A DNA stretch of 64,000 nucleotides from assembly GCF_009696675.1 (NCBI RefSeq), contig NZ_VULN01000003.1:1-64000 (forward strand), given 5' to 3'. Under the pieces are notes generated by a model. It searched no databases, was not told the origin of the DNA, and worked only from the letters and a program-made list of their open reading frames with translations. Position numbers and translations under genes: made by a program. The DNA is from Acidaminococcus fermentans (lineage in GTDB: Bacteria > Bacillota > Negativicutes > Acidaminococcales > Acidaminococcaceae). Positions 1-64,000 of the stretch are shown in pieces (positions within the stretch are counted from its first letter, which is position 1; each line of letters begins with the position of its first letter).

Positions 1-62
1 TCCAAAACAAGCTTGCATACCTGGATTTTGAAATCCCTGGTGTACATTTTTAGACTCTTCAT
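1..62 (-). mobile_element. IS3-family transposase OrfA, N-terminal fragment cut by window edge
   Basis: Reading leftward from an ATG at 62-60, the minus strand encodes MKSLKMYTRDFKIQVCKLVL and runs off the window. The Y-[ST]-x-[ED]-F-K-x-[QE]-x-[VC] pattern at the extreme N-terminus is typical of the helix-turn-helix OrfA of IS3-family elements. A good ribosome-binding site (AAAGGAG, on the minus strand at about 71-77) precedes the ATG at proper spacing. The element end probably lies near 120, where the minus strand begins with TGTATC, but the inverted repeat cannot be confirmed because the other end is outside the window. A different HTH protein is possible, since only 20 residues are visible. 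Confidence 0.6.
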
Positions 63-130
63 AAAAGACGCTCCTTTCTCCAAGAAAGTCTCGCTTCATA
101 CTGTCTAAATATATGATACACCTTTCCACG

Positions 131-151
131 GTCTCGGGTCTCGAGTCTCGG
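131..151. repeat. Degenerate heptanucleotide repeat, GTCTCGG x3
   Basis: Three consecutive 7-base units (GTCTCGG, GTCTCGA, GTCTCGG) sit between the IS-like edge and a terminator. This is one of about twelve period-7 loci in the window. Confidence 0.75.
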
Positions 152-161
152 GCCGATGGAT

Positions 162-194
162 AGAACCCGTCCCAAACGGACGGGTTCTTTTTTA
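162..194 (+). terminator. Rho-independent terminator
   Basis: An 11-bp stem (AGAACCCGTCC / GGACGGGTTCT) with a 5-base loop is followed by TTTTTT. It points rightward and no gene that it would end is visible in the window. From 195 to about 525 I see no convincing gene: short open frames on both strands lack ribosome-binding sites and recognisable motifs. Confidence 0.75.
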
Positions 195-527
195 TTGGGG
201 AATACGGCAGTTGAAAGGAGGGCATCCGAACGATACTTCTCATTGTCAGTGCCAGTAAGGAATCCGGATAGAAAGGGCAGGGACGGTGCAGGCGGATGGG
301 GCTGTTCTGTTTTGGAGATGGGGGAATACACTTTAGTATGGAAAAGAAAGAATCTGCAATTTTCTGTTAAAATCAGCAAACTATGTTCTTGCTGCAGAAC
401 CAAGGAGACTGGAACGAATTGGAGTGGAAAGTCGGAACAAAAAATGAAAAATATCCCGAGAATGTCCGCATAAAATGGACTTTTCTTCAGAAAATTATTT
501 TAAATTCAACAATTTTGTCCTGGTTTC

Positions 528-536
528 TGATATAAT
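528..536 (+). promoter_or_regulatory. Extended -10 promoter for abgT-like gene
   Basis: TGA-TATAAT forms an extended -10 (TG at 528-529, TATAAT at 531-536) with no good -35. The 5' leader then holds a hairpin (TCTCTGAA / TTCAGAGA, about 569-590) before the ribosome-binding site AAAGGAGG at 649-656. Confidence 0.55.
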
Positions 537-662
537 ATGGGAGAAATCTTGTAATATTCTTGACAATGTCTCTGAATTTCTTTTCAGAGAACATCCGGAT
601 CCTTTTGGAAAAAGAAAAATGTTGTCTCTTTCCAGTGGAACCGAAACAAAGGAGGACTCTCA

Positions 663-2207
663 ATGGAAACCAAGAACGCAACAAAAAACAGTCTGTTGGA
701 CCGCTTCCTGAATACGGTAGAGCGGGTCTGCAACAAACTGCCGCCCCCGGCCATTCTGTTCTGCATCCTGTTTGTAATCACCGCCGTGGTGGGGGCCATC
801 TGCACCCAGGCAGGCTTCGCTCTGGAAAACCCTGCTTCCCACAAAATCGTAACCTCCCAGAACTTCTTCACCACCGCCGGCATCCAGTGGCTGCTGACTA
901 CCCTGGTGAAGAACTTCACCGGATTCGCTCCTTTGGGCCTGGTAATCACCATGACTCTGGCCATCGGATTCTGTGAAGAATCCGGTATGCTGGCGGCTCT
1001 CCTCCGCCGGTGCATGAAAGGGGTGCCTCCGTCCCTGGTGCCCTTTATTGTGGCCTTCCTGGGGGTCTGCGGCAACATCGCCTCTGATACGGCCATGGTG
1101 GTAATCCCGCCCCTGGCGGCTGTGGCATATATCGGGGTCCGGAAACATCCTGTAGTGGGGATGATGGTGGGCTTTGCCGGTGCGGAAGCCGGTTTCGGGG
1201 CCAACCTGATGATTGCCGGCACCGACTCCCTGCTCCAGGGGCTCACCAACCAGGCCATTGACGGGTTCTTCGGCAAGGCCGGGGTCTTTGCGGTGGATGT
1301 GACCTGCAACTGGTACTTTATGTTTGCCTCCACCTTCCTGTGCGCTTTTATCATCGCTCTGGTTTCCATCAAGATCGTGGAACCCCGGTTCGGGGTCTAT
1401 GACGGTCCGGGAGCCGATGAGGAACTGGGAGAAGTGAAGCCCATCGAAGTGAAGGGGCTGAACCGGGCCGCTTTGGTTGTGGTGGCCTACATCCTGGTGC
1501 TGGTGGCCGGATTCTTCGCCGGAGTCCTGTCCAAGGACGGGCACACCTTCGTAGGATCCCCTCTGCTGAAAGGGCTGATTCCCCTGCTGTTCGTCATGTT
1601 CAGCCTGGCCGGGCTCACTTACGGGTTCACCACCGGGTCCTTCAAGACCATCAAGGATGTAAACAAGGCCATGGTCCATCAGATGAGCGGCATGGGCGCC
1701 TTTGTGGTGTTCTGCTTCTTCTGCGGCCAGTTCCAGGCCCTGTTCAGCTGGACCCATCTGGGGACCCTGCTGGCCATCGGTGGGGCTGACTTCCTGAAGA
1801 ATGTGGGCTTTACGGGCCTGCCCATGTGCGTGCTGTTTGTATTGATTACCAGCCTGGTGAACATCTTCATGTCCTCCGGGTCCGCCAAGTGGGCCATCTT
1901 TGCCCCCATCTTCATTCCCATGTTCATGCTGCTGGGGTATCATCCCGGCTTTACCCAGCTGCTGTACCGGTTGGGGGATTCTCCCACCAACTGCTTTACC
2001 CCTATGAATCCCTATCTGTGGATGATCCTCAGTGTGGCTCAGGAAAAATACATGCCTAAGGCGGCCATCGGCACCCTGGTGTCCAACCTGATCCCCATTG
2101 CCGTCTGCCTGCAGATTGCCTGGATCATCTTCCTGATTGGCTGGATGACCCTGGGGCTGCCCATCGGGCCGGGGGTGGAAATGGCCCTGCCGGCGGGAGT
2201 GCTGTAA
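663..2207 (+). CDS. AbgT-family transporter (p-aminobenzoyl-glutamate type)
   Basis: This 514-residue multi-pass inner-membrane protein matches the AbgT family in length and pattern. It has a short polar N-terminus and then repeated hydrophobic segments, and a C-terminal stretch, GDSPTNCFTPMNPY (residues ~438-451), typical of the family. AbgT proteins import p-aminobenzoyl-glutamate for folate synthesis, and some relatives (MtrF, YdaH) export sulfonamides, so the direction and substrate here are inferred. The start is fixed by AAAGGAGG 7 bases upstream. The gene is monocistronic and is followed by two hairpins. No folate gene is adjacent (folC lies 46 kb away). Confidence 0.88.
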   Translation: METKNATKNSLLDRFLNTVERVCNKLPPPAILFCILFVITAVVGAICTQAGFALENPASHKIVTSQNFFTTAGIQWLLTTLVKNFTGFAPLGLVITMTLAIGFCEESGMLAALLRRCMKGVPPSLVPFIVAFLGVCGNIASDTAMVVIPPLAAVAYIGVRKHPVVGMMVGFAGAEAGFGANLMIAGTDSLLQGLTNQAIDGFFGKAGVFAVDVTCNWYFMFASTFLCAFIIALVSIKIVEPRFGVYDGPGADEELGEVKPIEVKGLNRAALVVVAYILVLVAGFFAGVLSKDGHTFVGSPLLKGLIPLLFVMFSLAGLTYGFTTGSFKTIKDVNKAMVHQMSGMGAFVVFCFFCGQFQALFSWTHLGTLLAIGGADFLKNVGFTGLPMCVLFVLITSLVNIFMSSGSAKWAIFAPIFIPMFMLLGYHPGFTQLLYRLGDSPTNCFTPMNPYLWMILSVAQEKYMPKAAIGTLVSNLIPIAVCLQIAWIIFLIGWMTLGLPIGPGVEMALPAGVL

Positions 2208-2235
2208 GAATAGAAAAAATGCTGTACCGTTGATG

Positions 2236-2263
2236 GGGGCTGTTGCATGCGCAACAGCCCCTT
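2236..2263 (+). terminator. GTTGC-type hairpin downstream of AbgT gene
   Basis: An 11-bp perfect stem GGGGCTGTTGC / GCAACAGCCCC with ATGC loop, followed only by TT. It shares its stem sequence with at least six other hairpins in the window. Confidence 0.6.
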
Positions 2264-2291
2264 AGTCTGAAGTCTGAAGTCGGAAGTCTCA
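2264..2291. repeat. Heptanucleotide repeat, AGTCTGA x4
   Basis: Four tandem 7-base units (AGTCTGA, AGTCTGA, AGTCGGA, AGTCTCA). A second array at 2421-2441 carries the inverted sequence (TCCAGAC type), so the two arrays bracket the intervening DNA like imperfect inverted repeats. Confidence 0.8.
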
Positions 2292-2296
2292 GGACA

Positions 2297-2324
2297 GGAT
2301 CCGTCTGGCTGGACGGATCCTTTT
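2297..2324 (+). terminator. Rho-independent terminator
   Basis: Stem GGATCCGTC / GACGGATCC followed by TTTT; second terminator-like hairpin after the AbgT gene. Confidence 0.6.
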
Positions 2325-2392
2325 GATTCTGTAAAACCAGAATCGCAATCAATCTGAGAGATTATTTCGTCCAAAGGTTCTACACATTCAAA

Positions 2393-2441
2393 AAATTTGC
2401 CTGCAAATTTAACCTTCGGCTCCAGACTTCAGACTCCAGAC
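2393..2441. repeat. Composite repeat copy A: palindrome + CCTTCGGC + heptamers
   Basis: AAATTTGC-CT-GCAAATTT (2393-2410) is followed by CCTTCGGC (2413-2420) and three heptamers TCCAGAC, TTCAGAC, TCCAGAC (2421-2441). The same order of parts recurs at 7932-7975, 40086-40140 and, inverted, at 40822-40867. Confidence 0.7.
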
Positions 2442-2470
2442 TTGAGCCGCTATGCGGCTCTACAGCTAAG

Positions 2471-2505
2471 GGGGTGTTGCACGGAACGTGCGACACCCCC
2501 CTTTA
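2471..2505 (+). terminator. GTTGC-type terminator before ecf operon
   Basis: A 13-bp stem (GGGGGTGTTGCAC with its complement, one G-U pair) followed by CTTTATT. It isolates the ecf promoter from upstream transcription. Confidence 0.7.
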
Positions 2506-2508
2506 TTA

Positions 2509-2538
2509 TTGACTGATTCCGGTAAACAAAGCTATAAT
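2509..2538 (+). promoter_or_regulatory. Sigma-70 promoter of ecfA1-ecfA2-ecfT-truA
   Basis: TTGACT (2509-2514), an 18-base spacer, and TATAAT (2533-2538). The predicted transcript starts near 2545, leaving a very short leader before GGAGGAAG (2549-2556) and the ATG at 2559. Confidence 0.75.
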
Positions 2539-2558
2539 TTAACTTTATGGAGGAAGTT

Positions 2559-3395
2559 ATGGAACCGATCATTGAAACGAAAAATCTCACCCATACCTAT
2601 GTGGATGGGCAAAATCAGGAAATGACCGCGCTCCAGGGTATCGATCTGTCCATTGCCCCCGGCGAATTTGTCGCCATTATCGGGACCAACGGCAGCGGCA
2701 AGTCCACCCTGGCCCGTCATTTCAACGGTCTCCTGACCCCTACCAGCGGACATTGTCTGGTGGGCGGTCTGGATACCGCCATAGAAGAAAATCTCTGGCC
2801 GGTGCGCCAGACGGTGGGCATGGTGTTCCAGAACCCGGACAACCAGATCGTGGCGGCCATTGTGGAAGAAGATGTGGCCTTCGGGCTGGAAAACATCGGG
2901 GTTCCCGGGCCGGAGATCCGTCCCCGGGTGGAACAGGCCCTGGCGGCAGTGGACATGTTGGATTACGCCAAACGGGCCCCTCACAGGCTGTCCGGAGGAC
3001 AGAAACAGCGGGTGGCCATTGCCGGGGTGCTGGCTCTGGAACCCCGGTGCATCGTTTTTGACGAACCTACCGCCATGCTGGATCCCAAGGGCCGGAAGGA
3101 AATCGTCTCCACCGTGCTGAAACTGAACAAAGAGAAGCACATTACCATTGTGTACATCACCCACAAAATGGAGGAGGCCATCCTGGCGGACCGGATCATC
3201 GCCATGGAAAAGGGGAAAATCGTCCTGGAAGGGACTCCCAAGGAAGTCTTCACCCAGGTGGACCGGATCCGGGGCCTGGGGCTGGAATGTCCCCTGGCGG
3301 CAGAAGTGGCCGATGCCCTGGACAAACAGGGGCACCAGCTGCCGCCCATCATTACCCACAAGGAGTTGTGTGAAGCATTATGTCCATCCAAGTAG
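2559..3395 (+). CDS. ecfA1: Energy-coupling factor transporter ATPase EcfA1
   Basis: One of the two ATPases that power group II ECF vitamin/cofactor importers on the cytoplasmic face. The 278-residue protein shows Walker A GTNGSGKST (residues ~43-51), Q-loop VFQNPDNQIV, signature LSGGQKQRVAIA and Walker B CIVFDEPTAMLD. The ATG at 2559 is chosen because GGAGGAAG lies 6 bases upstream, while the ATG at 2547 overlaps that ribosome-binding site and almost coincides with the predicted transcript start. It overlaps ecfA2 by 16 bases. No S-component is in the operon, as expected for a shared module; one S-component lies at 16018-16584. Confidence 0.95.
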   Translation: MEPIIETKNLTHTYVDGQNQEMTALQGIDLSIAPGEFVAIIGTNGSGKSTLARHFNGLLTPTSGHCLVGGLDTAIEENLWPVRQTVGMVFQNPDNQIVAAIVEEDVAFGLENIGVPGPEIRPRVEQALAAVDMLDYAKRAPHRLSGGQKQRVAIAGVLALEPRCIVFDEPTAMLDPKGRKEIVSTVLKLNKEKHITIVYITHKMEEAILADRIIAMEKGKIVLEGTPKEVFTQVDRIRGLGLECPLAAEVADALDKQGHQLPPIITHKELCEALCPSK

Positions 3396-4243
3396 ACCAT
3401 ATCTCCTATACCTATATGACCCACACCAGCCTGGAAAAGAAAGCCCTGGATGATGTGTCCTTTACCTTGGAAAAAGGGGAATTCGTGGCTCTCATCGGCC
3501 ACACCGGCAGCGGCAAATCCACCCTGGCGGAACATCTCAACGGGCTGCTCCATCCCATGGCCGGGAAAGTGCTGGTGGACGGGGTGGACCTGGCCGCCAA
3601 GACACCGGAAGCCAAAGCCGCCCGGAACCGGGTGGGTATGGTGTTCCAGTATCCGGAGCACCAGCTGTTTGCGGAAACCATTTATGAAGACATTGCCTTC
3701 GGTCCCCGGAACCAGGGGAAGACGGAACCGGAAGTGGAAGAAGCCGTCCGCAGCGCCATGGAATTCGTGGACCTGGATTTTGACAGTTTCGCCCAGCGGT
3801 CCCCCTTCCAGCTGTCCGGGGGACAGATGCGCCGGGTGGCCATTGCCGGGGTGGTGGCCATGGAACCGGATTACCTGATCATGGACGAACCCAGTGCCGG
3901 TCTGGACCCTATCAGCCGGGACAGCATTTTCGGCCAGCTCCGGAAGATTTTCGAAAAACGGAAAATGGGGGTGCTGCTGATCACCCACAGCATGGAAGAA
4001 GCAGCCCAGTACGCCAGCAGGCTCCTGGTCATGAGCGACAGCCGGCTCCAGCTGGACGGCCCGGCCCGGGAACTGTTCACCCATGAACGGGAAAAACTGG
4101 AAGCTCTTTCCGTGGATGTGCCGGAAAGCGTGAAATTGGCGGAAGAACTCCGGCAGCAGGGACTCCCCATTGAAGGGACGCCCATTACCAAAGCCGAACT
4201 GATCCGGGCCATTGACAAAGCAAAGGGGTGGAAAGCATGCTGA
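3380..4243 (+). CDS. ecfA2: Energy-coupling factor transporter ATPase EcfA2
   Basis: Second ATPase of the ECF module, 287 residues. Walker A GHTGSGKST, Q-loop VFQYPEHQLF, signature LSGGQMRRVAIAG and Walker B YLIMDEPSAGLD are all present. The FQYPEHQLF Q-loop form is typical of EcfA2, against FQNPDNQ in EcfA1, which supports a heterodimer. The gene starts inside the end of ecfA1 and overlaps ecfT at ATGCTGA, so the three are translationally coupled. Confidence 0.95.
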   Translation: MSIQVDHISYTYMTHTSLEKKALDDVSFTLEKGEFVALIGHTGSGKSTLAEHLNGLLHPMAGKVLVDGVDLAAKTPEAKAARNRVGMVFQYPEHQLFAETIYEDIAFGPRNQGKTEPEVEEAVRSAMEFVDLDFDSFAQRSPFQLSGGQMRRVAIAGVVAMEPDYLIMDEPSAGLDPISRDSIFGQLRKIFEKRKMGVLLITHSMEEAAQYASRLLVMSDSRLQLDGPARELFTHEREKLEALSVDVPESVKLAEELRQQGLPIEGTPITKAELIRAIDKAKGWKAC

Positions 4244-5043
4244 CAGACATTACCCTGGGACAGTATTATCCCGGGAATTCCTGTATCCACCGGCTGGATC
4301 CCCGGACCAAGATCCTGGCGGTGCTGTTTTACATGGTCATGGTGTTCCTGGCCAATTCGCCCCTTTCCTACGGGATCCTCATCGGGTTCATCGTGGTGGG
4401 GGCGGCCCTGGCCAAACTGCCGGCCGGACTCCTGCTCCGGTCCATCAAGCCCTTGTGGATCATCATCCTGCTTACCATGGTGATCCATTTTGTCACGGAC
4501 CCGGGGGAAGTGCTGTGGCAGTGGAAATTCATCACCATCACCAAAGAAGGGATCGTACTGGGGGTGAAGATGTCCCTGCGGCTGGTGCTGCTGCTCCTGG
4601 TGTCTTCCCTGATGACCTTCACCACCTCGCCCATTGTGCTTACTGACGGCATCGAGGCTCTGCTCCGGCCCTTCAAGAAAATCGGGGTGCCCGCCCATGA
4701 ACTGGCCATGATGATGACCATTGCCCTCCGGTTCATCCCCACCCTGCTGGAAGAGACGGACCGGATCATGAAGGCCCAGATGTCCCGTGGTGCGGACTTT
4801 TCTTCCGGGAACATCATGAAGCGGGCCAAAAACATGCTGCCCATCCTGATCCCTCTGTTCATCTCCTCCTTCCGCCGGGCCGACGAACTGGCCCTGGCCA
4901 TGGAAGCCCGGTGCTACCGGGGCGGAGAAGGCCGGACCCGGATGCATGAACTGGTCTACGGCAAAGGGGATGCTCTCACCGGTCTGGTGATGCTGGGACT
5001 CTTTGCCCTGCTGGCCTTCCTGAGATGGGGGCTCCCTGCATGA
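4237..5043 (+). CDS. ecfT: Energy-coupling factor transmembrane protein EcfT
   Basis: Membrane scaffold joining EcfA1/EcfA2 to exchangeable S-components. The 268-residue protein has an N-terminal HRLDPRTKIL motif, several membrane segments, and the Ala-Arg-Gly/Ala-Arg-Cys coupling motifs (SRGADF near residue 183 and ARCYRGG near 223) on the cytoplasmic helices that contact the ATPases. ATG 4237 is preferred over GTG 4228 because AAAGGGGTGG ends about 5 bases before it. It overlaps ecfA2 by 7 bases and truA by ATGA. Confidence 0.93.
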   Translation: MLTDITLGQYYPGNSCIHRLDPRTKILAVLFYMVMVFLANSPLSYGILIGFIVVGAALAKLPAGLLLRSIKPLWIIILLTMVIHFVTDPGEVLWQWKFITITKEGIVLGVKMSLRLVLLLLVSSLMTFTTSPIVLTDGIEALLRPFKKIGVPAHELAMMMTIALRFIPTLLEETDRIMKAQMSRGADFSSGNIMKRAKNMLPILIPLFISSFRRADELALAMEARCYRGGEGRTRMHELVYGKGDALTGLVMLGLFALLAFLRWGLPA

Positions 5044-5777
5044 AGCGGACCATCAAAGCTACGGTAGCCTATGACGGGACCAACTACCAGGGGTTCCAGC
5101 GGCAGAAAAACGGGGTGGGGGTCCAGCAGGTGCTGGAAAAGGCCCTGACAGAGGTGCTGAAGGAGCCCATCCTGATCAAGGCTGCCGGCCGGACGGACGC
5201 GGGGGTCCATGCCCTGGGCCAGGTGATTTCCTTTGCCACCGAATCCCGGATCCCTCCGGAAAACTACCGCCGGGCCCTGGAGCCCCATCTGCCGCCGGAT
5301 ATTGCCATCCGGGAGGCGGAAGTGGTCCGGGACGATTTCCACGCCCGGTTCGATGCGGTGGACAAAACCTACCAGTACAAAATCTACTATTCCCCCCTGC
5401 CGGACCCTACCCAGCGGAACACCACCTGGGAGATCCGGGAGAAACTGGATGTGGAGGCCATGAACCGGGCTGCGGCCCTGCTCCTGGGAAAGCACGACTT
5501 TACCTCCTTCAAGAACCAGGGGAGCCAGGATACTTCCCCGGTGCGGACCCTGACAGAAGCCCGGTGGGTCCAGGAGGGGGACCTGTACACCTTTACCATC
5601 ACCGGGGATGGGTTCCTGTACCGGATGGTCCGGAACATCGTAGGCTGCCTGGTCCGGGTGGGCACGGGAAAATGGGATACAGAAGACTTCGCCAAAGTCC
5701 TGGCCGCCAAAAACCGGAAACAGGCCGGCATGGCCGCTCCGCCCCAGGGGCTGTATCTGGTAAGGGTAAGGTATTAG
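5040..5777 (+). CDS. truA: tRNA pseudouridine(38-40) synthase TruA
   Basis: Converts uridines 38-40 of the tRNA anticodon arm to pseudouridine. The 245-residue protein has the TruA landmarks: VAYDGTNYQGFQRQ at the N-terminus, catalytic aspartate in AAGRTDAGVHA (residues ~47-57), and the C-terminal GDGFLYRMVRNIVG. The ATG at 5040 forms an ATGA overlap with ecfT. Linkage ecfA1-ecfA2-ecfT-truA is common in Firmicutes. A 12-bp perfect inverted repeat (5788-5830) and a terminator (5858-5889) follow. Confidence 0.95.
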   Translation: MKRTIKATVAYDGTNYQGFQRQKNGVGVQQVLEKALTEVLKEPILIKAAGRTDAGVHALGQVISFATESRIPPENYRRALEPHLPPDIAIREAEVVRDDFHARFDAVDKTYQYKIYYSPLPDPTQRNTTWEIREKLDVEAMNRAAALLLGKHDFTSFKNQGSQDTSPVRTLTEARWVQEGDLYTFTITGDGFLYRMVRNIVGCLVRVGTGKWDTEDFAKVLAAKNRKQAGMAAPPQGLYLVRVRY

Positions 5778-5787
5778 GGGCCGCTGA

Positions 5788-5830
5788 CAGAGGGAGGATG
5801 CTGGACGCAATGTACAGAATCCTCCCTCTG
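5788..5830. repeat. Inverted repeat, 12-bp perfect arms, downstream of truA
   Basis: CAGAGGGAGGAT and ATCCTCCCTCTG are separated by 19 bases. No T-run follows, so it may act as an mRNA 3'-end structure rather than a terminator. Confidence 0.55.
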
Positions 5831-5857
5831 CTATAACTTAAACCTATAGCAACCCAT

Positions 5858-5889
5858 AACTTCCTCCTATTGGCGGGAAGTTCTTTTTT
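5858..5889 (+). terminator. Terminator between truA and TonB-dependent receptor
   Basis: Stem AACTTCC / GGAAGTT followed by CTTTTTTT. It ends the ecf-truA transcript or could act as an attenuator in the receptor leader. I see no AdoCbl-riboswitch box beside it. Confidence 0.65.
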
Positions 5890-5939
5890 ACAGTACACTG
5901 TTAGGTGAATATTTCGTGAAAAAGAAAGGAAGTTTTAAG

Positions 5940-7862
5940 ATGAAGAAAATTTGGAAACGGAAAGTGACCGGGGCCGTTCTGGCTGCGGTGACGCTGGGGA
6001 GTACCGGGGTGGCCTGGGCTGCAGACGCACCGGAAACCGGCAAGGATGAAACCATCGTGATTACCGCCAACCGGCTGAAGAACACCAAGGCAGATACTCC
6101 TGCCGATGTAACGGTCATCACCAGCCAGCAGATCACCGACCGGGGCTACCGGACCGTTACCGACGCCCTGGAGGATGTGCCCGGGGCACGGGTCCTGGAT
6201 GCCAGCGGTCCGGCCTTTGAACGGCGGGTAATCCTGAACGGGGACGACCGGGTGGTTGTCATGGTGGACGGCCGCCGGGTAAACAACAGTATGGGACTGA
6301 CCAGCGGGAAATCCACCTTTGATGCCAACACCCTGCCCGGGGTCAGCATGATCGAACGGATCGAAGTGGTGAAAGGCGGGGCTTCCACCCTGTACGGGGC
6401 CGATGCTGTAGGCGGCGTCATCAACATCATCACCAAGACCCCGGAAGAAACCACCGGGACGGTCCATGTGGGCTACGGTTCCTGGGGAACCCAGGACCTG
6501 GGGGTTTCTTTCGGCGGGAAGCAGGACAAGACCGGGTTCCAGGTAGGGGTGAATCGGAACAAGGCTTCTTACCTGAAGTACAAGGATACCAACGGGGATA
6601 CCAAAAGATGGGACGGCCAGTCCGATTACACCCAGGATGCCATTTCCCTGAAACTGACCCAGGACTTCACCAAAAGTGACGGCCTGACGGTGAACTACGA
6701 TTACTCCAATCTGGATGGGAATTTCCATTCCGGGCTGTACACCTATGGCATGCCCAATATGGACCAGCGTCATGCAACGAAAAAGACCAACAATGTGGGC
6801 GTGCGGTATGACTGGAACCGGGATGCCGGGAACTCCGGCTATGTGCAGGCTTACAGAAATTACTACGCATACAGCAATTTCGGGACATTCTCTTATAATG
6901 ACGGGGATATGAATGAAACGGACTGGGGTCTGGAAGGACAGCAGAATTTCGTCCTCAGCGATACCAATACCCTGGTGGCTGGGCTGGAATACCGGAATGC
7001 AAAAGTGGACCACGTGGGCATCTATACGGATGGGAAATACAACAACAAAGCCGTATTCCTCCAGGATCAGTGGAAATTTGCTCCCACCTGGCAGCTGAAC
7101 ACCGGCGTCCGGTATGATGACCACAGCAAAGCCGGCAACCGGACCACTGGCAGTGTGGCCGTGAACAAAAAGTTCAGCAAGGACAGCAATGCCTATATCA
7201 GCTGGAATTCCGTGTTCAGAGCCCCGACCACCGATGATCTGTTCTATCGGGATTCTTATGATTTCATGCGGGGAAATGAAAACCTGAAGCCGGAAACCGG
7301 GAATGTGTGGAGTGCCGGGTACAACTTCAAAATCGATCCAAAAACCGATGTGGGCATCACCGGCTTCTACAGCCAGCTGAATGACGCCATTCGGTGGGCC
7401 GACTATGGGTACTACTGGCAGGCGGAAAACATCAACAAGCAGAAGAAACGGGGTATGAGCCTGTCCGTGACCCACCACCTGAACAAGCTGTGGGAACTGA
7501 ATGCCGCTTACACCTATGTGAAGGTGGAAGACGACAAGAACGACGGCAAGGGCTATGTGAAGGATGTAAGCTATGCACCCAACTACTACCAGGCCGGTGT
7601 CCGGTACCATGACACCAAATGGAATGTGTCCCTGACCGGCCGGGGTGGTTCCGGTCTGTCCGGCGAAAAGTACGGGGAACACAATTATTTCACCCTGGAC
7701 CTGGCTGCCCGGTACAAGTTCACCCACAACTGGACCGGCTTTGCCAACTTCTACAACCTGAACAACGCAGCCTATGCAGAATACAGCGGTGTATTCAACA
7801 ACCAGGATATCTATCCCATGCCCGGCCGTCGGATCATCGTCGGGGTAGAATATTCGTTCTGA
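5940..7862 (+). CDS. TonB-dependent outer-membrane receptor (orphan)
   Basis: Outer-membrane beta-barrel that takes up a ligand (iron chelate, cobalamin or similar) using TonB energy. The 640-residue precursor has a signal peptide (MKKIWKRK, hydrophobic core, cleavage near AWA-ADAPE) and a TonB box-like DETIVITANR. The plug domain follows (VMVDGRRVNN, IERIEVVKGGASTLYGADAVGGVINIITK, residues ~100-175), then a long barrel ending in VGVEYSF with terminal Phe. ATG 5940 is chosen over GTG 5916 because AAAGGAAG lies 6 bases upstream and it yields a clean signal peptide. No transporter gene is adjacent, so the substrate is unknown. The TonB energiser in this window is 31 kb away. Confidence 0.9.
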   Translation: MKKIWKRKVTGAVLAAVTLGSTGVAWAADAPETGKDETIVITANRLKNTKADTPADVTVITSQQITDRGYRTVTDALEDVPGARVLDASGPAFERRVILNGDDRVVVMVDGRRVNNSMGLTSGKSTFDANTLPGVSMIERIEVVKGGASTLYGADAVGGVINIITKTPEETTGTVHVGYGSWGTQDLGVSFGGKQDKTGFQVGVNRNKASYLKYKDTNGDTKRWDGQSDYTQDAISLKLTQDFTKSDGLTVNYDYSNLDGNFHSGLYTYGMPNMDQRHATKKTNNVGVRYDWNRDAGNSGYVQAYRNYYAYSNFGTFSYNDGDMNETDWGLEGQQNFVLSDTNTLVAGLEYRNAKVDHVGIYTDGKYNNKAVFLQDQWKFAPTWQLNTGVRYDDHSKAGNRTTGSVAVNKKFSKDSNAYISWNSVFRAPTTDDLFYRDSYDFMRGNENLKPETGNVWSAGYNFKIDPKTDVGITGFYSQLNDAIRWADYGYYWQAENINKQKKRGMSLSVTHHLNKLWELNAAYTYVKVEDDKNDGKGYVKDVSYAPNYYQAGVRYHDTKWNVSLTGRGGSGLSGEKYGEHNYFTLDLAARYKFTHNWTGFANFYNLNNAAYAEYSGVFNNQDIYPMPGRRIIVGVEYSF

Positions 7863-7875
7863 CAACAAAAAAGGA

Positions 7876-7903
7876 AGAGTACAGAGTGAAGAGTACAGAG
7901 CGG
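7876..7903. repeat. Heptanucleotide repeat, AGAGTAC/AGAGTGA x4
   Basis: Four tandem units AGAGTAC, AGAGTGA, AGAGTAC, AGAGCGG directly after the receptor gene. Confidence 0.75.
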
Positions 7904-7931
7904 GACGGAAGGAATTAACGGTCCATTGCTG

Positions 7932-7975
7932 AAATTTGCCTGCAAATTTTTTCCTTTGGCTGGAGACGAGAGACT
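7932..7975. repeat. Composite repeat copy B: palindrome + CCTTTGGC + heptamers
   Basis: AAATTTGC-CT-GCAAATTT (7932-7949), identical in its palindrome to copy A 5.5 kb upstream, then CCTTTGGC (7953-7960), then two heptamers (GGAGACG, AGAGACT). Confidence 0.7.
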
Positions 7976-7977
7976 AG

Positions 7978-8013
7978 TGCAAGAAGGGGGCCACTCTGTG
8001 GCCCCCTTCTTGC
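7978..8013 (+). terminator. Strong hairpin terminator ahead of rib operon
   Basis: GCAAGAAGGGGGCCAC / GTGGCCCCCTTCTTGC is a 16-bp perfect stem with a 4-base loop (TCTG). No T-run follows. The right arm supplies the -35 of the rib promoter. Confidence 0.7.
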
Positions 8014-8037
8014 ATTCCCTCCCAGATATGATATAAT
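8010..8037 (+). promoter_or_regulatory. Sigma-70 promoter of the riboflavin operon
   Basis: TTGCAT (8010-8015), a 16-base spacer, TATAAT (8032-8037). The transcript should start near 8044, just before the FMN riboswitch. Confidence 0.75.
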
Positions 8038-8063
8038 AATCCCGAAACAACAGCATAAGTTTT

Positions 8064-8168
8064 GTCTTTGGGGAGGGGTGCGATTCCCTACCGGCGGTAA
8101 AGTCCGCGAGCCTCGGCACGAATCGGTGGAATTCCGATACCGACAGTACAGTCTGGATGAGAAAAGAC
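8064..8168 (+). ncRNA. FMN riboswitch (RFN element)
   Basis: The conserved RFN core is visible: GGGGAGGGGTGCGATTCCC, ACCGGCGGTA, CCGCGAGC, GGTGGAATTCCGATACC, GACAGT and AGTCTGGATGAGA in the right order. P1 is closed by GTCTTT (8064-8069) with AAAGAC (8163-8168). It binds FMN and turns off the downstream riboflavin genes. Confidence 0.97.
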
Positions 8169-8188
8169 AGTTTCGGAAAAGTGTATTT

Positions 8189-8229
8189 GCCGTGCTATCC
8201 TCCCCTGGATGGCATGGCTTTTGTTTTTA
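8189..8229 (+). terminator. Riboswitch-controlled attenuator before ribD
   Basis: A 12-bp stem (GCCGTGCTATCC with GGATGGCATGGC, two G-U pairs), 6-base loop and TTTTGTTTTT lie directly after the aptamer. This is the expected expression platform: FMN binding should favour the terminator. It also shows that ATG codons at 8157 and 8214 lie in the leader. Confidence 0.85.
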
Positions 8230-8255
8230 CTGTAATCTTGAAAGCGGGTGAACCT

Positions 8256-9353
8256 GTGACAGACGAAGAATATATGCAGATGGCCCTGGATCTGGCGGAA
8301 AAAGCCCGGGGCTGCACCAGTCCCAATCCCCTTGTAGGCTGCGTCATTGTCAACCCGGAAGGGAAGATCATAGGGAAGGGCTACCACCACAAGGCTGGCC
8401 AGCCCCATGCGGAAATCATGGCCATGCGGGATGCGGGAGACCAGGTGGAAGGCTGCACCGCCTATGTGACCCTGGAGCCCTGTTCCCATTACGGCCGCAC
8501 CGGCCCCTGCTGTGAAGCCCTGATCAAGGCGGGCATCAAAAAAGTGGTGGCCGCCGCCGATGATCCCAACCCGAAAGTGTCCGGACGGGGCTTTGCCCGG
8601 CTCCAGGAAGCAGGGGTGGAAGTGGTCCGGGGGGTGCTGGCGGACAAAGCCAACCGGCAGAACGAGGTGTTCATGCACTGGATGAAGACGGGCCGTCCTT
8701 TTGTGGCCCTGAAATACGCCATGACACTGGACGGAAAGATCGCCACGGCTTCCGGGGATTCCAAATGGATCTCCAATGAACAGTCCCGGACTTATGCCCA
8801 TCGGCTCCGGAGCATCTACGACTGCATCCTGGTGGGGAAGAACACGGTGCTCAACGACGATCCTTCCCTGACCTGCCGTCTGGTGGAAGGGAAGAATCCC
8901 CTTCGGATCGTCCTGGACAGCCATTGTCAGCTGCCTATGGACCGGAAGGTGTTCACTGATGGGGAAGCCAGGACCCTCCTGGTCACCTCTCTGAAGGCGG
9001 ACCGGGAAAAGGTGGCGGCCTTCCAGGCCCTGGACCAGGTGACCGTATGGCAGATCCCGGAAAAGAATGGGGCCCTGGATCTGGGAATCCTGCTGGACAG
9101 ACTGGGCCAGCAGGAAAAGACCAGCCTCCTGGTGGAAGGGGGCAGCCAGGTCCACGGTGCCTTCTTTGATGGGAAACTGGCCCAGCGGATCTATGCCTTC
9201 ATTGCGCCCTGCCTGATCGGGGGAAAACGGAACCTGAGCCCCATCGGAGGCCGGGGCGCCCGGAACATGGACCTGCGGGTGACCCTCCTGGAACCTCACT
9301 ACGAGGCCTTCGGCACGGACCTGATGGTCACCGGTCTGTTGGAAAGGAGCTGA
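8256..9353 (+). CDS. ribD: Bifunctional riboflavin biosynthesis deaminase/reductase RibD
   Basis: Catalyses deamination then side-chain reduction of the GTP cyclohydrolase II product. The N-terminal deaminase domain (residues ~1-145) has the zinc site HAEIMAM and EPCSHYGRTGPC. The C-terminal reductase domain has MTLDGKIAT, LVGKNTVLNDDPSLTCR and LLVEGG. GTG at 8256 is chosen because all upstream in-frame ATGs fall in the riboswitch or its terminator, and it gives the usual length (365 residues) and N-terminus TDEEYMQMAL. First gene of ribD-ribE-ribBA-ribH; the next gene begins 4 bases after its stop. Confidence 0.96.
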   Translation: MTDEEYMQMALDLAEKARGCTSPNPLVGCVIVNPEGKIIGKGYHHKAGQPHAEIMAMRDAGDQVEGCTAYVTLEPCSHYGRTGPCCEALIKAGIKKVVAAADDPNPKVSGRGFARLQEAGVEVVRGVLADKANRQNEVFMHWMKTGRPFVALKYAMTLDGKIATASGDSKWISNEQSRTYAHRLRSIYDCILVGKNTVLNDDPSLTCRLVEGKNPLRIVLDSHCQLPMDRKVFTDGEARTLLVTSLKADREKVAAFQALDQVTVWQIPEKNGALDLGILLDRLGQQEKTSLLVEGGSQVHGAFFDGKLAQRIYAFIAPCLIGGKRNLSPIGGRGARNMDLRVTLLEPHYEAFGTDLMVTGLLERS

Positions 9354-9357
9354 TCCC

Positions 9358-9996
9358 ATGTTTACGGGACTCATTGCGGAACTGGGCAAGGTGGAGGACC
9401 TGCGCCGGGAACAGAATTCCTACCGGCTGACCATTGCCGCCCAGACCATCCCGCCCCTTCTGAAAATCGGAGAAAGCGTCTGCTGCAACGGGGCCTGCCT
9501 GACGGTGACGAAATTCGACAGCCAGCGGTTCACGGTGGACGTAATGCCGGAAACCGCCCGCCGGACCACCATCGGTTCCCTGAAGAAGGGGGACCGGATC
9601 AACCTGGAACGGACCCTCCATGTGGGAGACGGTCTGGACGGCCATATTGTCAGCGGCCATGTGGACGGGGTAGGGACCATTGTGAAGATCCGTCCTGAAG
9701 GGATCGCCAAGGTCACCACCATCAGCTGCAGCCCGGACCTGCTCCGGGGCATGGTCACCAAAGGCTCCATCGCCATCGACGGCATCAGCTTGACCATTAC
9801 GGAAGTGACGGACACCACGTTTTCCGTTTCCCTGATTCCCCTTACCGTCCAGTTCACCACCCTGGGCTTCAAAAAGACCGGAGACCGGGTGAACCTGGAA
9901 ACGGACATTTTGGGGAAATATGTGGAACGGATGCTGGAAACCAGAAAAACCGGGGGCCTTACCAAGGAAACCCTTTTCGAAAATGGATTTTTTTAA
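9358..9996 (+). CDS. ribE: Riboflavin synthase alpha chain
   Basis: Dismutates two 6,7-dimethyl-8-ribityllumazine molecules to riboflavin. The 212-residue protein begins MFTGLIAELGKV and contains two lumazine-binding barrels related by internal repeat. The first has VCCNGACLTVTKF and the second has IAIDGISLTITEV, with GHVDGVG between them, as in the trimeric RibE family. The ribosome-binding site AAAGGAG overlaps the end of ribD. Without an operon-specific promoter it depends on the FMN riboswitch. Confidence 0.97.
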   Translation: MFTGLIAELGKVEDLRREQNSYRLTIAAQTIPPLLKIGESVCCNGACLTVTKFDSQRFTVDVMPETARRTTIGSLKKGDRINLERTLHVGDGLDGHIVSGHVDGVGTIVKIRPEGIAKVTTISCSPDLLRGMVTKGSIAIDGISLTITEVTDTTFSVSLIPLTVQFTTLGFKKTGDRVNLETDILGKYVERMLETRKTGGLTKETLFENGFF

Positions 9997-10008
9997 GGAG
10001 TGAAAACC

Positions 10009-11235
10009 ATGGATAAAAAATTTCAGTTTGATTCCATCGAACAGGCCATTGCGGACATCCGTGCCGGCAAAATGGTCCTGGTCACCGACGATCCCGACCG
10101 GGAAAACGAAGGGGATCTGATCATGAGTGCGGAGTATGTGACTCCCGACGACATCAACTTCATGGCCACCCATGCCAAGGGCCTGATCTGCATGCCCTGT
10201 GACGGGGCCATCCTGGACCGGCTCCAGATGGAACCCATGGTGGCCAACAACACGGACAACCATGAAACCGCCTTTACCGTATCCATCGACCACAAGGACA
10301 CCACCACCGGGATCTCTGCCGTGGAACGGGCCTACACCATCAAGAAATGCGCCGACGAAAGCGCCAAACCGGAAGACTTCCGGCGGCCGGGACATGTATT
10401 CCCCCTCCGCAGCCGGGAAGGCGGGGTGCTCCGGCGTACGGGCCATACGGAAACCACCACGGACCTGTGCCGTCTGGCAGGGCTGAAACCGGTGGGCATC
10501 TGCTGTGAAATCATGAGCGATGACGGCACCATGGCCCGGACTCCGGAACTGATGGAATTTGCCAAGAAGTTCAATCTGACCTTCATCACCGTGGCGGATC
10601 TGATCGCCTACCGGAAAAAGACGGAAAAAATGGTCCACCGGATCGCCAATGTGGCCCTGCCCAGCAAATACGGTACCTTCCGGGCCATCGGCTATGAAAA
10701 CGACCTGGATGACAAATGCCATGTGGCCATCATCAAAGGAGATGTGGCCGGCAAAAAGAATGTGCTGGTCCGGGTCCATTCCGAATGCCTGACCGGGGAC
10801 GCCCTGGGATCTCTCCGCTGCGACTGCGGGGACCAGCTGGCCACCAGCCTGAAGATGATCGAAAAGGAAGGCTGCGGGGTAGTGCTGTACATGCAGCAGG
10901 AAGGCCGGGGCATCGGCCTGGCCAACAAGCTCCGGGCCTATGAACTCCAGGATCAGGGAATGGATACGGTGGACGCCAATGTGAAGCTGGGCTTCAAACC
11001 GGATATGCGGGATTACGGCATCGGGGCACAGATCCTGGCGGACCTGGGGCTCACCAGCATCCGGCTGATGACCAACAACCCGGCCAAACGGGCAGGCCTT
11101 TCCGGCTATGGAATCACCATTACGGAAACAGTGCCCATCATCATGAAAGACAACTGCTACAACCATCGGTACATGGTCACCAAACAGGTGCGCATGGGCC
11201 ATGAATTACATGAAGATGTGGAGGATGTAAAATGA
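10009..11235 (+). CDS. ribBA: DHBP synthase / GTP cyclohydrolase II fusion RibBA
   Basis: Supplies both riboflavin precursors. The N-terminal domain makes 3,4-dihydroxy-2-butanone 4-phosphate from ribulose 5-phosphate ([35 protein letters not shown]). The C-terminal GTP cyclohydrolase II has the zinc-binding [21 protein letters not shown] and [20 protein letters not shown] 10009 is preferred to GTG 10000 because AAGGAG (9995-10000) would overlap the latter. 408 residues, normal for RibBA. Its stop overlaps the ribH start as ATGA. Confidence 0.97.
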
Positions 11236-11693
11236 AAATTCTGGAAGGACAACTGTTAGCGGAAGGGCTGAAAATCGGAATCGTGGTATCCCGTTTCAAC
11301 GAATTCATCACCAGCAAGCTGCTCAGCGGGGCGGAAGACACCCTGCGCCGGCATGGGGCCAATGGGGATGACATTACCGTGGCCTGGGTGCCCGGGGCTT
11401 TTGAAATCCCTCTGATCGCCAAGAAAATGGCCAAAAGCGGCAAGTATGACGGGATCATCGCCCTGGGGGCTGTGATCCGGGGTGCCACCAGCCATTACGA
11501 CTATGTATGCAACGAAGTGTCCAAGGGGATTGCCCTGGTGAACATGGAAACGGAAGTGCCCACTGCCTTCGGGGTGGTCACTACGGAAAACATCGAACAG
11601 GCCGTGGAACGGGCCGGCACCAAAGCCGGGAACAAGGGCTCCGATGCGGCCATGGCCGTGATCGAAATGGTCAACCTGGCCAAACAGCTGTAA
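11232..11693 (+). CDS. ribH: 6,7-dimethyl-8-ribityllumazine synthase
   Basis: Condenses the two RibBA/RibD branch products to lumazine; forms icosahedral or pentameric shells. The 153-residue protein shows [43 protein letters not shown] and [24 protein letters not shown] in the usual order. It is coupled to ribBA by ATGA and is last of the riboflavin genes; hslO starts 10 bases after its stop. Confidence 0.97.
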
Positions 11694-11702
11694 GAGGTGC
11701 CT

Positions 11703-12563
11703 ATGGAAGATGTGTTAGTCAAGGCCACCGCCGGGGATGCCCGGATCTATGCCGTGACCACCACCCACCTGACCCAGCACATGAATGAGATCCACCACTG
11801 CAGCCCTCTGGCAGCGACAGCCCTGGGCCGTACCGCCGCCGGAGCCCTGCTGCTGGCGGCCACCATGAAGGCCGGGGAAGCGGTGACGGTCCGGTTCAAG
11901 GGGGACGGCCCCCTGGGCCAGGTGATGGCCGATGCCCGGGATTATCAGGTCCGGGGCTTTGTAATGCACCCGGAAGTGATGCTGCCTCTGAAAAACGGCA
12001 AGCTGGATGTAGGCGGCGGGGTGGGCCACTATGGGGTGGTCACCGTTACCCGGTGCCCTCTCCAGGGAGAACCCTTCACCGGGGTCTCCACCCTGAAAAG
12101 CGGGGAAATCGCCGCGGATCTTACCCGGTACCTGGCGGTATCGGAACAGACCCCTTCCAGCGTGGCCCTGGGGGTACTCATTGAGAAGGACGGCTCCGTG
12201 GCCGTTTCCGGCGGATACTTTGTCCAGCTGCTCCCTGATGCTTCGGAAGAGACCATCAAGACCCTGGAAGACAACATCCTGACCCTGCCCTATGTGACGG
12301 AACTGCTCCAGACCGGTCTGGATGCCGAAGGAATGATCCGGAAGGTGGCCAAGGGGCTGCCTGTGGAGATCCTGGAATCCCATCCGGTTTCCTTCCACTG
12401 CGGCTGCAGCCGGGACAAAGTGGCGGGCATGCTCTGCGGCCTGCCCAAAAAGGATTTCGAAGAAATCCTCCAGGACCCTCAGACCGAGGTCCACTGCCAG
12501 TACTGCAACAAATCCTACGTGTTTACCCAGCAGGAATTGAAAGATCTCCCCAGAAAACCTTGA
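11703..12563 (+). CDS. hslO: Redox-regulated chaperone Hsp33
   Basis: Holdase activated by oxidation and unfolding. The 286-residue protein has the N-terminal substrate domain (MEDVLVKATAGDARIYA, HHCSPLAATALGR) and the C-terminal zinc switch, here FHCGCSRDK (C-x-C) and HCQYCNKSY (C-x-x-C). GAGG at 11694-11697 supports the ATG at 11703 over GTG 11697. It follows ribH closely and probably shares its transcript, so an oxidative-stress chaperone may fall partly under FMN control. Its stop codon overlaps the -35 of the recA promoter. Confidence 0.95.
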   Translation: MEDVLVKATAGDARIYAVTTTHLTQHMNEIHHCSPLAATALGRTAAGALLLAATMKAGEAVTVRFKGDGPLGQVMADARDYQVRGFVMHPEVMLPLKNGKLDVGGGVGHYGVVTVTRCPLQGEPFTGVSTLKSGEIAADLTRYLAVSEQTPSSVALGVLIEKDGSVAVSGGYFVQLLPDASEETIKTLEDNILTLPYVTELLQTGLDAEGMIRKVAKGLPVEILESHPVSFHCGCSRDKVAGMLCGLPKKDFEEILQDPQTEVHCQYCNKSYVFTQQELKDLPRKP

Positions 12564-12588
12564 CTTTACGAACAAATGTTTATATACT
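12560..12588 (+). promoter_or_regulatory. recA promoter
   Basis: TTGACT (12560-12565), exactly 17 bases, TATACT (12583-12588). The spacer contains the SOS operator, so LexA binding would block polymerase. Confidence 0.85.
12569..12582. promoter_or_regulatory. LexA/SOS box (CGAACAAATGTTTA)
   Basis: It matches the Firmicutes SOS consensus CGAACRNRYGTTYC at 13 of 14 positions and lies between the -35 and -10 of recA. Confidence 0.85.
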
Positions 12589-12623
12589 AAATAGAAGCAA
12601 CTGCAGTACAAGGAGATGATACC

Positions 12624-13712
12624 ATGAGTTTGGATGCGGATAAGAATAAAGCGTTGGATGCGGCTCTGAAACAGATTGAAAAGGACTTTGGCAAAGGGTC
12701 CATCATGAAGCTGGGGGCTGCCAGCGCCAAAATGAACATTGAAACCATTCCTACTGGGGCCCTGTCCCTGGATATTGCGCTGGGGGTAGGGGGGATTCCC
12801 CGGGGCCGGATCATCGAGATCTATGGACCGGAATCTTCCGGCAAGACCACCGTGGCCCTGCACATGATCGCCGAGGCCCAGAAACGGGGCGGCTACGCGG
12901 CCTTCATTGATGCGGAACATGCCCTGGATCCGGAATATGCCCGGCACCTGGGCGTGGATATCGACAACCTGCTGATTTCCCAGCCGGATACCGGGGAACA
13001 GGCCCTGGAAATCTGTGACGCCCTGGTGCGCAGCGGTGCCATAGACATTATCGTCATCGACTCCGTAGCGGCCCTGGTGCCCAAAGCGGAAATCGAAGGG
13101 GATATGGGGGATTCCCATGTAGGGCTCCAGGCCCGGCTTATGAGCCAGGCCCTCCGGAAGCTCACCGGGGTCATTGCCAAGTCCCGTACGGCGACCGTGT
13201 TCATCAACCAGATCCGTGAAAAGGTGGGGGTCATGTTCGGGAATCCGGAAGTGACCACCGGGGGCCGTGCCCTGAAGTTCTACTCCACCATCCGGATGGA
13301 TGTGCGCCGGGTGGAAAGCCTGAAGAGCGGCAACGACATCATCGGGAACCATACCCGGGTGAAAGTGGTGAAAAACAAGGTGGCGCCTCCCTTTAAACAG
13401 GCGGAATTCGACATTATGTACGGGGAAGGGATTTCTCATGAAGGATGCCTGGTGGACTTGGGTGTCCAGTACAACATCCTGAACAAGAGCGGTGCCTGGT
13501 ATTCCTACGGAGACCAGCGGATCGGTCAGGGGCGGGAAAACACCAAGACCTTCCTGAAGGAACATCCGGATATGGCTGCTGAAGTGGAAGCCCGGATCCG
13601 GGCAGCAGCCGGCCTGCCGGCGGACGGGAAACCGGTCCAGGCACAGGATGGCGCCCAGGAACCGGATGAATTGGTCATGACTCCGGAAACGGACGGAGAC
13701 CATGTGGAGTAA
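12624..13712 (+). CDS. recA: Recombinase RecA
   Basis: ATP-dependent DNA strand-exchange protein and LexA co-protease. The 362-residue sequence has Walker [10 protein letters not shown] (residues ~69-77), the [12 protein letters not shown] segment, Walker [23 protein letters not shown], loop L2 [28 protein letters not shown] and an acidic C-terminus (ETDGDHVE). It starts after AAGGAGATG at proper spacing. It overlaps recX by 11 bases. SOS induction is predicted from the operator in its promoter. Confidence 0.98.
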
Positions 13713-14238
13713 ATCCAAAAAGCTGCTGACCACCCATGCGGAAGCCTACAACTTCTGCCTGGACAAGCTGGCCCTCCGGGACCACAGTACCCGGGAACTG
13801 CGGCAGAAGCTGGGGGAACGGGGCTGCCCGGAAGAACTCCAGGACCAGGTGCTCCAGAAACTGGCGGACCATCACTTTGTGGATGATGCTCGGTGTGCCC
13901 GGTCGGTGCTGGATGCCTGGCGGCGGAAGAAGTTCTACGGAAAGCAGTATCTCCGGCTGATGCTCACCCGCCGGTGCCTGTCCGGAGAGGACGCCCGGGA
14001 GGCATTGGGGGAAGTCACCGAAGAGGAAGAAACGGACCGGGCTCTGGCCCTGGCCCAGGCCCAGGGGGACAAGATCCGGCGGAAATATCCGGAAGACCCC
14101 AGAAAGGCCAAAGCCGCTCTGGCCCGGATGCTGGCCAGCCGGGGCTTCGGCACCGGCCCCATCGCCATGGCCCTGGAAGATTTTTCAATGGAATTCCAGG
14201 AACCCGAGACCGGGTTCCCTCCACTGGCTAGAGACTAG
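13702..14238 (+). CDS. recX: Regulatory protein RecX
   Basis: Modulates RecA filament growth. The 178-residue protein shows the RecX three-helix repeats: [19 protein letters not shown] (near residue 30), [13 protein letters not shown] and [24 protein letters not shown]-type segments. The start overlaps the recA stop, so translation is coupled. The last codons run into a heptanucleotide repeat array (14228-14255) and a short hairpin (14199-14218), so the C-terminal residues GFPPLARD are repeat-encoded and not likely conserved. Confidence 0.92.
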
Positions 14239-14255
14239 GGACTAGTGATTAGAGA
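14228..14255. repeat. Heptanucleotide repeat, CTAGAGA x4
   Basis: Units CTAGAGA, CTAGGGA, CTAGTGA, TTAGAGA in tandem. The first supplies the recX stop codon (TAG). Confidence 0.8.
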
Positions 14256-14257
14256 CT

Positions 14258-14294
14258 AAAAAGGGACTGTTGCCCAGGCAACAGCCCCTTTTTA
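14258..14294 (+). terminator. GTTGC-type terminator of recA-recX
   Basis: GGGACTGTTGCC / GGCAACAGCCCC with a two-base apex and TTTTTA. The -35 of the rny promoter starts at the next base. Confidence 0.8.
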
Positions 14295-14323
14295 TTGACA
14301 CCTCTGTGAAAATACTATAAAAT
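14295..14323 (+). promoter_or_regulatory. rny promoter
   Basis: Consensus TTGACA (14295-14300), 17 bases, TAAAAT (14318-14323). Predicted start near 14330, giving a leader of about 100 bases. Confidence 0.75.
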
Positions 14324-14352
14324 ATTTCTGTCCAATCGCGTTCATTGGGTGT

Positions 14353-14380
14353 TAAGGCGACCTCTGGTTGCCTTATTTGT
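14353..14380 (+). promoter_or_regulatory. Hairpin with T-rich tail in the rny leader
   Basis: TAAGGCGACC / GGTTGCCTTA (one G-U) with a 3-base loop, then TTTGTTGT. It resembles an attenuator or an RNase-processing site in the rny 5' UTR; function is inferred. Confidence 0.5.
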
Positions 14381-14438
14381 TGTATGAGTAGGGTTTTATG
14401 AAAAATTCGCAAAAGAGGAGGTGCTCATCATAGATCCC

Positions 14439-15968
14439 ATGAGTGTAGTTATTGCTGTAGTCCTTTGTTTATTAGGCGTTGGAGGGGGATATCTGGCTCG
14501 TAAAAATGTAGCTGAAGGGAAAATCGGCTCTGCAGAAGAGACAGCCAAACAGATCCTGGAAGATGCCAAGAAAGCAGGCGATGCCAAGAAGAAGGAAGCG
14601 CTGCTGGAAGCCAAGGAAGAAATCCACCGTCTCCGGTCCGAAATGGAACGGGAAAATAAAGAAAGAAGAGCGGAACTCAGCAAAAATGAACGGCGTCTGG
14701 TCCAGAAGGAAGAAAACGTCGACAAAAAAATGGATGCTTATGAAAAGAAGGAAGAAAAACTTCTGGAACAAAGCAACCGCCTGCGGGAAGCCCAGGCCAA
14801 AGTCGATGCCCTGTACGACCAGCAGATGGTGGAACTGGAACGGATTTCCGGTCTCACCAGTGAAGAAGCCAAGCAGGAACTCCTGGACAATGTCCGGGAG
14901 GAAGTCAAACATGACAAAGCCCGCCTGATCAAGGAAATGGAACAGGAAGCCAAGGATACCGCGGACCAGAAGGCCCGGGAAATCATTTCCCTGGCCATCC
15001 AGCGGTGCGCTGCCGACCAGGTGGCGGAAACCACGGTCACTGTGGTGCCTCTGCCCAACGATGAGATGAAAGGCCGGATCATCGGCCGGGAAGGCCGGAA
15101 CATCCGGACCCTGGAAACTCTCACCGGTATCGATCTGATCATCGACGACACGCCGGAAGCGGTGATCATTTCCGGCTTCGACCCGGTACGCCGGGAAGTG
15201 GCCCGGATCGCCCTGGAGAAACTGATCAACGACGGCCGGATCCATCCGGCCCGGATCGAGGAAATGGTGGAAAAAGCCCAGAAGGAACTGGATCAGAAGA
15301 TCAAGGAAGCCGGGGAACAGGCTACCTTCGAAGTGGGTGTCCACGGCATCCATCCGGAACTGATCAAGCTGCTGGGCCGTCTGAAATACCGGACCAGCTA
15401 CGGACAGAACGTGCTGAAACATTCCACCGAAGTGGCTCATCTGGCCGGCCTGATGGCCGCCGAACTGGGGGTGGACGTGAACTCGGCCAAACGGGCCGGG
15501 CTGCTCCACGATATCGGCAAGGCCGTGGACCACGAAGTGGAAGGGTCCCATGTGGACCTGGGGGCGGAAGTGGCCAAACGGTATCACGAATCCGATATCG
15601 TCATCAACACCATCATGTCCCACCACGGAGACTGCGAACCCACATCCGTCCAGGCAGTGCTGGTTTCCGCCGCCGATGCCATTTCTGCGGCACGGCCGGG
15701 AGCCCGTCGGGAGACCCTGGAAACCTATCTGAAACGGCTGACGCGGTTGGAAGAAATCGCCGAATCCTTCGACGGCGTGGAGAAATGCTATGCTGTCCAG
15801 GCCGGACGGGAAATCCGCATCATGGTGAAACCGGAAAAGGTGGACGACGATGCCGCCACCATCCTGGCCCACGATGTGGCCAAGAAGATCGAAGAGGATA
15901 TGGAATATCCGGGACAGATCAAAGTGGTCATCGTCCGGGAAACCCGGGCAGTGGATTATGCGAAGTAG
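14439..15968 (+). CDS. rny: Ribonuclease Y
   Basis: Membrane-anchored endoribonuclease that starts mRNA decay in many Firmicutes. An N-terminal membrane helix ([17 protein letters not shown]) is followed by a long charged coiled coil (residues ~30-190). The KH domain has [12 protein letters not shown], and the HD domain has [10 protein letters not shown] and [12 protein letters not shown]. The start is ambiguous: the strong AGGAGGTG (14416-14423) is 17 bases from the first ATG (14439), whereas an in-frame ATA at 14430 or ATC at 14427 has normal spacing; GTG 14421 overlaps the ribosome-binding site. I give the ATG (509 residues) as the conservative start. Confidence 0.95.
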
Positions 15969-15972
15969 AAAT

Positions 15973-16012
15973 AAAAAAGGGCTGTTGCATGGGCAACAGT
16001 CCTTTTTTATTT
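15973..16012. terminator. Bidirectional GTTGC-type terminator
   Basis: AAAAAAGGGCTGTTGC / GCAACAGTCCTTTTTT lies between the convergent rny and ECF S-component genes and can serve both strands. Confidence 0.8.
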
Positions 16013-16017
16013 GTGGG

Positions 16018-16584
16018 TCACAGCCCTATGCTTTTCTCCATCACCCGATACAGCACCACTGCCAGCACCACGGACACCACATTGCTCACCGCCATGCTGA
16101 CGGCGCAGTTTATGGCGCTTACGTAAGCGATTGGTTGGGGCAGGCCCAGGATGAACACTTTGAAACTGTAGCGGATCAGGGGCTCGGTGATCACGTTCAC
16201 CATGGAACCGAAGATGGAGGCCAGGGCCGCGGCCCGGAGCCGGGCTCTGTCTTCCGTGAGCCGGTCCAGTTGGCACAGGTGCTGAGCCGCCCAGGCAGTG
16301 GACCAGCCCAGGAGAAACTTGGCCAGGAAGGTGGGTGGGGCGGAAGTGGTGTACCCGGCCAGCAGGTCCGCCAGAGCCAGGCCAATGGCCCCGGACAGGG
16401 CTCCGTATCTGGCCCCCAGCACCAGGGCGGACAGCAGGATGAAGGCGTGGCCCACGTAGATTTTCCCGGTCAGTCCCAGACCCATGGGAATCTCGATCCG
16501 GAGATAGGAGAAGCAGGCGAAGGCCAGTGCGGCGAACATCCCTGCCAGTGTCAGTTTGCGTATTTGCTGTTCCTGCAATTTCAT
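16018..16584 (-). CDS. ECF transporter S-component (ECF-ribofla_trS-like)
   Basis: Substrate-binding membrane subunit of an ECF importer. The 188-residue protein has about six hydrophobic segments. It contains ILLSALVLGARYGALSGAIG and ALADLLAGYTTSAPPTF, which match the pattern of the riboflavin-type S-component family (PF07155-like: G.ryGal.G.iG, aDll.gY..apftF). It should dock on EcfA1A2T encoded at 2559-5043. The substrate is not proven; riboflavin or another vitamin is plausible. On the minus strand AAGGGAG precedes TTG/ATG at 16587/16584, and TATAAT (plus-strand 16605-16610) gives a -10. Confidence 0.82.
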   Translation of the reverse strand: MKLQEQQIRKLTLAGMFAALAFACFSYLRIEIPMGLGLTGKIYVGHAFILLSALVLGARYGALSGAIGLALADLLAGYTTSAPPTFLAKFLLGWSTAWAAQHLCQLDRLTEDRARLRAAALASIFGSMVNVITEPLIRYSFKVFILGLPQPIAYVSAINCAVSMAVSNVVSVVLAVVLYRVMEKSIGL

Positions 16585-16747
16585 CAACTCCCTTATAGCT
16601 TTTTATTATAGCGCCGGCCCTCCTGTGAAAAAATACACGGTTTGAACGTTTTTGAAAGAAAAATGTGCTTCTTCCGGAACTTTTGTTTCTCCTTCATCCA
16701 CTCCTTGTGGTATACTGGGGATAATGACGTTGGAAGGAGAGACAGAA

Positions 16748-17338
16748 ATGGCCAATACGCGCGAAGAAGCTTGGGAACTGCTGAAAGAATACAACCAGGA
16801 ACCCTTCCATCTCCAGCATGGACTGACGGTGGAAGGCTGCTTGCGGTACTTTGCCCGGGAACTGGGCTATGGGGATGAGGAAGACTTCTGGGGCATGGTG
16901 GGCCTGCTCCATGACCTGGATTTTGAGAAATATCCGGAACAGCACTGCCGGAAGGAAGCGGAGATCCTGAAGGAAAAAGGCTGGGACGACCGGCTGATCC
17001 ATGCGGTGGCCAGCCACGGATGGCCCCGGTGCAGCGATGTGGAACCCAGGGAGGAAATGGAAAAGGTCCTCTATGCGGTGGACGAACTGTCCGGGCTCAT
17101 CGGGGCAGCGGCCCTTATGCGCCCCAGCAAAAGCGTCCAGGATATGGAAGTGAAGTCCCTGAAGAAAAAATTCAAGGACAAGCATTTTGCTGCCGGCTGC
17201 AGCCGGGACGTGATCCAGCAGGGGGCGGACATGCTGGGCTGGGATCTGAACAAACTGTTCGAACAGAGCATCCTGGCCATGCGGTCCTGTGAGGAAACCG
17301 TGCGGGAAACCATGGAAAAAGAAGAAGGAAAGGCCTGA
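16748..17338 (+). CDS. HD-domain metal-dependent phosphohydrolase-like protein
   Basis: A 196-residue cytosolic HD-superfamily protein. The metal ligands are seen as HGL (residues ~22-24), LLHDLDF (~54), ASHGW (~92) and DELSG (~115), the order expected for H...HD...D. Similar short HD proteins are annotated only as hydrolases, and the nucleotide or other phosphate substrate is unknown. The ATG at 16748 follows GGAAGGAGAG. A TATACT at 16711-16716 could be its -10. It lies divergently from the S-component gene and 93 bases upstream of udp. Confidence 0.8.
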   Translation: MANTREEAWELLKEYNQEPFHLQHGLTVEGCLRYFARELGYGDEEDFWGMVGLLHDLDFEKYPEQHCRKEAEILKEKGWDDRLIHAVASHGWPRCSDVEPREEMEKVLYAVDELSGLIGAAALMRPSKSVQDMEVKSLKKKFKDKHFAAGCSRDVIQQGADMLGWDLNKLFEQSILAMRSCEETVRETMEKEEGKA

Positions 17339-17365
17339 AGGGCCAAAAACAGGGGGAGCGGGGCC

Positions 17366-17395
17366 TTGAACAGGGGTCCTGCTCTTTCGTATAAT
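17366..17395 (+). promoter_or_regulatory. Promoter of udp-deoB operon
   Basis: TTGAAC (17366-17371), 18 bases, TATAAT (17390-17395); the ATG of udp lies 36 bases after the -10. Confidence 0.65.
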
Positions 17396-17431
17396 AAAGA
17401 GAAAGAGAACTGCAACCAAGGAAGTGATACC

Positions 17432-18232
17432 ATGGATCGTCATTATGCGGAACCTCATGAAGTCATGTATCATACCCAGCTGTCCCGGGAACGGCTGATG
17501 GGAGCGGATACGGCCCTGCTGCCCGGGGATCCGGGACGGGTCCGGTCCCTGGCGGAAGCCATGGGTCCTACGGTGGATCTGACCAGCCACCGGGAATACA
17601 CCAGCTGTCTCACCCAGGTCCAGAACCGGCCGGTACTGGTGTGCTCCACCGGCATGGGAGGACCTTCCACCGCCATCTGCCTGGAAGAACTGGCCCGGCT
17701 GGGGATCAGACGGGTGATCCGGGTGGGGACCACCGGCTCCATCCAGGACGGCCTGGAACTGGGAGATGTGGTGATCATCAAGGCCGCGGTCCGGCTGGAG
17801 GGCACCAGCTCCCACTATGCCCCTCTGGAATTCCCGGCGGTGGCGGATTTTGAACTGACCCAGCTACTGGCCTATGCGGCCCTGGTGGAAAATGTGCCCC
17901 ATCAGGTGGGCATCTGCTGCAGCTCGGATACCTTCTGGCCCGGCCAGGAACGGTACGACAGCTTCACCGGCTATGTACTCCGCCGGTTCCAGGGGAGCAT
18001 GAAGGAATGGCAGCAGCTGGGGGTCACCAACTACGAAATGGAAACCGCCCCGGTGTTCGTCACCTCCCAGGCCCTGGGCCTGAAGGCGGCCAGCTTGTGC
18101 GGGGTGGTGGCCAAACGGACGGAAAGCGAAAGCATTGCCTTGCCGGAAATCTACCGGCTGGCGGAGAACCGGTTCCAGACCATTGTCCGCCGGGCATTGA
18201 ACGAGTTGTTGGGAAGGGAGGAAAAGAAATGA
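17432..18232 (+). CDS. udp: Uridine phosphorylase
   Basis: Phosphorolysis of uridine to uracil and ribose 1-phosphate for nucleoside salvage. The 266-residue protein follows E. coli Udp closely by memory: LPGDPGRVRSLAE, SHREYTSC, VCSTGMGGPST, RVGTTGSIQ, LEFPAVADFE, SSDTFWPGQERYD and NYEMETAPVFV with the purine/pyrimidine-binding Glu-Met-Glu. AAGGAAGTGATACC precedes the ATG. The stop overlaps the deoB start (ATGA), which fits: DeoB converts the ribose 1-phosphate product to ribose 5-phosphate. Confidence 0.95.
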   Translation: MDRHYAEPHEVMYHTQLSRERLMGADTALLPGDPGRVRSLAEAMGPTVDLTSHREYTSCLTQVQNRPVLVCSTGMGGPSTAICLEELARLGIRRVIRVGTTGSIQDGLELGDVVIIKAAVRLEGTSSHYAPLEFPAVADFELTQLLAYAALVENVPHQVGICCSSDTFWPGQERYDSFTGYVLRRFQGSMKEWQQLGVTNYEMETAPVFVTSQALGLKAASLCGVVAKRTESESIALPEIYRLAENRFQTIVRRALNELLGREEKK

Positions 18233-19452
18233 AACGGTGCATCATCCTGATGATGGATTCCTTTGGCATCGGGGGCGCCCCTGATGCGGCAAAATTCGGA
18301 GACGCCGGAGCGGATACCCTGGGCCACATTGCCCGCTGGTTTGCCCGGCAGAAGGAGCAGGCCCCGGGAGCGTCCTTCCTGGCCCTGCCCAACCTGGCCC
18401 GGTATGGGCTGGAACTGGCCCACAAAAGGAGTACCGGGGAGGACCTGGCCCATTCCATCGGCAGTCCGGAACCCCTGGCCGGGGCCTATACCTATGCCAA
18501 AGAGATCAGCAGCGGCAAGGATACCCTCAGCGGCCACTGGGAACTGACAGGAGTGCCGGTGATGTTCAACTGGGGCTATTTTCCCGACAAGCCCCACTGC
18601 TTCCCGAAGGACATCATTGACGGGCTGATCCGGGAAGGCCATCTCCCTGGTGTGCTGGGGGAAAAGCACGCTTCCGGCACGGTGATCATCCAGGAACTGG
18701 GAGAAGAGCACATGCGTACCGGCAAGCCCATTGTCTACACTTCCGCTGATTCGGTGCTCCAGATTGCCGCTCATGAACGGACCTTCGGACTGGAGAATCT
18801 GTACAAACTCTGTGAGATTGCCTACAGACTTGTCCAGCCCTACCACATCGCCCGGGTCATCGCCCGTCCCTTTGTAGGGGAAAAGGCCGGGGAATTCACC
18901 CGTACCGGGAACCGCCACGACTATGCAGTACCGGCGCCGGAAAAGACCCTGCTGGATGAAGTGTACGAAAAAGCCGGTGGGGTCTATGCGGTGGGGAAAA
19001 TCGCAGATATTTTCGCCCACAGGGGGATAACCCGGGCCTGGCATGCCACCGGCCTGGACGCCCTGTTCGACGCCACCCTGGAGGCCCTGGACGCTGCCGG
19101 AGACCGGAGTCTGGTGTTCACCAACTTCGTGGATTTCGATTCCACCTACGGCCACCGGCGGGACGCCAAAGGCTACGGGGAAGGGCTTATGACCGTGGAC
19201 CGGCGGCTGCCGGAACTGGCGGCCCGGCTCCAGCCCGGAGACCTGGTGCTGGTCACTGCGGACCACGGGTGCGACCCCACCTGGAAAGGGACGGACCACA
19301 CCCGGGAACACGTGCCCATGCTGTTCTTCGGACCGGAAGTGAAGCCCGGGCCCTTGGAACCCATGGATACCTACAGTGATGCAGGGCAGATCCTGGCCCA
19401 TCATCTGGGACTGGAACTGGCCCGGGGGAAAGCCCAGGAGGTGCTGAAATGA
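18229..19452 (+). CDS. deoB: Phosphopentomutase
   Basis: Interconverts (deoxy)ribose 1-phosphate and 5-phosphate, feeding nucleoside sugars into the pentose phosphate pathway. The 407-residue alkaline-phosphatase-superfamily enzyme shows the metal-binding ILMMDSFGIGGAPDA at the N-terminus, the central DTLSGHWELTG, and the C-terminal LVLVTADHGCDPTWKGTDHTREHVP. The start is the ATGA overlap with udp, with GGGAGG upstream; an earlier in-frame start lies within udp and is not real. The exported-protein gene that follows also overlaps by 4 bases. Confidence 0.97.
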   Translation: MKRCIILMMDSFGIGGAPDAAKFGDAGADTLGHIARWFARQKEQAPGASFLALPNLARYGLELAHKRSTGEDLAHSIGSPEPLAGAYTYAKEISSGKDTLSGHWELTGVPVMFNWGYFPDKPHCFPKDIIDGLIREGHLPGVLGEKHASGTVIIQELGEEHMRTGKPIVYTSADSVLQIAAHERTFGLENLYKLCEIAYRLVQPYHIARVIARPFVGEKAGEFTRTGNRHDYAVPAPEKTLLDEVYEKAGGVYAVGKIADIFAHRGITRAWHATGLDALFDATLEALDAAGDRSLVFTNFVDFDSTYGHRRDAKGYGEGLMTVDRRLPELAARLQPGDLVLVTADHGCDPTWKGTDHTREHVPMLFFGPEVKPGPLEPMDTYSDAGQILAHHLGLELARGKAQEVLK

Positions 19453-20063
19453 AAAGATTCCAAAAGCTGCTGCTGACCCTTTGTTTCGTCCTGACGGGCC
19501 TGTTCCTGATGGTGCCGGCAGAGGCGGCAGAACAGGCGGCCGCCCCTGACCTGCTGGATCGGAAGACCATTGCCTTTGTGGTCTATGACCATACGGGAGA
19601 AGCCACTGCCTCCATGAAGGAAGTGTGGAAGCGCCAGGTACGCCAGGCCTATCCCCGGGCGAAGTATGTCTTCCTCCCTGATGCCCAGGCGGCGGAAGGG
19701 GCCAATGAGGTGCTGCTCCAGTTCGGAGGAGACGGGTACCCCATTGAAAAGGAAGTCCTGGATAAGATTGCCGACAAAACGGGAGCCACCGTGGTGTCCC
19801 TCCTGGTGGTCCGGGCCATGGACGAATTCTACATCCAGCCCATGTTCCTGGGAGGCTGGGACGATGACGGACCGGATACCCTGCTCCGGGTGGTGTCCGG
19901 GGCGGATATGTACATTTATCGGAAGGATCCGGGGAAGTACATGAAGAAAAAGCTCCGGAAGGTGGAAACTACGGATATCGCCCTGGCAGTCCATCCGGAA
20001 AAAGAAATCCAGTACGCCCTCAGCAACCTGGCCATGACCATGGAGGGGAAAGATTTGATTTGA
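19449..20063 (+). CDS. Exported protein of unknown function
   Basis: A 204-residue precursor with a signal peptide (MKRFQKLLLTLCFVLTG..., cleavage likely after AEA at about residue 27) and no lipobox cysteine. The mature part begins with a strand-helix unit, KTIAFVVYDHTGEATASMKE, continues with QAYPRAKYVF, and has DKIADKTGATVVSLLVV. The same layout appears in the C-terminal half of the lipase at 32844-34268, suggesting a shared exported alpha/beta domain. It is translationally coupled to deoB by ATGA but has no obvious link to nucleoside salvage. I do not recognise the family. Confidence 0.75.
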   Translation: MKRFQKLLLTLCFVLTGLFLMVPAEAAEQAAAPDLLDRKTIAFVVYDHTGEATASMKEVWKRQVRQAYPRAKYVFLPDAQAAEGANEVLLQFGGDGYPIEKEVLDKIADKTGATVVSLLVVRAMDEFYIQPMFLGGWDDDGPDTLLRVVSGADMYIYRKDPGKYMKKKLRKVETTDIALAVHPEKEIQYALSNLAMTMEGKDLI

Positions 20064-20075
20064 AGGAGGTGAATG

Positions 20076-20861
20076 ATGATCAGTCCTGAAGTTTGGAAAG
20101 GGATCCTGATCCCTTTTGCCGGAACCAGTCTGGGGGCCGGCTGCGTGTATTTTATGAAGGAACAGCTCCACCGGAATGTCCAGCGGGGGCTCACCGGCTT
20201 TGCCGCCGGTGTCATGGTGGCAGCGTCCATCTGGAGCCTTTTGATCCCGGCCCTGGAGGAAAGTGCCGGGCTGGGGAATTTCGCCTTTGTACCGGCGGTG
20301 GTGGGCTTCTGGGCGGGAATCCTGTTCCTGCTGCTGCTGGATGTGGTGATCCCCCATCTCCACATGAACACCGATGAACCGGAAGGGCCCCGGAGCCATC
20401 TGGCCCGGACCACCATGATGCTGCTGGCGGTGACCCTCCACAACATCCCGGAAGGGATGGCGGTGGGGATGATCTACGCCGGGTTCCTCACTGATCCCGG
20501 ATCCATTTCCCTGGGCAGCGCCATTGCCCTGTCCCTGGGGATCGCCATCCAGAATTTCCCGGAAGGGGCCATCATTTCTCTGCCTCTCAAGGCGGCAGGG
20601 ATGAACCGGCACCGGGCGTTTTTGGGCGGGGTACTGTCCGGCATCGTGGAGCCCATTGCGGCGGTGGGGACCATCCTGGCCTCCGGGGTCATCGGCCACC
20701 TGCTGCCCTATTTCCTCAGTTTCGCCGCCGGGGCCATGCTCTATGTGGTGGTGGAGGAAATGATTCCGGAAATGTCCGAAGGAGAACATTCCAATATTGG
20801 AGTCCTCACCTTCGCCCTGGGGTTCACAGTGATGATGACCCTGGATGTGGCACTGGGGTAG
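20076..20861 (+). CDS. ZIP-family divalent metal transporter
   Basis: Imports divalent metal ions such as zinc across the inner membrane. The 261-residue protein has about eight membrane segments and the ZIP signature pair: TLHNIPEGMAVGM on the fourth helix and AIQNFPEGAIISLPL on the fifth, whose His, Asn, Pro-Glu-Gly residues line the metal path. A histidine-poor loop with HLHMNTDEPEG precedes them. Two ATGs are possible; GGAGG (20065-20069) is 6 bases from 20076 and only 3 from 20073, so 20076 is preferred. It lies 12 bases after the exported-protein gene. Confidence 0.9.
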   Translation: MISPEVWKGILIPFAGTSLGAGCVYFMKEQLHRNVQRGLTGFAAGVMVAASIWSLLIPALEESAGLGNFAFVPAVVGFWAGILFLLLLDVVIPHLHMNTDEPEGPRSHLARTTMMLLAVTLHNIPEGMAVGMIYAGFLTDPGSISLGSAIALSLGIAIQNFPEGAIISLPLKAAGMNRHRAFLGGVLSGIVEPIAAVGTILASGVIGHLLPYFLSFAAGAMLYVVVEEMIPEMSEGEHSNIGVLTFALGFTVMMTLDVALG

Positions 20862-20884
20862 AGAAAATCATAAAATTTTCTATG

Positions 20885-20927
20885 CGTTGTTTAAACAACG
20901 GATTCTTTTCCTGCTCCGGACTATAAT
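20885..20927 (+). promoter_or_regulatory. hcp promoter with 16-bp palindrome at -41.5
   Basis: CGTTGTTTAAACAACG (20885-20900) is a perfect palindrome. TATAAT lies at 20922-20927 and there is no good -35. If transcription starts about 7 bases after the -10, the palindrome is centred 41.5 bases upstream, the class II site of CRP/FNR-family activators. HcpR-type regulators of hcp belong to that family; which regulator acts here is inferred. Confidence 0.7.
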
Positions 20928-20987
20928 AAAGCCATCGAGTGAGAAAACAATCTGTTGAAGTTTTTATAAGAAAAGGGGAGTATACCT

Positions 20988-22625
20988 ATGGAAAACAAGA
21001 TGTTCTGTTATCAGTGTCAGGAAACTGCCGGCTGCAAAGGCTGCACCGTTGTCGGGGTCTGCGGCAAGAAGCCGGAAGTGGCTGCCATGCAGGATCTGCT
21101 GATCTACGCCACCAAGGGTCTGTCCGCTGTGACTACCGCCCTGCGTGCCGCCGGCAAATCCGTCAGCCGGAACGTGAACCATCTGGTGACCGTGAACCTG
21201 TTCACCACCATCACCAACGCCAACTTCGACCGGGAATCCATTATTGCCCGGATCAAAGAAACCCTGGCTGTGAAAGCTGATCTGCTGACCCAGCTGGATG
21301 ACACTTCCAGCCTGCCTGCTGCCGCTCTGTGGAACGGGGACGAAAGCGAATTCGATGCCAAAGCCAAAACCGTAGGCGTCCTGGCCACCGAAAACGAAGA
21401 CATCCGGTCCCTGCGGGAACTGATCACCTACGGCCTGAAAGGCCTGTCCGCCTACAGCAAGCATGCCAACGTGCTGGCTCAGGACGACGAAGAAGTGGAC
21501 GCTTTCATCCAGCGGGCCCTGGCTGCCACTCTGGACGACAGCAAGAGCGTGGATGACCTGGTGGCTCTGACTCTGGAAACCGGGAAATACGGCGTACAGG
21601 GCATGGCTCTCCTGGACAAAGCCAACACCACCGCTTACGGCAACCCTGAAATCACCACTGTGGACATCGGCGTCCGGAAGAACCCGGGCATCCTGATCTC
21701 CGGCCATGACCTGAAAGACCTGGAAATGCTGCTGGATCAGACCGAAGGCACCGGCGTGGATGTATACACCCATTCTGAAATGCTCCCTGCCCACTACTAT
21801 CCGTTCTTCAAGAAATACAAGAACTTCGCCGGCAACTATGGCAACGCCTGGTGGAAACAGAAGGAAGAATTCGAAAGCTTCAACGGACCCATCCTGATGA
21901 CCACCAACTGCATCGTTCCCCCCAAAGACAGCTACAAGGGCCGTCTGTGGACCACCGGTGCCACCGGCTTCCCGGGCTGCCGTCACATTGACGCTGACGA
22001 AAACGGCCACAAGGATTTCAGCGAACTGATCGCCCAGGCCAAGACCTGCCCGGCTCCCACTGAAATCGAAACCGGCAGCATCGTAGGCGGCTTCGCCCAT
22101 GAACAGGTCTTTGCCCTGGCTGATAAAGTGGTGGATGCTGTGAAATCCGGCGCCATCAAGAAGTTCGTGGTCATGGCTGGCTGCGACGGCCGGATGAAGA
22201 GCCGTGAATACTATACGGAATTCGCCAAGGCTCTGCCGAAAGATACGGTGATCCTCACCGCCGGCTGCGCCAAATACAAATACAACAAACTGAATCTGGG
22301 TGACATCGGCGGGATTCCCCGGGTGCTGGATGCCGGTCAGTGCAACGACTCCTACTCCCTGGCTCTGATCGCCCTGAAACTGAAGGAAGTCTTCGGCCTG
22401 AAAGATGTCAACGAACTGCCCCTGATCTTCAACATTGCCTGGTACGAACAGAAAGCCGTCATCGTCCTGCTGGCCCTGCTGTACCTGGGTGTGAAGAACA
22501 TCCATCTGGGACCCACCCTGCCTGCCTTCCTGTCCCCCAACGTGGCCAATGTGCTGGTGAAGAACTTCGGCATTGCCGGGATCACCAACGTGGAAGACGA
22601 CATGAAACTGTTCTTCGGAGCCTGA
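20988..22625 (+). CDS. hcp: Hydroxylamine reductase / hybrid-cluster protein
   Basis: Iron-sulfur enzyme that reduces hydroxylamine or nitric oxide in anaerobes under nitrosative stress. The 545-residue protein has an N-terminal cluster motif with Cys at residues 7, 10, 16, 19 and 25 ([13 protein letters not shown]). The hybrid-cluster ligands include [25 protein letters not shown] and GGFAHEQV, and MAGCDGR with [10 protein letters not shown] lies toward the C-terminus. The ribosome-binding site AAAAGGGGAG precedes the ATG. The palindromic promoter suggests CRP/FNR-type control. A tiny Cys-rich gene follows 6 bases after the stop. Confidence 0.97.
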
Positions 22626-22631
22626 TCAGCC

Positions 22632-22793
22632 ATGATCAAACTGTACGATCCGGATACCTGCCCCTGCAGCCATACCCACTGCCCCCGGTACAAGGACTGT
22701 GAGCCCTGCATCGAATTCCACCACAATTCGGAGGAATATCCCCTGACCGCCTGTGAGCAGGTGGCTGAGAGGGAAAAACGGCAGGCCCGCTGA
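22632..22793 (+). CDS. Small cysteine-rich protein downstream of hcp
   Basis: A 53-residue open frame from ATG 22632 to TGA 22791-22793, begun 6 bases after hcp. Six cysteines are at positions 10, 12, 17, 23, 26 and 41 (DPDTCPCSHTHC, DCEPC), with nearby histidines at 14, 16, 30 and 31, suggesting a metal or iron-sulfur knot. No signal peptide is visible. The tight spacing on both sides (20 bases to the next gene) suggests it is co-transcribed with hcp. It is too short to assign to a family by eye, so function is unknown. Confidence 0.65.
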   Translation: MIKLYDPDTCPCSHTHCPRYKDCEPCIEFHHNSEEYPLTACEQVAEREKRQAR

Positions 22794-22812
22794 CAAGAAA
22801 GAAGGCTTTTCC

Positions 22813-23184
22813 ATGGGAAAGCTGCAAGTAAAACGGATTTACGAAGCCCCCGCTGAAACGGACGGCAGCCGGTTCCTGGTGGACCGGCTGTGGCCCCGGG
22901 GCATTAAAAAGGAAAACGCAGCCCTTACCGGCTGGGACAAGGAGATTGCTCCCACCAACGGACTGCGCCGGTCCTTCGGCCACGATCCGGAAAAGTTCCC
23001 GGAATTCGCCGCCGGCTACCAACAGGAGCTGGAAGCCAATCCGGAAGCGGGACCCTTTGTGGAAAAAATAAAAAAAGCCCTGGCCCAGGGCAACGTAACC
23101 TTGCTGTACGGAGCCAAAGACCAGGAGCATAACAATGCGGTTGTGTTGAAAAAGTGGATAGAGAAAAAAGAGACTGGTGCCTGA
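22813..23184 (+). CDS. DUF488-family protein
   Basis: A 123-residue protein with the DUF488 hallmark FLVDRLWPRGIKKE (residues ~22-35), central FGHDPEKFPEFAAGYQQEL and a C-terminal TLLYGAKDQEHNNAVVLKKW. The family is widespread and of unproven function, often linked to stress or uncharacterised catalysis. It is probably the third gene of an hcp operon. The start has AAAGAAGG upstream. Its stop codon lies in the loop of a bidirectional terminator. Confidence 0.88.
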   Translation: MGKLQVKRIYEAPAETDGSRFLVDRLWPRGIKKENAALTGWDKEIAPTNGLRRSFGHDPEKFPEFAAGYQQELEANPEAGPFVEKIKKALAQGNVTLLYGAKDQEHNNAVVLKKWIEKKETGA

Positions 23185-23203
23185 GCATCAGTCTCTTTTT
23201 CTC
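23163..23203. terminator. Bidirectional terminator between DUF488 and hydrolase genes
   Basis: AAAAAAGAGACTG / CAGTCTCTTTTT with a loop containing the DUF488 stop codon; A-tract on one side and T-tract on the other serve both convergent genes. Confidence 0.85.
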
Positions 23204-23204
23204 T

Positions 23205-23218
23205 GTCAGCGGTCAATG
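23205..23218. repeat. Heptanucleotide repeat, GTCAGCG/GTCAATG
   Basis: Two tandem units plus a partial third (GTC). The array covers the last codons and stop of the minus-strand hydrolase. Confidence 0.65.
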
Positions 23219-24042
23219 GTCTCCTCGATCCACTTCCCGATCACCCGGGCCAGTTCCAGCCGGACGGTGTCCAGGGCGTGGTTGCTGGGGAGGATCACTT
23301 TTTTGTGATGGCCGGTACCCGGAAGGGCTTCCAGCTCTTTCCACAGGGGCTCCACCATCCATTCCGGAGGGGCCACTGTATCCCGGCTGCCTCCGATCAG
23401 CAGCAGGTTCCGGTCCTGGAACCGGTGGGCGTTCTGGACGAAGCTCCATTGCCGGGCGTGCTGGACGCTGTCCTGCCACAAATCCTCAAACCGCCCCACA
23501 TGGAGCACGGCGGCCGCCTGGGCAAACAGCTCCTTCAGCTGGCTGTGAGGCACGTGTTCCAGCCCCGCCTGGTGGTCGTAGGGACAGAAGGCCACGGTGC
23601 CCCGGAGAAAGGGCAGGAACCGGGAAGCGTTCAGCACCGTGTTCCCCCCATTGGAATGGCCCACCAGGAAGATGTTGGCCGGATCGATGGCGTAGGCTTT
23701 GGCCACCTCTTCCCGGGCCCACCGGGCCAGGGCCACTGCGTCTTCGATGCAGTGGGAGAAGGAATAGGTACCTTCGCTGCCCCAGGCTCCCCGGTGGTAG
23801 GGGCGGATCACCACACAGCCCATCCGGCGCAGGCACTGGGCCAGGTCGTCATTGTTGTTGGTGCCCGGGATACCGTGGCACAGGACCACCGCCGGGTGGG
23901 GTGCCTCATAGATCCCCGAGGGCAGGTAGATTTCCCCCAGCACCCGGTCCCCGTCAATGGGCAGGTCCAGTTCCAGGGAATCCGGCAGGGGAGCATCCTG
24001 GTAATCGGGCTCTTCCAGCACATAACGGGCATCAATTTTCAT
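23206..24042 (-). CDS. Alpha/beta hydrolase (peptidase S9/dienelactone hydrolase-like)
   Basis: A 278-residue cytosolic serine hydrolase. The oxyanion region is VVLCHGIPGTNNN (residues ~52-64), the nucleophile elbow is LVGHSNGGN, the acid is in GGSRDTVAPPEW and the catalytic histidine in ILPSNHALD. The nearest remembered architecture is the S9-like esterase/acyl-peptidase clan, but the substrate cannot be read from sequence. It starts 11 bases inside the end of the upstream symporter gene and is probably co-transcribed. Its final residues (TIDR) are encoded by the heptamer repeat. Confidence 0.85.
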   Translation of the reverse strand: MKIDARYVLEEPDYQDAPLPDSLELDLPIDGDRVLGEIYLPSGIYEAPHPAVVLCHGIPGTNNNDDLAQCLRRMGCVVIRPYHRGAWGSEGTYSFSHCIEDAVALARWAREEVAKAYAIDPANIFLVGHSNGGNTVLNASRFLPFLRGTVAFCPYDHQAGLEHVPHSQLKELFAQAAAVLHVGRFEDLWQDSVQHARQWSFVQNAHRFQDRNLLLIGGSRDTVAPPEWMVEPLWKELEALPGTGHHKKVILPSNHALDTVRLELARVIGKWIEETIDR

Positions 24043-25321
24043 AAGTCAAAGCTTCCTTTCCAGCAGCGTCTCCGTTGAGATTCTTTTTGTACCAGTTTTT
24101 TCCGTGGAAGATCCGGGTAATCAGCATGGATACCACCGTATCCCCGCAGGAGTTCAGCAGAGTGCACCCGGGGTCGAACAGTTCAATGACCATCAGCAGG
24201 ATGGGGAAGGCGCTTTCCGGCAGGTGGAATACGGAAACAATCATGGTTTCCCCGGCAGCCCCGCCTCCCGGTACGGAGGAAGTGGCCACGGAAGCGGCAA
24301 CCCCCAGGAACAGGGCCAGGATGAAGTCAAAGCCCGCCAGGGGATGGCCGAACAGGGTGGTGGCCAGCACTTCCGAATAGACCACGGCGATGCAGGCACC
24401 GTCCATATGGCAGGTGGCTCCCATGGATACCACTACGGAAGAAATGTCCCGGGGTACCCCCAGCTTGTCACAGGCTTCCATCTGGAGCGGGATGGTGGCG
24501 GCGGAAGAACGGGTGCCCAGAGCCGTCAGGGCCGGAGCCAGGATCACCCGGAAATAGTTCTTCACGCCCCAGGTGCCGGCGGCCAGCCAGGCATAGAATC
24601 CCAGGAACACGAAGAAGTATACAAAGACCACGGTGTAGAACACCACCATGGCACTGCCGTAGGTCTTCAGCAGGTCGATGCCGTAGGTGCCGGTGAGATC
24701 CGCAAAATAGGCGCCCAGGCCGATGGGAGCCGCCTTCATGAGAATGGCCACCATTTTATAGCACACCAGGCTCATGGCGTTCATCCATTCCACCACCGGT
24801 TTGGCAGGTTCCCCGATCAGGGAAACGCAGATGCCGAAGAAAATGGTCAGGATGATGAGGGGCAGCACATGGAACCGGGAAATAAGGAGCGGCAGATCTC
24901 CCACCGTAAGGGTGTTGACGATCTGGTCCGCAATGGTCACCGGTTTGGCCGCTGCCTGGGTTGCTGCCGCCGCAGGAGCTGTAAAGGAGGTGGGCACTCC
25001 GGTGAAATGGGTCACCAGCAGGATCAGGCCACCGGAAATGGTGGCCGTGAGAACGAAAATGATCAGGGTATAGCCGATCATTTTCCCCACCTTACCAGTA
25101 TCTTTGGTAGCGGCAATGGAGCCGGCAATGGAGAAAAAGATCAGTGGTACGATGAGACAGAACAGCAGGTTCAGGAAAATCTGTCCAATGGGCTTCAGGA
25201 AGGAAGCCTTGTCTCCCAGTACCAGGCCCAGAATGGCCCCCAGGATGCAGAAGGTGATCAGGATAATGGGATCCCGATAGTTGGCCAGGGCGGAACGGCC
25301 CGACCGGTTTGCGGTTGTCAT
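24032..25321 (-). CDS. Dicarboxylate/amino acid:cation symporter (DAACS family)
   Basis: Secondary transporter of the GltP/GltT/DctA fold, taking up glutamate, aspartate or C4-dicarboxylates with H+ or Na+. The 429-residue protein has the reentrant-loop serine motif as TRSSAATIP and the ion/substrate motif as MGATCHMDGACIA (NMDG becomes HMDG). It also has ASSVPGGGAAGE-like hairpin 2 and LNSCGDTVVSM, where the conserved Asp and Asn/Ser contact substrate. An Ala-rich insert lies at about residues 112-128 (TAPAAAATQAAAKP). Glutamate is attractive as substrate given the Acidaminococcus-like context, but this is inference. Confidence 0.92.
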   Translation of the reverse strand: MTTANRSGRSALANYRDPIILITFCILGAILGLVLGDKASFLKPIGQIFLNLLFCLIVPLIFFSIAGSIAATKDTGKVGKMIGYTLIIFVLTATISGGLILLVTHFTGVPTSFTAPAAAATQAAAKPVTIADQIVNTLTVGDLPLLISRFHVLPLIILTIFFGICVSLIGEPAKPVVEWMNAMSLVCYKMVAILMKAAPIGLGAYFADLTGTYGIDLLKTYGSAMVVFYTVVFVYFFVFLGFYAWLAAGTWGVKNYFRVILAPALTALGTRSSAATIPLQMEACDKLGVPRDISSVVVSMGATCHMDGACIAVVYSEVLATTLFGHPLAGFDFILALFLGVAASVATSSVPGGGAAGETMIVSVFHLPESAFPILLMVIELFDPGCTLLNSCGDTVVSMLITRIFHGKNWYKKNLNGDAAGKEALTYEN

Positions 25322-25362
25322 AAAAAGTCCCCCTAACTGAGTATGAATAAGAACATGAACAA

Positions 25363-25391
25363 ATTATAGAACTTTCCTTCTTAAAATACAA
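25363..25391 (-). promoter_or_regulatory. Promoter of symporter-hydrolase operon
   Basis: On the minus strand TTGTAT (25391-25386), 17 bases, TATAAT (25368-25363). The start codon at 25321 follows AGGGGGA. Confidence 0.7.
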
Positions 25392-25457
25392 GAAAGAGTC
25401 AGATTCTTTATCAAGTGTCCCTCCAGGACGTATGAATTTCTGCTTCATGGATTTTAC

Positions 25458-25485
25458 GTTAACCCATATATAAAAGAGGTTGAAC
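25458..25485. promoter_or_regulatory. Probable BirA operator upstream of the bioY operon
   Basis: GTTAACC (25458-25464) and GGTTGAAC (25478-25485) form the two inverted half-sites of the Firmicutes BirA type (TTGTTAACC...GGTTAACAA). The right half departs from it by one extra base. The right half contains the -35 of the operon promoter, so biotinyl-AMP-bound BirA would repress. Confidence 0.6.
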
Positions 25486-25508
25486 AATCCGCCCAAATCC
25501 GGTACACT
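25480..25508 (+). promoter_or_regulatory. Promoter of the bioY operon
   Basis: TTGAAC (25480-25485), 17 bases, TACACT (25503-25508). The predicted start is about 25515, only a few bases before the ATG at 25518, so the first ORF would be almost leaderless. Confidence 0.6.
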
Positions 25509-25517
25509 GGAACCATT

Positions 25518-26034
25518 ATGGAAGAATACACCGAAGGATACATCAGAGCCCTGGGCCAGTTCCAGGGCAGCCGCTATGACCACAGCTTCATTGCCCGGAT
25601 CCATTATGCCAGGGTCCGGCAAGCCGGGCCGGACTGCCGGTTCCGGTGCGTCTGTCTGAAGGACCGGACCCGGAGCCAGCTGCTCCAGGCGGAAGCCTGG
25701 GAGGGAGACCGCCAGGTGGGGACATTACAGGTAGAACTGCTTTTTGCCGGCTCAAAGGTAAACCATACGGAAAAAGTAGGTTTACTGAAACAGGACTCCG
25801 GACCTCCGGAAGGGTACCGGCCCTGGCGGGCCTTTTCCCCGGAAGAAGTGAGGGAGTTTTCCCGGCGCACCGGGGATACCAATCCCATCCATCTGGAGGG
25901 CCGGCCGGTGGTCCAGGGGCTGCTCCTGTGGCAGAGCCTGTTCCGGCACCTGGGAGAACCGGAAAGCATCCATATGTTGTTCAAAGCCCCCGTCCACGGG
26001 GGAGAAATGATTTACTGCAGGGAGGAAACAATCA
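25518..26034 (+). CDS. Hot-dog/MaoC-like protein, 3' end unresolved
   Basis: The open frame encodes a stretch with the MaoC-dehydratase helix motif, FSPEEVREFSRRTGDTNPIHLEGRPVVQG (given here in part: FSRRTGDTNPIHL, residues ~118-130), preceded by a strand-rich half (residues 1-90). In ordinary MaoC folds the strands follow the helix motif, so this looks permuted, partial or double-hot-dog. The frame has no stop before bioY starts at 26035 and stays open to 26414 through unrelated shadow sequence. A TGA at 26036 would end it in another frame, so a frameshift is possible. No ribosome-binding site is visible. Acyl-CoA hydratase or thioesterase activity is inference. Confidence 0.5.
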
Positions 26035-26610
26035 ATGAGCGAAATGAGAGAGAATTTGCATCCGTCTGTGGCCGCAACCGGCAGCCGGGAACAGATCCGG
26101 TTCATGACCGGCAGCGCCGTCTGTGTAGCGCTGCTGGCAGTGTCGGCGTACATTTCTTTTCCGCTGCCTTTTACCCCGGCCATGGTGACAGCTCTCACCA
26201 TTATGGTGAACCTGGTGGCCTTTATCATGAAGCCGAAACAGGCAGCGATCATCCTGGGAATCTATCTGCTGCTGGGAGCCGTGGGGGTTCCGGTGTTCGT
26301 AGGGGGCACTTCCGGACTGCACAAGCTGATCGGACCCACCGGGGGCTTCAATCTGGGCTTCCTGGCGGCAGCTGTGGCCATGAGCGCCGTCCGGGGGAAC
26401 ACCCGGTCCTTTAAGAAGCTGGTGGCCATCGGCATCTGTGTGGGCATGCCCATCATTTATGTGGGGGGCTGCCTGAGCATGTATCTGGTGGCCAAAGTAG
26501 GGGTCTGGAAGACCCTGGTGATGGCCGTGTTCCCCTTCCTGATCGGGGATACCCTGAAAGTGGTCCTGGCTGCCTTCCTGGCCAACCGGCTCCAGCGCTA
26601 TGGGTTCTGA
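26035..26610 (+). CDS. bioY: Biotin transporter S-component BioY
   Basis: Membrane biotin-binding subunit, working alone or with EcfA1A2T. The 191-residue protein has about six membrane segments and the BioY signature GAVGVPVFVGGTSGLHKLIGPTGGF (key parts GVPVF, GGTSGL and GPTGGFNLGF, residues ~83-108), plus FPFLIGDTLKVVLA near the C-terminus. GGGAGG (26020-26025) lies 9 bases upstream. It overlaps the thiolase-like gene by 11 bases. The BirA-like operator upstream agrees with biotin repression. Confidence 0.95.
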   Translation: MSEMRENLHPSVAATGSREQIRFMTGSAVCVALLAVSAYISFPLPFTPAMVTALTIMVNLVAFIMKPKQAAIILGIYLLLGAVGVPVFVGGTSGLHKLIGPTGGFNLGFLAAAVAMSAVRGNTRSFKKLVAIGICVGMPIIYVGGCLSMYLVAKVGVWKTLVMAVFPFLIGDTLKVVLAAFLANRLQRYGF

Positions 26611-27820
26611 GAGACGGGTCCAGGACGTGTTCCTGGTGGGAGGCCTCCGGAGCCATCTGGGCCTCCAGAACGGAATCTTTAAAAATGTACCGCCGGAGAA
26701 ACTGGGTGCTGCCCTTCTCCGGCAGCTTTGTATCCGCTGTCCGGCAGCCCGGGAAGCCCAGCTGATCCTGGGAGGCAATGCCGTAGGCAGCGGGGGGAAC
26801 CTGACCCGGCTTATGGCCCTCACTGCCGGATTCCCTGTGGAAACGCCGGCCCTTACCCTGGACATGCAGTGCGCTTCCGCTCTGGGGGCCCTGTCCCTGG
26901 CCTGGGGGAAGATTGCCAGCGGCCAGCTGGATGTGGTCCTGTGCGGGGGGGTGGAATCTTCCTCCATGCAGCCCCGGCGGGTGTACCAGCCCTGGGACAG
27001 CCGGTACACCCCGGAAGGCTACATGACCGCCCAGTTCTCTCCGGATACCCACAGCCCCCGGGCCATGCTGGAAGGAGCGGAACGGACGGCCCAGGTGTAT
27101 GGGGTGCCCCGGGAGGAACTGGACAGCTGGGCCGTGCGCAGCCACCGGAGGGCGGCCCAGGCGGCGGAAGAAGGCCGGCTGGGACCCTGGGTGGTGTCCC
27201 TGTTCGGCAGTACAAGAGATGAAAGCATCCGGCCCCGGATGAACGGGAAACTGGCCCGGCGGATGCCCACCCTGTTCACCCGGGAGGAAACGGCGGCCCT
27301 GCTGACCCCGGAAGAACGGAACCTGGCGGGAGACTGTACCCCCACTCTGACTGCGGCCAATGCCTGCCTGACCCAGGACGGGGCAGCCTTCCTGGTGCTG
27401 GCTTCCGGTCGGCAGCGGGCTGCCTGGCGCCGGGCCGGGAAACCGGTGCGGCCTCTGGCCCGGATCCTCCACGGTACGGAAGCGGGCGTGGATCCCCGGT
27501 TCAGCCCTCTGGGCGCCCTGACCGTGGGAGAAAAGATCCTGGAAGAAACCGGGCTCCCGGTGGAAGCCATCGACGATTTTGAATACAATGAAGCCTTCGG
27601 GGTGATCTCCGCCCTGTTTGCCCGGCAGTATCCCACCTGTACCGACCGGTACCTGCCTCTGGGGGGTGCTCTGGCCTACGGCCATCCTTATGGATGCAGC
27701 GGTGCTGTGCTGGTGCTCCATGCCCTGGCAGCTCTGGAGGGACAGGAAGGGAAAAAGGCCCTGTGCGCCATTGCCGGGGCCGGAGGCACAGGAGCCGGAG
27801 TGCTCCTGGAAACTTTGTAG
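26600..27820 (+). CDS. Thiolase-like acyl-CoA acyltransferase lacking one catalytic Cys
   Basis: A 406-residue thiolase-fold protein. The acyl-accepting Cys91 is present in LDMQCASALGAL, as are the NEAF motif (DFEYNEAFGVI) and His362 in GGALAYGHPYGCSGA. In the C-terminal motif, normally G-L-A-T-x-C-x-G-G-G-x-G, the cysteine position is alanine (Ala392 in ALCAIAGAGGTG), with a Cys three residues before. This predicts altered chemistry. The gene overlaps bioY and precedes a CoA-ligase-like gene, the same trio as B. subtilis yhfU-yhfT-yhfS (bioY, AMP-ligase, thiolase), a known biotin-regulated set. A role in biotin-precursor acyl metabolism is inferred. Confidence 0.85.
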   Translation: MGSERRVQDVFLVGGLRSHLGLQNGIFKNVPPEKLGAALLRQLCIRCPAAREAQLILGGNAVGSGGNLTRLMALTAGFPVETPALTLDMQCASALGALSLAWGKIASGQLDVVLCGGVESSSMQPRRVYQPWDSRYTPEGYMTAQFSPDTHSPRAMLEGAERTAQVYGVPREELDSWAVRSHRRAAQAAEEGRLGPWVVSLFGSTRDESIRPRMNGKLARRMPTLFTREETAALLTPEERNLAGDCTPTLTAANACLTQDGAAFLVLASGRQRAAWRRAGKPVRPLARILHGTEAGVDPRFSPLGALTVGEKILEETGLPVEAIDDFEYNEAFGVISALFARQYPTCTDRYLPLGGALAYGHPYGCSGAVLVLHALAALEGQEGKKALCAIAGAGGTGAGVLLETL

Positions 27821-27838
27821 CAGAAAGAAGAATCAGCC

Positions 27839-29164
27839 ATGGATTATGGAACGATACTGGAACAATGGGCCCGGGTCCAGCCGGATAAAGCCTGCCTGGT
27901 GGAAGAGGAGCAGGTCTTTTCCTATGGGGAAATGGCCCGGAAGGCCCGGGTGTACAGGGACAGCCTGAAGCAGCTGGGGATTCCCCGGCAAACTGTTCTG
28001 ATCATCCGGCCCAGACCGGCGGCTCAGCTGGAAGCCTTTTTGGGCGCGGAACTGGCAGGCTGGGTGCCGGTGTTGGGCCATCCGGACCTGTCAAAAGAGG
28101 CGGCGGACGAACTGGCCCGGGTCCGGCAGATCGGGTGGATCGACGACGGAACCCTGCGGCCCGGATGCCTGGAGGCTCCAGTGCCGGCCAGGGAACTGTG
28201 CATGGGGGTCCTGAGCAGCGGCTCCACCGGGCTGCCCAAGCTGATGTTCCGGACCTATGGCAGCTGGGGGGATTTCTTTCCGGAACAGGACCGGAAGTTC
28301 CAGGTGGACCGGGACACGGTGGGTTTCTGTGAAGGGAGCATGAGCTTTACCGGGAACCTGAATGTGTGGGCCCAGCTGCTCCATGCCGGTGCCACCCTGG
28401 TGATGGCCTCCAGTCTCCGGAGCACCCGGTGGAAGGCTCTGTTGGACCGGTACCCGGTGACCCTGCTGTACCTGGTGCCGGTGAAGCTGAAGCTGCTGTT
28501 CCAGGTGCTGGAGCGGTCCTATCCGGCTATGAAGACGGTGCTGGCAGGGTCCCAGCTGCTGGATGGGGAAACAGCCCGGACCCTGAAAGCGCATTTTCCT
28601 TCCAGCCAGGTCCTGCTGTATTACGGGGCCAGCGAACTGGACTATATCACCTGGCTCACCTATGAGGAGCTGTTGGCCCATCCCCAGAGCGTGGGAAAGC
28701 CCTGCCCCGGGGTGAAGGTGGAGCTCCGGGAGGGGATGATCTGGATCGATACGCCTTACCATGTGGCTGGTCTGCCCCGGCCCTGTACCCTGGAGGATAT
28801 GGGATATTTCGATAAGGACGGATATTTGATCTTCCTGGGTCGCCGGGGTCAGGTGATCAACAAGGGAGGCCTTACCATCAGCTGCAGCCGGGTGGAACAG
28901 GCCCTGCTGCAGGTGCCCGGGGTACGGGATGCCTGTGTGGTGCCCGTCCGGGACGAAAAGCGGGGAGAAGACCTGGGCGCTGGTGTGGTGCTGGAACCGG
29001 GGATCACCCTGCCCCAGGTACGAAAAGCCCTCCGGAAAACCCTGCTCCCGGGAGAAATCCCCGGCCGGTGGGAACAGCTGGACCAGCTGCCCCTTACGGG
29101 AGTGGGGAAGGTGGATTACAAGAAGGTGAAGGAGAGTCTGGCGTTCTCATACCCTCATTCGTGA
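27839..29164 (+). CDS. AMP-dependent acyl-CoA synthetase-like ligase (YhfT-like)
   Basis: A 441-residue adenylate-forming enzyme. Core motifs are SSGSTGLPKLMF (P-loop, residues ~122-133), YYGASELDYITW (A5-like), GYFDKDGYLIFLGR (A7/A8) and the C-terminal lysine in LTGVGKVDYKK. It is shorter than typical long-chain acyl-CoA synthetases (about 500-560). The start is placed at ATG 27839, 18 bases after the thiolase stop. Together with bioY and the thiolase it resembles B. subtilis yhfT, so activation of a carboxylate for biotin-precursor synthesis or salvage is plausible but unproven. A strong terminator ends the operon. Confidence 0.85.
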   Translation: MDYGTILEQWARVQPDKACLVEEEQVFSYGEMARKARVYRDSLKQLGIPRQTVLIIRPRPAAQLEAFLGAELAGWVPVLGHPDLSKEAADELARVRQIGWIDDGTLRPGCLEAPVPARELCMGVLSSGSTGLPKLMFRTYGSWGDFFPEQDRKFQVDRDTVGFCEGSMSFTGNLNVWAQLLHAGATLVMASSLRSTRWKALLDRYPVTLLYLVPVKLKLLFQVLERSYPAMKTVLAGSQLLDGETARTLKAHFPSSQVLLYYGASELDYITWLTYEELLAHPQSVGKPCPGVKVELREGMIWIDTPYHVAGLPRPCTLEDMGYFDKDGYLIFLGRRGQVINKGGLTISCSRVEQALLQVPGVRDACVVPVRDEKRGEDLGAGVVLEPGITLPQVRKALRKTLLPGEIPGRWEQLDQLPLTGVGKVDYKKVKESLAFSYPHS

Positions 29165-29201
29165 CAAAAGGGTGCCATCGTTTACGGTGGCACCCTTTTG
29201 C
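29165..29201 (+). terminator. Terminator of the bioY operon
   Basis: AAAAGGGTGCCATCG / CGGTGGCACCCTTTT is a long near-perfect stem whose A/T flanks make it potentially bidirectional. Confidence 0.8.
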
Positions 29202-29209
29202 GGTATACT
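29181..29209 (+). promoter_or_regulatory. Promoter of the beta-helix gene
   Basis: TTTACG (29181-29186), 17 bases, TATACT (29204-29209). The -35 lies in the terminator loop. Confidence 0.5.
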
Positions 29210-29248
29210 ATATTATGTAGAAGTATATACAGGAAAGTAGGGATTCCC

Positions 29249-30682
29249 ATGAAAAATTCCAAGATTTTAACATTGGCCATCCTGGCCTCTTTGCTGTCCA
29301 CCCCTTGCGCCTGGGCGGCCCATAAGACCACGGCGGCTGCTGCCGCCACTTCGGCCCAGACGGAAACGGCGAAACCGGCCAAGGCCGAAAAAGCCGCTGC
29401 CAAGGCGGAAAAAACGACTGAAAAGACTGCACCGGCGGAAACGACAGTTGCAGAAACCACGGCGGCAGAACCGCTGCCGGCGGATAATTACAGTGCCGCC
29501 AAGATGGTCAGCGGCGAAAAGACCGCTCTGGCTGACAGCTATGCGGCTCTGGTGGCGGACGAAAGTGCCCTGCTGGTGAAGAACGGGGCGGACGTGACCC
29601 TGTCCCATGGGGCCATTACCAAAAGCGGCGCCACCACTGACGTGCTGGGCAGCAAGTTCCACGGCCAGAATGCGGCAGTGCTGGCTGCAGACGGAGCCCT
29701 TGCCATGGACGGGTGCACCATCCGGACGGAAGCGGACGGGGCCAACGCCGTGTTCGCCACAGGGTCCAAAGGCAGCGTGAAGCTCCACGATTCCAACATC
29801 CGCACCACCGGGGCTTCTTCCCGGGGCCTGGATGCCACCGAAGGGGGTACCATTACGGCGGACAACATCAACATCGGTACCACCGGTATCCGGTCTGCGG
29901 CCCTGGCAACGGAACCTTCCGGAGCCAGCGTGACAGTGAGCAAGAGCACCATCAACACTTCCGGAGAAGGCTCTCCCCTGGTGTATTCCAAGGGAACCAT
30001 CAAGGTCAGCGAAGTAAAGGGCACCGCCGGAGCCAGTGAAATCGCCGTGGTGGAAGGGAACAACTCCATCCATCTGGAATATGTGGATCTGTCCGGCAAC
30101 GGCAGCCACGGGGTGATGCTGTATCAGAACAAGACCCGGGACAACGGCCCTGACGGCAAGGCCCTGGGCCGGTTCGCCGCCAAAGGGTCCGCTCTCCGGA
30201 GCCTGAAGGAAGGCCCCCTGTTCTACGTGACCAACACCGCAGCCCGGATCTATTCGGAAATGACCACCATGCAGTATCTGGGGGGCACCCTGATCCGGGT
30301 GGAAGCCAACCAGTTCGGGGACGCCGGGACCAACGGCGGTGACCTGACCTTCATGGCCAACAACCAGGGGCTTTACGGCAATGTGTCCGTGGACGCCAGC
30401 AGCACCATCCTGATGGACCTCCAGAACGGCAGCCACTGGTCCGGAGCCATCAATACGGATAACACCGGCAAGAAGGTGGACGTGAACCTGGACGCCTCCT
30501 CCAGCTGGTCCCTGACCGCTGACAGCCATGTGGACGGGTTCACCGACGGGACCACGGCCCTGACCAACCTGAAGGGCAACGGCCACACCCTGTACTACAA
30601 CAGCAGCAGTGCCGCCAACGCCTGGCTGGGCGGCAAGACCTACGAACTCCAGGGCGGCGGGTATCTGAAGCCGGAGAAATAA
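29249..30682 (+). CDS. Exported beta-helix protein with Ala/Lys/Thr-rich stalk
   Basis: A 477-residue precursor with a signal peptide (MKNSKILTLAILASLL..., cleavage near CAWA-AHK). A low-complexity stalk of Ala, Lys, Glu and Thr follows (residues ~25-80). The rest repeats short strand-turn units rich in Gly, Ser, Thr and Asn, for example MDGCTIRTEADGANAVFATG, HDSNIRTTGASSRGLDATEGG and ADNINIGTTGIRSAAL. This looks like a right-handed parallel beta-helix, like autotransporter passengers and cell-surface polysaccharide-active proteins. No C-terminal translocator barrel is present, so it is secreted, periplasmic or surface-held by other means. No enzyme motif is seen. Confidence 0.75.
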   Translation: MKNSKILTLAILASLLSTPCAWAAHKTTAAAAATSAQTETAKPAKAEKAAAKAEKTTEKTAPAETTVAETTAAEPLPADNYSAAKMVSGEKTALADSYAALVADESALLVKNGADVTLSHGAITKSGATTDVLGSKFHGQNAAVLAADGALAMDGCTIRTEADGANAVFATGSKGSVKLHDSNIRTTGASSRGLDATEGGTITADNINIGTTGIRSAALATEPSGASVTVSKSTINTSGEGSPLVYSKGTIKVSEVKGTAGASEIAVVEGNNSIHLEYVDLSGNGSHGVMLYQNKTRDNGPDGKALGRFAAKGSALRSLKEGPLFYVTNTAARIYSEMTTMQYLGGTLIRVEANQFGDAGTNGGDLTFMANNQGLYGNVSVDASSTILMDLQNGSHWSGAINTDNTGKKVDVNLDASSSWSLTADSHVDGFTDGTTALTNLKGNGHTLYYNSSSAANAWLGGKTYELQGGGYLKPEK

Positions 30683-30716
30683 GAGTGCAGAGTGAAGAGT
30701 AAAGAGTGAAGAGGGT
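30682..30716. repeat. Heptanucleotide repeat, AGAGTGA x5
   Basis: Units AGAGTGC, AGAGTGA, AGAGTAA, AGAGTGA, AGAGGGT follow the beta-helix stop. The last units supply the purine-rich ribosome-binding site of the next gene. Confidence 0.8.
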
Positions 30717-30722
30717 CTGATC

Positions 30723-31358
30723 ATGAAACAAACGAAAAAAATCACGGCGTCTCTGCTGGCGGCTCTGGCTTTGACGGCTCCCTGCTTTGCCACGGGGGCT
30801 GCGGCCCAGTCGGCCAGTGATAAAACGGCCCAGACGGCTCCTCTGACCAAAGAAGACCGGGAACGGGCGGAACTGCGGACCAAGACCTACAAGGCCCTGC
30901 TGGATCTGTACAAACGGAAACCCCAGTCCCGGAAGGCCATCCAGAATGCTTTTGGCTATGCAGTGTTCGTGGACACCAGCTACAGCGTGGGTCTTTTAGG
31001 TGGGGGCCACGGCCGGGGACGGGCCATCAACCAGCACAGCGGCCGGGAAGTGTTCATGAAAATGGGCGAGATGAAAGTGGGTCTGGGCCTGGGGGTCCGG
31101 CAGTCCAACATCATCTTTGTGTTCGGCAATGAAGACGCCTTCAATTCTTTCATTACCAAAGGATGGACTTTTGGTGGTGAAGCGGTGGCTGCTGCCGGAG
31201 ACGGGGTCAACGGGGATGCCCTGGAAGGTTCCTTCCAGGTGGCACCGGGCATGTGGATGTACCAGGTGACCACCAAGGGACTGGCCGCTGATCTTACCGT
31301 AAAGGGCACCCGGTTCTATGTGGATAAGGACCTGAATGTGAACACGGTGGTGAAATGA
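30723..31358 (+). CDS. Exported SYLF/Ysc84-domain lipid-binding protein
   Basis: A 211-residue precursor with a signal peptide (MKQTKKITASLLAALALTAPCFA, likely SPase I site; the Cys has no convincing lipobox). The SYLF domain begins near residue 65 (SRKAIQNAFGYAVF) and contains the Gly-rich GLLGGGHGRGRAIN, EVFMKMGEMKVGLGLGVR, NIIFVFGNEDAFNSF and FGGEAVAAAGDG. SYLF domains bind phosphoinositides or other lipids in eukaryotes; bacterial members are periplasmic and of unclear role. Its stop overlaps the trmO start by ATGA. Confidence 0.87.
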   Translation: MKQTKKITASLLAALALTAPCFATGAAAQSASDKTAQTAPLTKEDRERAELRTKTYKALLDLYKRKPQSRKAIQNAFGYAVFVDTSYSVGLLGGGHGRGRAINQHSGREVFMKMGEMKVGLGLGVRQSNIIFVFGNEDAFNSFITKGWTFGGEAVAAAGDGVNGDALEGSFQVAPGMWMYQVTTKGLAADLTVKGTRFYVDKDLNVNTVVK

Positions 31359-32059
31359 CGGAATTGCAAACTCAGGAACAGGGCCTCCTGACCCTCCGGC
31401 CGGTGGCCTGGTACCGGGGCCTGCTGCCGGAAAAATTCGGCTTGCCCCGGCAGAGCGGCCTGGTGCCGGATCTGACAGGACGGGTGGAAATGGCGGAAGG
31501 GTTCCGGGAACGGGAAGCCCTCCGGGGCCTGGAAGGGTTCTCCCACCTGTGGCTGATCTGGGGCTTTTCCCAGAACCACACCTGGTCGCCTACCGTGCGG
31601 CCGCCCCGGCTGGGAGGCAATACCCGTCTGGGGGTCTTCGCCACCCGGGCCCCCTTCCGTCCCAATCCCCTGGGCCTGTCCCTGGTGGAACTGGACAAAA
31701 TCATCTGGGAGGGCCCCCATGGCCCGGAACTGTGGGTGAAGGGGGCGGACCTGATGGACGGTACCCCCATTTATGACATCAAGCCCTACGTGCCCTACGC
31801 CGATGCCCGTCCTGACGCACGGAGCGGCTTCGCCCAGGGGGCGGACAGCACCCTGGAGGTCCGGTGTTCCCCGGACCTTCTGGCCAAACTGCCGGAAGAC
31901 CAGCGGGGGCCCCTTTTGGGGATCCTGTCCCAGGACCCCCGGCCCCATTATCAGAAAGATCCGGACCGGATCTACGGTATGGCCTTCGGAGCATGGAATG
32001 TAAAGTTCCGCATTGCAGAAGAAAATGTAACTGTAATTTCCATTGAAAAGATTCAATAA
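31355..32059 (+). CDS. trmO: tRNA (N6-threonylcarbamoyladenosine37-N6)-methyltransferase TrmO
   Basis: Methylates t6A37 of tRNA-Thr(GGU) to m6t6A using S-adenosylmethionine. The 234-residue protein has the UPF0066/TsaA hallmark LGVFATRAPFRPNPLGLSLVEL (core FATRAPFRPNPLG, residues ~92-104) and DGTPIYDIKPYVPYAD (~150-165), then a C-terminal extension containing QDPRPHYQKDPDRIYGM. It is coupled to the SYLF gene by ATGA, an unusual partner. Terminators follow at 32075-32119 and 32149-32180. Confidence 0.92.
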   Translation: MTELQTQEQGLLTLRPVAWYRGLLPEKFGLPRQSGLVPDLTGRVEMAEGFREREALRGLEGFSHLWLIWGFSQNHTWSPTVRPPRLGGNTRLGVFATRAPFRPNPLGLSLVELDKIIWEGPHGPELWVKGADLMDGTPIYDIKPYVPYADARPDARSGFAQGADSTLEVRCSPDLLAKLPEDQRGPLLGILSQDPRPHYQKDPDRIYGMAFGAWNVKFRIAEENVTVISIEKIQ

Positions 32060-32074
32060 TCATCAAAATAAGAA

Positions 32075-32119
32075 AAAAAGAGCTGTTACCTGTATTTTAC
32101 AGAGAACAGCTCTTTTTTT
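32075..32119 (+). terminator. Terminator after trmO
   Basis: AAAAAGAGCTGTT / AACAGCTCTTTTTTT with an inner CTGTA/TACAG stem; T-run of seven. Confidence 0.85.
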
Positions 32120-32148
32120 ATCTGTCTTGCAATTCCCTCTTCCGACCA

Positions 32149-32180
32149 GATGCGGTTGTTTATCCAACCGCATCTTTTTA
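32149..32180 (+). terminator. Second terminator, or leader hairpin
   Basis: GATGCGGTTG / CAACCGCATC, a perfect 10-bp stem with TTTATC loop and TTTTT. An extended -10 (TGT-TATACT, 32181-32189) starts at the next base. Confidence 0.8.
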
Positions 32181-32189
32181 TGTTATACT
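32181..32189 (+). promoter_or_regulatory. Extended -10 promoter of DUF3298-like gene
   Basis: TG-T-TATACT directly abuts the T-run of the preceding terminator; no -35 is seen because the hairpin occupies that place. Confidence 0.55.
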
Positions 32190-32221
32190 AGGAATATTAA
32201 GGAAAAAAGGAGCGTGGAACC

Positions 32222-32842
32222 ATGTTTAAAAAAGCGGCTTTGGCGGCTCTGGCCCTTTGTTTCAGCCTGTCCGTCCCGGCTTTTGCCGAGGTGGAAAGCC
32301 AGCAGGCCCAGGTGGGGAACCTGGAAATGACCTGGCCGGTGGTACATACCAAGAACAAAAAAGCGGATACCATGATCAACAAGGACATCAAGACCTTTAT
32401 GGATGATTTCCGGGCCGGGTTCGTGGACCGGAAGTTCACCTCCGGCCGGACCTGGTATGAAACCAAATACGAGGACAACCAGCTGGTTTCCCTGGTGCTC
32501 AGCGATCTGCGGACCCAGGGCAGCGACAACAAGGTCCGGACCAGTGCCGTGGTGTATGAACTGGCCAGCGGCCAGCGGCTGCCTCTGTCCGCCTTTGTAC
32601 GGGTGACGGTGGCCGACCTGAACGGATACCTGGCCAACCAGTGCTACAACAGCAGCGATGTGAAGATCCATCCCATTAAACAGGTGACCCGGGTGCCGGA
32701 AGATTTCTTCCTGAACCAGGACGGGAGCATTTCCATCCTGTTCCAGACGGACGAACTGGGAACTCTCTTGGATGGTCCGGTGTACATCCGTCTGAGCCAG
32801 CCGGACCTCCGGGACCTGAACACCCGGAATCCCCGGGCCTGA
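32222..32842 (+). CDS. Exported DUF3298/RsiV-like protein
   Basis: A 206-residue precursor with a signal peptide (MFKKAALAALALCFSLSVPAFA). The mature region has the pattern of the DUF4163/DUF3298 family: MTWPVVH..KADTMINKDI at the start, TWYETKYEDNQLVSLVLSDL, VVYELASGQRLPLSAFV, and VPEDFFLNQDGSISILFQTDELG near the end. That family covers RsiV-like anti-sigma ectodomains and secreted proteins; no transmembrane anchor or cytosolic anti-sigma part is present here. AAAAAAGGAGCG precedes the ATG. The lipase gene starts one base after its stop. Confidence 0.78.
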   Translation: MFKKAALAALALCFSLSVPAFAEVESQQAQVGNLEMTWPVVHTKNKKADTMINKDIKTFMDDFRAGFVDRKFTSGRTWYETKYEDNQLVSLVLSDLRTQGSDNKVRTSAVVYELASGQRLPLSAFVRVTVADLNGYLANQCYNSSDVKIHPIKQVTRVPEDFFLNQDGSISILFQTDELGTLLDGPVYIRLSQPDLRDLNTRNPRA

Positions 32843-32843
32843 G

Positions 32844-34254
32844 ATGGTCCTGAAAAGAAATCAAGGGGGATGGCTGGTCCGCTTTCTGGCAGCCGCTGCC
32901 CTGCTGGTGCTGCCTCGGGCGGCCTGGGCAGCCTCTCAGCCGGCGCCGGACCGTCCGGTGAAGCAGGCGGCCATGACGGCCATGGCGGCGGCCGTGTGCG
33001 CCGGCAGCTATCACCCGGAAAACAGTGAAGAAGTCCGGTATCTGGAAGATTACGGCTGGAAGCTCACTCCCTATACCCTGAAGGACGGGAAAACGGAAGT
33101 GAACTTCACCCTGGCCCGGAAACCGGATCCCATCCGGGGGAAAATCTGGAATGTGCTGGCCTTCCGGGGCAGTGCCTCCAAAGGGGACTGGAAGCTGAAT
33201 CTCCAGATGGAGACGGTGGACTATCCTTCCGGGAAACCGGCTGCCGGAGAAACGGCCAGCCCGGCAGTCCACAAAGGCTTCCTCCAGTACGCCCGGACGG
33301 CTCTTTCCCAGCCTCTGGATGTGGATGGGGACGGGAAGACGGAAAATCTGGGGGACTACCTGAAAACCCATCCCAGGGAACGGCTGCTGCTCACCGGCCA
33401 CAGCCTGGGCGGAGCCGGGGCCACCCTGGTGGGAGAAGAACTGGCGGCCCAGGGGGTATCCCGGGCCCAGATCCCGGTGATCACCTTCGGGGCCCCGGCG
33501 GTGGGAAACCGGGCTTTTGCCCGGGAATACGGAACGAAGATCAGCCTGCTCCGGGCGGTGACCTCTCTGGACCCAGTGCCCGGGGCGCTCCAGACCGTGA
33601 CCCGGTCCGGGTATCAGCAGCTCGGAGAAAAGAAAGAATATGCCCTATCGGGAAAATACACGGACTACCAGCATCCCATTTCCTATTATCTGGACCTGGC
33701 GGTACGGGATTATTATCAGGAACGGCAGAAAGCAGTGGAAGCGGGAATCTGGCCCCCGGCACCCCGGGAGCAGCGGGAGGGTACCGGTCCCTTGACGGCC
33801 CTGGTGATCCTGAGCCGGGACAACGGGGCGGATACCCGGTATTCCCCGGATCTGGGCCAGTTCCTGCTGGATGAATACCGGAGCCTGCTGCCCCGGTATG
33901 TGGTGCTGGAGTACCGGCACACCGCCGGCAGCGAGGACCTTTGGTCCCAGGAAGAGATCCGGCAGAAAGCCCGGCAGGCCGGGGCGGACATCCTGGTGGT
34001 GGCCCAGGTGGAACGGCACCGGGTGGGCCAGAGCGACAAATGGTCCATCCAGCTGGGCCAGGAAGTGCTGGGTCTGGGGACTGGCGGAGTCCACAGGGTG
34101 ACGGCAGGCAGTACCCGGGTGCGCTTCGAGCAGGGAGTACTCCAGAGCCTGCTGACCCTGTGGGAAGAACAGAAAAAAGAAGTACAGAACGTCCTGCCGG
34201 AAGCCAACAGGCAGGAACCATTGTGGATATTTTTGCGGGAAGAGGGGAATTTGA

Positions 34255-34268
<14 letters not shown>
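32844..34268 (+). CDS. Exported class 3 lipase-like protein with extra C-terminal domain
   Basis: A 474-residue precursor with a signal peptide (hydrophobic stretch FLAAAALLVLPRAAWA, residues ~13-28). The lipase domain (about 30-285) has FRGSASKGDW, HKGFLQYA, the nucleophile elbow LLTGHSLGGAGA and FGAPAVGN, followed by DPVPGAL for the acid. The C-terminal part (about 305-470) is a separate alpha/beta unit (ALVILSRDNGADTR, YRSLLPRYVVLE, ARQAGADILVVAQVER). Its layout resembles the exported protein at 19449-20063. The substrate is unknown. It overlaps the amidohydrolase by 14 bases. Confidence 0.8.
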
Positions 34269-35640
<1,372 letters not shown>

Positions 35641-35641
35641 T

Positions 35642-36013
35642 GTGAAAACCCTGCAACATTTCTGCGACTGTTCCGGAGGCGAAGCCCAGCGGGTGTGGAT
35701 CGCCACGGTGCTGGCCCAGCAGCCGGATCTTCTGTTCCTGGACGAACCAACTGCTTTTCTGAACATTTCCTACCAGGTGGAAGTGATGCAGCTGGTCAAG
35801 AAGCTGAACCGGGAAAATGGTATGGGCATCGTCATGGTTCTCCATGACCTGGGCCAGGCTCTGGAAGTCAGCGACCGGGTGGTGGTGATCCAGAACGGGA
35901 AGAAATACGCGGAGGGCCCTCCGGAAGAACTGCTGGCTCGCCGGGGCCTGTATTATGCCTTATGGAAGAAAGAAACCGGAGACAATGCGGCTGGAAAGAG
36001 AGAGGAAACATGA
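35642..36013 (+). pseudogene. 5'-truncated ABC transporter ATPase (FecE-like)
   Basis: The frame encodes only the C-terminal half of an iron-chelate/cobalamin-type ABC ATPase. It has the signature CSGGEAQRVWIATVLAQ, Walker B DLLFLDEPTAFLN, switch His in MVLHDLGQALE and RVVVIQNGKKYAEGPPEELL. Walker A and Q-loop are absent and nothing like them lies upstream, where a terminator sits. The GTG/ATG region lacks a ribosome-binding site. It is read through to exbB by ATGA overlap, so a 5' deletion has probably fused or cleared an older iron ABC operon in front of exbB. Confidence 0.85.
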
Positions 36014-36663
36014 ACATACTGACTGCAGGCGTGGATTATTTCATCAAAGGGGGCTGGGTCATGTGGCCCCTGCTTTTCTGTTCCATTGCCGCCCTGGCCA
36101 TCGGGGTGGAACGGATGCTGTTCTTCCGGAGGGCAGACAGCGGCCGGGAATTCACCAAGGCCTTCTGCACCTATGTGGAAAACAATGACTGGTACCAGGC
36201 CAAGGAACTGGCGGACCACACCCAGGGAGAAATCGCCAAGCTGGCCACCATTGTCATGGAGCGGCATGACAATTACGGGTACCTGGAAAACTTCATCAGC
36301 TACCGGGCGGAACGGGCCCTGGACAAATTCGAGAAGAACCTGCCCTATCTGAACATTATCGTGACCCTGGCTCCGGTGCTGGGACTTTTGGGTACTGTTA
36401 CCGGGATGATGGGAGCCTTCACCCACCTGACCCAGCGGATGACCAACCCTATGGGAGTTACCTCCGGCCTGGCGGAAGCCCTGATTACCACGGTATTTGG
36501 CCTGTGCATCTCCATTATCGCCGTAGTGTTCCATGGATATTTTGAACGGCGGATGAAGACCATCACCCTGAACATCGAGGAAATGGGCAACACCCTTCTG
36601 GAAGCGGTGCGGAAGAAGGAAACCTGCAGCGTATGCTGCCATTCGGAACGGAGGCGGGCATGA
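36010..36663 (+). CDS. exbB: Biopolymer transport protein ExbB/TolQ family
   Basis: Proton-channel subunit of the TonB energising complex in the inner membrane. The 217-residue protein has an N-terminal membrane helix (WVMWPLLFCSIAALAIGVE), a cytosolic loop and a two-helix bundle with LAPVLGLLGTVTGMMGAF and GLAEALITTVFGLCISIIAV, the conserved ExbB/MotA/TolQ core. A Cys-rich tail (TCSVCCHSERRRA) is unusual. AGAGAGGAAAC precedes ATG 36010. The stop overlaps exbD (ATGA). It is followed by exbD-tonB-receptor, a complete uptake unit. Confidence 0.94.
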   Translation: MNILTAGVDYFIKGGWVMWPLLFCSIAALAIGVERMLFFRRADSGREFTKAFCTYVENNDWYQAKELADHTQGEIAKLATIVMERHDNYGYLENFISYRAERALDKFEKNLPYLNIIVTLAPVLGLLGTVTGMMGAFTHLTQRMTNPMGVTSGLAEALITTVFGLCISIIAVVFHGYFERRMKTITLNIEEMGNTLLEAVRKKETCSVCCHSERRRA

Positions 36664-37082
36664 TCAAGCTGAAGGACCGGAAAAAAAACGACCTGGGGAT
36701 CATGATCAGTCCCATGATCGACATGAGTTTCCTGCTGCTGGTGTTCTTCATCGTTACCACCATGAACATGAGTGAAGTGGAAACGGTGCCGGTCCAGCTG
36801 CCAGCGGCCACCCAGACCCGGATCCAGCCGGAGGCCCGGTTCAATGTGGCGGTGAAGGCGGACGGCAGTCTGTACCTGGGGACGAAACCGGTGACCCGGG
36901 AAGCCCTCATCGCCCAGGCCAAAGCCGCTGCGGCCAAAGACCCCCAGTTTTCCCTGGTAATCTACGGGGACGGGCAGGTGCCCTATGAAAAGGTCCTGGG
37001 GCTCCTGGACGATTGCAAGGCCGCCGGGATCCTCCGGGTGGGCCTGGCGGCGGAAAAGGCGGCGGACCATGGGCAGCAGTGA
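36660..37082 (+). CDS. exbD: Biopolymer transport protein ExbD
   Basis: Single-span inner-membrane partner of ExbB. The 140-residue protein has the conserved start DLGIMISPMIDMSFLLLVFFIVTT, with the proton-relay Asp in SPMIDMSF (residues ~17-24), and a periplasmic domain with VNVAVKADGSLYLG and VIYGDGQVPYEKVLGLLD. It overlaps exbB by ATGA and tonB by 14 bases, so all three are coupled. Confidence 0.94.
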   Translation: MIKLKDRKKNDLGIMISPMIDMSFLLLVFFIVTTMNMSEVETVPVQLPAATQTRIQPEARFNVAVKADGSLYLGTKPVTREALIAQAKAAAAKDPQFSLVIYGDGQVPYEKVLGLLDDCKAAGILRVGLAAEKAADHGQQ

Positions 37083-37869
37083 CAGCCGGAAGGGGCTGTT
37101 GGTGTCCCTGGGGGTCCATCTGGCGGTGTTCCTGGCTCTGGGAAGCGTCGGGTTCCAGGCCTGGCAGAAACAGCAGGAACAGGATAAAGTCTACACCGTA
37201 AACATCGTTTCCGGCAGTCCCTATCATGGGTATGGGGAAGTGCCCGGGGCCCGGCTGGGGAACGGGAACCCTCCGGCTCCTGCAGCAGGACAAAAGCCGA
37301 TGACTGCTGCTTCCCGTCCCCAGGTTCCGGCGGTGCCCCGGATGACGGCCCCGGATGCCATTCCGGAAGAACGGACCGCTGCCCAGAACAGCCCGGCAGC
37401 CCCTGTACCGACAGAAAATGCCAGTTCGGCTCTGACCGGCAGCGGAGAAGCATCTTCCAGCGGCCAGGCTGCCGGGGATCTGGAAGGGGGTAGTCCTGAC
37501 GGAGTCTCCAATGGGGGCAATCCGTCAGGCAGCCCGGGAGAACCTCCGGGCCCGGCAGGGGCGGATGGCCCCGGCTTCGACACGGAAGCGGTCCAGTCCG
37601 ATGTATCCGCCAGCTTCCTGGGAGGGCCGGCGCCGGAATATCCTGATGCGCTCCGGAATCACGGGATCCAGGGCTCCGTCCGGGTCCGGATGATTGTGGG
37701 GAAGGACGGCTCCGTGGAAAGCGCTTCGGTGGTGTCCAGTTCCGGCTATGGTCCCATGGACCAGGCAGCCCTGGATGCGGCCTACGGCTATGCTTTTGAA
37801 CCGGCGTACAAGGAAGGATACCCGGTCCGGTGCTATGCGACAAAAACATTTACCTTCCGGCTGAACTGA
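37069..37869 (+). CDS. tonB: Energy transducer TonB
   Basis: Periplasm-spanning protein that passes proton-motive force to outer-membrane receptors. The 266-residue protein has a short cytosolic N-terminus and a signal-anchor helix (GLLVSLGVHLAVFLALGSVGF). A long Pro/Gly/Ala/Ser-rich linker (residues ~40-175) lacks the classic EP/KP repeats. The C-terminal TonB domain has PEYPDALRNHGIQGSVRVRM, VGKDGSVESASVVSSSGY and AAYGYAFEPAYKEG. ATG 37069 is chosen as it gives the membrane anchor close to the N-terminus. An upstream in-frame ATG adds an Arg-rich stretch inside exbD and is less likely. Confidence 0.93.
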   Translation: MGSSDSRKGLLVSLGVHLAVFLALGSVGFQAWQKQQEQDKVYTVNIVSGSPYHGYGEVPGARLGNGNPPAPAAGQKPMTAASRPQVPAVPRMTAPDAIPEERTAAQNSPAAPVPTENASSALTGSGEASSSGQAAGDLEGGSPDGVSNGGNPSGSPGEPPGPAGADGPGFDTEAVQSDVSASFLGGPAPEYPDALRNHGIQGSVRVRMIVGKDGSVESASVVSSSGYGPMDQAALDAAYGYAFEPAYKEGYPVRCYATKTFTFRLN

Positions 37870-37874
37870 CCGGG

Positions 37875-37908
37875 GAGACCGGCCGCGGCTTTCGGGCGGA
37901 CCGGTCTC
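37875..37908 (+). promoter_or_regulatory. Hairpin in the tonB-receptor gap
   Basis: GAGACCGGCCGC... pairs with GCGGACCGGTCTC-type sequence (outer arms GAGACCGG / CCGGTCTC). No T-run follows, so it may be an mRNA processing or stability element rather than a terminator. Confidence 0.5.
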
Positions 37909-37972
37909 ACGGGGGAATCTGAAACATGCGGAAAGGAATGACCTGCAAAATACAGTGTAAAGGAGCGTTACC

Positions 37973-39955
37973 ATGGATCAAACGTGGCTGAAAAGAAGAA
38001 TCCTGCTGGCGGTAAGCCTGGCAGCCGTACTGGGCGGTGCCCAGCTGTGCAGTGCCGCAGAGGCATCTGATACTGCGATGGACAATCTGGAACTGGGAGA
38101 GACGGTGGTCACCGCCACCCGTACCAAGCTGGAGGAAAAACAGGTCCCCATGGCGGTCCAGGTGATCAAGGCTGACGAAATGAAAAAGAAAGGGGCCTAC
38201 AACGTCCGGGACGCCATCAAGAACGCCACGGGCATCGACGTGTCCCGGAACGGCACCTCCATGGTGGGGAACAAGGTAAGCGTCCGGGGCATGGGAACCA
38301 CGGAAACCCTGATCCTGGTGGATGGCCGCCGGATTGCCGGAGAAGATTCCGCCAGCACCATGAATGCCTACGAGCTGGACCGGATCAACGTGAACCAGAT
38401 CGACCGGGTGGAAATCCTCCGGGGATCCGGTTCCGCCGTCTGGGGCAGTGATGCCACCGGAGGCGTGATCAACATCATCACCAAAAAGAACAAGCCCCAG
38501 GGCGGCTATGCGGGCACCCGCACCGGCAGCCTGGAATCTTCCGTGTACGGAGGCTTTGCCACCGGGGACATGGGGAAGCTGAACATGAACTTCGATTTCA
38601 ACCTGACCAAGGTCCGGAAGGAGGACAACAACGGCAGTACCAACATGTACGGCCCCCGGCGGAATTTCTCCTTCAATGGGAACTACCGGTTCAATGATCA
38701 CAGCGGCCTGGACTTCGGGGCCAGTTTCATGAAAGAACAGCTCACCAGCCTGTCCGGCAGCACCACCGCCGGCACCACCACCAGCTACTATGACAACAAC
38801 CGGTCCGACTATCATGTGAAGTACTACGGCTTCGACCGGAAGAACGACTGGGAGATCCAGTCCTACTACAGCCGGCTGGGGAAAGTGGGCCGTACCCGGA
38901 CAGCCGCCTGGGACGATTTCAACCATGCCCGGTATTCCACCTGGGTCAACGAAGCCAAGAACACCTACAAGATGGACAAAAACAACACCCTTACCTACGG
39001 CATGGAAGTGAAGAACCAGAAAGCCGGGGGCACCCGGTTCGCCAACTCGGGCGGGGGCACCCGGATCGAACGGTATCTGGGCATGACCAGTCCCTACGGG
39101 TCTGCCAGCCAGAATTCCTATGCCTTCTATCTGGAAGACGAAATGAAGCTGGGAGACAAGCTGCTGTTCGTTCCCTCTGTCCGGTTCGATCATCATGACA
39201 GCTTTGGCAGCGAATGGTCCCCCCGGGCCGGGCTCACCTACAGCTTCAGCAAGGCCAGCCGGCTGAAAGTGAACTACGGCAAGGCCTTCCGGGCTCCCAC
39301 CATCTTCGAACTGTACTCCCAGATGATCCATTCCCCCATTGCCTCCATGCGGGTGATCGTGGAAGGGAACCCGGATCTGCAGCCGGAAAAATCCACCAAC
39401 TTCGACATCAGCCTGGAAGGGGAAAAGGGCAAGGCCACCGGGAAACTCACCTACTTCCGCAACAAGATCTCCAACCTGATTGATTCGGAAAGAGTGTCCC
39501 TGAGCTTCAGCGGCGGGATCCGGAACTTCCTGTACAAGTACCGGAACGTGGACAAGGCCACCTTTAACGGGGTGGAAGCGGAAACCCGGTATAAGTTCGA
39601 CAAACACTGGAGCGCCCGGGCCAACTACACCTACCTGGATGCCCGGGATGGGAACACCAACAAGCGGCTCACCGGCCGGGCCCTGAATACCGGCACTGTG
39701 GAACTGTCCTGGACCGATGCCAAAAAGGCTCCCTGGACTGCCACCCTGTACAACCAGTGGTACCAGAACTATCTCACCAGCGCCGACAACAAGTCCTATT
39801 CCTACAGCCTTACCAATTTCGTGGTGACCAAGGACATCGGCAGCCTGTCCCTGTACGCAGGGATTGACAACCTGTTCAACAAAAAATTCGACAGCAGCGA
39901 CAGCATCTGGACCGACGGACGGGTCTGGAGAGCCGGCGCTGAATGGAAATTCTAA
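37973..39955 (+). CDS. TonB-dependent outer-membrane receptor (BtuB/CirA/FepA type)
   Basis: Outer-membrane receptor co-encoded with ExbB-ExbD-TonB. The 660-residue precursor has a signal peptide (KRRILLAVSLAAVLGG..., cleavage near CSA-AEA), a TonB box-like GETVVTATRT (residues ~41-50), the plug (ILVDGRRIAGED, VEILRGSGSAVWGSDATGGVINIITKK in part) and a 22-strand-type barrel ending in RAGAEWKF with terminal Phe. The ribosome-binding site AAAGGAGCG is good. Barrel loops rich in Tyr/Asn/Ser give no clear ligand, but the adjoining iron-type ABC remnant favours a siderophore, heme or cobalamin. Confidence 0.93.
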   Translation: MDQTWLKRRILLAVSLAAVLGGAQLCSAAEASDTAMDNLELGETVVTATRTKLEEKQVPMAVQVIKADEMKKKGAYNVRDAIKNATGIDVSRNGTSMVGNKVSVRGMGTTETLILVDGRRIAGEDSASTMNAYELDRINVNQIDRVEILRGSGSAVWGSDATGGVINIITKKNKPQGGYAGTRTGSLESSVYGGFATGDMGKLNMNFDFNLTKVRKEDNNGSTNMYGPRRNFSFNGNYRFNDHSGLDFGASFMKEQLTSLSGSTTAGTTTSYYDNNRSDYHVKYYGFDRKNDWEIQSYYSRLGKVGRTRTAAWDDFNHARYSTWVNEAKNTYKMDKNNTLTYGMEVKNQKAGGTRFANSGGGTRIERYLGMTSPYGSASQNSYAFYLEDEMKLGDKLLFVPSVRFDHHDSFGSEWSPRAGLTYSFSKASRLKVNYGKAFRAPTIFELYSQMIHSPIASMRVIVEGNPDLQPEKSTNFDISLEGEKGKATGKLTYFRNKISNLIDSERVSLSFSGGIRNFLYKYRNVDKATFNGVEAETRYKFDKHWSARANYTYLDARDGNTNKRLTGRALNTGTVELSWTDAKKAPWTATLYNQWYQNYLTSADNKSYSYSLTNFVVTKDIGSLSLYAGIDNLFNKKFDSSDSIWTDGRVWRAGAEWKF

Positions 39956-39960
39956 GGAGG

Positions 39961-40131
39961 ATGCCCATAAAAACCATCGTACTGTATTCCAGCCGTACCG
40001 GCAACAACCGGAAGGTGGCGGAAACCATAGCCGCCGCCCTGCCGGGATCTGGAAAACGCCGCCTGGTTCGCCCGTCCCTTGTTCGAAGCCAAGTGCCTGG
40101 TATTTGGCTTCCTTCGGCAGCTGACCATTGA
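39961..40131 (+). pseudogene. Truncated flavodoxin-like fragment
   Basis: MPIKTIVLYSSRTGNNRKVAETIA is the FMN-phosphate-binding N-terminus of a flavodoxin (S-[RS]-T-G-N-[NT]). It lies right after TAAGGAGG and the receptor stop. The similarity ends near residue 25. The remaining frame is unrelated and enters the composite repeat copy D (40086-40140), where it stops at 40131. A flavodoxin beside heme/iron uptake genes is common, so this is likely the remnant of a lost gene. Confidence 0.8.
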
Positions 40132-40140
40132 CCGTTGACT
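40086..40140. repeat. Composite repeat copy D: palindrome + CCTTCGGC + heptamers
   Basis: AAGCCAA...TTGGCTT (40086-40110) with GCCTG in the loop, then CCTTCGGC (40111-40118), then GCTGACC, ATTGACC, GTTGACT (40120-40140). It sits at the breakpoint of the flavodoxin remnant. Confidence 0.7.
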
Positions 40141-40177
40141 GTTTTTTCTTTTTCTCCAAAAAAAATTAAAAAACCTG

Positions 40178-40206
40178 TTGACATTTTGTACCATCTTTTA
40201 TATAAT
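40178..40206 (+). promoter_or_regulatory. Consensus promoter of the tRNA cluster
   Basis: TTGACA (40178-40183), 17 bases, TATAAT (40201-40206): a perfect sigma-70 consensus, as expected for stable RNA. Confidence 0.9.
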
Positions 40207-40237
40207 AACACTCGCAGCGCATGAGCGTCGCAAGAAT

Positions 40238-40312
40238 TCCCCGATAGCTCAATGGTAGAGCACTCGACTGTTAATCGAGTTGTTGTAAGTTCGAGTCTTA
40301 CTCGGGGAGCCA
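40238..40312 (+). tRNA. tRNA-Asn (GTT)
   Basis: Acceptor TCCCCGA / TCGGGGA, anticodon loop with GTT between CGACT-type and CGAGT arms, T-arm GTTCGAGTC, encoded CCA. First of six tRNAs. Confidence 0.97.
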
Positions 40313-40315
40313 AGT

Positions 40316-40390
40316 GGCCGGATGGTCAAGCGGTTAAGACACCGCCCTTTCACGGCGGTATCGGGGGTTCGATTCCCCCTCCGGTCACCA
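40316..40390 (+). tRNA. tRNA-Glu (TTC)
   Basis: Anticodon stem CCGCC / GGCGG enclosing CTTTCAC (anticodon TTC); acceptor GGCCGGA with TCCGGTC; T-arm GGTTCGATTCC; encoded CCA. Confidence 0.97.
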
Positions 40391-40398
40391 CTTCTTTT

Positions 40399-40474
40399 GG
40401 GCGCTTAGCTCAGCTGGGAGAGCGTCTGCCTTACAAGCAGAATGTCAGCAGTTCGATCCTGTTAGCGCCCACCA
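40399..40474 (+). tRNA. tRNA-Val (TAC)
   Basis: Acceptor GGGCGCT / AGCGCCC, anticodon stem TCTGC / GCAGA enclosing CTTACAA (TAC), encoded CCA. Confidence 0.97.
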
Positions 40475-40524
40475 TATTTTTTTTACCTTTTTTTGTTTAT
40501 AACCAAGTTGGCCTGTACGTGCGA

Positions 40525-40601
40525 CGGGGCGTAGCTCAGTTTGGTAGAGCACCTGCCTTGGGAGCAGGGGGTCGTAGGTTCAAATCCTGTCGCTCCGACC
40601 A
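40525..40601 (+). tRNA. tRNA-Pro (TGG)
   Basis: Acceptor CGGGGCG / CGCTCCG, anticodon stem CCTGC / GCAGG enclosing CTTGGGA (TGG), T-arm GGTTCAAATCC, encoded CCA. Confidence 0.97.
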
Positions 40602-40612
40602 ATTTTTCTCAT

Positions 40613-40686
40613 GCGGGTGTAGCTCAATGGTAGAGCCCTAGCCTTCCAAGCTAGTTACGTGGGTTCGATTCCCATCACCCGCTCCA
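40613..40686 (+). tRNA. tRNA-Gly (TCC)
   Basis: Acceptor GCGGGTG / CACCCGC, anticodon stem CTAGC / GCTAG enclosing CTTCCAA (TCC), encoded CCA. Confidence 0.97.
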
Positions 40687-40694
40687 TTTTATTT

Positions 40695-40771
40695 GGCCCT
40701 GTAGCTCAGCTGGATAGAGCAACGGCCTTCTAAGCCGTGTGTCGAGTGTTCGAATCACTCCAGGGTCACCA
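40695..40771 (+). tRNA. tRNA-Arg (TCT)
   Basis: Acceptor GGCCCTG / CAGGGTC, anticodon stem ACGGC / GCCGT enclosing CTTCTAA (TCT), encoded CCA. Last of the cluster. Confidence 0.97.
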
Positions 40772-40782
40772 AGTGAAAGTGC

Positions 40783-40821
40783 AGAGGATATTGCAGAAAT
40801 CATGCAGTATCCTCTTTTTTT
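40783..40821 (+). terminator. Terminator of the tRNA cluster
   Basis: GAGGATATTGCA / TGCAGTATCCTC with AAATCA loop region, followed by TTTTTTT. Confidence 0.85.
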
Positions 40822-40867
40822 GTCAGCGGTCAACGGCCGAAGGAAATCAATTTTTGCAAATTGATTT
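40822..40867. repeat. Composite repeat copy C (inverted)
   Basis: GTCAGCG, GTCAACG (40822-40835), then GCCGAAGG (the complement of CCTTCGGC, 40836-40843), then the palindrome AAATCAATTT-TTGC-AAATTGATTT (40844-40867). It is the inverted form of copies A, B and D. From 40870 to 41010 I see only AT-rich sequence with small palindromes. Confidence 0.7.
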
Positions 40868-41012
40868 TGAACGAGTACCTCTCAGGCACCTCCCTTTTCC
40901 AAATGAAAATAAAAGATTTTCATAAAATATTCATAAACAAATAATAAACTTATACCCCGGATTTTCCTGATGGAAGCAAGTTTGGAAAAAACAACTTAAA
41001 ACGAATTTTATT

Positions 41013-41041
41013 TAGACAATCATAACTAAATATGATACAAT
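41013..41041 (+). promoter_or_regulatory. Promoter of the NiaR-like regulator
   Basis: TAGACA (41013-41018), 17 bases, TACAAT (41036-41041). The region around the -35 has TTTAG...CTAAA arms that could be an autoregulatory site. Confidence 0.6.
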
Positions 41042-41140
41042 ACAGCTGAATTGCTTTAGGATTGACGCCCTGCCAGATGGATTATGCAACTGAACCGGTC
41101 CAGGGAATCCGAAAGAAAGAATCTAAACGGGAGGGGTATT

Positions 41141-41674
41141 ATGAAGAATCAAGAACGCAGAAAGAAAATCCTGGAAATTTTGCGCAGCAGCAATGGCCCG
41201 GTGACTGGGGATCAGCTGGCCAAGGACCTGAATGTATCCCGACAGGTGATTGTTCTGGATATGGCTCTCCTGCGGAGCGCCGGTACGGCCATTGTTTCCA
41301 CCCGGAGGGGGTATCAGATCAACGGCCGGAGCCTGAGCATGGACTTTGAATGCAGATACAAAGCCATGGATACGGACAGCGCCCGGGATGAACTGAACAT
41401 TGTGGTGGACAACGGGGGCATGATTGCCAGCATTACCCTGGTGCCGGATTTCTGCGGGCCCATCCAGGCGTTCCTGAACCTGAAGAACCGGCGGGATGTG
41501 AAGCAGTATCTGGACAATTTCCGAAAATACAACATCCCTCTGATCGCTACCCTTTCCCAGGGGGTCCATACCCTGACCGTGGCCGCGGATTCCCAGGATG
41601 AACTGGAAGCCATCCGGGACAGCCTGAAGGAAGGCGGTTTCCTGATTGCGGAAGGGCCGGAAGAAAGCAAATAA
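41141..41674 (+). CDS. NiaR-like transcriptional regulator (HTH_11 plus 3H-like domain)
   Basis: A 177-residue DNA-binding protein. The N-terminal winged helix (RRKKILEILRSSNGPVTGDQLAKDLNVSRQVIVLDMALLR in part, residues ~6-45) is followed by a 3H-like domain with DELNIVVDNGG, NLKNRRDVKQYL and LSQGVHTLTV. NiaR represses niacin genes with nicotinate and a metal; the 3H domain is named for three histidines. Here only the His in GVHTL is clear, and the V-x-H-P and second GVH-x-H positions are changed. It may sense another ligand. GGGAGGGG precedes ATG 41141. Confidence 0.82.
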   Translation: MKNQERRKKILEILRSSNGPVTGDQLAKDLNVSRQVIVLDMALLRSAGTAIVSTRRGYQINGRSLSMDFECRYKAMDTDSARDELNIVVDNGGMIASITLVPDFCGPIQAFLNLKNRRDVKQYLDNFRKYNIPLIATLSQGVHTLTVAADSQDELEAIRDSLKEGGFLIAEGPEESK

Positions 41675-41680
41675 AAAGAG

Positions 41681-41728
41681 GCGCATTTCAGGACGGAAAA
41701 GGTTTTTGTCGTGAAATGCGTTTTTTTT
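41681..41728 (+). terminator. Terminator after the NiaR-like gene
   Basis: CGCATTTCA..GAC / GTC..TGAAATGCG with a long loop, followed by TTTTTTTT. Confidence 0.8.
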
Positions 41729-41816
41729 GTGTCCTGGCCTCTTTCTTTTCTCGCCAAAAATAGATATAATATCTTTCGACTGAAAACATAGGAATCGCTG
41801 ATGGCAAGGAGGCTGT

Positions 41817-42287
41817 ATGGATTTGCATGTTGAAACTTCTGCGATAAAAAATGAAAAACTTTCCCCCTATCAGTGGATGGAACGGCACTTTTTTGCCCGG
41901 CAGATTCCCCGGGACTGGGCGTCTCTCCTGGATTTGTATCTGAATTTCCACGGCCGTCTGGGCCGGGTGGAGCTGGCCCTCCGGGGGGCTCTCCTGTTGG
42001 GTGGGGCCAGCTGCCTGACCTTTTTCCTCATGGGCTGCGTGTTCATCTTCACCCTGTTTGAAAGCGGGGTGGGGGCCATTGCTCTCATGGGCCTGTGGAT
42101 GCTCACCTATCTGGTGATGTTCCTGTGCGGCCTGTCTCTGTTGGCCCGCCGGTTCCACGATATGGACATGAGCGGCTGGTGGACCCTGCTGTTCCTGGTG
42201 CCCATCCTGAACCTGGCCACGTATATTTACCTGATGGTGAAAAAAGGTGACAGCGGAGCCAACCGGTTCGGAGGAGTGCCGGAATAA
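41817..42287 (+). CDS. DUF805-family membrane protein
   Basis: A 156-residue inner-membrane protein with about four hydrophobic segments and the DUF805 pattern: FHGRLGRVELALR before the first helix (residues ~44-56), LARRFHDMDMSGWWTLLFLVPILN, and a C-terminal GDSGANRFGGVP. Function of the family is unknown. The first 35 residues form an extra cytosolic extension (KLSPYQWMERHFFA). TATAAT at 41765-41770 may be its -10. Neighbours give no clear role. Confidence 0.85.
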   Translation: MDLHVETSAIKNEKLSPYQWMERHFFARQIPRDWASLLDLYLNFHGRLGRVELALRGALLLGGASCLTFFLMGCVFIFTLFESGVGAIALMGLWMLTYLVMFLCGLSLLARRFHDMDMSGWWTLLFLVPILNLATYIYLMVKKGDSGANRFGGVPE

Positions 42288-42313
42288 GGTTCTGCAGCAG
42301 GAGCAGCAGAACT

Positions 42314-42337
42314 GTCAACGGCAGCTGACCGCTGACG
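42314..42337. repeat. Heptanucleotide repeat, GTCAACG / GCTGACC / GCTGACG
   Basis: GTCAACG (42314-42320), three bases, then GCTGACC, GCTGACG (42324-42337), just upstream of a terminator. Confidence 0.6.
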
Positions 42338-42341
42338 ATCA

Positions 42342-42376
42342 GGGGGCATTGCACGTAACGTGCAATGCCCCCTTTT
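42342..42376 (+). terminator. GTTGC/ATTGC-type terminator
   Basis: GGGGGCATTGCACG / CGTGCAATGCCCCC, perfect 14-bp stem, followed by TTTT. Confidence 0.8.
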
Positions 42377-42377
42377 G

Positions 42378-42386
42378 TGCTATAAT
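42378..42386 (+). promoter_or_regulatory. Extended -10 promoter of MoxR-VWA operon
   Basis: TG-C-TATAAT (42378-42386) starts within two bases of the preceding terminator's T-run. Confidence 0.6.
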
Positions 42387-42422
42387 AATTACTGATGCAA
42401 ATGTCAAGCGAGGGGAGCCCTT

Positions 42423-43340
42423 ATGATGCTGGAATTTTTAGAGAGTGAACAAATCAACCCGGAACTGATCCAGGGGATCCGGGCGTACCGGAAGGAATTT
42501 CCCACCCCGGAAGACCTGACGGCCCGTGTCCCTGTGCCCCATTTCCATTATTATGGAAAGGATGTGTGGGAAGAGGCCATTGCGGCCCTTCTGTGCGGCC
42601 AGAATCTGCTGCTGGCCGGACCCAAGGCCACCGGGAAGAACGTGCTGGCGGAGAACCTGGCAGCGGTGTTCGGCCGTCCCATGTGGAACGTGTCCTTCCA
42701 CATCAACATGGATGCCACCGGGATGCTGGGCACTGATACCTTCAAAAACGGGGAAGTGGAATTCCGTCCCGGACCGGTGTACCAGTGCGCGGTGAAAGGG
42801 GGATTCGGGGTCTTCGATGAAATCAACATGGCCCGGAACGAAGCCATGGCTGTGCTCCATTCTCTGCTGGACTTCCGGCATACGGTGGATATTCCCGGTT
42901 ATGACCTGCTCCATGCCCACAAGGCCTGCCGGTTCATCGCCACCATGAACTACGGCTATTCCGGTACCCGGGAACTGAACGAAGCCCTGGCTTCCCGGTT
43001 TGCGGTGATCCAGCTGCCGCCCATTTCCATGGAATCCCTGGACCGGCTGCTCCAGGACGAATTCCCCAGACTGCGGAAGGAACCCCGGAAGGCCTTCTGT
43101 CAGATCTTCAAGGACCTGGAAAAGAAATGCCAGGAAAGCGAAATCTCTGAAAAGGCCCTGGACCTGCGGGGGATGCTGGATGCCATCCACCTGATGGAAG
43201 CCGGGCTGGAAGCCCACAAGGCCCTGGATCTGGGAATCGTGAACAAATCCTTTGATGAATATGAACCGGGGCTGATCCGGGACGTGATCAATCTCCACAT
43301 TCCCGGGAACTATACCAAAAAGGACATTTTCGAGGACTGA
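42423..43340 (+). CDS. MoxR/CbbQ-type AAA+ ATPase
   Basis: A 305-residue AAA+ ATPase. Walker A is GPKATGKNV (residues ~63-71), Walker B GVFDEINMA (~123), sensor 1 FIATMNYGYSGT, and arginine-finger region ALASRFAVIQLP. The MoxR/CbbQ/NorQ class pairs with a VWA protein to insert or remodel cofactors or activate enzymes, and here the VWA partner starts 6 bases after its stop. The client is not visible; the neighbours (DUF805, valS) give no hint. AGGGGAG precedes the ATG. Confidence 0.9.
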   Translation: MMLEFLESEQINPELIQGIRAYRKEFPTPEDLTARVPVPHFHYYGKDVWEEAIAALLCGQNLLLAGPKATGKNVLAENLAAVFGRPMWNVSFHINMDATGMLGTDTFKNGEVEFRPGPVYQCAVKGGFGVFDEINMARNEAMAVLHSLLDFRHTVDIPGYDLLHAHKACRFIATMNYGYSGTRELNEALASRFAVIQLPPISMESLDRLLQDEFPRLRKEPRKAFCQIFKDLEKKCQESEISEKALDLRGMLDAIHLMEAGLEAHKALDLGIVNKSFDEYEPGLIRDVINLHIPGNYTKKDIFED

Positions 43341-43346
43341 GGAACC

Positions 43347-45071
43347 ATGGGAAAACTCAAGTACGATGCCAAACGCCGCCGGGCTTTGAATATCGTATGG
43401 GACGTGTCCTGGGACTACCGGTTCGATCCCGATTTCCTGGCCTATACGGAACAGGGTACCCCGGATCTGTATCTGAACGCGGTGGTGGGCTTCACCCGGA
43501 AATATTATGATGTGAAGCTGATCCACCAGATGTTCGAGGAAATGGAAGACAGCGCCCTCCGGGATACCTTTACGGACCTGTTCTGGCTGGGACTGGAATA
43601 CGCCACCTACGCCAAGGAGGCTCCGGTGCGGCCGGTGCTGCCCTATCTCCGGCAGCAGCATGCCAGGGCCTATTTTGACGGCACCAAACTGGACAAAACC
43701 GGAGTGGCCCACGAAATGCAGGCGGCACGGTGGCACGAGGTGCTGGGGGAGGGACTGGATCTCCATGACCCCTGGGCCAAGGGGCTCTATGCCAATCTTT
43801 GCTTCGATCCGGCCTGGGATACCAAGCAGCTGTGCGACCATTTCCGGAAGATCACCAAAAAGTACTTCGTCTCCCATTTCCTGGTCCGGGAAAGCCTGGA
43901 AAAAGTCATCATCAGCAAAGGCCTGGGGGACTTTATCGACTGGCTGCTGCCCCATGTGTTCCGGAAGCAGGAAAGCGTGTTCAATTTTCTCTATTCCAAG
44001 AAGCAGGCCATGGACATCCTGGCCGGGAAAAACGCCCACAACGGGCTCATGGCCATTATCACCGGCCAGACGGCGTCGGAAAACTACAACTATATCATCG
44101 ATTGTTTCGGCGCCAGCATCTACCCGCCCCGGAAAATGCTGGATATTGACCAAGTCTGGTGCAACGGGCCTCATCAGGGGTGCCATCTCCACTTTACCCG
44201 GGGCCGGCTGGGGAGCAAAGGGGCCACCGGGGAAGCTTCCCGCTGGCTTGAGGGAGCTCACGCCCAACGGGTGAAGAACCTGGCCTACTACAAGGATCAC
44301 GGGGAACAGTGCCGGAAGAGCATAGCCCGGCTCACCAGCCAGCTCCGGAGCGTCATGCGCATGGCCCAGACCCGGCTGCCGGTGCCCGCCAAGGAAGGGA
44401 AACTGGTACCCGACCTGGTGTGGCGGGCCCTGAAGGTGAATGACAGCCGGGTGTTCTTCGAACGGGAGACCGTCTCCAGCCCGGATTTCACCGTGGATCT
44501 GATGCTGGATGCTTCCGCCTCCCGGGGGGAGTATCAGCAGGTAATCGCCTCCCAGGCCTATGTGATCGCCGAAAGTCTCCGCCAGTGCGGGATTCCCTAC
44601 CAGGTGTATTCCTTCTGCACTCTGCGGAACTATACGGTACTCACCCTGTTCAAGGACTATGCGGACAAGAAGCGGTGCACCAATATCTTCAACTATGTGG
44701 CCACCGGGTGGAACCGGGACGGGCTGGCCCTCCGGGGAGCCCGGCAGCTGATGGGGGACTTTACCCAGACCAAAAAGATCCTCATCATGCTCACGGATGC
44801 GGAGCCCAACGACGACAAGCCTCTGGTGGGAGACGGGCTGTTCAGCTCTTCGGAATACCGGGATGAAAAAGCCGTGGCCAACACCGCTGACGAAGCCGCC
44901 AGCCTCCGCCGGGAAGGGATCCGGATTATCGGGCTCATCAACGGAGAGAATCAGCACATCATGAAAGATGCCCGGAAGATCTTCGGGGAAGACTGTGTGG
45001 AAGTCCGGGATCTGGATAAAATGGCCGACAGCGTAGGCAAGATGCTGTGCCGGCAGATCGAGGCGCTGTGA
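43347..45071 (+). CDS. VWA-domain protein paired with the AAA+ ATPase
   Basis: A 574-residue cytosolic protein. The C-terminal von Willebrand A domain (about 375-570) has an intact MIDAS: LMLDASASRG (D-x-S-x-S), NRDGLALRGAR (Thr/Asp region) and MLTDAEPNDD. This form resembles CobT/NorD-type VWA proteins. The N-terminal 370 residues are helical and contain VAHEMQAARWHEVL, PHVFRKQESVFNF and RLTSQLRS. The MoxR-VWA pair likely works as a metal-dependent chaperone. A GTTGC-type terminator follows. Confidence 0.88.
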   Translation: MGKLKYDAKRRRALNIVWDVSWDYRFDPDFLAYTEQGTPDLYLNAVVGFTRKYYDVKLIHQMFEEMEDSALRDTFTDLFWLGLEYATYAKEAPVRPVLPYLRQQHARAYFDGTKLDKTGVAHEMQAARWHEVLGEGLDLHDPWAKGLYANLCFDPAWDTKQLCDHFRKITKKYFVSHFLVRESLEKVIISKGLGDFIDWLLPHVFRKQESVFNFLYSKKQAMDILAGKNAHNGLMAIITGQTASENYNYIIDCFGASIYPPRKMLDIDQVWCNGPHQGCHLHFTRGRLGSKGATGEASRWLEGAHAQRVKNLAYYKDHGEQCRKSIARLTSQLRSVMRMAQTRLPVPAKEGKLVPDLVWRALKVNDSRVFFERETVSSPDFTVDLMLDASASRGEYQQVIASQAYVIAESLRQCGIPYQVYSFCTLRNYTVLTLFKDYADKKRCTNIFNYVATGWNRDGLALRGARQLMGDFTQTKKILIMLTDAEPNDDKPLVGDGLFSSSEYRDEKAVANTADEAASLRREGIRIIGLINGENQHIMKDARKIFGEDCVEVRDLDKMADSVGKMLCRQIEAL

Positions 45072-45076
45072 AAAAG

Positions 45077-45109
45077 GGGGTGTTGCACGTTTTGTGCAGC
45101 ACCCCTTTT
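45077..45109 (+). terminator. GTTGC-type terminator after VWA gene
   Basis: GGGGTGTTGCAC / GTGCAGCACCCC (one mismatch or wobble) followed by TTTTC. Confidence 0.75.
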
Positions 45110-45128
45110 CTGTCGGTACTCAACGGCC

Positions 45129-45142
45129 GCTGACCGTTGACG
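45129..45142. repeat. Heptanucleotide repeat, GCTGACC / GTTGACG
   Basis: Two tandem units; with the preceding TCAACGG (45120-45126) they make a 7+7+7 palindrome TCAACGG-CCGCTGA-CCGTTGA. Confidence 0.6.
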
Positions 45143-45165
45143 GGGATTTGAAAGGGTCCACCCCA

Positions 45166-45194
45166 TTGACAATCCCGCGCCCCCTTGTTACAAT
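45166..45194 (+). promoter_or_regulatory. valS T-box promoter
   Basis: TTGACA (45166-45171), 17 bases, TACAAT (45189-45194). Confidence 0.8.
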
Positions 45195-45200
45195 GACTCC

Positions 45201-45437
45201 ATACAACCATACAGCCAAAGGCGATGATGGGAAGGAGTACAGCGCCCCTTGCACCGGCAGAGAGGATGCGGGTGGTGGAAGCATCCGGGCAATGCGCTGG
45301 AAGTCGTCCTGGAGCCGGCAGGAGGAAAGCCCTGTCCGTCACGGCACGTTACGCCGCTTTAAGGTGCTCAAGCAATTGAGAATGTAGGTGGTACCGCGAA
45401 CAACTCGTCCTATACAGCAGGACGGGTTTATTTTTTT
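45201..45437 (+). ncRNA. T-box riboswitch of valS
   Basis: The antiterminator core GGTGGTACCGCG lies at 45387-45398, directly before a terminator (AACTCGTCC / GGACGGGTT, 45402-45428, then TTTTTTT). Stem I ends with GAA-GTC-GTCCTGGAG, giving specifier GTC (valine) near 45303-45305, which agrees with the downstream gene. Uncharged tRNA-Val should favour read-through. Confidence 0.92.
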
Positions 45438-45451
45438 AAGGAGGCAGAGTT

Positions 45452-48106
45452 ATGGCAGAAGAAAACAACATCCCCAAGGTCTATGATCCGGCTGCGGTGG
45501 AGAAGAAATGGTATGCATACTGGATCGATCACGGCTTTTTCCATCAGCCGGTGGACAAGAGCCGGAAACCCTTCAGTGTGGTGATCCCGCCTCCCAACAT
45601 TACCGGCAAGCTCCACATGGGCCATGCCCTGGACAATACCCTCCAGGACATCCTGGTGCGCTGGCACCGGATGATGGGGGACAACACCTGCTGGCTGCCG
45701 GGCTATGACCATGCAGGACTGGCCACCCAGATCAAGGTGGAAGAGGAACTGAAGAAGAAGGAAGGCCTGACCCGGTACGATCTGGGCCGGGAAGAATTCA
45801 TCAAACGGGTGTGGAAATGGAAGGAAGCCTACGGGGACGAAATCGTCCGGCAGCTGAAGAGCCTGGGGATTTCCTGCGACTGGGACCGGCAGCGGTTCAC
45901 CATGGACGAAGGCCTGAGCCAGGCGGTCCGGGAAGCCTTTGTGAGCCTTTATGAAAAGGGCCTGATCTACAAGGGCACCCGGATGATCAACTGGTGCGTC
46001 AACTGCCGTACGGCTTTGTCCGATGTGGAAGTGGAACACCAGGACGATGCTGGTGCCCTGTGGTACATCAACTATCCCATTGTGGGCGAAAAGGACCAGT
46101 ACCTGACCATCGCCACCAGCCGTCCGGAAACCATCCCCGGAGATACTGCCGTGGCCGTGAACCCCAAGGATGAACGGTACGGGAAACTGGTGGGGAAGAA
46201 GATCGCCCTGCCCACCACCAACCGGGAAATCCCCATTATCGCCGATGAATATGTGGACCTGGAATTCGGTACCGGCGCGGTGAAAATCACCCCGGCCCAC
46301 GACCCCAACGACTATGAAGTGGGCCAGCGGCACAACCTGGAACAGATCGTGGTCATCGGCCTGGACGGGAAAATGACCAAAGAGGCCGGCAAATACGAAG
46401 GGGAAGACCGGTATGAATGCCGGAAGCACATTGTCCAGGATCTGAAGGACATGGGCCTTCTGGTGAAAATCGAAGATGCTCCCCACTCCGTTGGCCACTG
46501 CCAGCGCTGCCACCATGTGGTGGAACCCATGGTGTCCACCCAGTGGTTCGTGAAGATGAAACCCCTGGCGGAAGCAGCCATTAAATGCGTCACCGAAGGC
46601 CATACGGAATTTGTTCCCAGCCGGTTCACCAAAACCTATCTCCAATGGCTGGAAAACATCCATGATTGGTGCATTTCCCGGCAGATCTGGTGGGGGCACC
46701 GGATCCCGGTATGGTACTGCGACGACTGCGGGGAAGTGTCTGCTTCCCGGACGGATCTCACCGCCTGCCCCAAATGCGGCAGCACCCATATCCATCAGGA
46801 AGAAGACTGCCTGGACACCTGGTTCAGCTCCGGCCTGTGGCCCTTCTCCACTTTCGGCTGGCCGCAAAAGACGGAAGAACTGGAACACTGGTATCCCACC
46901 AGCGTGCTGGTCACCGGCTATGACATCATCTTCTTCTGGGTGGCCCGGATGATCACCATGGGTGAGGAATTCATGGGGAAGGAACCCTTCAAGCACGTGT
47001 TCATCCACGGACTGGTTCGGGACGAACAGGGCCGGAAGATGAGCAAATCCCTGGGCAACGGCATCGACCCGGTGGAAGTGGTGAACAAGTACGGAGCGGA
47101 TACCCTGCGGTTCATGCTGATCACCGGCAATACTCCGGGGAACGACATGCGGTTCTACTGGAACCGGATCGAAAGCACCCGGAATTTTGCCAACAAAATC
47201 TGGAACGCCTCCCGGTTCGCTCTCATGAACCTGGACGGTTATGACAAGGATGCGGAAAAAGCACCGCTCACCCTGGCGGACAAATGGATCCTGTCCCGGC
47301 TCCAGCACACCATCCGGGATGTATCCAACTACCTGGAAAAATTCGAACTGGGCGAAGCGGGCCGGCTGATCTATGACTTCATCTGGGGCGAAGTGTGCGA
47401 CTGGTACATCGAACTGGCCAAACCCCGTCTCTACGACCGGGAAAACGCCGCTGCCCGGGCTACGGCCCAGACGGTGCTGTGCCGGGTGCTGGGAGACGCC
47501 ATGAAGCTGCTCCATCCCTACATGCCTTTCATTACGGAAGAAATCTGGCAGCACCTGCCTCATGAAGGCCAGAGCATCATGATCGCTCCCTGGCCGGTGG
47601 CGGATGAAGGGATGATGGACGACACCGTGGAAAAACAGATGACTGCGGTGATGGATGTGATCAAGGCCATCCGGAACATGCGGGCGGAAGTGAACGCGGC
47701 TCCCGGCCACAAGGCTCCGGCCACGGTGCTGGTGGATGCCGACCTCCGGGACGTGTTCGCCGCCAACGGGGATTACATCCGGCAGCTGGGCACGGTGGAC
47801 AACCTGACCCTGGGGGCCATGGATGACGCCGCTCCGGAAAACGCCATGACGGCCGTGGTGAACGGAGCCAAGGTGTACCTGCCTCTCAAGGGCCTTATCG
47901 ATGTGGACAAGGAACTGGCCCGTCTCCAGAAGGAACTGGACGGAGCCGAAAAGGAAGCCAAACGGGCTGCCGGGAAACTGAGCAACCAGAACTTCCTGGC
48001 CAAAGCACCTGCTGAAGTGGTGGAAAAAGAAAAGACCAAACAGACGGAGATCCTGGCGCGGATCGACGGCCTGAAGGAACGGATGGCAACCCTGCGCAGC
48101 CTGTAA
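45452..48106 (+). CDS. valS: Valyl-tRNA synthetase
   Basis: Charges tRNA-Val. The 884-residue class I enzyme has PPNITGKLHMGHAL (HIGH-type motif, residues ~47-60), the CP1 editing domain with TSRPETIPGDTAVAV, the zinc-like CDDCGEVSAS/CPKCGSTHIH pair, the KMSKS motif in GRKMSKSLGNG (~529), and a C-terminal coiled-coil arm (KELARLQKELDGAEKEAKR). AAGGAGG precedes the ATG. Controlled by the T-box; folC follows after 18 bases. Confidence 0.98.
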   Translation: MAEENNIPKVYDPAAVEKKWYAYWIDHGFFHQPVDKSRKPFSVVIPPPNITGKLHMGHALDNTLQDILVRWHRMMGDNTCWLPGYDHAGLATQIKVEEELKKKEGLTRYDLGREEFIKRVWKWKEAYGDEIVRQLKSLGISCDWDRQRFTMDEGLSQAVREAFVSLYEKGLIYKGTRMINWCVNCRTALSDVEVEHQDDAGALWYINYPIVGEKDQYLTIATSRPETIPGDTAVAVNPKDERYGKLVGKKIALPTTNREIPIIADEYVDLEFGTGAVKITPAHDPNDYEVGQRHNLEQIVVIGLDGKMTKEAGKYEGEDRYECRKHIVQDLKDMGLLVKIEDAPHSVGHCQRCHHVVEPMVSTQWFVKMKPLAEAAIKCVTEGHTEFVPSRFTKTYLQWLENIHDWCISRQIWWGHRIPVWYCDDCGEVSASRTDLTACPKCGSTHIHQEEDCLDTWFSSGLWPFSTFGWPQKTEELEHWYPTSVLVTGYDIIFFWVARMITMGEEFMGKEPFKHVFIHGLVRDEQGRKMSKSLGNGIDPVEVVNKYGADTLRFMLITGNTPGNDMRFYWNRIESTRNFANKIWNASRFALMNLDGYDKDAEKAPLTLADKWILSRLQHTIRDVSNYLEKFELGEAGRLIYDFIWGEVCDWYIELAKPRLYDRENAAARATAQTVLCRVLGDAMKLLHPYMPFITEEIWQHLPHEGQSIMIAPWPVADEGMMDDTVEKQMTAVMDVIKAIRNMRAEVNAAPGHKAPATVLVDADLRDVFAANGDYIRQLGTVDNLTLGAMDDAAPENAMTAVVNGAKVYLPLKGLIDVDKELARLQKELDGAEKEAKRAAGKLSNQNFLAKAPAEVVEKEKTKQTEILARIDGLKERMATLRSL

Positions 48107-48124
48107 AAGGGAAAGGAGCAGACT

Positions 48125-49405
48125 ATGGAATATGCGGACGCAGTAGACTATGTAGAAAGCCTGGGCAAGTTCGGCATCCATCTGGGCATGGAACGGATCC
48201 AGGGGCTTACAGCCCTTTTGGACCATCCGGAACGGAAGATCCGGACCGTCCATGTGACCGGGACCAACGGCAAAGGCAGTGTCACCACATTTCTGGCCAA
48301 CATGCTCCAGCAGGCGGGGCTGAAGGTGGGGAGCTACACCTCCCCCCACTTTGTCCGGTACAACGAGCGGATCTGCCTCAACGGGGAAGAGATTTCCAAT
48401 GAAGACTTTGCCGCGGTAACGGAAAAGACCAAAGCTGCTCTGGACCGGTTCCTGGCCCAGGGAGGAGAACAGCCCACCCAGTTTGAATTCATCACCGCCA
48501 TGGCCTTCCTGTATTTTGCGGAAAAGCAGGTGGACTGTGCCGTGATCGAAGTGGGCATGGGCGGCCTGTGGGATTCTACCAACATCATTACCCCGGAGGT
48601 GTCCGTGATCACCAATGTGACCCTGGAACACACGGAACGGCTGGGGAAGACCATCGAAGCCATTGCCGCCCAGAAGGCGGGAATCATCAAACCGGGGGTG
48701 CCGGTGGTGACGGAGGCGGAAGGGAAGGCTCTGGAAGTGATCCGGGGTGCGGCGGAAGCCAACCATGCCCCTCTGTATGTATATGGGGATGATTTTTCCA
48801 CCGAAGAACTCACCAGTTCCATGGACACCCAGACCTTTTTGTACCGGCTGGGAGAAAAGGAACTGGAAGTGGCCATCCACCTGCCCGGGGAACACCAGAT
48901 CCTCAACGGGGCGGCGGCCCTTACGGCAGCGGAGATCCTCCGGGACAAGCACGGGGTGCCTGATGAGGCGGCCATGCTCCGGGGGATGGAGGCAGCCCGG
49001 TGGCCGGGACGGCTGGAGCGGATCCACCGGAACCCGGACATTATCCTGGACGGGGCCCACAATCCCTCCGGGGTGACGGTGCTCCGGAAGGCTCTGGATG
49101 AGTATTATCCCAAAGCCCGGCGGATCTACGTGTTCGGTATGATGGCGGACAAGGACGTGAGCCAGGTATCGGACATCCTGTTCCGTCCGGAAGACACCAT
49201 CTATACGGTGCTGGCCCATGAGGGAGACCGGTCGGAGAAACCGGAAAAACTGGCCCAGCGGCTCCACAAGAATGCGGTTCCCATGGAGGATCTCACCGCT
49301 GCCTACCAACGGGCGGTGTCGGAAGCGGGGCCGGAGGACGTGGTGATCGTCTGTGGGTCCCTGTATCTCATCGGCACCTTCAAGGAACTGGGATTGGACC
49401 GGTAA
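48125..49405 (+). CDS. folC: Dihydrofolate synthase / folylpolyglutamate synthase
   Basis: Adds glutamate to dihydropteroate and then to folates. The 426-residue Mur-ligase-fold protein has the P-loop VTGTNGKGSVTTF (residues ~39-51), YTSPHFVRYNERI, the central NVTLEHTERLG with metal-site Glu/His, and LDGAHNPSG in the C-terminal domain. AAAGGAG precedes the ATG. The valS-folC order is common in Firmicutes, so T-box read-through probably controls folC too. Confidence 0.96.
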   Translation: MEYADAVDYVESLGKFGIHLGMERIQGLTALLDHPERKIRTVHVTGTNGKGSVTTFLANMLQQAGLKVGSYTSPHFVRYNERICLNGEEISNEDFAAVTEKTKAALDRFLAQGGEQPTQFEFITAMAFLYFAEKQVDCAVIEVGMGGLWDSTNIITPEVSVITNVTLEHTERLGKTIEAIAAQKAGIIKPGVPVVTEAEGKALEVIRGAAEANHAPLYVYGDDFSTEELTSSMDTQTFLYRLGEKELEVAIHLPGEHQILNGAAALTAAEILRDKHGVPDEAAMLRGMEAARWPGRLERIHRNPDIILDGAHNPSGVTVLRKALDEYYPKARRIYVFGMMADKDVSQVSDILFRPEDTIYTVLAHEGDRSEKPEKLAQRLHKNAVPMEDLTAAYQRAVSEAGPEDVVIVCGSLYLIGTFKELGLDR

Positions 49406-49409
49406 GATC

Positions 49410-50708
49410 ATGGGAAGACCGCAAGGCTGGGGTCTCCCCGCATCCTGGAACCTGAATCAGATTATTTTCGGGGTCCTTTCTCTGCTGTTTTTCATCCTGC
49501 CCCTGCATCAGCTGGGGGCGGGAATCGTGTTCAGCATCTGTTTCCTGCTGAACCTGGTGAACATCTGGAAGACCGGGCAGTTCTGGCCGGCCATCCAGAT
49601 TCCCCGGACCATCAGCCGGCCCCTGTGGGCCCTGTTCATCCTGAGCGGGGTCAGCACCCTGTGGTCGGAAAACCCGGCCGCCTGCGCCCTGAACTGGCTG
49701 TGGGTGGTGGGCCAGGAGGCGGGGATCTTCTACCTGGTGCTCCGGTACGCCAGTACCGGCCGCCGGACCCTGTTCCTGACCAAGATCTTCATGATCTCTG
49801 CCGGGATCGTGGCGGCCTTCGGCATCTGGCAGTATTTCTTCGGCACCAGTCTCCAGAATATGGAATGGATCGACCACCAGGCTTTCAAGCATCTGTCCCG
49901 GCGGGCCATTTCCACCCTGGTGAATCCCAACATCCTGGGCACCTTCCTGGTGTCCACGGTGGCTTACTGTGAAGGGCTTTTCGCTCCTCTGAAGGGAGGA
50001 AAGACCCGGTGGGCCCTGGTGGGGATCTTCCTTCTCTCCACCGCCTGCCTGATTTTGACCTTTTCCCGGGGCAACTGGGTGGCCTATTTCTGGGTGCTGT
50101 TCATCTTTGCCGGAGCGTTCTATCACAAGGCTTTCCTGCCCTTCATCGGAGGGGGCCTGGGGGTGCTGTACCTGTTCTGGAACCAGCTGGCGGAACGGCT
50201 CATGTCCATTTTTTCCGTCCATGACACGTCCGCGGAACTGCGGTTCTTCTACCTGGAAAGCTCCCTGGACATGATCCGGGACCATCCTTTCGGAGTGGGC
50301 TGGTATGGATATGGCTATGCCTTCCCGGATTACAACTTCTTCATTTCGGAAGATGTGTTCATGTACCACAGCCATAACCTGTTGCTGAACGTAACGGCAG
50401 AACTGGGGATACCAGGGCTGCTGCTGTTTCTCTGTGTGATGGTCCGGCTGTTCCTGCTGGCCCGGGAAATCCGGCACCGGAACCGGACCCTGCCCTGGCT
50501 GAGGGGGGTGGCCTGCGGGTACATGGCTTCCCTGGTGGGAATCTTTATCAGCGGCCTTACTGACCATACCCTGTTCAACAGTCAGCTGGGCATGCTGTTC
50601 TGGGCAGGGAACGCCATCCTGCTCATTGCGGACCGGCTGAGCGGCGGAAGAGGCGGCCCATCAGGCACCGCATCTTCCTGTGTGGCGTCTGAAGTACGGA
50701 ACAAGTAG
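49410..50708 (+). CDS. O-antigen ligase/polymerase-like membrane protein
   Basis: A 432-residue inner-membrane protein with about 10-12 hydrophobic segments and a large loop, typical of the Wzy_C family (O-antigen ligase WaaL, Wzy polymerases and related glycosyl transferases). Landmarks are TFSRGNWVAYFWVL (the catalytic-region S-R-[GS] motif, residues ~211-224) and the later loop DHPFGVGWYGYGYAF, with HSHNLLLNVTAELGIPGLLL near the C-terminus. It follows folC by 4 bases. Substrate and acceptor (LPS or another glycan) cannot be read; no other polysaccharide genes adjoin. Confidence 0.87.
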   Translation: MGRPQGWGLPASWNLNQIIFGVLSLLFFILPLHQLGAGIVFSICFLLNLVNIWKTGQFWPAIQIPRTISRPLWALFILSGVSTLWSENPAACALNWLWVVGQEAGIFYLVLRYASTGRRTLFLTKIFMISAGIVAAFGIWQYFFGTSLQNMEWIDHQAFKHLSRRAISTLVNPNILGTFLVSTVAYCEGLFAPLKGGKTRWALVGIFLLSTACLILTFSRGNWVAYFWVLFIFAGAFYHKAFLPFIGGGLGVLYLFWNQLAERLMSIFSVHDTSAELRFFYLESSLDMIRDHPFGVGWYGYGYAFPDYNFFISEDVFMYHSHNLLLNVTAELGIPGLLLFLCVMVRLFLLAREIRHRNRTLPWLRGVACGYMASLVGIFISGLTDHTLFNSQLGMLFWAGNAILLIADRLSGGRGGPSGTASSCVASEVRNK

Positions 50709-50742
50709 AAGCCAAACGCAGTTAGCCTTTGGCCGGGATGGG

Positions 50743-51115
50743 AAACGCAGCTGACGCTGCTAACCCACCACCAGCCTTGCGGCTGGTCCCCCGCCCTTGA
50801 AAAGGGCGGATATATGCTTGGGCCTTCGGCCCAATGCTTTTGTGGCACGAGAGAGCAGCCTGCGTGATAGTATCCGCCCTTGAAAAGGGCGGATATACGC
50901 TTGGGCCTTCGGCCCAATGCTTTTGTGACACGGGAGAGCAGCCTGCGTGATAGTATCCGCCCTTGAAAAGGGCGGATATACGCTTGGGCCTTCGGCCCAA
51001 TGCTTTTGTGACACGAGAGAGCAGCCTGCGTGATAGTATCCGCCCTTTACAAGGGCGGGGGACCGTTGCGCTTGCGCAATGGTGGTGGGTTAGCAGCCCA
51101 CTGGCTGCGTTTTTC
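50743..51115. repeat. 83-bp tandem repeat array inside a long inverted repeat
   Basis: Three near-identical 83-bp units start at 50791, 50874 and 50957, with a fourth, partial copy at 51040. Each has two stem-loops: CCGCCCTT-GAA-AAGGGCGG and TTGGGCC-TTCG-GCCCAA type (UUCG tetraloop). The array is bracketed by CTGCTAACCCACCACCA (50757-50773) and its exact complement (51080-51096), with AACGCAG/CTGCGTT-type outer arms, so the whole region can fold on itself. Only a few bases differ among units. Open frames across it are repeat artefacts. Confidence 0.9.
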
Positions 51116-51180
51116 TTCAAATGAATCTGGCCAAAGGACAGGTTTTAGCCAGTGGTCCGAGCCTTACGACTTGAGACCTT

Positions 51181-51218
51181 AAAAAGGGGCTGTTGCTCAT
51201 GCAACAGCCCCTTTTTTT
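51181..51218 (+). terminator. GTTGC-type terminator
   Basis: GGGGCTGTTGC / GCAACAGCCCC with TCAT loop and TTTTTTT. Degenerate heptamers (GGTCCGA, GCCTTAC, GACTTGA) precede it. Confidence 0.85.
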
Positions 51219-51226
51219 CATAAATA

Positions 51227-51235
51227 TGGTAAAAT
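51227..51235 (+). promoter_or_regulatory. Extended -10 promoter of the glycogen operon
   Basis: TG-G-TAAAAT (51227-51235) without a clear -35, leaving a leader of about 95 bases that has possible CTGCA/GCAG pairing. Confidence 0.5.
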
Positions 51236-51342
51236 AGACAAAGAGACAGCGACTGCAGGGGTATATTTTCCTGTTCTTACCAGCTTGCAGACAGTTGTAT
51301 ACGAAAAACATGCAGCACCTATCTTTACAGGAGGCGATGATT

Positions 51343-52560
51343 TTGAGGAAAATAGAATGTCTGGCTATGATCCTGGCCGGCGGCAAGGGCAGCCGTCTGG
51401 GAGTCCTGACCAAAAACGTGGCCAAACCGGCGGTGCTTTTCGGCGCCAAATACCGGATCATTGACTTTACCCTCAGCAACTGCCGGAATTCCGGGATCGG
51501 TACCGTGGGGATCCTGACCCAGTACCAGCCTCTGGAACTGAACTGGTACATCGGCAACGGAAGCAGCTGGGACCTGGACAGCGGGGACAGCGGGGGCACC
51601 TTTGTGCTGCCTCCCTACATGAACGACAAGGATTCCTCCAACTGGTACCAAGGCACGGCGGATGCCATCTACCAGAACCTGAATTTCCTGGACATGATCG
51701 ATCCCCAGTATGTACTGATTCTGTCCGGGGACCATATCTATTCCATGGATTACAGCACCATGCTGGCTTTCCACAAAAAGCACCGGGCCAAGGTCACCGT
51801 CAGCACCTTCCGGGTACCCCTTTCCGAAGCGTCCCGGTTCGGGATCATGAACGCCAATGAGGATATGAGCATCCGGGAATTCGAGGAAAAACCCGCCCAG
51901 CCCAAAAGCAACCTGGCGTCCATGGGCATCTACATTTTCGACAAGGATGTGCTGAAACAGTACCTGATGGAAGATGCGGCTCGGGAGGATTCGGACCATG
52001 ATTTCGGGAAGAACATCATCCCCCGGTTGCTGGAAGACAAAGTGCCCACCTTCGCCTATCCTTTCGAAGGGTACTGGAAGGATGTGGGGACATTTGAAAG
52101 CCTGTGGCAGGCCAATATGGACCTGTTGTCCGACAACCCGCCCATCAGCCTCAACGACCCCGACTGGCGGATCTATTCCGGGAACCAGTCCCTGCCCGCC
52201 CACTATGTGGGACCCAATGCCTCGGTGATCAGTTCTCTCACCGGGGAAGGGGCGGTAATCCTGGGGAACGTGTTCCATTCCGTGATTTTCTACAATGTAA
52301 CGGTGGAAGAAGGGGCCACGGTCACCGATTCGGTGCTGATGCCCGGTACGGTGGTGGAAAAAGGCGCGGTGGTGGACCATGCCATCCTGGGTGAACGGTG
52401 CCGGGTACGGGCTGGCGCAGTGATCCGGGGCGCCGCCGGCAGCATCAAAGTGTTCGGCAACGACCATGTGGTCACCGGCAGCGAAGGACTGGAAGCACAG
52501 GTCCAGCCGGCAGGCCCCAGCAGAAAGAAGGACGGGAAAGGAGCGGTGGTCAATGGATAA
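51343..52560 (+). CDS. glgC: Glucose-1-phosphate adenylyltransferase, catalytic subunit
   Basis: Makes ADP-glucose, the committed step of glycogen synthesis. The 405-residue protein has the nucleotidyltransferase motif [16 protein letters not shown] (residues ~7-22), [12 protein letters not shown], the glucose-1-phosphate region [23 protein letters not shown], and the beta-helix C-terminus with [15 protein letters not shown]-type repeats. The start is uncertain: TTG 51343 is 8 bases after GGAGG, whereas ATG 51337 is only 2 bases away. TTG is preferred. It overlaps glgD by 8 bases; GlgC-GlgD heteromers are typical of Firmicutes. Confidence 0.95.
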
Positions 52561-53665
52561 CAACATCATCGGGCTCATCAATCTTCAGGGGCCCAATTAC
52601 ATGGCGGAACTGAGCAGGAAACGGCCCATGGCTTCTGAACCTTTTGCCGGGAAATACCGGCTCATCGATTTTGCCCTGTCCACCATGGTCAACGCCGGGG
52701 TGGACACGGTGGGGCTGCTGCTGCCCTTCCACAGCCGTTCCGTACTGGACCATGTCCGGTCCGGTAAGGACTGGAGCCTGGCCCGGAAACAGCACGGTCT
52801 GTTCTACCTGCCGGTGGACGAGGCCCGGGAAGTGACCAATCCTCAGACCGGGGACATCCGGACTTATTACAAGAATCTGAGGTTCGTGGAACGGGAACGG
52901 AACCACTACCTGCTCCTTTCCGGCTGCGATGTGGTCCACAACATCGACTACAACCAGCTGCTCCACTATCACCGGAACCGGAATGCGGATGTGACATTGG
53001 TGTACAAGACCCTGGAAGCGGACTGTGAAGGGGACGGATATGTGGTATCCGTCAACGAAAGCGGCCATGTGACCAAACTGGTGAAATCAGAAACCCTGAA
53101 GAAGGGGGACAAAATATACCTGGGGAGCATGCTCCTGGACGGGGGGCTGTTCGTGGCCATGGTCCGCAGGGCCTTTGCCCAGGATCCCAACCAGTATCTT
53201 ATGGACGTGATGGCCCGGAACGTGTCCCATCCCGGAATCTACGGCTATGAATACCGGGGTTATGCCAAACGGATCCATTCTCTTAAAAGCTATTACGAAG
53301 CCAATATGGACATGCTGAACCTGGACAACTGGAAGGCCGTGTACCGGCCGGACCGGAAAATCTACACCAAGGTGAAGGATGAGGCTCCGGCCAAATACAT
53401 GGCGGATGCCAAAGTCACCAACTCCCTGGTGGGGGACGGATGTGTCATCGAAGGCACCGTGGAAAACTCCATCCTGTTCCGCCGGGTGCGGGTGGGACGG
53501 AATGCGGTGGTGAAGAATTCCATCATCATGCAGAACACGGTGATCGGCGAAGAAGCCCGGGTGGACCGGGTAATCTGCGACAAGAACCAGGAAGTCCAGC
53601 CGGAAGCGTTTCTCAACGGAAAGCCGGATGCGCCCCTGTGCGTGATCCAGTATGATATCCTCTGA
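52553..53665 (+). CDS. glgD: ADP-glucose pyrophosphorylase regulatory-like subunit GlgD
   Basis: Non-catalytic or regulatory homologue of GlgC that raises activity of the heteromer. The 370-residue protein begins [21 protein letters not shown], lacks the GGxGxRL pyrophosphorylase loop at the equivalent place, and keeps the fold ([36 protein letters not shown], and beta-helix C-terminal repeats such as [19 protein letters not shown] in part). AAAGGAG lies upstream of ATG 52553, inside the end of glgC. Next gene glgP begins about 30 bases after its stop. Confidence 0.95.
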
Positions 53666-53697
53666 CCTGTCCGGCTGCGGAAAAGGAAGGCGGGGTC

Positions 53698-56115
53698 ATT
53701 ACGAAAACCTGGAAAAATCCAAAACAATTTGTCAGTCTCTTCACCCAGAAGGCCAAGGTCCTGTTCAATGAGGAACCGGAAGCCCTGAGTCCCAAAAAGG
53801 TGTACCTGGTGCTGGCCAACCTGGTGAAGGACCTGATCTATGATGACTGGCTGGCTACGGAACAGCGGTACGATTCCCGGCAGGCCAAGCAGGTGTATTA
53901 TTTCAGCATCGAGTTCCTGCTGGGCCGGCTGCTGGATGCCAACCTGATGAACTGCGGCATGGAGGACCTGGCCCGGGAAGGACTCCGGGAACTGGGGTTC
54001 GACCTGGATGCCATCCTGCCCCAGGAGGCGGATCCGGGGCTGGGGAACGGAGGCCTGGGCCGTCTGGCGGCCTGCTTCATCGATTCCATGGCAGCGCTCC
54101 AGCTGCCGGGCCACGGGTGCAGCATCCGGTACCAGTACGGTCTTTTTGAACAGCATATTGTGGACGGTCAGCAGGTGGAACTGCCGGACACCTGGCTCCA
54201 GGACGGGTTCCCCTGGGAAACCAAACGGTCGGACAAGGCGGTCCATGTCCGGTTCGGGGGGAACTGCTACATGCGCCCGGACGGCAAGGGGGGGCTGGAA
54301 TGCGTCCATGAGGGATACAGCTCGGTGCTGGCCATCCCCTATGACGTTCCGGTGCCCGGGTACCGGAACCATACGGTGAACACCCTCCGGCTGTGGCAGG
54401 CGGAATATGCCCCGGACGGGATCCTGAGCCCCAGCCAGGGCGGGGACTTCCGGAAGATCCTCCAGTACCAGGACACCACCCAGCAGATCTCCCGGTTCCT
54501 GTATCCGGATGATTCCACGGAAGAAGGCCGGAAGCTGCGGCTGATGCAGGAATATTTCTTCGTGTCCGCCGGGCTTCAGAGCATTGTCCGCCACTACCGG
54601 GGGCTCCACCGGGACATCCGGGAATTCCCCCGGCATGTAGCCCTGCACATCAACGACACCCATCCTGCCCTTTTAATCCCGGAACTGATGCGGATCCTTC
54701 TGGACGAAGAGGGACTGGGGTGGGAGGAAGCCTGGAATCTTACGGTATCCAGCATATCCTACACCAACCACACCATTATGCCGGAGGCCCTGGAACGGTG
54801 GTCCATTCCCCTGTTCCAGAGCCTGCTGCCCCGGGTGTATCTCATTGTGGAAGAACTGAATCGCCGGTGGCTGGCCGCCTACCGGAAGAAATTTCCGGGA
54901 CGGGAAGACAAGGCGGAACAGGTGGCCATCCTCTGGGGCGGCCAGGTGCGCATGGCCAATCTGGCAGTGGTGGGCAGCCACAGTGTCAACGGGGTGGCGG
55001 AGCTCCACACGAAAATCCTGAAGGAAAGCACTCTGCATCCCTTCTATGAGGTGTTCCCGGACCGGTTCAACAACAAGACCAACGGGGTGACCCACCGCCG
55101 GTGGCTGCTGGAATCCAATCCACCCCTGGCTTCTCTCATTTCTGACACCATCGGCACGGAGTGGATCCGGCACCCGAAAAAACTCAAGGACTTGATGGCC
55201 TACCGGGACGACCCTGTCTTCCAGGAAAAACTGGAACAGGTGAAGCAGGACCGTAAGGATGCCCTGGCACGGTGGGTCCAGGAGACCAAAGGGATCACCC
55301 TCGATCCCCATTCCGTCTTTGACATCCAGATCAAGCGGTTTCACATGTACAAGCGGCAGCTGCTGAACATCCTCCATGTGTATTCCCTGTATCTCCGTCT
55401 GCTGGAGGACCCGGAAGCGGTGCCTCTGCCCCAGACCTTTATTTTTGGCGGCAAGGCGGCAGCTTCCTACGGGGAGGCCAAGGTGGTGATCAAGCTGATC
55501 CATACTGTTTCCCAGCTCATCGACCGAGAGCCCCGGGTGCGGGAAAAACTGAAGGTGCTGTTCCTGGAAAACTACAATGTGTCCCTGGGCCAGCGGCTGT
55601 TCCCGGCGGCGGATGTAAGCGAGCAGATTTCCACCGCCAGCAAGGAAGCTTCCGGAACCGGCAACATGAAGTTCATGATGAACGGGGCCATTACCCTGGG
55701 GACCCTGGATGGAGCCAATGTGGAAATCCGCCGGCTGGTGGGGGACGCCAACTGCGTGATCTTCGGCCTCCGGGCAGAAGAAGTCCAGAAGTTCTACCGG
55801 GAGGGGGGCTATTCCTCCTGGGAACTGTACCGGCAGGATGAGGAAATCCGCCGGGTACTGGAAATCTTCCAGGCCAATCCCCTGTTCAGCCAGCTGTATG
55901 AAGACCTGCTCCGGCGGAACGATGAATACTTCGTCCTGAAGGATTTCGATGCCTATCGGAAAGCCCATCAGGAAATCCTCCGCCGGTATCAGGACCGGCC
56001 GGGCTGGCTCCGGGCTTCGGCGGTGAACATTGCCCAGTCCGGCCATTTCTCCAGCGACCGGACCGTGTCCCAGTATGCCCGGGACATCTGGAAGGTGAAG
56101 CCCGTACGGGTCTGA
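53698..56115 (+). CDS. glgP: Glycogen/starch phosphorylase, apparent AUU start
   Basis: Releases glucose 1-phosphate from glycogen ends using pyridoxal phosphate. Starting at ATT 53698 the protein has 805 residues, normal for GlgP. Motifs include QVYYFSIEFLLGRLL (near 66), DPGLGNGGLGRLAACFIDS and the pyridoxal-lysine site EASGTGNMKFMMNG. No in-frame ATG, GTG or TTG lies between the upstream stop (53653) and GTG 53800. Starting at GTG would lose about 34 conserved-type N-terminal residues and has no ribosome-binding site. GGAAGG (53685-53690) is 7 bases before the ATT. AUU initiation is rare (infC, pcnB); a sequence error is the alternative. Confidence 0.9.
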   Translation: MTKTWKNPKQFVSLFTQKAKVLFNEEPEALSPKKVYLVLANLVKDLIYDDWLATEQRYDSRQAKQVYYFSIEFLLGRLLDANLMNCGMEDLAREGLRELGFDLDAILPQEADPGLGNGGLGRLAACFIDSMAALQLPGHGCSIRYQYGLFEQHIVDGQQVELPDTWLQDGFPWETKRSDKAVHVRFGGNCYMRPDGKGGLECVHEGYSSVLAIPYDVPVPGYRNHTVNTLRLWQAEYAPDGILSPSQGGDFRKILQYQDTTQQISRFLYPDDSTEEGRKLRLMQEYFFVSAGLQSIVRHYRGLHRDIREFPRHVALHINDTHPALLIPELMRILLDEEGLGWEEAWNLTVSSISYTNHTIMPEALERWSIPLFQSLLPRVYLIVEELNRRWLAAYRKKFPGREDKAEQVAILWGGQVRMANLAVVGSHSVNGVAELHTKILKESTLHPFYEVFPDRFNNKTNGVTHRRWLLESNPPLASLISDTIGTEWIRHPKKLKDLMAYRDDPVFQEKLEQVKQDRKDALARWVQETKGITLDPHSVFDIQIKRFHMYKRQLLNILHVYSLYLRLLEDPEAVPLPQTFIFGGKAAASYGEAKVVIKLIHTVSQLIDREPRVREKLKVLFLENYNVSLGQRLFPAADVSEQISTASKEASGTGNMKFMMNGAITLGTLDGANVEIRRLVGDANCVIFGLRAEEVQKFYREGGYSSWELYRQDEEIRRVLEIFQANPLFSQLYEDLLRRNDEYFVLKDFDAYRKAHQEILRRYQDRPGWLRASAVNIAQSGHFSSDRTVSQYARDIWKVKPVRV

Positions 56116-56134
56116 ACCATGGAAAGGAGCCCTT

Positions 56135-58102
56135 ATGCGTCTGAGTGCCATTGATTCATACAGTATGTACCTGTTCCACAATGGGACCAACGGAAACAGC
56201 TGCCGTCTCTTGGGAGCCCACCGGACCGTATGGCGCAGGAAACCCTGTGTCCGTTTTTCCCTCTGGGCTCCCCATGCCCAAAAGGTCAGTGTGGTGGGGG
56301 ATTTCAATCACTGGGATCCGGAAGCCAACCCTATGGAACGGGCAGAAGACGGGGAAATCTGGAAAACCTTTGTTCCCGATCTGCCGGAAGGGACCCTGTA
56401 CAAATATGCCATCATCACCGCTTCCGGGGAAACCATCCTGAAGGCGGATCCCTATGGATTCCGGGCCCAGCTGCGGCCGGACACCGCTTCGGTGGTGGCT
56501 TCCCTGAACTACCGGTGGCGGGACGGAGCCTGGCAGAAGAGCCGGGCAAAATACGATTCCTACCATGGGCCCATGAACATCTACGAAGTCCACGCCGGCA
56601 GCTGGCGGCGTCATGAAGACGGCAGCTTCCTGAGCTACCGGGAACTGGCGGATGCCCTGGTGCCCTATGTGAAGGACATGGGCTATACCCATGTGGAATT
56701 CATGCCCCTGTGTGAATATCCCTTTGACGGGTCCTGGGGGTACCAGGCCACCGGGTATTTCGCTCCCACCAGCCGGTATGGGAAGCCGGAAGATCTCATG
56801 TATCTGGTGGACCAGTTCCACCGGAACGGCATCGGGGTGATCCTGGACTGGGTCCCCGGCCATTTCTGCCGGGATGCCCACGGGCTCCGGTTCTTTGACG
56901 GGGAGCCTTTATACGAATCCGGGAATCCCCTGCTGGCGGAAAACAAGGACTGGGACACCATGAACTTCGACTACGGCCGGCCGGAAGTACGGAGCTTCCT
57001 CATATCCAGTGCCCTGTTCTGGCTGGAGGAATACCATTTCGACGGTCTCCGGATCGACGCGGTGGCCAGCATGCTGTACCTGGACTACGGGAAAAAGGAC
57101 GGCCAGTGGCAGGCCAACAAATACGGGGGAAGGGAGAACCTGGAAGCAGTGGAATTCCTCCGGCAGCTGAACACGGCGGTGTTCCGGGAAAAGCCCCAGG
57201 CCCTTATGGTGGCGGAAGAATCCACCACCTGGCCTCTGGTGTCCCGGCCGGTGGATCAGGGAGGCCTGGGCTTCAACTACAAATGGAACATGGGCTGGAT
57301 GAACGACATGCTCCAGTACATGAGCACGGATCCCCTGTACCGGAAAGGGTGCCAGGACCTGATCACCTTTTCCCTGTACTATGCTTTTTCGGAAAACTTC
57401 ATCCTGCCCCTGTCCCACGACGAAGTGGTCCATGGGAAAAAATCTCTCATCGACCGGATGCCAGGGGACTACTGGCAGAAATTTGCCGGGCTCCGGGCCT
57501 TTTACGGGTATTGGATGAGCCATCCCGGGAAGAAGCTGCTGTTCATGGGCGGGGAATTCGGCCAGTTCATCGAATGGCGGTATGCGGAGCAGCTGGACTG
57601 GCTGCTGCTGGATTATCCCAAGCATCAGGAACTGCAGGCTTACAGCCGGGCGCTGAATCATTTCTACCTGGACCACCCGGAATTCTGGCAGGTGGATTAC
57701 GACTGGACCGGCTTTGAGTGGATCAGCTGCGACGACCGGGACAACAGCGTCATTGCCTTTGTCCGGAAGGGACAGGATCCGGATGCGGAAACCGTTGTGG
57801 TGTGCAATTTCACCCCGGTGGTACGCCGGGAGTATCGGATCGGGGCCCCGGAACCGGGGGCCTGGGAAGAAGTGTTCAACAGTGACGCCGAAGAGTTCGG
57901 CGGCAGCGGAGTCCGGTGCGGGACGCTCCGGGAGGACGGCCGGGTGCTGGTGGAAACGGAAAAGGTGCCTTTCCACGGCCGGGAACAGTCCCTGGTGCTG
58001 ACCCTGCCGCCTCTGGGTGTGCTTTATTTGAAAAAAATCAGGAAAACCGAAGGGGACGGAACCAAGAAAGTCAATCTCCCGGGTAAAGAAAGAAGAAGGT
58101 GA
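56135..58102 (+). CDS. glgB: 1,4-alpha-glucan branching enzyme
   Basis: Introduces alpha-1,6 branches into glycogen. The 655-residue GH13 enzyme has the N-terminal CBM48-like domain (FSLWAPHAQKVSVVGDFNHW, residues ~42-61 in part), EVHAGSWRRHEDG, HVEFMPLCEYPFDGSWGYQ, nucleophile Asp in LRIDAVASMLYLDY, acid Glu in MVAEESTTWP and LSHDEVVHGKKS. AAAGGAGCC precedes the ATG. Its stop overlaps the ribosome-binding region of glgA. Confidence 0.97.
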   Translation: MRLSAIDSYSMYLFHNGTNGNSCRLLGAHRTVWRRKPCVRFSLWAPHAQKVSVVGDFNHWDPEANPMERAEDGEIWKTFVPDLPEGTLYKYAIITASGETILKADPYGFRAQLRPDTASVVASLNYRWRDGAWQKSRAKYDSYHGPMNIYEVHAGSWRRHEDGSFLSYRELADALVPYVKDMGYTHVEFMPLCEYPFDGSWGYQATGYFAPTSRYGKPEDLMYLVDQFHRNGIGVILDWVPGHFCRDAHGLRFFDGEPLYESGNPLLAENKDWDTMNFDYGRPEVRSFLISSALFWLEEYHFDGLRIDAVASMLYLDYGKKDGQWQANKYGGRENLEAVEFLRQLNTAVFREKPQALMVAEESTTWPLVSRPVDQGGLGFNYKWNMGWMNDMLQYMSTDPLYRKGCQDLITFSLYYAFSENFILPLSHDEVVHGKKSLIDRMPGDYWQKFAGLRAFYGYWMSHPGKKLLFMGGEFGQFIEWRYAEQLDWLLLDYPKHQELQAYSRALNHFYLDHPEFWQVDYDWTGFEWISCDDRDNSVIAFVRKGQDPDAETVVVCNFTPVVRREYRIGAPEPGAWEEVFNSDAEEFGGSGVRCGTLREDGRVLVETEKVPFHGREQSLVLTLPPLGVLYLKKIRKTEGDGTKKVNLPGKERRR

Positions 58103-58107
58103 TTCCC

Positions 58108-59745
58108 ATGAAAGTGTTATTGGCAGCTTCAGAAGCCGTGCCCTTCATCAAAACCGGGGGCCTGGCGGATGTAATGGGGGCCCTGCCGGCCAAACTCCGC
58201 CGGGAAGGGGTGGAAACAGCCCTGGTGATCCCCAAATACGCCCAGGTGGCGGAAAAATACGGTGGCCGGATGGAACAGGTGTGGCAGGGAACCGTGGATC
58301 TGGCCTGGCGCCGGCAGTACGTAGGGGTGGAAAAGATTACCCTGGAAGACGGGGTGCCGGTGTTCTTCATCGACAACGAATATTATTTCAAACGGGAGGG
58401 CCTGTACGGGTTCTTCGACGACGGGGAGCGGTTCGCCTATTTCTGCCGGGCGGTGCTGGCCATGCTGCCCCATATCGGGTTCCGGCCGGATATCATCCAC
58501 AGCAACGACTGGCATACGGGGCTTATGGGAGTGTACCTGAAGGAGGACTTCCAGAAGGATCCCTTCTACCAGGGCATCAAAAGCCTGTTCACCATCCACA
58601 ACATGAAATACCAGGGCATCTACGGGCCGGAAATCGTGGAGGATGTACTGGGGCTGTCCCGGAGCCTGTTCGACAGTGGGAAAATCGAAAACGGCGGCTG
58701 CGTCAACTACCTGAAGGCCGGGATGGAATATGCGGACGCTGTGACCACCGTAAGTCCCTCCTATGCGGAAGAGATCCGGTATCCCTATTTCGGGGAAGGA
58801 CTGGACGGCTATGTGCGGCTGTGCCAGGGGAAGATCACCGGGATCCTCAACGGCATGGATGAAAAGGCCTATGACCCGGCGGAGGATCCCCGGATCCCCT
58901 ATGGCTATACGGACAAAGACGTGTTCATCCGGAAGCCCCTGGACAAGGAAGCCCTCCAGAAGGAACTGGGACTGCCGGTGAGCCGGCGAGTGCCGGTGTT
59001 TGCCATGATCTCCCGTCTGGTGGAAGCCAAGGGGCTGGATCTTCTGACCTGCATTATGGACGAACTGCTCCAGGAGGACATCCAGCTGGTGATCGTGGGC
59101 ACCGGGGACAAAGCCTATGAACAGGCCCTTACGGACCTGGCCTCCCGGTATCCGGACAAAGTGTCCGTGAACATCCTGTTCAGCGAGGATCTGGCCCACC
59201 GGGTGTATGCCGGGGCGGATTTTTTCCTGATGCCCTCCCGGTACGAAGCCTGCGGCCTGAGCCAGATGATCTCCATGAAATACGGCACCATTCCTGTGGT
59301 CCATGCCACCGGAGGCCTGCGGGATTCGGTCCAAAACTTCGAAAAGTTCTCCGGGGAAGGGAACGGCCTGTCCTTTGCCCACTTCAACGCCCATGAGCTG
59401 CTGTTCACCATCAAACGGGGGCTCAGCGACTATGAGGAGGACACGGTGTGGGAAAAGCTGGTGCTCAATGCCATGCACAGTGACAACAGCTGGGACAAGT
59501 CCGCCCGGGCCTACAAGGCTCTGTATGAAAAAATCGCCGGACCGGAGGAAGCCCCGGCCCCGGCTGTGAAGCTGACCCTGGGAGATGTGGCGGTAAAACT
59601 GCCGGAAGAGGCACCGGGGGAAGGGCTGCGGACCAAAGCTGCCGGCACCCGGAAACGGGCCCTCCGGAAAACCGCCGCCCACAAGAAGACGGCCCGGAAG
59701 ACGCCGGTCCGGAAAGCCGTCCGGAAAAAACCGGAGTTCCGGTAA
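58108..59745 (+). CDS. glgA: Glycogen synthase with basic C-terminal tail
   Basis: Transfers glucose from ADP-glucose to glycogen. The 545-residue GT5 enzyme has the N-terminal K-T-G-G-L motif (FIKTGGLADVMGALP, residues ~15-29), HSNDWHTGL, FTIHNMKYQGIY, GILNGMDEKAYDP and the C-terminal E-x7-E region in PSRYEACGLSQM. GlgA is usually about 475-490 residues. Here about 65 more follow: an acidic/Pro linker (GPEEAPAPAVKL) and a Lys/Arg/Ala/Thr tail (KKTARKTPVRKAVRKK) like histone H1 or polyanion-binding tails. ATG 58108 is chosen after AGAAGAAGGTG. The next gene starts 42 bases after its stop. Confidence 0.96.
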   Translation: MKVLLAASEAVPFIKTGGLADVMGALPAKLRREGVETALVIPKYAQVAEKYGGRMEQVWQGTVDLAWRRQYVGVEKITLEDGVPVFFIDNEYYFKREGLYGFFDDGERFAYFCRAVLAMLPHIGFRPDIIHSNDWHTGLMGVYLKEDFQKDPFYQGIKSLFTIHNMKYQGIYGPEIVEDVLGLSRSLFDSGKIENGGCVNYLKAGMEYADAVTTVSPSYAEEIRYPYFGEGLDGYVRLCQGKITGILNGMDEKAYDPAEDPRIPYGYTDKDVFIRKPLDKEALQKELGLPVSRRVPVFAMISRLVEAKGLDLLTCIMDELLQEDIQLVIVGTGDKAYEQALTDLASRYPDKVSVNILFSEDLAHRVYAGADFFLMPSRYEACGLSQMISMKYGTIPVVHATGGLRDSVQNFEKFSGEGNGLSFAHFNAHELLFTIKRGLSDYEEDTVWEKLVLNAMHSDNSWDKSARAYKALYEKIAGPEEAPAPAVKLTLGDVAVKLPEEAPGEGLRTKAAGTRKRALRKTAAHKKTARKTPVRKAVRKKPEFR

Positions 59746-59787
59746 GGGACTCCGGGAATCCGGCTGGAGCAGAAAAGGACGATTATC

Positions 59788-62700
59788 GTGGAAATTACAG
59801 CCTATCATGATTCTCATCAGACAGCCTGCCGTTTCCCCTTCGGAGCGGTTCCGGGAGGGACTGCCGTAACCCTGCATCTTGTGGTGCAGGGACGGGGGAC
59901 GGAGGCTGTCTTTCTGCGTCTCTGGGAACAGGAACGGGAAATCCTCCTGCCCATGGACTGCACAGAGAAAGAACAAGAAGCCCCGGAGAGGGCGGAAGCC
60001 CGGCAGCCGGGGGAGGAACCGGAAGTCAGGTCCCGCCGGTACGGAATCACCTTCACCGTGCCGGAACGGGGCTGCCTGGTGTGGTATTATTTTCTGATCC
60101 GACAGGGAGAGGAAACCTGCTGGTACGGCAACAATGAGGCCCAACAGGGAGGAATGGGCCAGCTGTGGGACCGGGAGCCCCCTTCCTTCCAGATCACCGT
60201 CTACGACCGGGACTCGGTGACGCCGGCCTGGCTGAAACAGGCGGTGGTGTACCAGATTTTTCCGGACCGGTTCTGCCGGGGAAAGGTGCCGGCGGACCGG
60301 TTCCAGGGAAAGCCGGGAGCCCTGATCCACAGCGCCTGGGAAGGGAATCCCTGCTATGTAAAGGACAAAGAGGGCCAGGTGGCCTACTACGACTTCTACG
60401 GAGGCACCTTGGAGGGAATCCTGGAAAAGCTTCCCTATCTGGAAAAACTGGGCGTGAACTGTCTGTACCTGAACCCCATTTTCCAGGCCCGGAGCAACCA
60501 CCGGTACGATACTGGGGACTACAAGGCCATCGATCCCTTCCTGGGTTCTGAAGAAACCTTCCGGATCCTGTGCCGGGAAGCACGGCACCATGGGATGCGG
60601 ATCCTCCTGGACGGGGTGTTCAGCCACACCGGGGCCGACAGCCGGTACTTCAACCGGGCCGGGACCTATAAGGGCCTGGGCGCCTGGCAGGGATCCGCTT
60701 CTCCCTATTACAAGTGGTACCATTTCCGGGAATATCCGGAAGACTATGGCTGCTGGTGGGGGGACCGGTCCCTGCCGGAAGTGACGGAAACGGAGCCTTC
60801 CTACCTGGATTTCATCATCCGGGACAAAGACAGCGTGCTCCATCACTGGCTGAATGCCGGGATCAGCGGCTGGCGGCTGGATGTGGCCGACGAACTGCCC
60901 GACGGGTTCCTTACCTGTTTCTACCAGGAACTGAAGGCAAAGGAGCCGGAGGCGGCCCTTATCGGGGAAGTGTGGGAAGACGCCTCCAACAAGGAAAGCT
61001 ACGGAATCCAGCGCCAGTACCTGTCCGGGGGGAAACTGGACAGCGTGATGAACTATGTGCTCCGGAACCTGATGCTGGATTTTGCCCTGGGGAAAACGGA
61101 CGCCCAGGGAGCGGACCGCCGGTACTGGCAGCAGGTGGAGAACTATCCCCGGGAGAACCTGTATGCCATGCTGAATCTTTTGGGGAGCCATGATGTGGAG
61201 CGGCTCCGGACTCTGTTGGAAGCCCGGTATGAACCGAAAAAGGCCCGGGCGCTCAACGGACTCCTCCGGGCCTGGCAGATGACCCTTCCCGGGGCTCCGG
61301 CAGTGTATTACGGAGATGAAGCCGGGCTCACCGGGGGCAGGGACCCGGAGAACCGGAAGCCCTTCCCCTGGGGGAAGGAGGACAAACAGCTGGAAGGCTG
61401 CTGTCGGAGCCTGATCCAGCTCCGCCGGTCTCATACTGCCCTGTCCACCGGACGGTTCCAGACCTTCCGGGCCCAGGGAGACGGGTATGTGTATGGAAGG
61501 TTCCTGGAAGGGGGCCGGGACGTGTTCGGCCAGCCGGGTGAAAACGGAGTCTTTGTAATCGCCCTGAACCGGGGAGACCAGCCTCTCCAGGCGGAAGTGG
61601 ATACGGAAGGCCTGGCGTACGGAGAACTGGAACCGGTATGGAACCTGGGGGACTGGCTGGAAGCAACGCAGACGGAAAGAAAACCGGTGCTGGTTACGGG
61701 AGGTTCCTTTGTACTGGAACTGCCGCCCTGGAGCGCTGTAGTGTACCGGTGCCGGGAAAAAGCCCCGGAGAAGGCCCCTGGCAGGCCGGTGGAACGGGGA
61801 GCCGGGGTGCTCCTCCATCCCACTTCCCTGCCCGGGGAAAACGGCCGGGAGATCCTGGCTTCTGCTCTTCGGTTCCTGGATTTCCTCCAGGCTGCCGGCC
61901 AGAAGATCTGGCAGATCCTGCCCCTCAATCCGCCAGGGCTGGGAGATTCTCCCTATTTGTCCCAGTCTGCTTTCGGAGGTCAGGAAGCTCTGTTTGCCGG
62001 GGCCTTCCCGCTGCCTCGGAAAGAGGACCCGGAATTTGCCGTATACTGCCGGAAGAACCGGTACTGGCTAGAGGATTATGCCCTGTTCCGGGCTCTCCAG
62101 GGCAGGTTTCCCGGGCAGTCTTGGCAGACCTGGCCGGAAGAACTGAAAAACCGGGAGCCGGAGGCCCTGGAGAAAGCCCGCCGGGAGCTGGCAGACCAGA
62201 TGACCAGGGCCGCCGGAGGGCAGTTCGTGTTCTGGAAAGCCTGGCAGCAGATCCGCCGGGCCGCCCGGGACCGGGGCATCACCCTCCTGGGGGATATGCC
62301 TCTCTTTGTGGCACCAGACAGTGCTGATGTGTGGGCTCACCGGGAACTGTTCCAGCTGGACGGGGACGGATATCCCACGGAAGTGGCCGGAGTACCCCCG
62401 GATTATTTCAGCCGGACGGGCCAGGTGTGGGGGAACCCTTTGTACAACTGGCAGGCTATGGAAAAGGAAAACTGGCGCTGGTGGCAGGAACGGTTCCAGG
62501 TGCTGGCCACAGAGGCAGACTGGGTCCGGATCGACCATTTCCGGGGGTTTGCAGCGGTTTGGGGGGTGAAAGCCGGTGCGCAGGATGCCCGGGAAGGCCG
62601 GTGGATCCCGGGGCCGGGAGCGGCTCTTTTTGAAGCCGTGGAGCAGGCCGTGCCGGACCTGGGCTTTGTGGCGGAAGACCTGGGGATCATCACCCGGGAT

Positions 62701-63159
62701 GTGACAGAGCTCCGGGAAAAACTGGGGTTGCCGGGAATGCGGATCCTCCAGTTCCACAGCCGGACCCGTGAGGACGGAATCAGGGATTTTGCCACGGAAC
62801 CCGGGTGCCTGGCCTATACCGGAACCCATGACAACAACACCCTGGTGGGGTGGCTCCAGGAAGACCTGGAGGAGGATGACTTCCAGAAAATCTGGGCCAT
62901 GGTAATGCCCCGGGAAGCCGGAGTGTCGGACCGGAAGCGGGCTGCAGAACTGGTGGAGCCCCTGATCCGGTATCTGTACAGCCGGAACGCCCGCTGGACC
63001 ATCGTCCCTGCCCAGGACCTGCTGGCCCTTCCGGGAAAATACCGGATGAACACCCCGGGCACCCCCACCGGGAACTGGCAGTGGAAGCTGGAAAAAGGCC
63101 AGCTGACAGAGAAACTGGCAGAGCGGCTGAGGAAGATGGTAAAGGAATGGGCCCGCTGA
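59788..63159 (+). CDS. Fused GH13 alpha-amylase/neopullulanase-like enzyme and 4-alpha-glucanotransferase
   Basis: A 1123-residue fusion. The N-terminal part (about 1-650) is a CBM34-like plus GH13 enzyme with VVYQIFPDRF, the nucleophile Asp in GWRLDVADEL, acid Glu in IGEVWEDA and LLGSHDVERL. The C-terminal part (about 675-1123) is a GH77 amylomaltase with GVLLHPTSLPG, the nucleophile Asp in WVRIDHFRGF, VAEDLGII, and YTGTHDNNTLVGW. Together they can hydrolyse branches or short glucans and disproportionate maltodextrins, completing the glycogen operon. GTG 59788 has AAAAGGA 9 bases upstream. The two halves join near residue 670. Confidence 0.94.
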   Translation: MEITAYHDSHQTACRFPFGAVPGGTAVTLHLVVQGRGTEAVFLRLWEQEREILLPMDCTEKEQEAPERAEARQPGEEPEVRSRRYGITFTVPERGCLVWYYFLIRQGEETCWYGNNEAQQGGMGQLWDREPPSFQITVYDRDSVTPAWLKQAVVYQIFPDRFCRGKVPADRFQGKPGALIHSAWEGNPCYVKDKEGQVAYYDFYGGTLEGILEKLPYLEKLGVNCLYLNPIFQARSNHRYDTGDYKAIDPFLGSEETFRILCREARHHGMRILLDGVFSHTGADSRYFNRAGTYKGLGAWQGSASPYYKWYHFREYPEDYGCWWGDRSLPEVTETEPSYLDFIIRDKDSVLHHWLNAGISGWRLDVADELPDGFLTCFYQELKAKEPEAALIGEVWEDASNKESYGIQRQYLSGGKLDSVMNYVLRNLMLDFALGKTDAQGADRRYWQQVENYPRENLYAMLNLLGSHDVERLRTLLEARYEPKKARALNGLLRAWQMTLPGAPAVYYGDEAGLTGGRDPENRKPFPWGKEDKQLEGCCRSLIQLRRSHTALSTGRFQTFRAQGDGYVYGRFLEGGRDVFGQPGENGVFVIALNRGDQPLQAEVDTEGLAYGELEPVWNLGDWLEATQTERKPVLVTGGSFVLELPPWSAVVYRCREKAPEKAPGRPVERGAGVLLHPTSLPGENGREILASALRFLDFLQAAGQKIWQILPLNPPGLGDSPYLSQSAFGGQEALFAGAFPLPRKEDPEFAVYCRKNRYWLEDYALFRALQGRFPGQSWQTWPEELKNREPEALEKARRELADQMTRAAGGQFVFWKAWQQIRRAARDRGITLLGDMPLFVAPDSADVWAHRELFQLDGDGYPTEVAGVPPDYFSRTGQVWGNPLYNWQAMEKENWRWWQERFQVLATEADWVRIDHFRGFAAVWGVKAGAQDAREGRWIPGPGAALFEAVEQAVPDLGFVAEDLGIITRDVTELREKLGLPGMRILQFHSRTREDGIRDFATEPGCLAYTGTHDNNTLVGWLQEDLEEDDFQKIWAMVMPREAGVSDRKRAAELVEPLIRYLYSRNARWTIVPAQDLLALPGKYRMNTPGTPTGNWQWKLEKGQLTEKLAERLRKMVKEWAR

Positions 63160-63172
63160 GGCGGGCCCATTC
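63145..63172. terminator. Palindromic hairpin over the stop of the glycogen operon
   Basis: GAATGGGCCCGC-TGAG-GCGGGCCCATTC, a perfect 12-bp stem whose loop carries the stop codon of the fusion gene. No T-run, so it may stall or protect the mRNA end rather than terminate alone. Confidence 0.6.
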
Positions 63173-63190
63173 TGTCAACAGACAGCTGAC

Positions 63191-63222
63191 AAAAAAACCA
63201 CCCCCGAAGGGGTGGCTTTTTT
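63191..63222. terminator. Bidirectional terminator between glycogen operon and carrier
   Basis: AAAAAACCACCCC / GGGGTGGCTTTTTT with GAA-type loop; A- and T-tracts serve both convergent genes. Confidence 0.85.
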
Positions 63223-63231
63223 GTATGAATC

Positions 63232-64000
63232 TTACAGATGGAACAGACCCAGCATCAGGCCGCAGGCCAGGGAGATCCAGGACAGAACCCACAGGCGGGG
63301 AGCACAGAAGGTGAGCAGTTCTTTGATGGAGATGCCAGCCAGGCCGCAGGCCAGGAAGGTGGTGGCAGCGTGAGGAGTAACCATAACGCCGTAGTTCTTC
63401 CCGATCAGCATGGCCATAGCCATGTTGTGAGGATCAACGCCGAACTGCTGGCCAACGCCGATGGCCAGAGGCAGCAGGCCGAAGAAGTAGGAGTCGGTAC
63501 CCAGCATCATGCCGATGGGTACGGCGAAGAATCCGAACACATCCTGCAGATGGGGCCCCAGAGCTGCGGGAACAATGGCAATCAGCATCTGGGCCATAGC
63601 CTTCATCATGCCGGTCTTGGAGAGAACCCCCAGGAACACACCGGATGCCAAGAGGATCATGGGCATGGTCAGAGCGGTGGCAGCGTGCATCTTAATGGCA
63701 CGAGCCTGGTCTTTGGCGGAATGGAAGTTGGCAACCAGGGCCACGGCCAGACCGAACATGAAAGCACCGTACAGAGGAATCTTGGTGAAGCACAAGAGGC
63801 CGATAACGAACAGGGTCAGGATGCCGTTGAACCAGATCATCTTGGGACGGCGCATGAATTCAGCATCTTCAGCGGACAGGTCATCGTCAGCGGATTTGTC
63901 TTCGTCGTCGTCAGACAGCTGAGCCGCTTTGCCGGTAGGATTCAGACCAGCTCCACGGCGTTTTTCCATAACCCCCATGTAAGCGGCGAATACCAGCAGG
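63232..64000 (-). CDS. CitMHS-type citrate/organic-acid transporter, C-terminal part
   Basis: The minus-strand frame runs open to the window edge (first codons visible LLVFAAYMGVMEKRR), so only the C-terminal ~255 residues are present. After a cytosolic acidic loop (SDDDEDKSADDDLSAEDAEF in part, about 20-45 residues from the visible start) come several membrane helices with LLASGVFLGVLSKTGMM, VFGFFAVPIGMMLGTDSYFFG, NYGVMVTPHAATTFLACGL and a short C-terminus. This pattern fits CitMHS metal-citrate symporters, which share the IT-superfamily fold. A second organic-acid carrier would suit an Acidaminococcus-like fermenter. The substrate is inferred. Confidence 0.85.
   Translation of the reverse strand, partial: LLVFAAYMGVMEKRRGAGLNPTGKAAQLSDDDEDKSADDDLSAEDAEFMRRPKMIWFNGILTLFVIGLLCFTKIPLYGAFMFGLAVALVANFHSAKDQARAIKMHAATALTMPMILLASGVFLGVLSKTGMMKAMAQMLIAIVPAALGPHLQDVFGFFAVPIGMMLGTDSYFFGLLPLAIGVGQQFGVDPHNMAMAMLIGKNYGVMVTPHAATTFLACGLAGISIKELLTFCAPRLWVLSWISLACGLMLGLFHL

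Follow-up and report, generated by a model that had tools for sequence, protein, structure and literature searches.

A BirA-type operator and a recurrent bioY-linked enzyme module in Acidaminococcus fermentans: a candidate pathway for salvage of biotin-related acids

Within a stretch of 64,000 nucleotides from Acidaminococcus fermentans, hereafter called the window, four genes follow each other on the + strand and overlap or almost touch. The first is a hot-dog ORF of the MaoC/(R)-hydratase type (25518–26414), whose domain lies within about 25518–26048 and whose reading frame continues into the next gene, which uses another frame. This next gene is bioY (26035–26610), encoding the S component of an ECF biotin transporter; the protein is a homologue of 4DVE and passes the PF02632 cut-off of 25 bits with 116.8 bits. 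A YhfS-like condensing enzyme of the thiolase type follows (26600–27820; Thiolase_N and Thiolase_C), and the last gene encodes a YhfT-like AMP-forming acyl-CoA ligase (27839–29164), which is short at 441 aa and consists of the AMP-binding domain and its C-terminal domain. The initial annotation had described bioY, a thiolase-like and an AMP-ligase gene as an operon behind an operator, and Pfam and NCBIfam assignments confirm these gene families. At the operon end a rho-independent-type hairpin with a T-run can be read from the sequence (+ strand, 29166–29199), which is not among the calls of the terminator scan. The window also contains ecfA1-ecfA2-ecfT on the + strand (2547..5043; TIGR04520 and TIGR04521 above cut-off, PF02361), a shared energising module on which BioY would probably rely.

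Upstream of the MaoC-type gene lies a BirA-type operator (+ strand, 25456..25487). Its half-sites GTTAACC (25458–25464) and GGTTGAAC (25478–25485) are separated by a spacer of 13 nt, so that GTTAACC-N13-GGTTGAAC spans 25458–25485. The right half-site overlaps the -35 element of a putative promoter (+ strand, 25480..25508) with TTGAAC at 25480–25485, a 17-nt spacer and TACACT at 25503–25508. The half-sites had earlier been taken to straddle the -35 element; their reading as a BirA-type operator holds, given the 60 related loci described below, but only one of them overlaps the -35. The promoter scan scored the module promoter under threshold. TACACT is equally placed in A. massiliensis and A. 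provencensis. Counting half-site pairs at a start-to-start distance of 18–24 nt, we found a single GT[TAC]AAC...GTT[GA]A?AC match on both strands of the window, which is this site. A looser score (two 9-mers, 14/18 matches) gives four hits in the window, and by that measure the site is not unique.

In related loci with enough upstream sequence the half-site pair precedes the module in 60 of 75 cases, whereas the remainder of these loci would predict 0.27; this rules out a chance operator, although the loci are mutually related and the 60 are not independent events. The distance between the half-sites shows a sharp peak at 21–23 nt. The intergenic sequences of the 75 loci have otherwise diverged. 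A matching motif is also found elsewhere in the host genome, before bioB and before bioY-bioD-bioA, as a search proposed by the initial annotation revealed; the region upstream of birA-bioY holds no convincing operator, only one lone GTTAAC. The host genome encodes a single biotin ligase (BPL), which carries an N-terminal HTH_11 domain (59.1 bits). For S. aureus, biotin-responsive repression of bioY and yhfS-yhfT by BirA has been described (PMC6391492). As judged from sequence, BirA control of the module is well supported, because the operator is conserved, its motif is shared within a regulon, the only BPL bears an HTH domain and the S. aureus genes provide a precedent.

The kinship with the Bacillus yhfU-yhfT-yhfS genes that had been noted for this operon is real but distant. 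The best specific NCBIfam models for the thiolase and the ligase are indeed PRK06690 (YhfS, NF005212) and PRK07638 (YhfT, NF005797), yet the scores of 197.6 and 160.2 bits remain far under the equivalog cut-offs of 498 and 518 bits, and the window set is therefore a distant relative of the Bacillales proteins. Bacillales-type bioY-ligase-thiolase loci (L194, L195) reach 594–701 bits on the same models. Both the Bacillus yhfU(bioY)-yhfT-yhfS set and the S. aureus yhfS-yhfT genes with bioY combine the same three gene types with BirA-type control. The window set differs from them by an extra MaoC-type dehydratase, a much shorter ligase, another gene order and distant sequences. The P-loop, A5, A8 and A10 motifs are all retained in the window ligase.

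Ligase orthologues were found throughout the order and in named genomes from Acidaminococcus, Succiniclasticum, Phascolarctobacterium, Propionispira, Pectinatus, Mitsuokella, Selenomonas, Schwartzia, Veillonella, Anaerovibrio, Clostridioides difficile, Lachnoclostridium MAGs and a Spirochaetaceae MAG. Common gut genera are concerned (Acidaminococcus, Phascolarctobacterium, Veillonella, Selenomonas), as is C. difficile. In most loci, over several orders, bioY, thiolase and ligase genes are adjacent, and the gene set recurs in Negativicutes, Clostridia and the spirochaete MAG, sometimes reordered. B. subtilis and S. aureus have long been recognised as carriers of a biotin-regulated enzyme set of this kind, which is now seen to be wider; a regular fourth enzyme, a thiolase lacking a catalytic Cys and hosts unable to use pimeloyl thioesters are newly seen.

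The fourth enzyme is the hot-dog protein. Its match to the Pfam MaoC family (PF01575) scores 18.6 bits, which is under the gathering score of 27 bits, and a profile match to PhaJ (1IQ6) gave E = 1e-6. The catalytic D-x-N-x-x-H motif (D120, N122, H125) is invariant in 35 sequences. In a structural comparison of the predicted model (pLDDT 90.5) the best match was HtdX (Z 14.1, rmsd 2.9 over 156 residues). The window protein shares the fold and the D-x-N-x-x-H motif with HtdX and other (R)-specific enoyl-CoA hydratases of the MaoC family, but unlike these it stays under the Pfam cut-off, has a shortened N-terminal half and shows 10–16% identity. The gene was detected in 50 of 80 loci, some of the 80 being cut. 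The MaoC-like ORF had been regarded as added in front of the operon; the recurrence of the gene set in relatives rules out such a local addition and makes it a regular member. Anaerovibrio has the genes arranged as bioY-ligase-hotdog-thiolase. Four relatives within the order have no hot-dog gene and carry a FabA/FabZ-like ORF after the ligase (Pfam FabA in L061, sub-threshold in L064), and a thioesterase-like ORF occupies this position in L066 (4HBT) and L068 (by sequence likeness). A more distant cluster, L192, consists of ligase, thiolase, FAS1_DH, MaoC and short-chain reductase genes followed by ECF transporter genes. That the gene travels with the module despite reordering, and that relatives contain FabA/FabZ-like or MaoC counterparts, speaks for a functional contribution of a dehydratase-type hot-dog enzyme to the module.

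The thiolase-type enzyme keeps the nucleophilic Cys91 (CxS), the NEAF fingerprint (N330–F333) and the GHP fingerprint including His362 (G361–P363). The second catalytic Cys of the CxG fingerprint, the base that takes the proton for the Claisen step in thiolases (PMC3406046), is absent from the window protein. All 33 complete module thiolases that we read have Ala or Gly in place of this Cys, and it is also missing in two Bacillales YhfS proteins and in the L192 thiolase, whereas 13/13 ordinary comparison thiolases retain it. QCxS, NEAF (GEAF in L163) and GHP are kept in the module thiolases. A thiolase without the base Cys but with the nucleophilic Cys and GHP is common to the module and to the two Bacillales YhfS proteins. 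In a tree of 50 sequences a supported clade unites the ordinary thiolases, with the Cys-less ones placed outside of it. Loss of the base may point to a decarboxylating condensation with malonyl units, like that of the FabH-like BioZ; another acyl-transfer reaction is also conceivable.

We also assessed the biotin genes of the host and of other module-bearing genomes. The window contains no bioABDF gene, as stated initially, and the wider genome check then proposed yielded, besides the single HTH-bearing BPL, bioB, bioD and bioA outside the window. Genome content was judged by family searches, with bioA identified from context only. In these searches bioW was absent and bioF was scored as absent, the best match having E = 1.5e-5 and 23.6 bits vs a cut-off of 426. 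Four BioY genes are present in the host genome, one adjoining birA and one adjoining bioD-bioA. Within the order bioF occurs in 17 of 38 module genomes compared to 9 of 25 without the module (p = 0.60), and module presence is likewise independent of bioW (p = 1.0). The module leans toward bioB (p = 0.019, uncorrected for phylogeny). Among 32 named module genomes an intact bioB match was found in 26 and bioF in 12 to 14. Neither bioB nor bioF, and no clear bioD, was found in five module-bearing MAGs, where absences may be gaps; G423, which is 99% complete, carries the module thiolase without bioB and bioD.

Taken together, biotin regulation, a biotin-type importer, enzymes that would CoA-activate a carboxylic acid and alter it by two carbons, and a distribution that does not follow pimeloyl use make salvage of a biotin-related acid the simplest reading, which we favor tentatively at somewhat below an even chance. 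Of the roles considered in the initial annotation, scavenging of biotin-related acids fits best. When biotin is scarce, BirA would leave the operator overlapping the -35 element, and the BioY importer would be made together with a three-enzyme module for CoA thioesters. The imported carboxylic acid would be converted to its CoA ester by the ligase; the thiolase-type enzyme would form (or cleave) a C–C bond to a two-carbon unit, while (R)-3-hydroxyacyl and enoyl thioesters would be interconverted by the hot-dog protein. Housekeeping enzymes would take over the keto- and enoyl-reduction steps and, as a rule, release. The likeliest purpose would be to recover usable biotin from a biotin-related acid by remodelling the side chain in one C2 step. 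Exactly one C2 unit separates biotin from bisnorbiotin, which is a major catabolite of the vitamin in humans (PMC9106636), and the conversion of bisnorbiotin (C3 side chain) to biotin (C5) is our prime candidate for substrate, direction and product. Salvage is supported by the occurrence of the module without bioB in the five MAGs and in G423 and by its independence from bioF and bioW. In C. difficile, Mitsuokella multacida and G239 no BioY other than that of the module is present; this protein must therefore be able to carry biotin-type cargo, and a BioY dedicated only to a non-biotin vitamer is unlikely. Several points count against salvage: the operon has no dedicated keto- or enoyl-reductase and the loci mostly no thioesterase; without the second catalytic Cys ordinary thiolase chemistry should be impaired in both directions; our literature search turned up no paper on bisnorbiotin salvage; and the excess co-occurrence with bioB is unexpected, bioB being unnecessary for a direct route to biotin. 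Biotin degradation is disfavored, as biotin should repress the operon.

A bolder form of the salvage reading, which we regard as unlikely, would be a pathway of biotin repair. Beta-oxidation in hosts and microbes would trim biotin to bisnorbiotin, which would be imported by BioY, activated to bisnorbiotinyl-CoA and elongated by C2 through a malonyl-using, decarboxylating Cys-less thiolase; the (R)-dehydratase, helped by housekeeping reductases, would then complete the regeneration of biotin. The BioZ pathway of alpha-proteobacteria may be comparable in that a CoA-activated acid is elongated by one C2 unit, followed by dehydration and reductions. BioZ is however FabH-like and delivers pimeloyl-ACP to BioF (PMC11089781), whereas the window enzyme belongs to the thiolase family and BioF is absent.

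The same BioZ precedent, in which a CoA-activated short diacid undergoes one C2 elongation (PMC11089781), could be claimed for a module that makes pimeloyl-CoA or another carbon-chain precursor, for instance from glutaryl-CoA and C2 or by trimming longer diacids. BirA control would suit such a role, and for 74 gut species with BioF-A-D-B no pimeloyl source is known (PMC6593275). The making or trimming of a pimeloyl-type precursor had been put forward for this operon, but the host has neither bioF nor bioW, and the module cannot just be a source of the usual biotin precursor, since the enzyme that would consume it is missing from this genome. bioF is likewise missing in 21/38 module genomes of the order and in 18/32 named ones, and the module travels with the importer and not with bioF. 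Where bioW and bioF are present they lie in their own operon, as in Veillonella parvula, where bioW-bioF has an operator of its own and the module is present separately. From how bioF and bioW are distributed, pimeloyl-CoA supply can be ruled out as the general role; precursor supply in any form seems improbable to us, and a pimeloyl precursor role is possible for the few species with bioF but no bioW, such as A. intestini and one relative. BioW (6-carboxyhexanoate-CoA ligase) resembles the module ligase in biotin-regulated, AMP-forming acyl-CoA synthesis; it differs in belonging to another family, in being missing from the host genome and in coexisting with the module in others. The module contains no PLP enzyme, which rules it out as a BioF substitute. 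The default pimeloyl guess is removed and attention shifts to a vitamin-salvage reaction.

Entry into the pathway at a later step would be a further option, with a KAPA-, DAPA- or dethiobiotin-like acid converted to an intermediate for BioA, BioD or BioB. The host is of the type with BioA, BioB and BioD but no BioF that is thought to salvage KAPA, DAPA and dethiobiotin (PMC6593275), and the co-occurrence with bioB above expectation would agree. These compounds however enter the pathway without CoA chemistry, a separate bioY adjoins bioD-bioA, and the five MAGs and G423 carry the module without bioB, so we consider this explanation very unlikely. A role outside of biotin synthesis would be biotin sparing: with acetyl-CoA carboxylase limiting when biotin runs short, ligase, thiolase and dehydratase would scavenge or build acyl chains without a biotin enzyme. 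Oleate is classically known to spare biotin, YhfT is annotated as a fatty-acid ligase, and such a role would be consistent with co-regulation with biotin import and with a distribution that does not depend on bioB, bioF or bioW. This is nevertheless a doubtful explanation, as we found no literature support for it, a thiolase without base Cys is ill suited to condensation of acetyl-CoA, and the module is tightly linked to bioY and not to fab genes.

The open reading frame of the hot-dog protein begins close to its promoter: only 9 nt separate the end of the -10 element TACACT from the ATG (25503-25518 of the window) and no Shine-Dalgarno site is present in this interval. This region appears to be arranged in the same way in A. 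massiliensis. The short gap together with the missing Shine-Dalgarno site suggests that the mRNA is leaderless. At its other end the open hot-dog frame overlaps bioY for about 380 nt in a different reading frame (26035-26414). Since the end point of the ORF varies among close relatives, the overlapping tail is probably not conserved.

Elsewhere in the host genome, a bioY-bioD-bioA operon separate from the module carries the same operator (L081:2902-5634). The Lys of the D-x-x-K motif is seemingly missing from its BioY, which hints at a different cargo. A shared ECF energising module, ecfA1-ecfA2-ecfT, is located inside the window (2547-5043).

In Veillonella parvula an operator is followed by a small protein of 166 aa, bioW and bioF (L188:4547-7048). 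No Pfam family matches the small protein, which may serve to import pimelate. In A. intestini (G003, from which locus L106 comes) and one relative, bioF is present and bioW is lacking (loci L182 and L183).

A more distant variant cluster comprises genes for a ligase, a thiolase without the second catalytic Cys, FAS1_DH, MaoC, a short-chain reductase and ECF A-A-T (L192:3449-11047), with a Vut_1 gene upstream; bioB and bioD are absent from the complete genome carrying it. At one locus the module has decayed, with stops in its ligase gene (L069:3414-6182), and bioB of that genome also appears broken.
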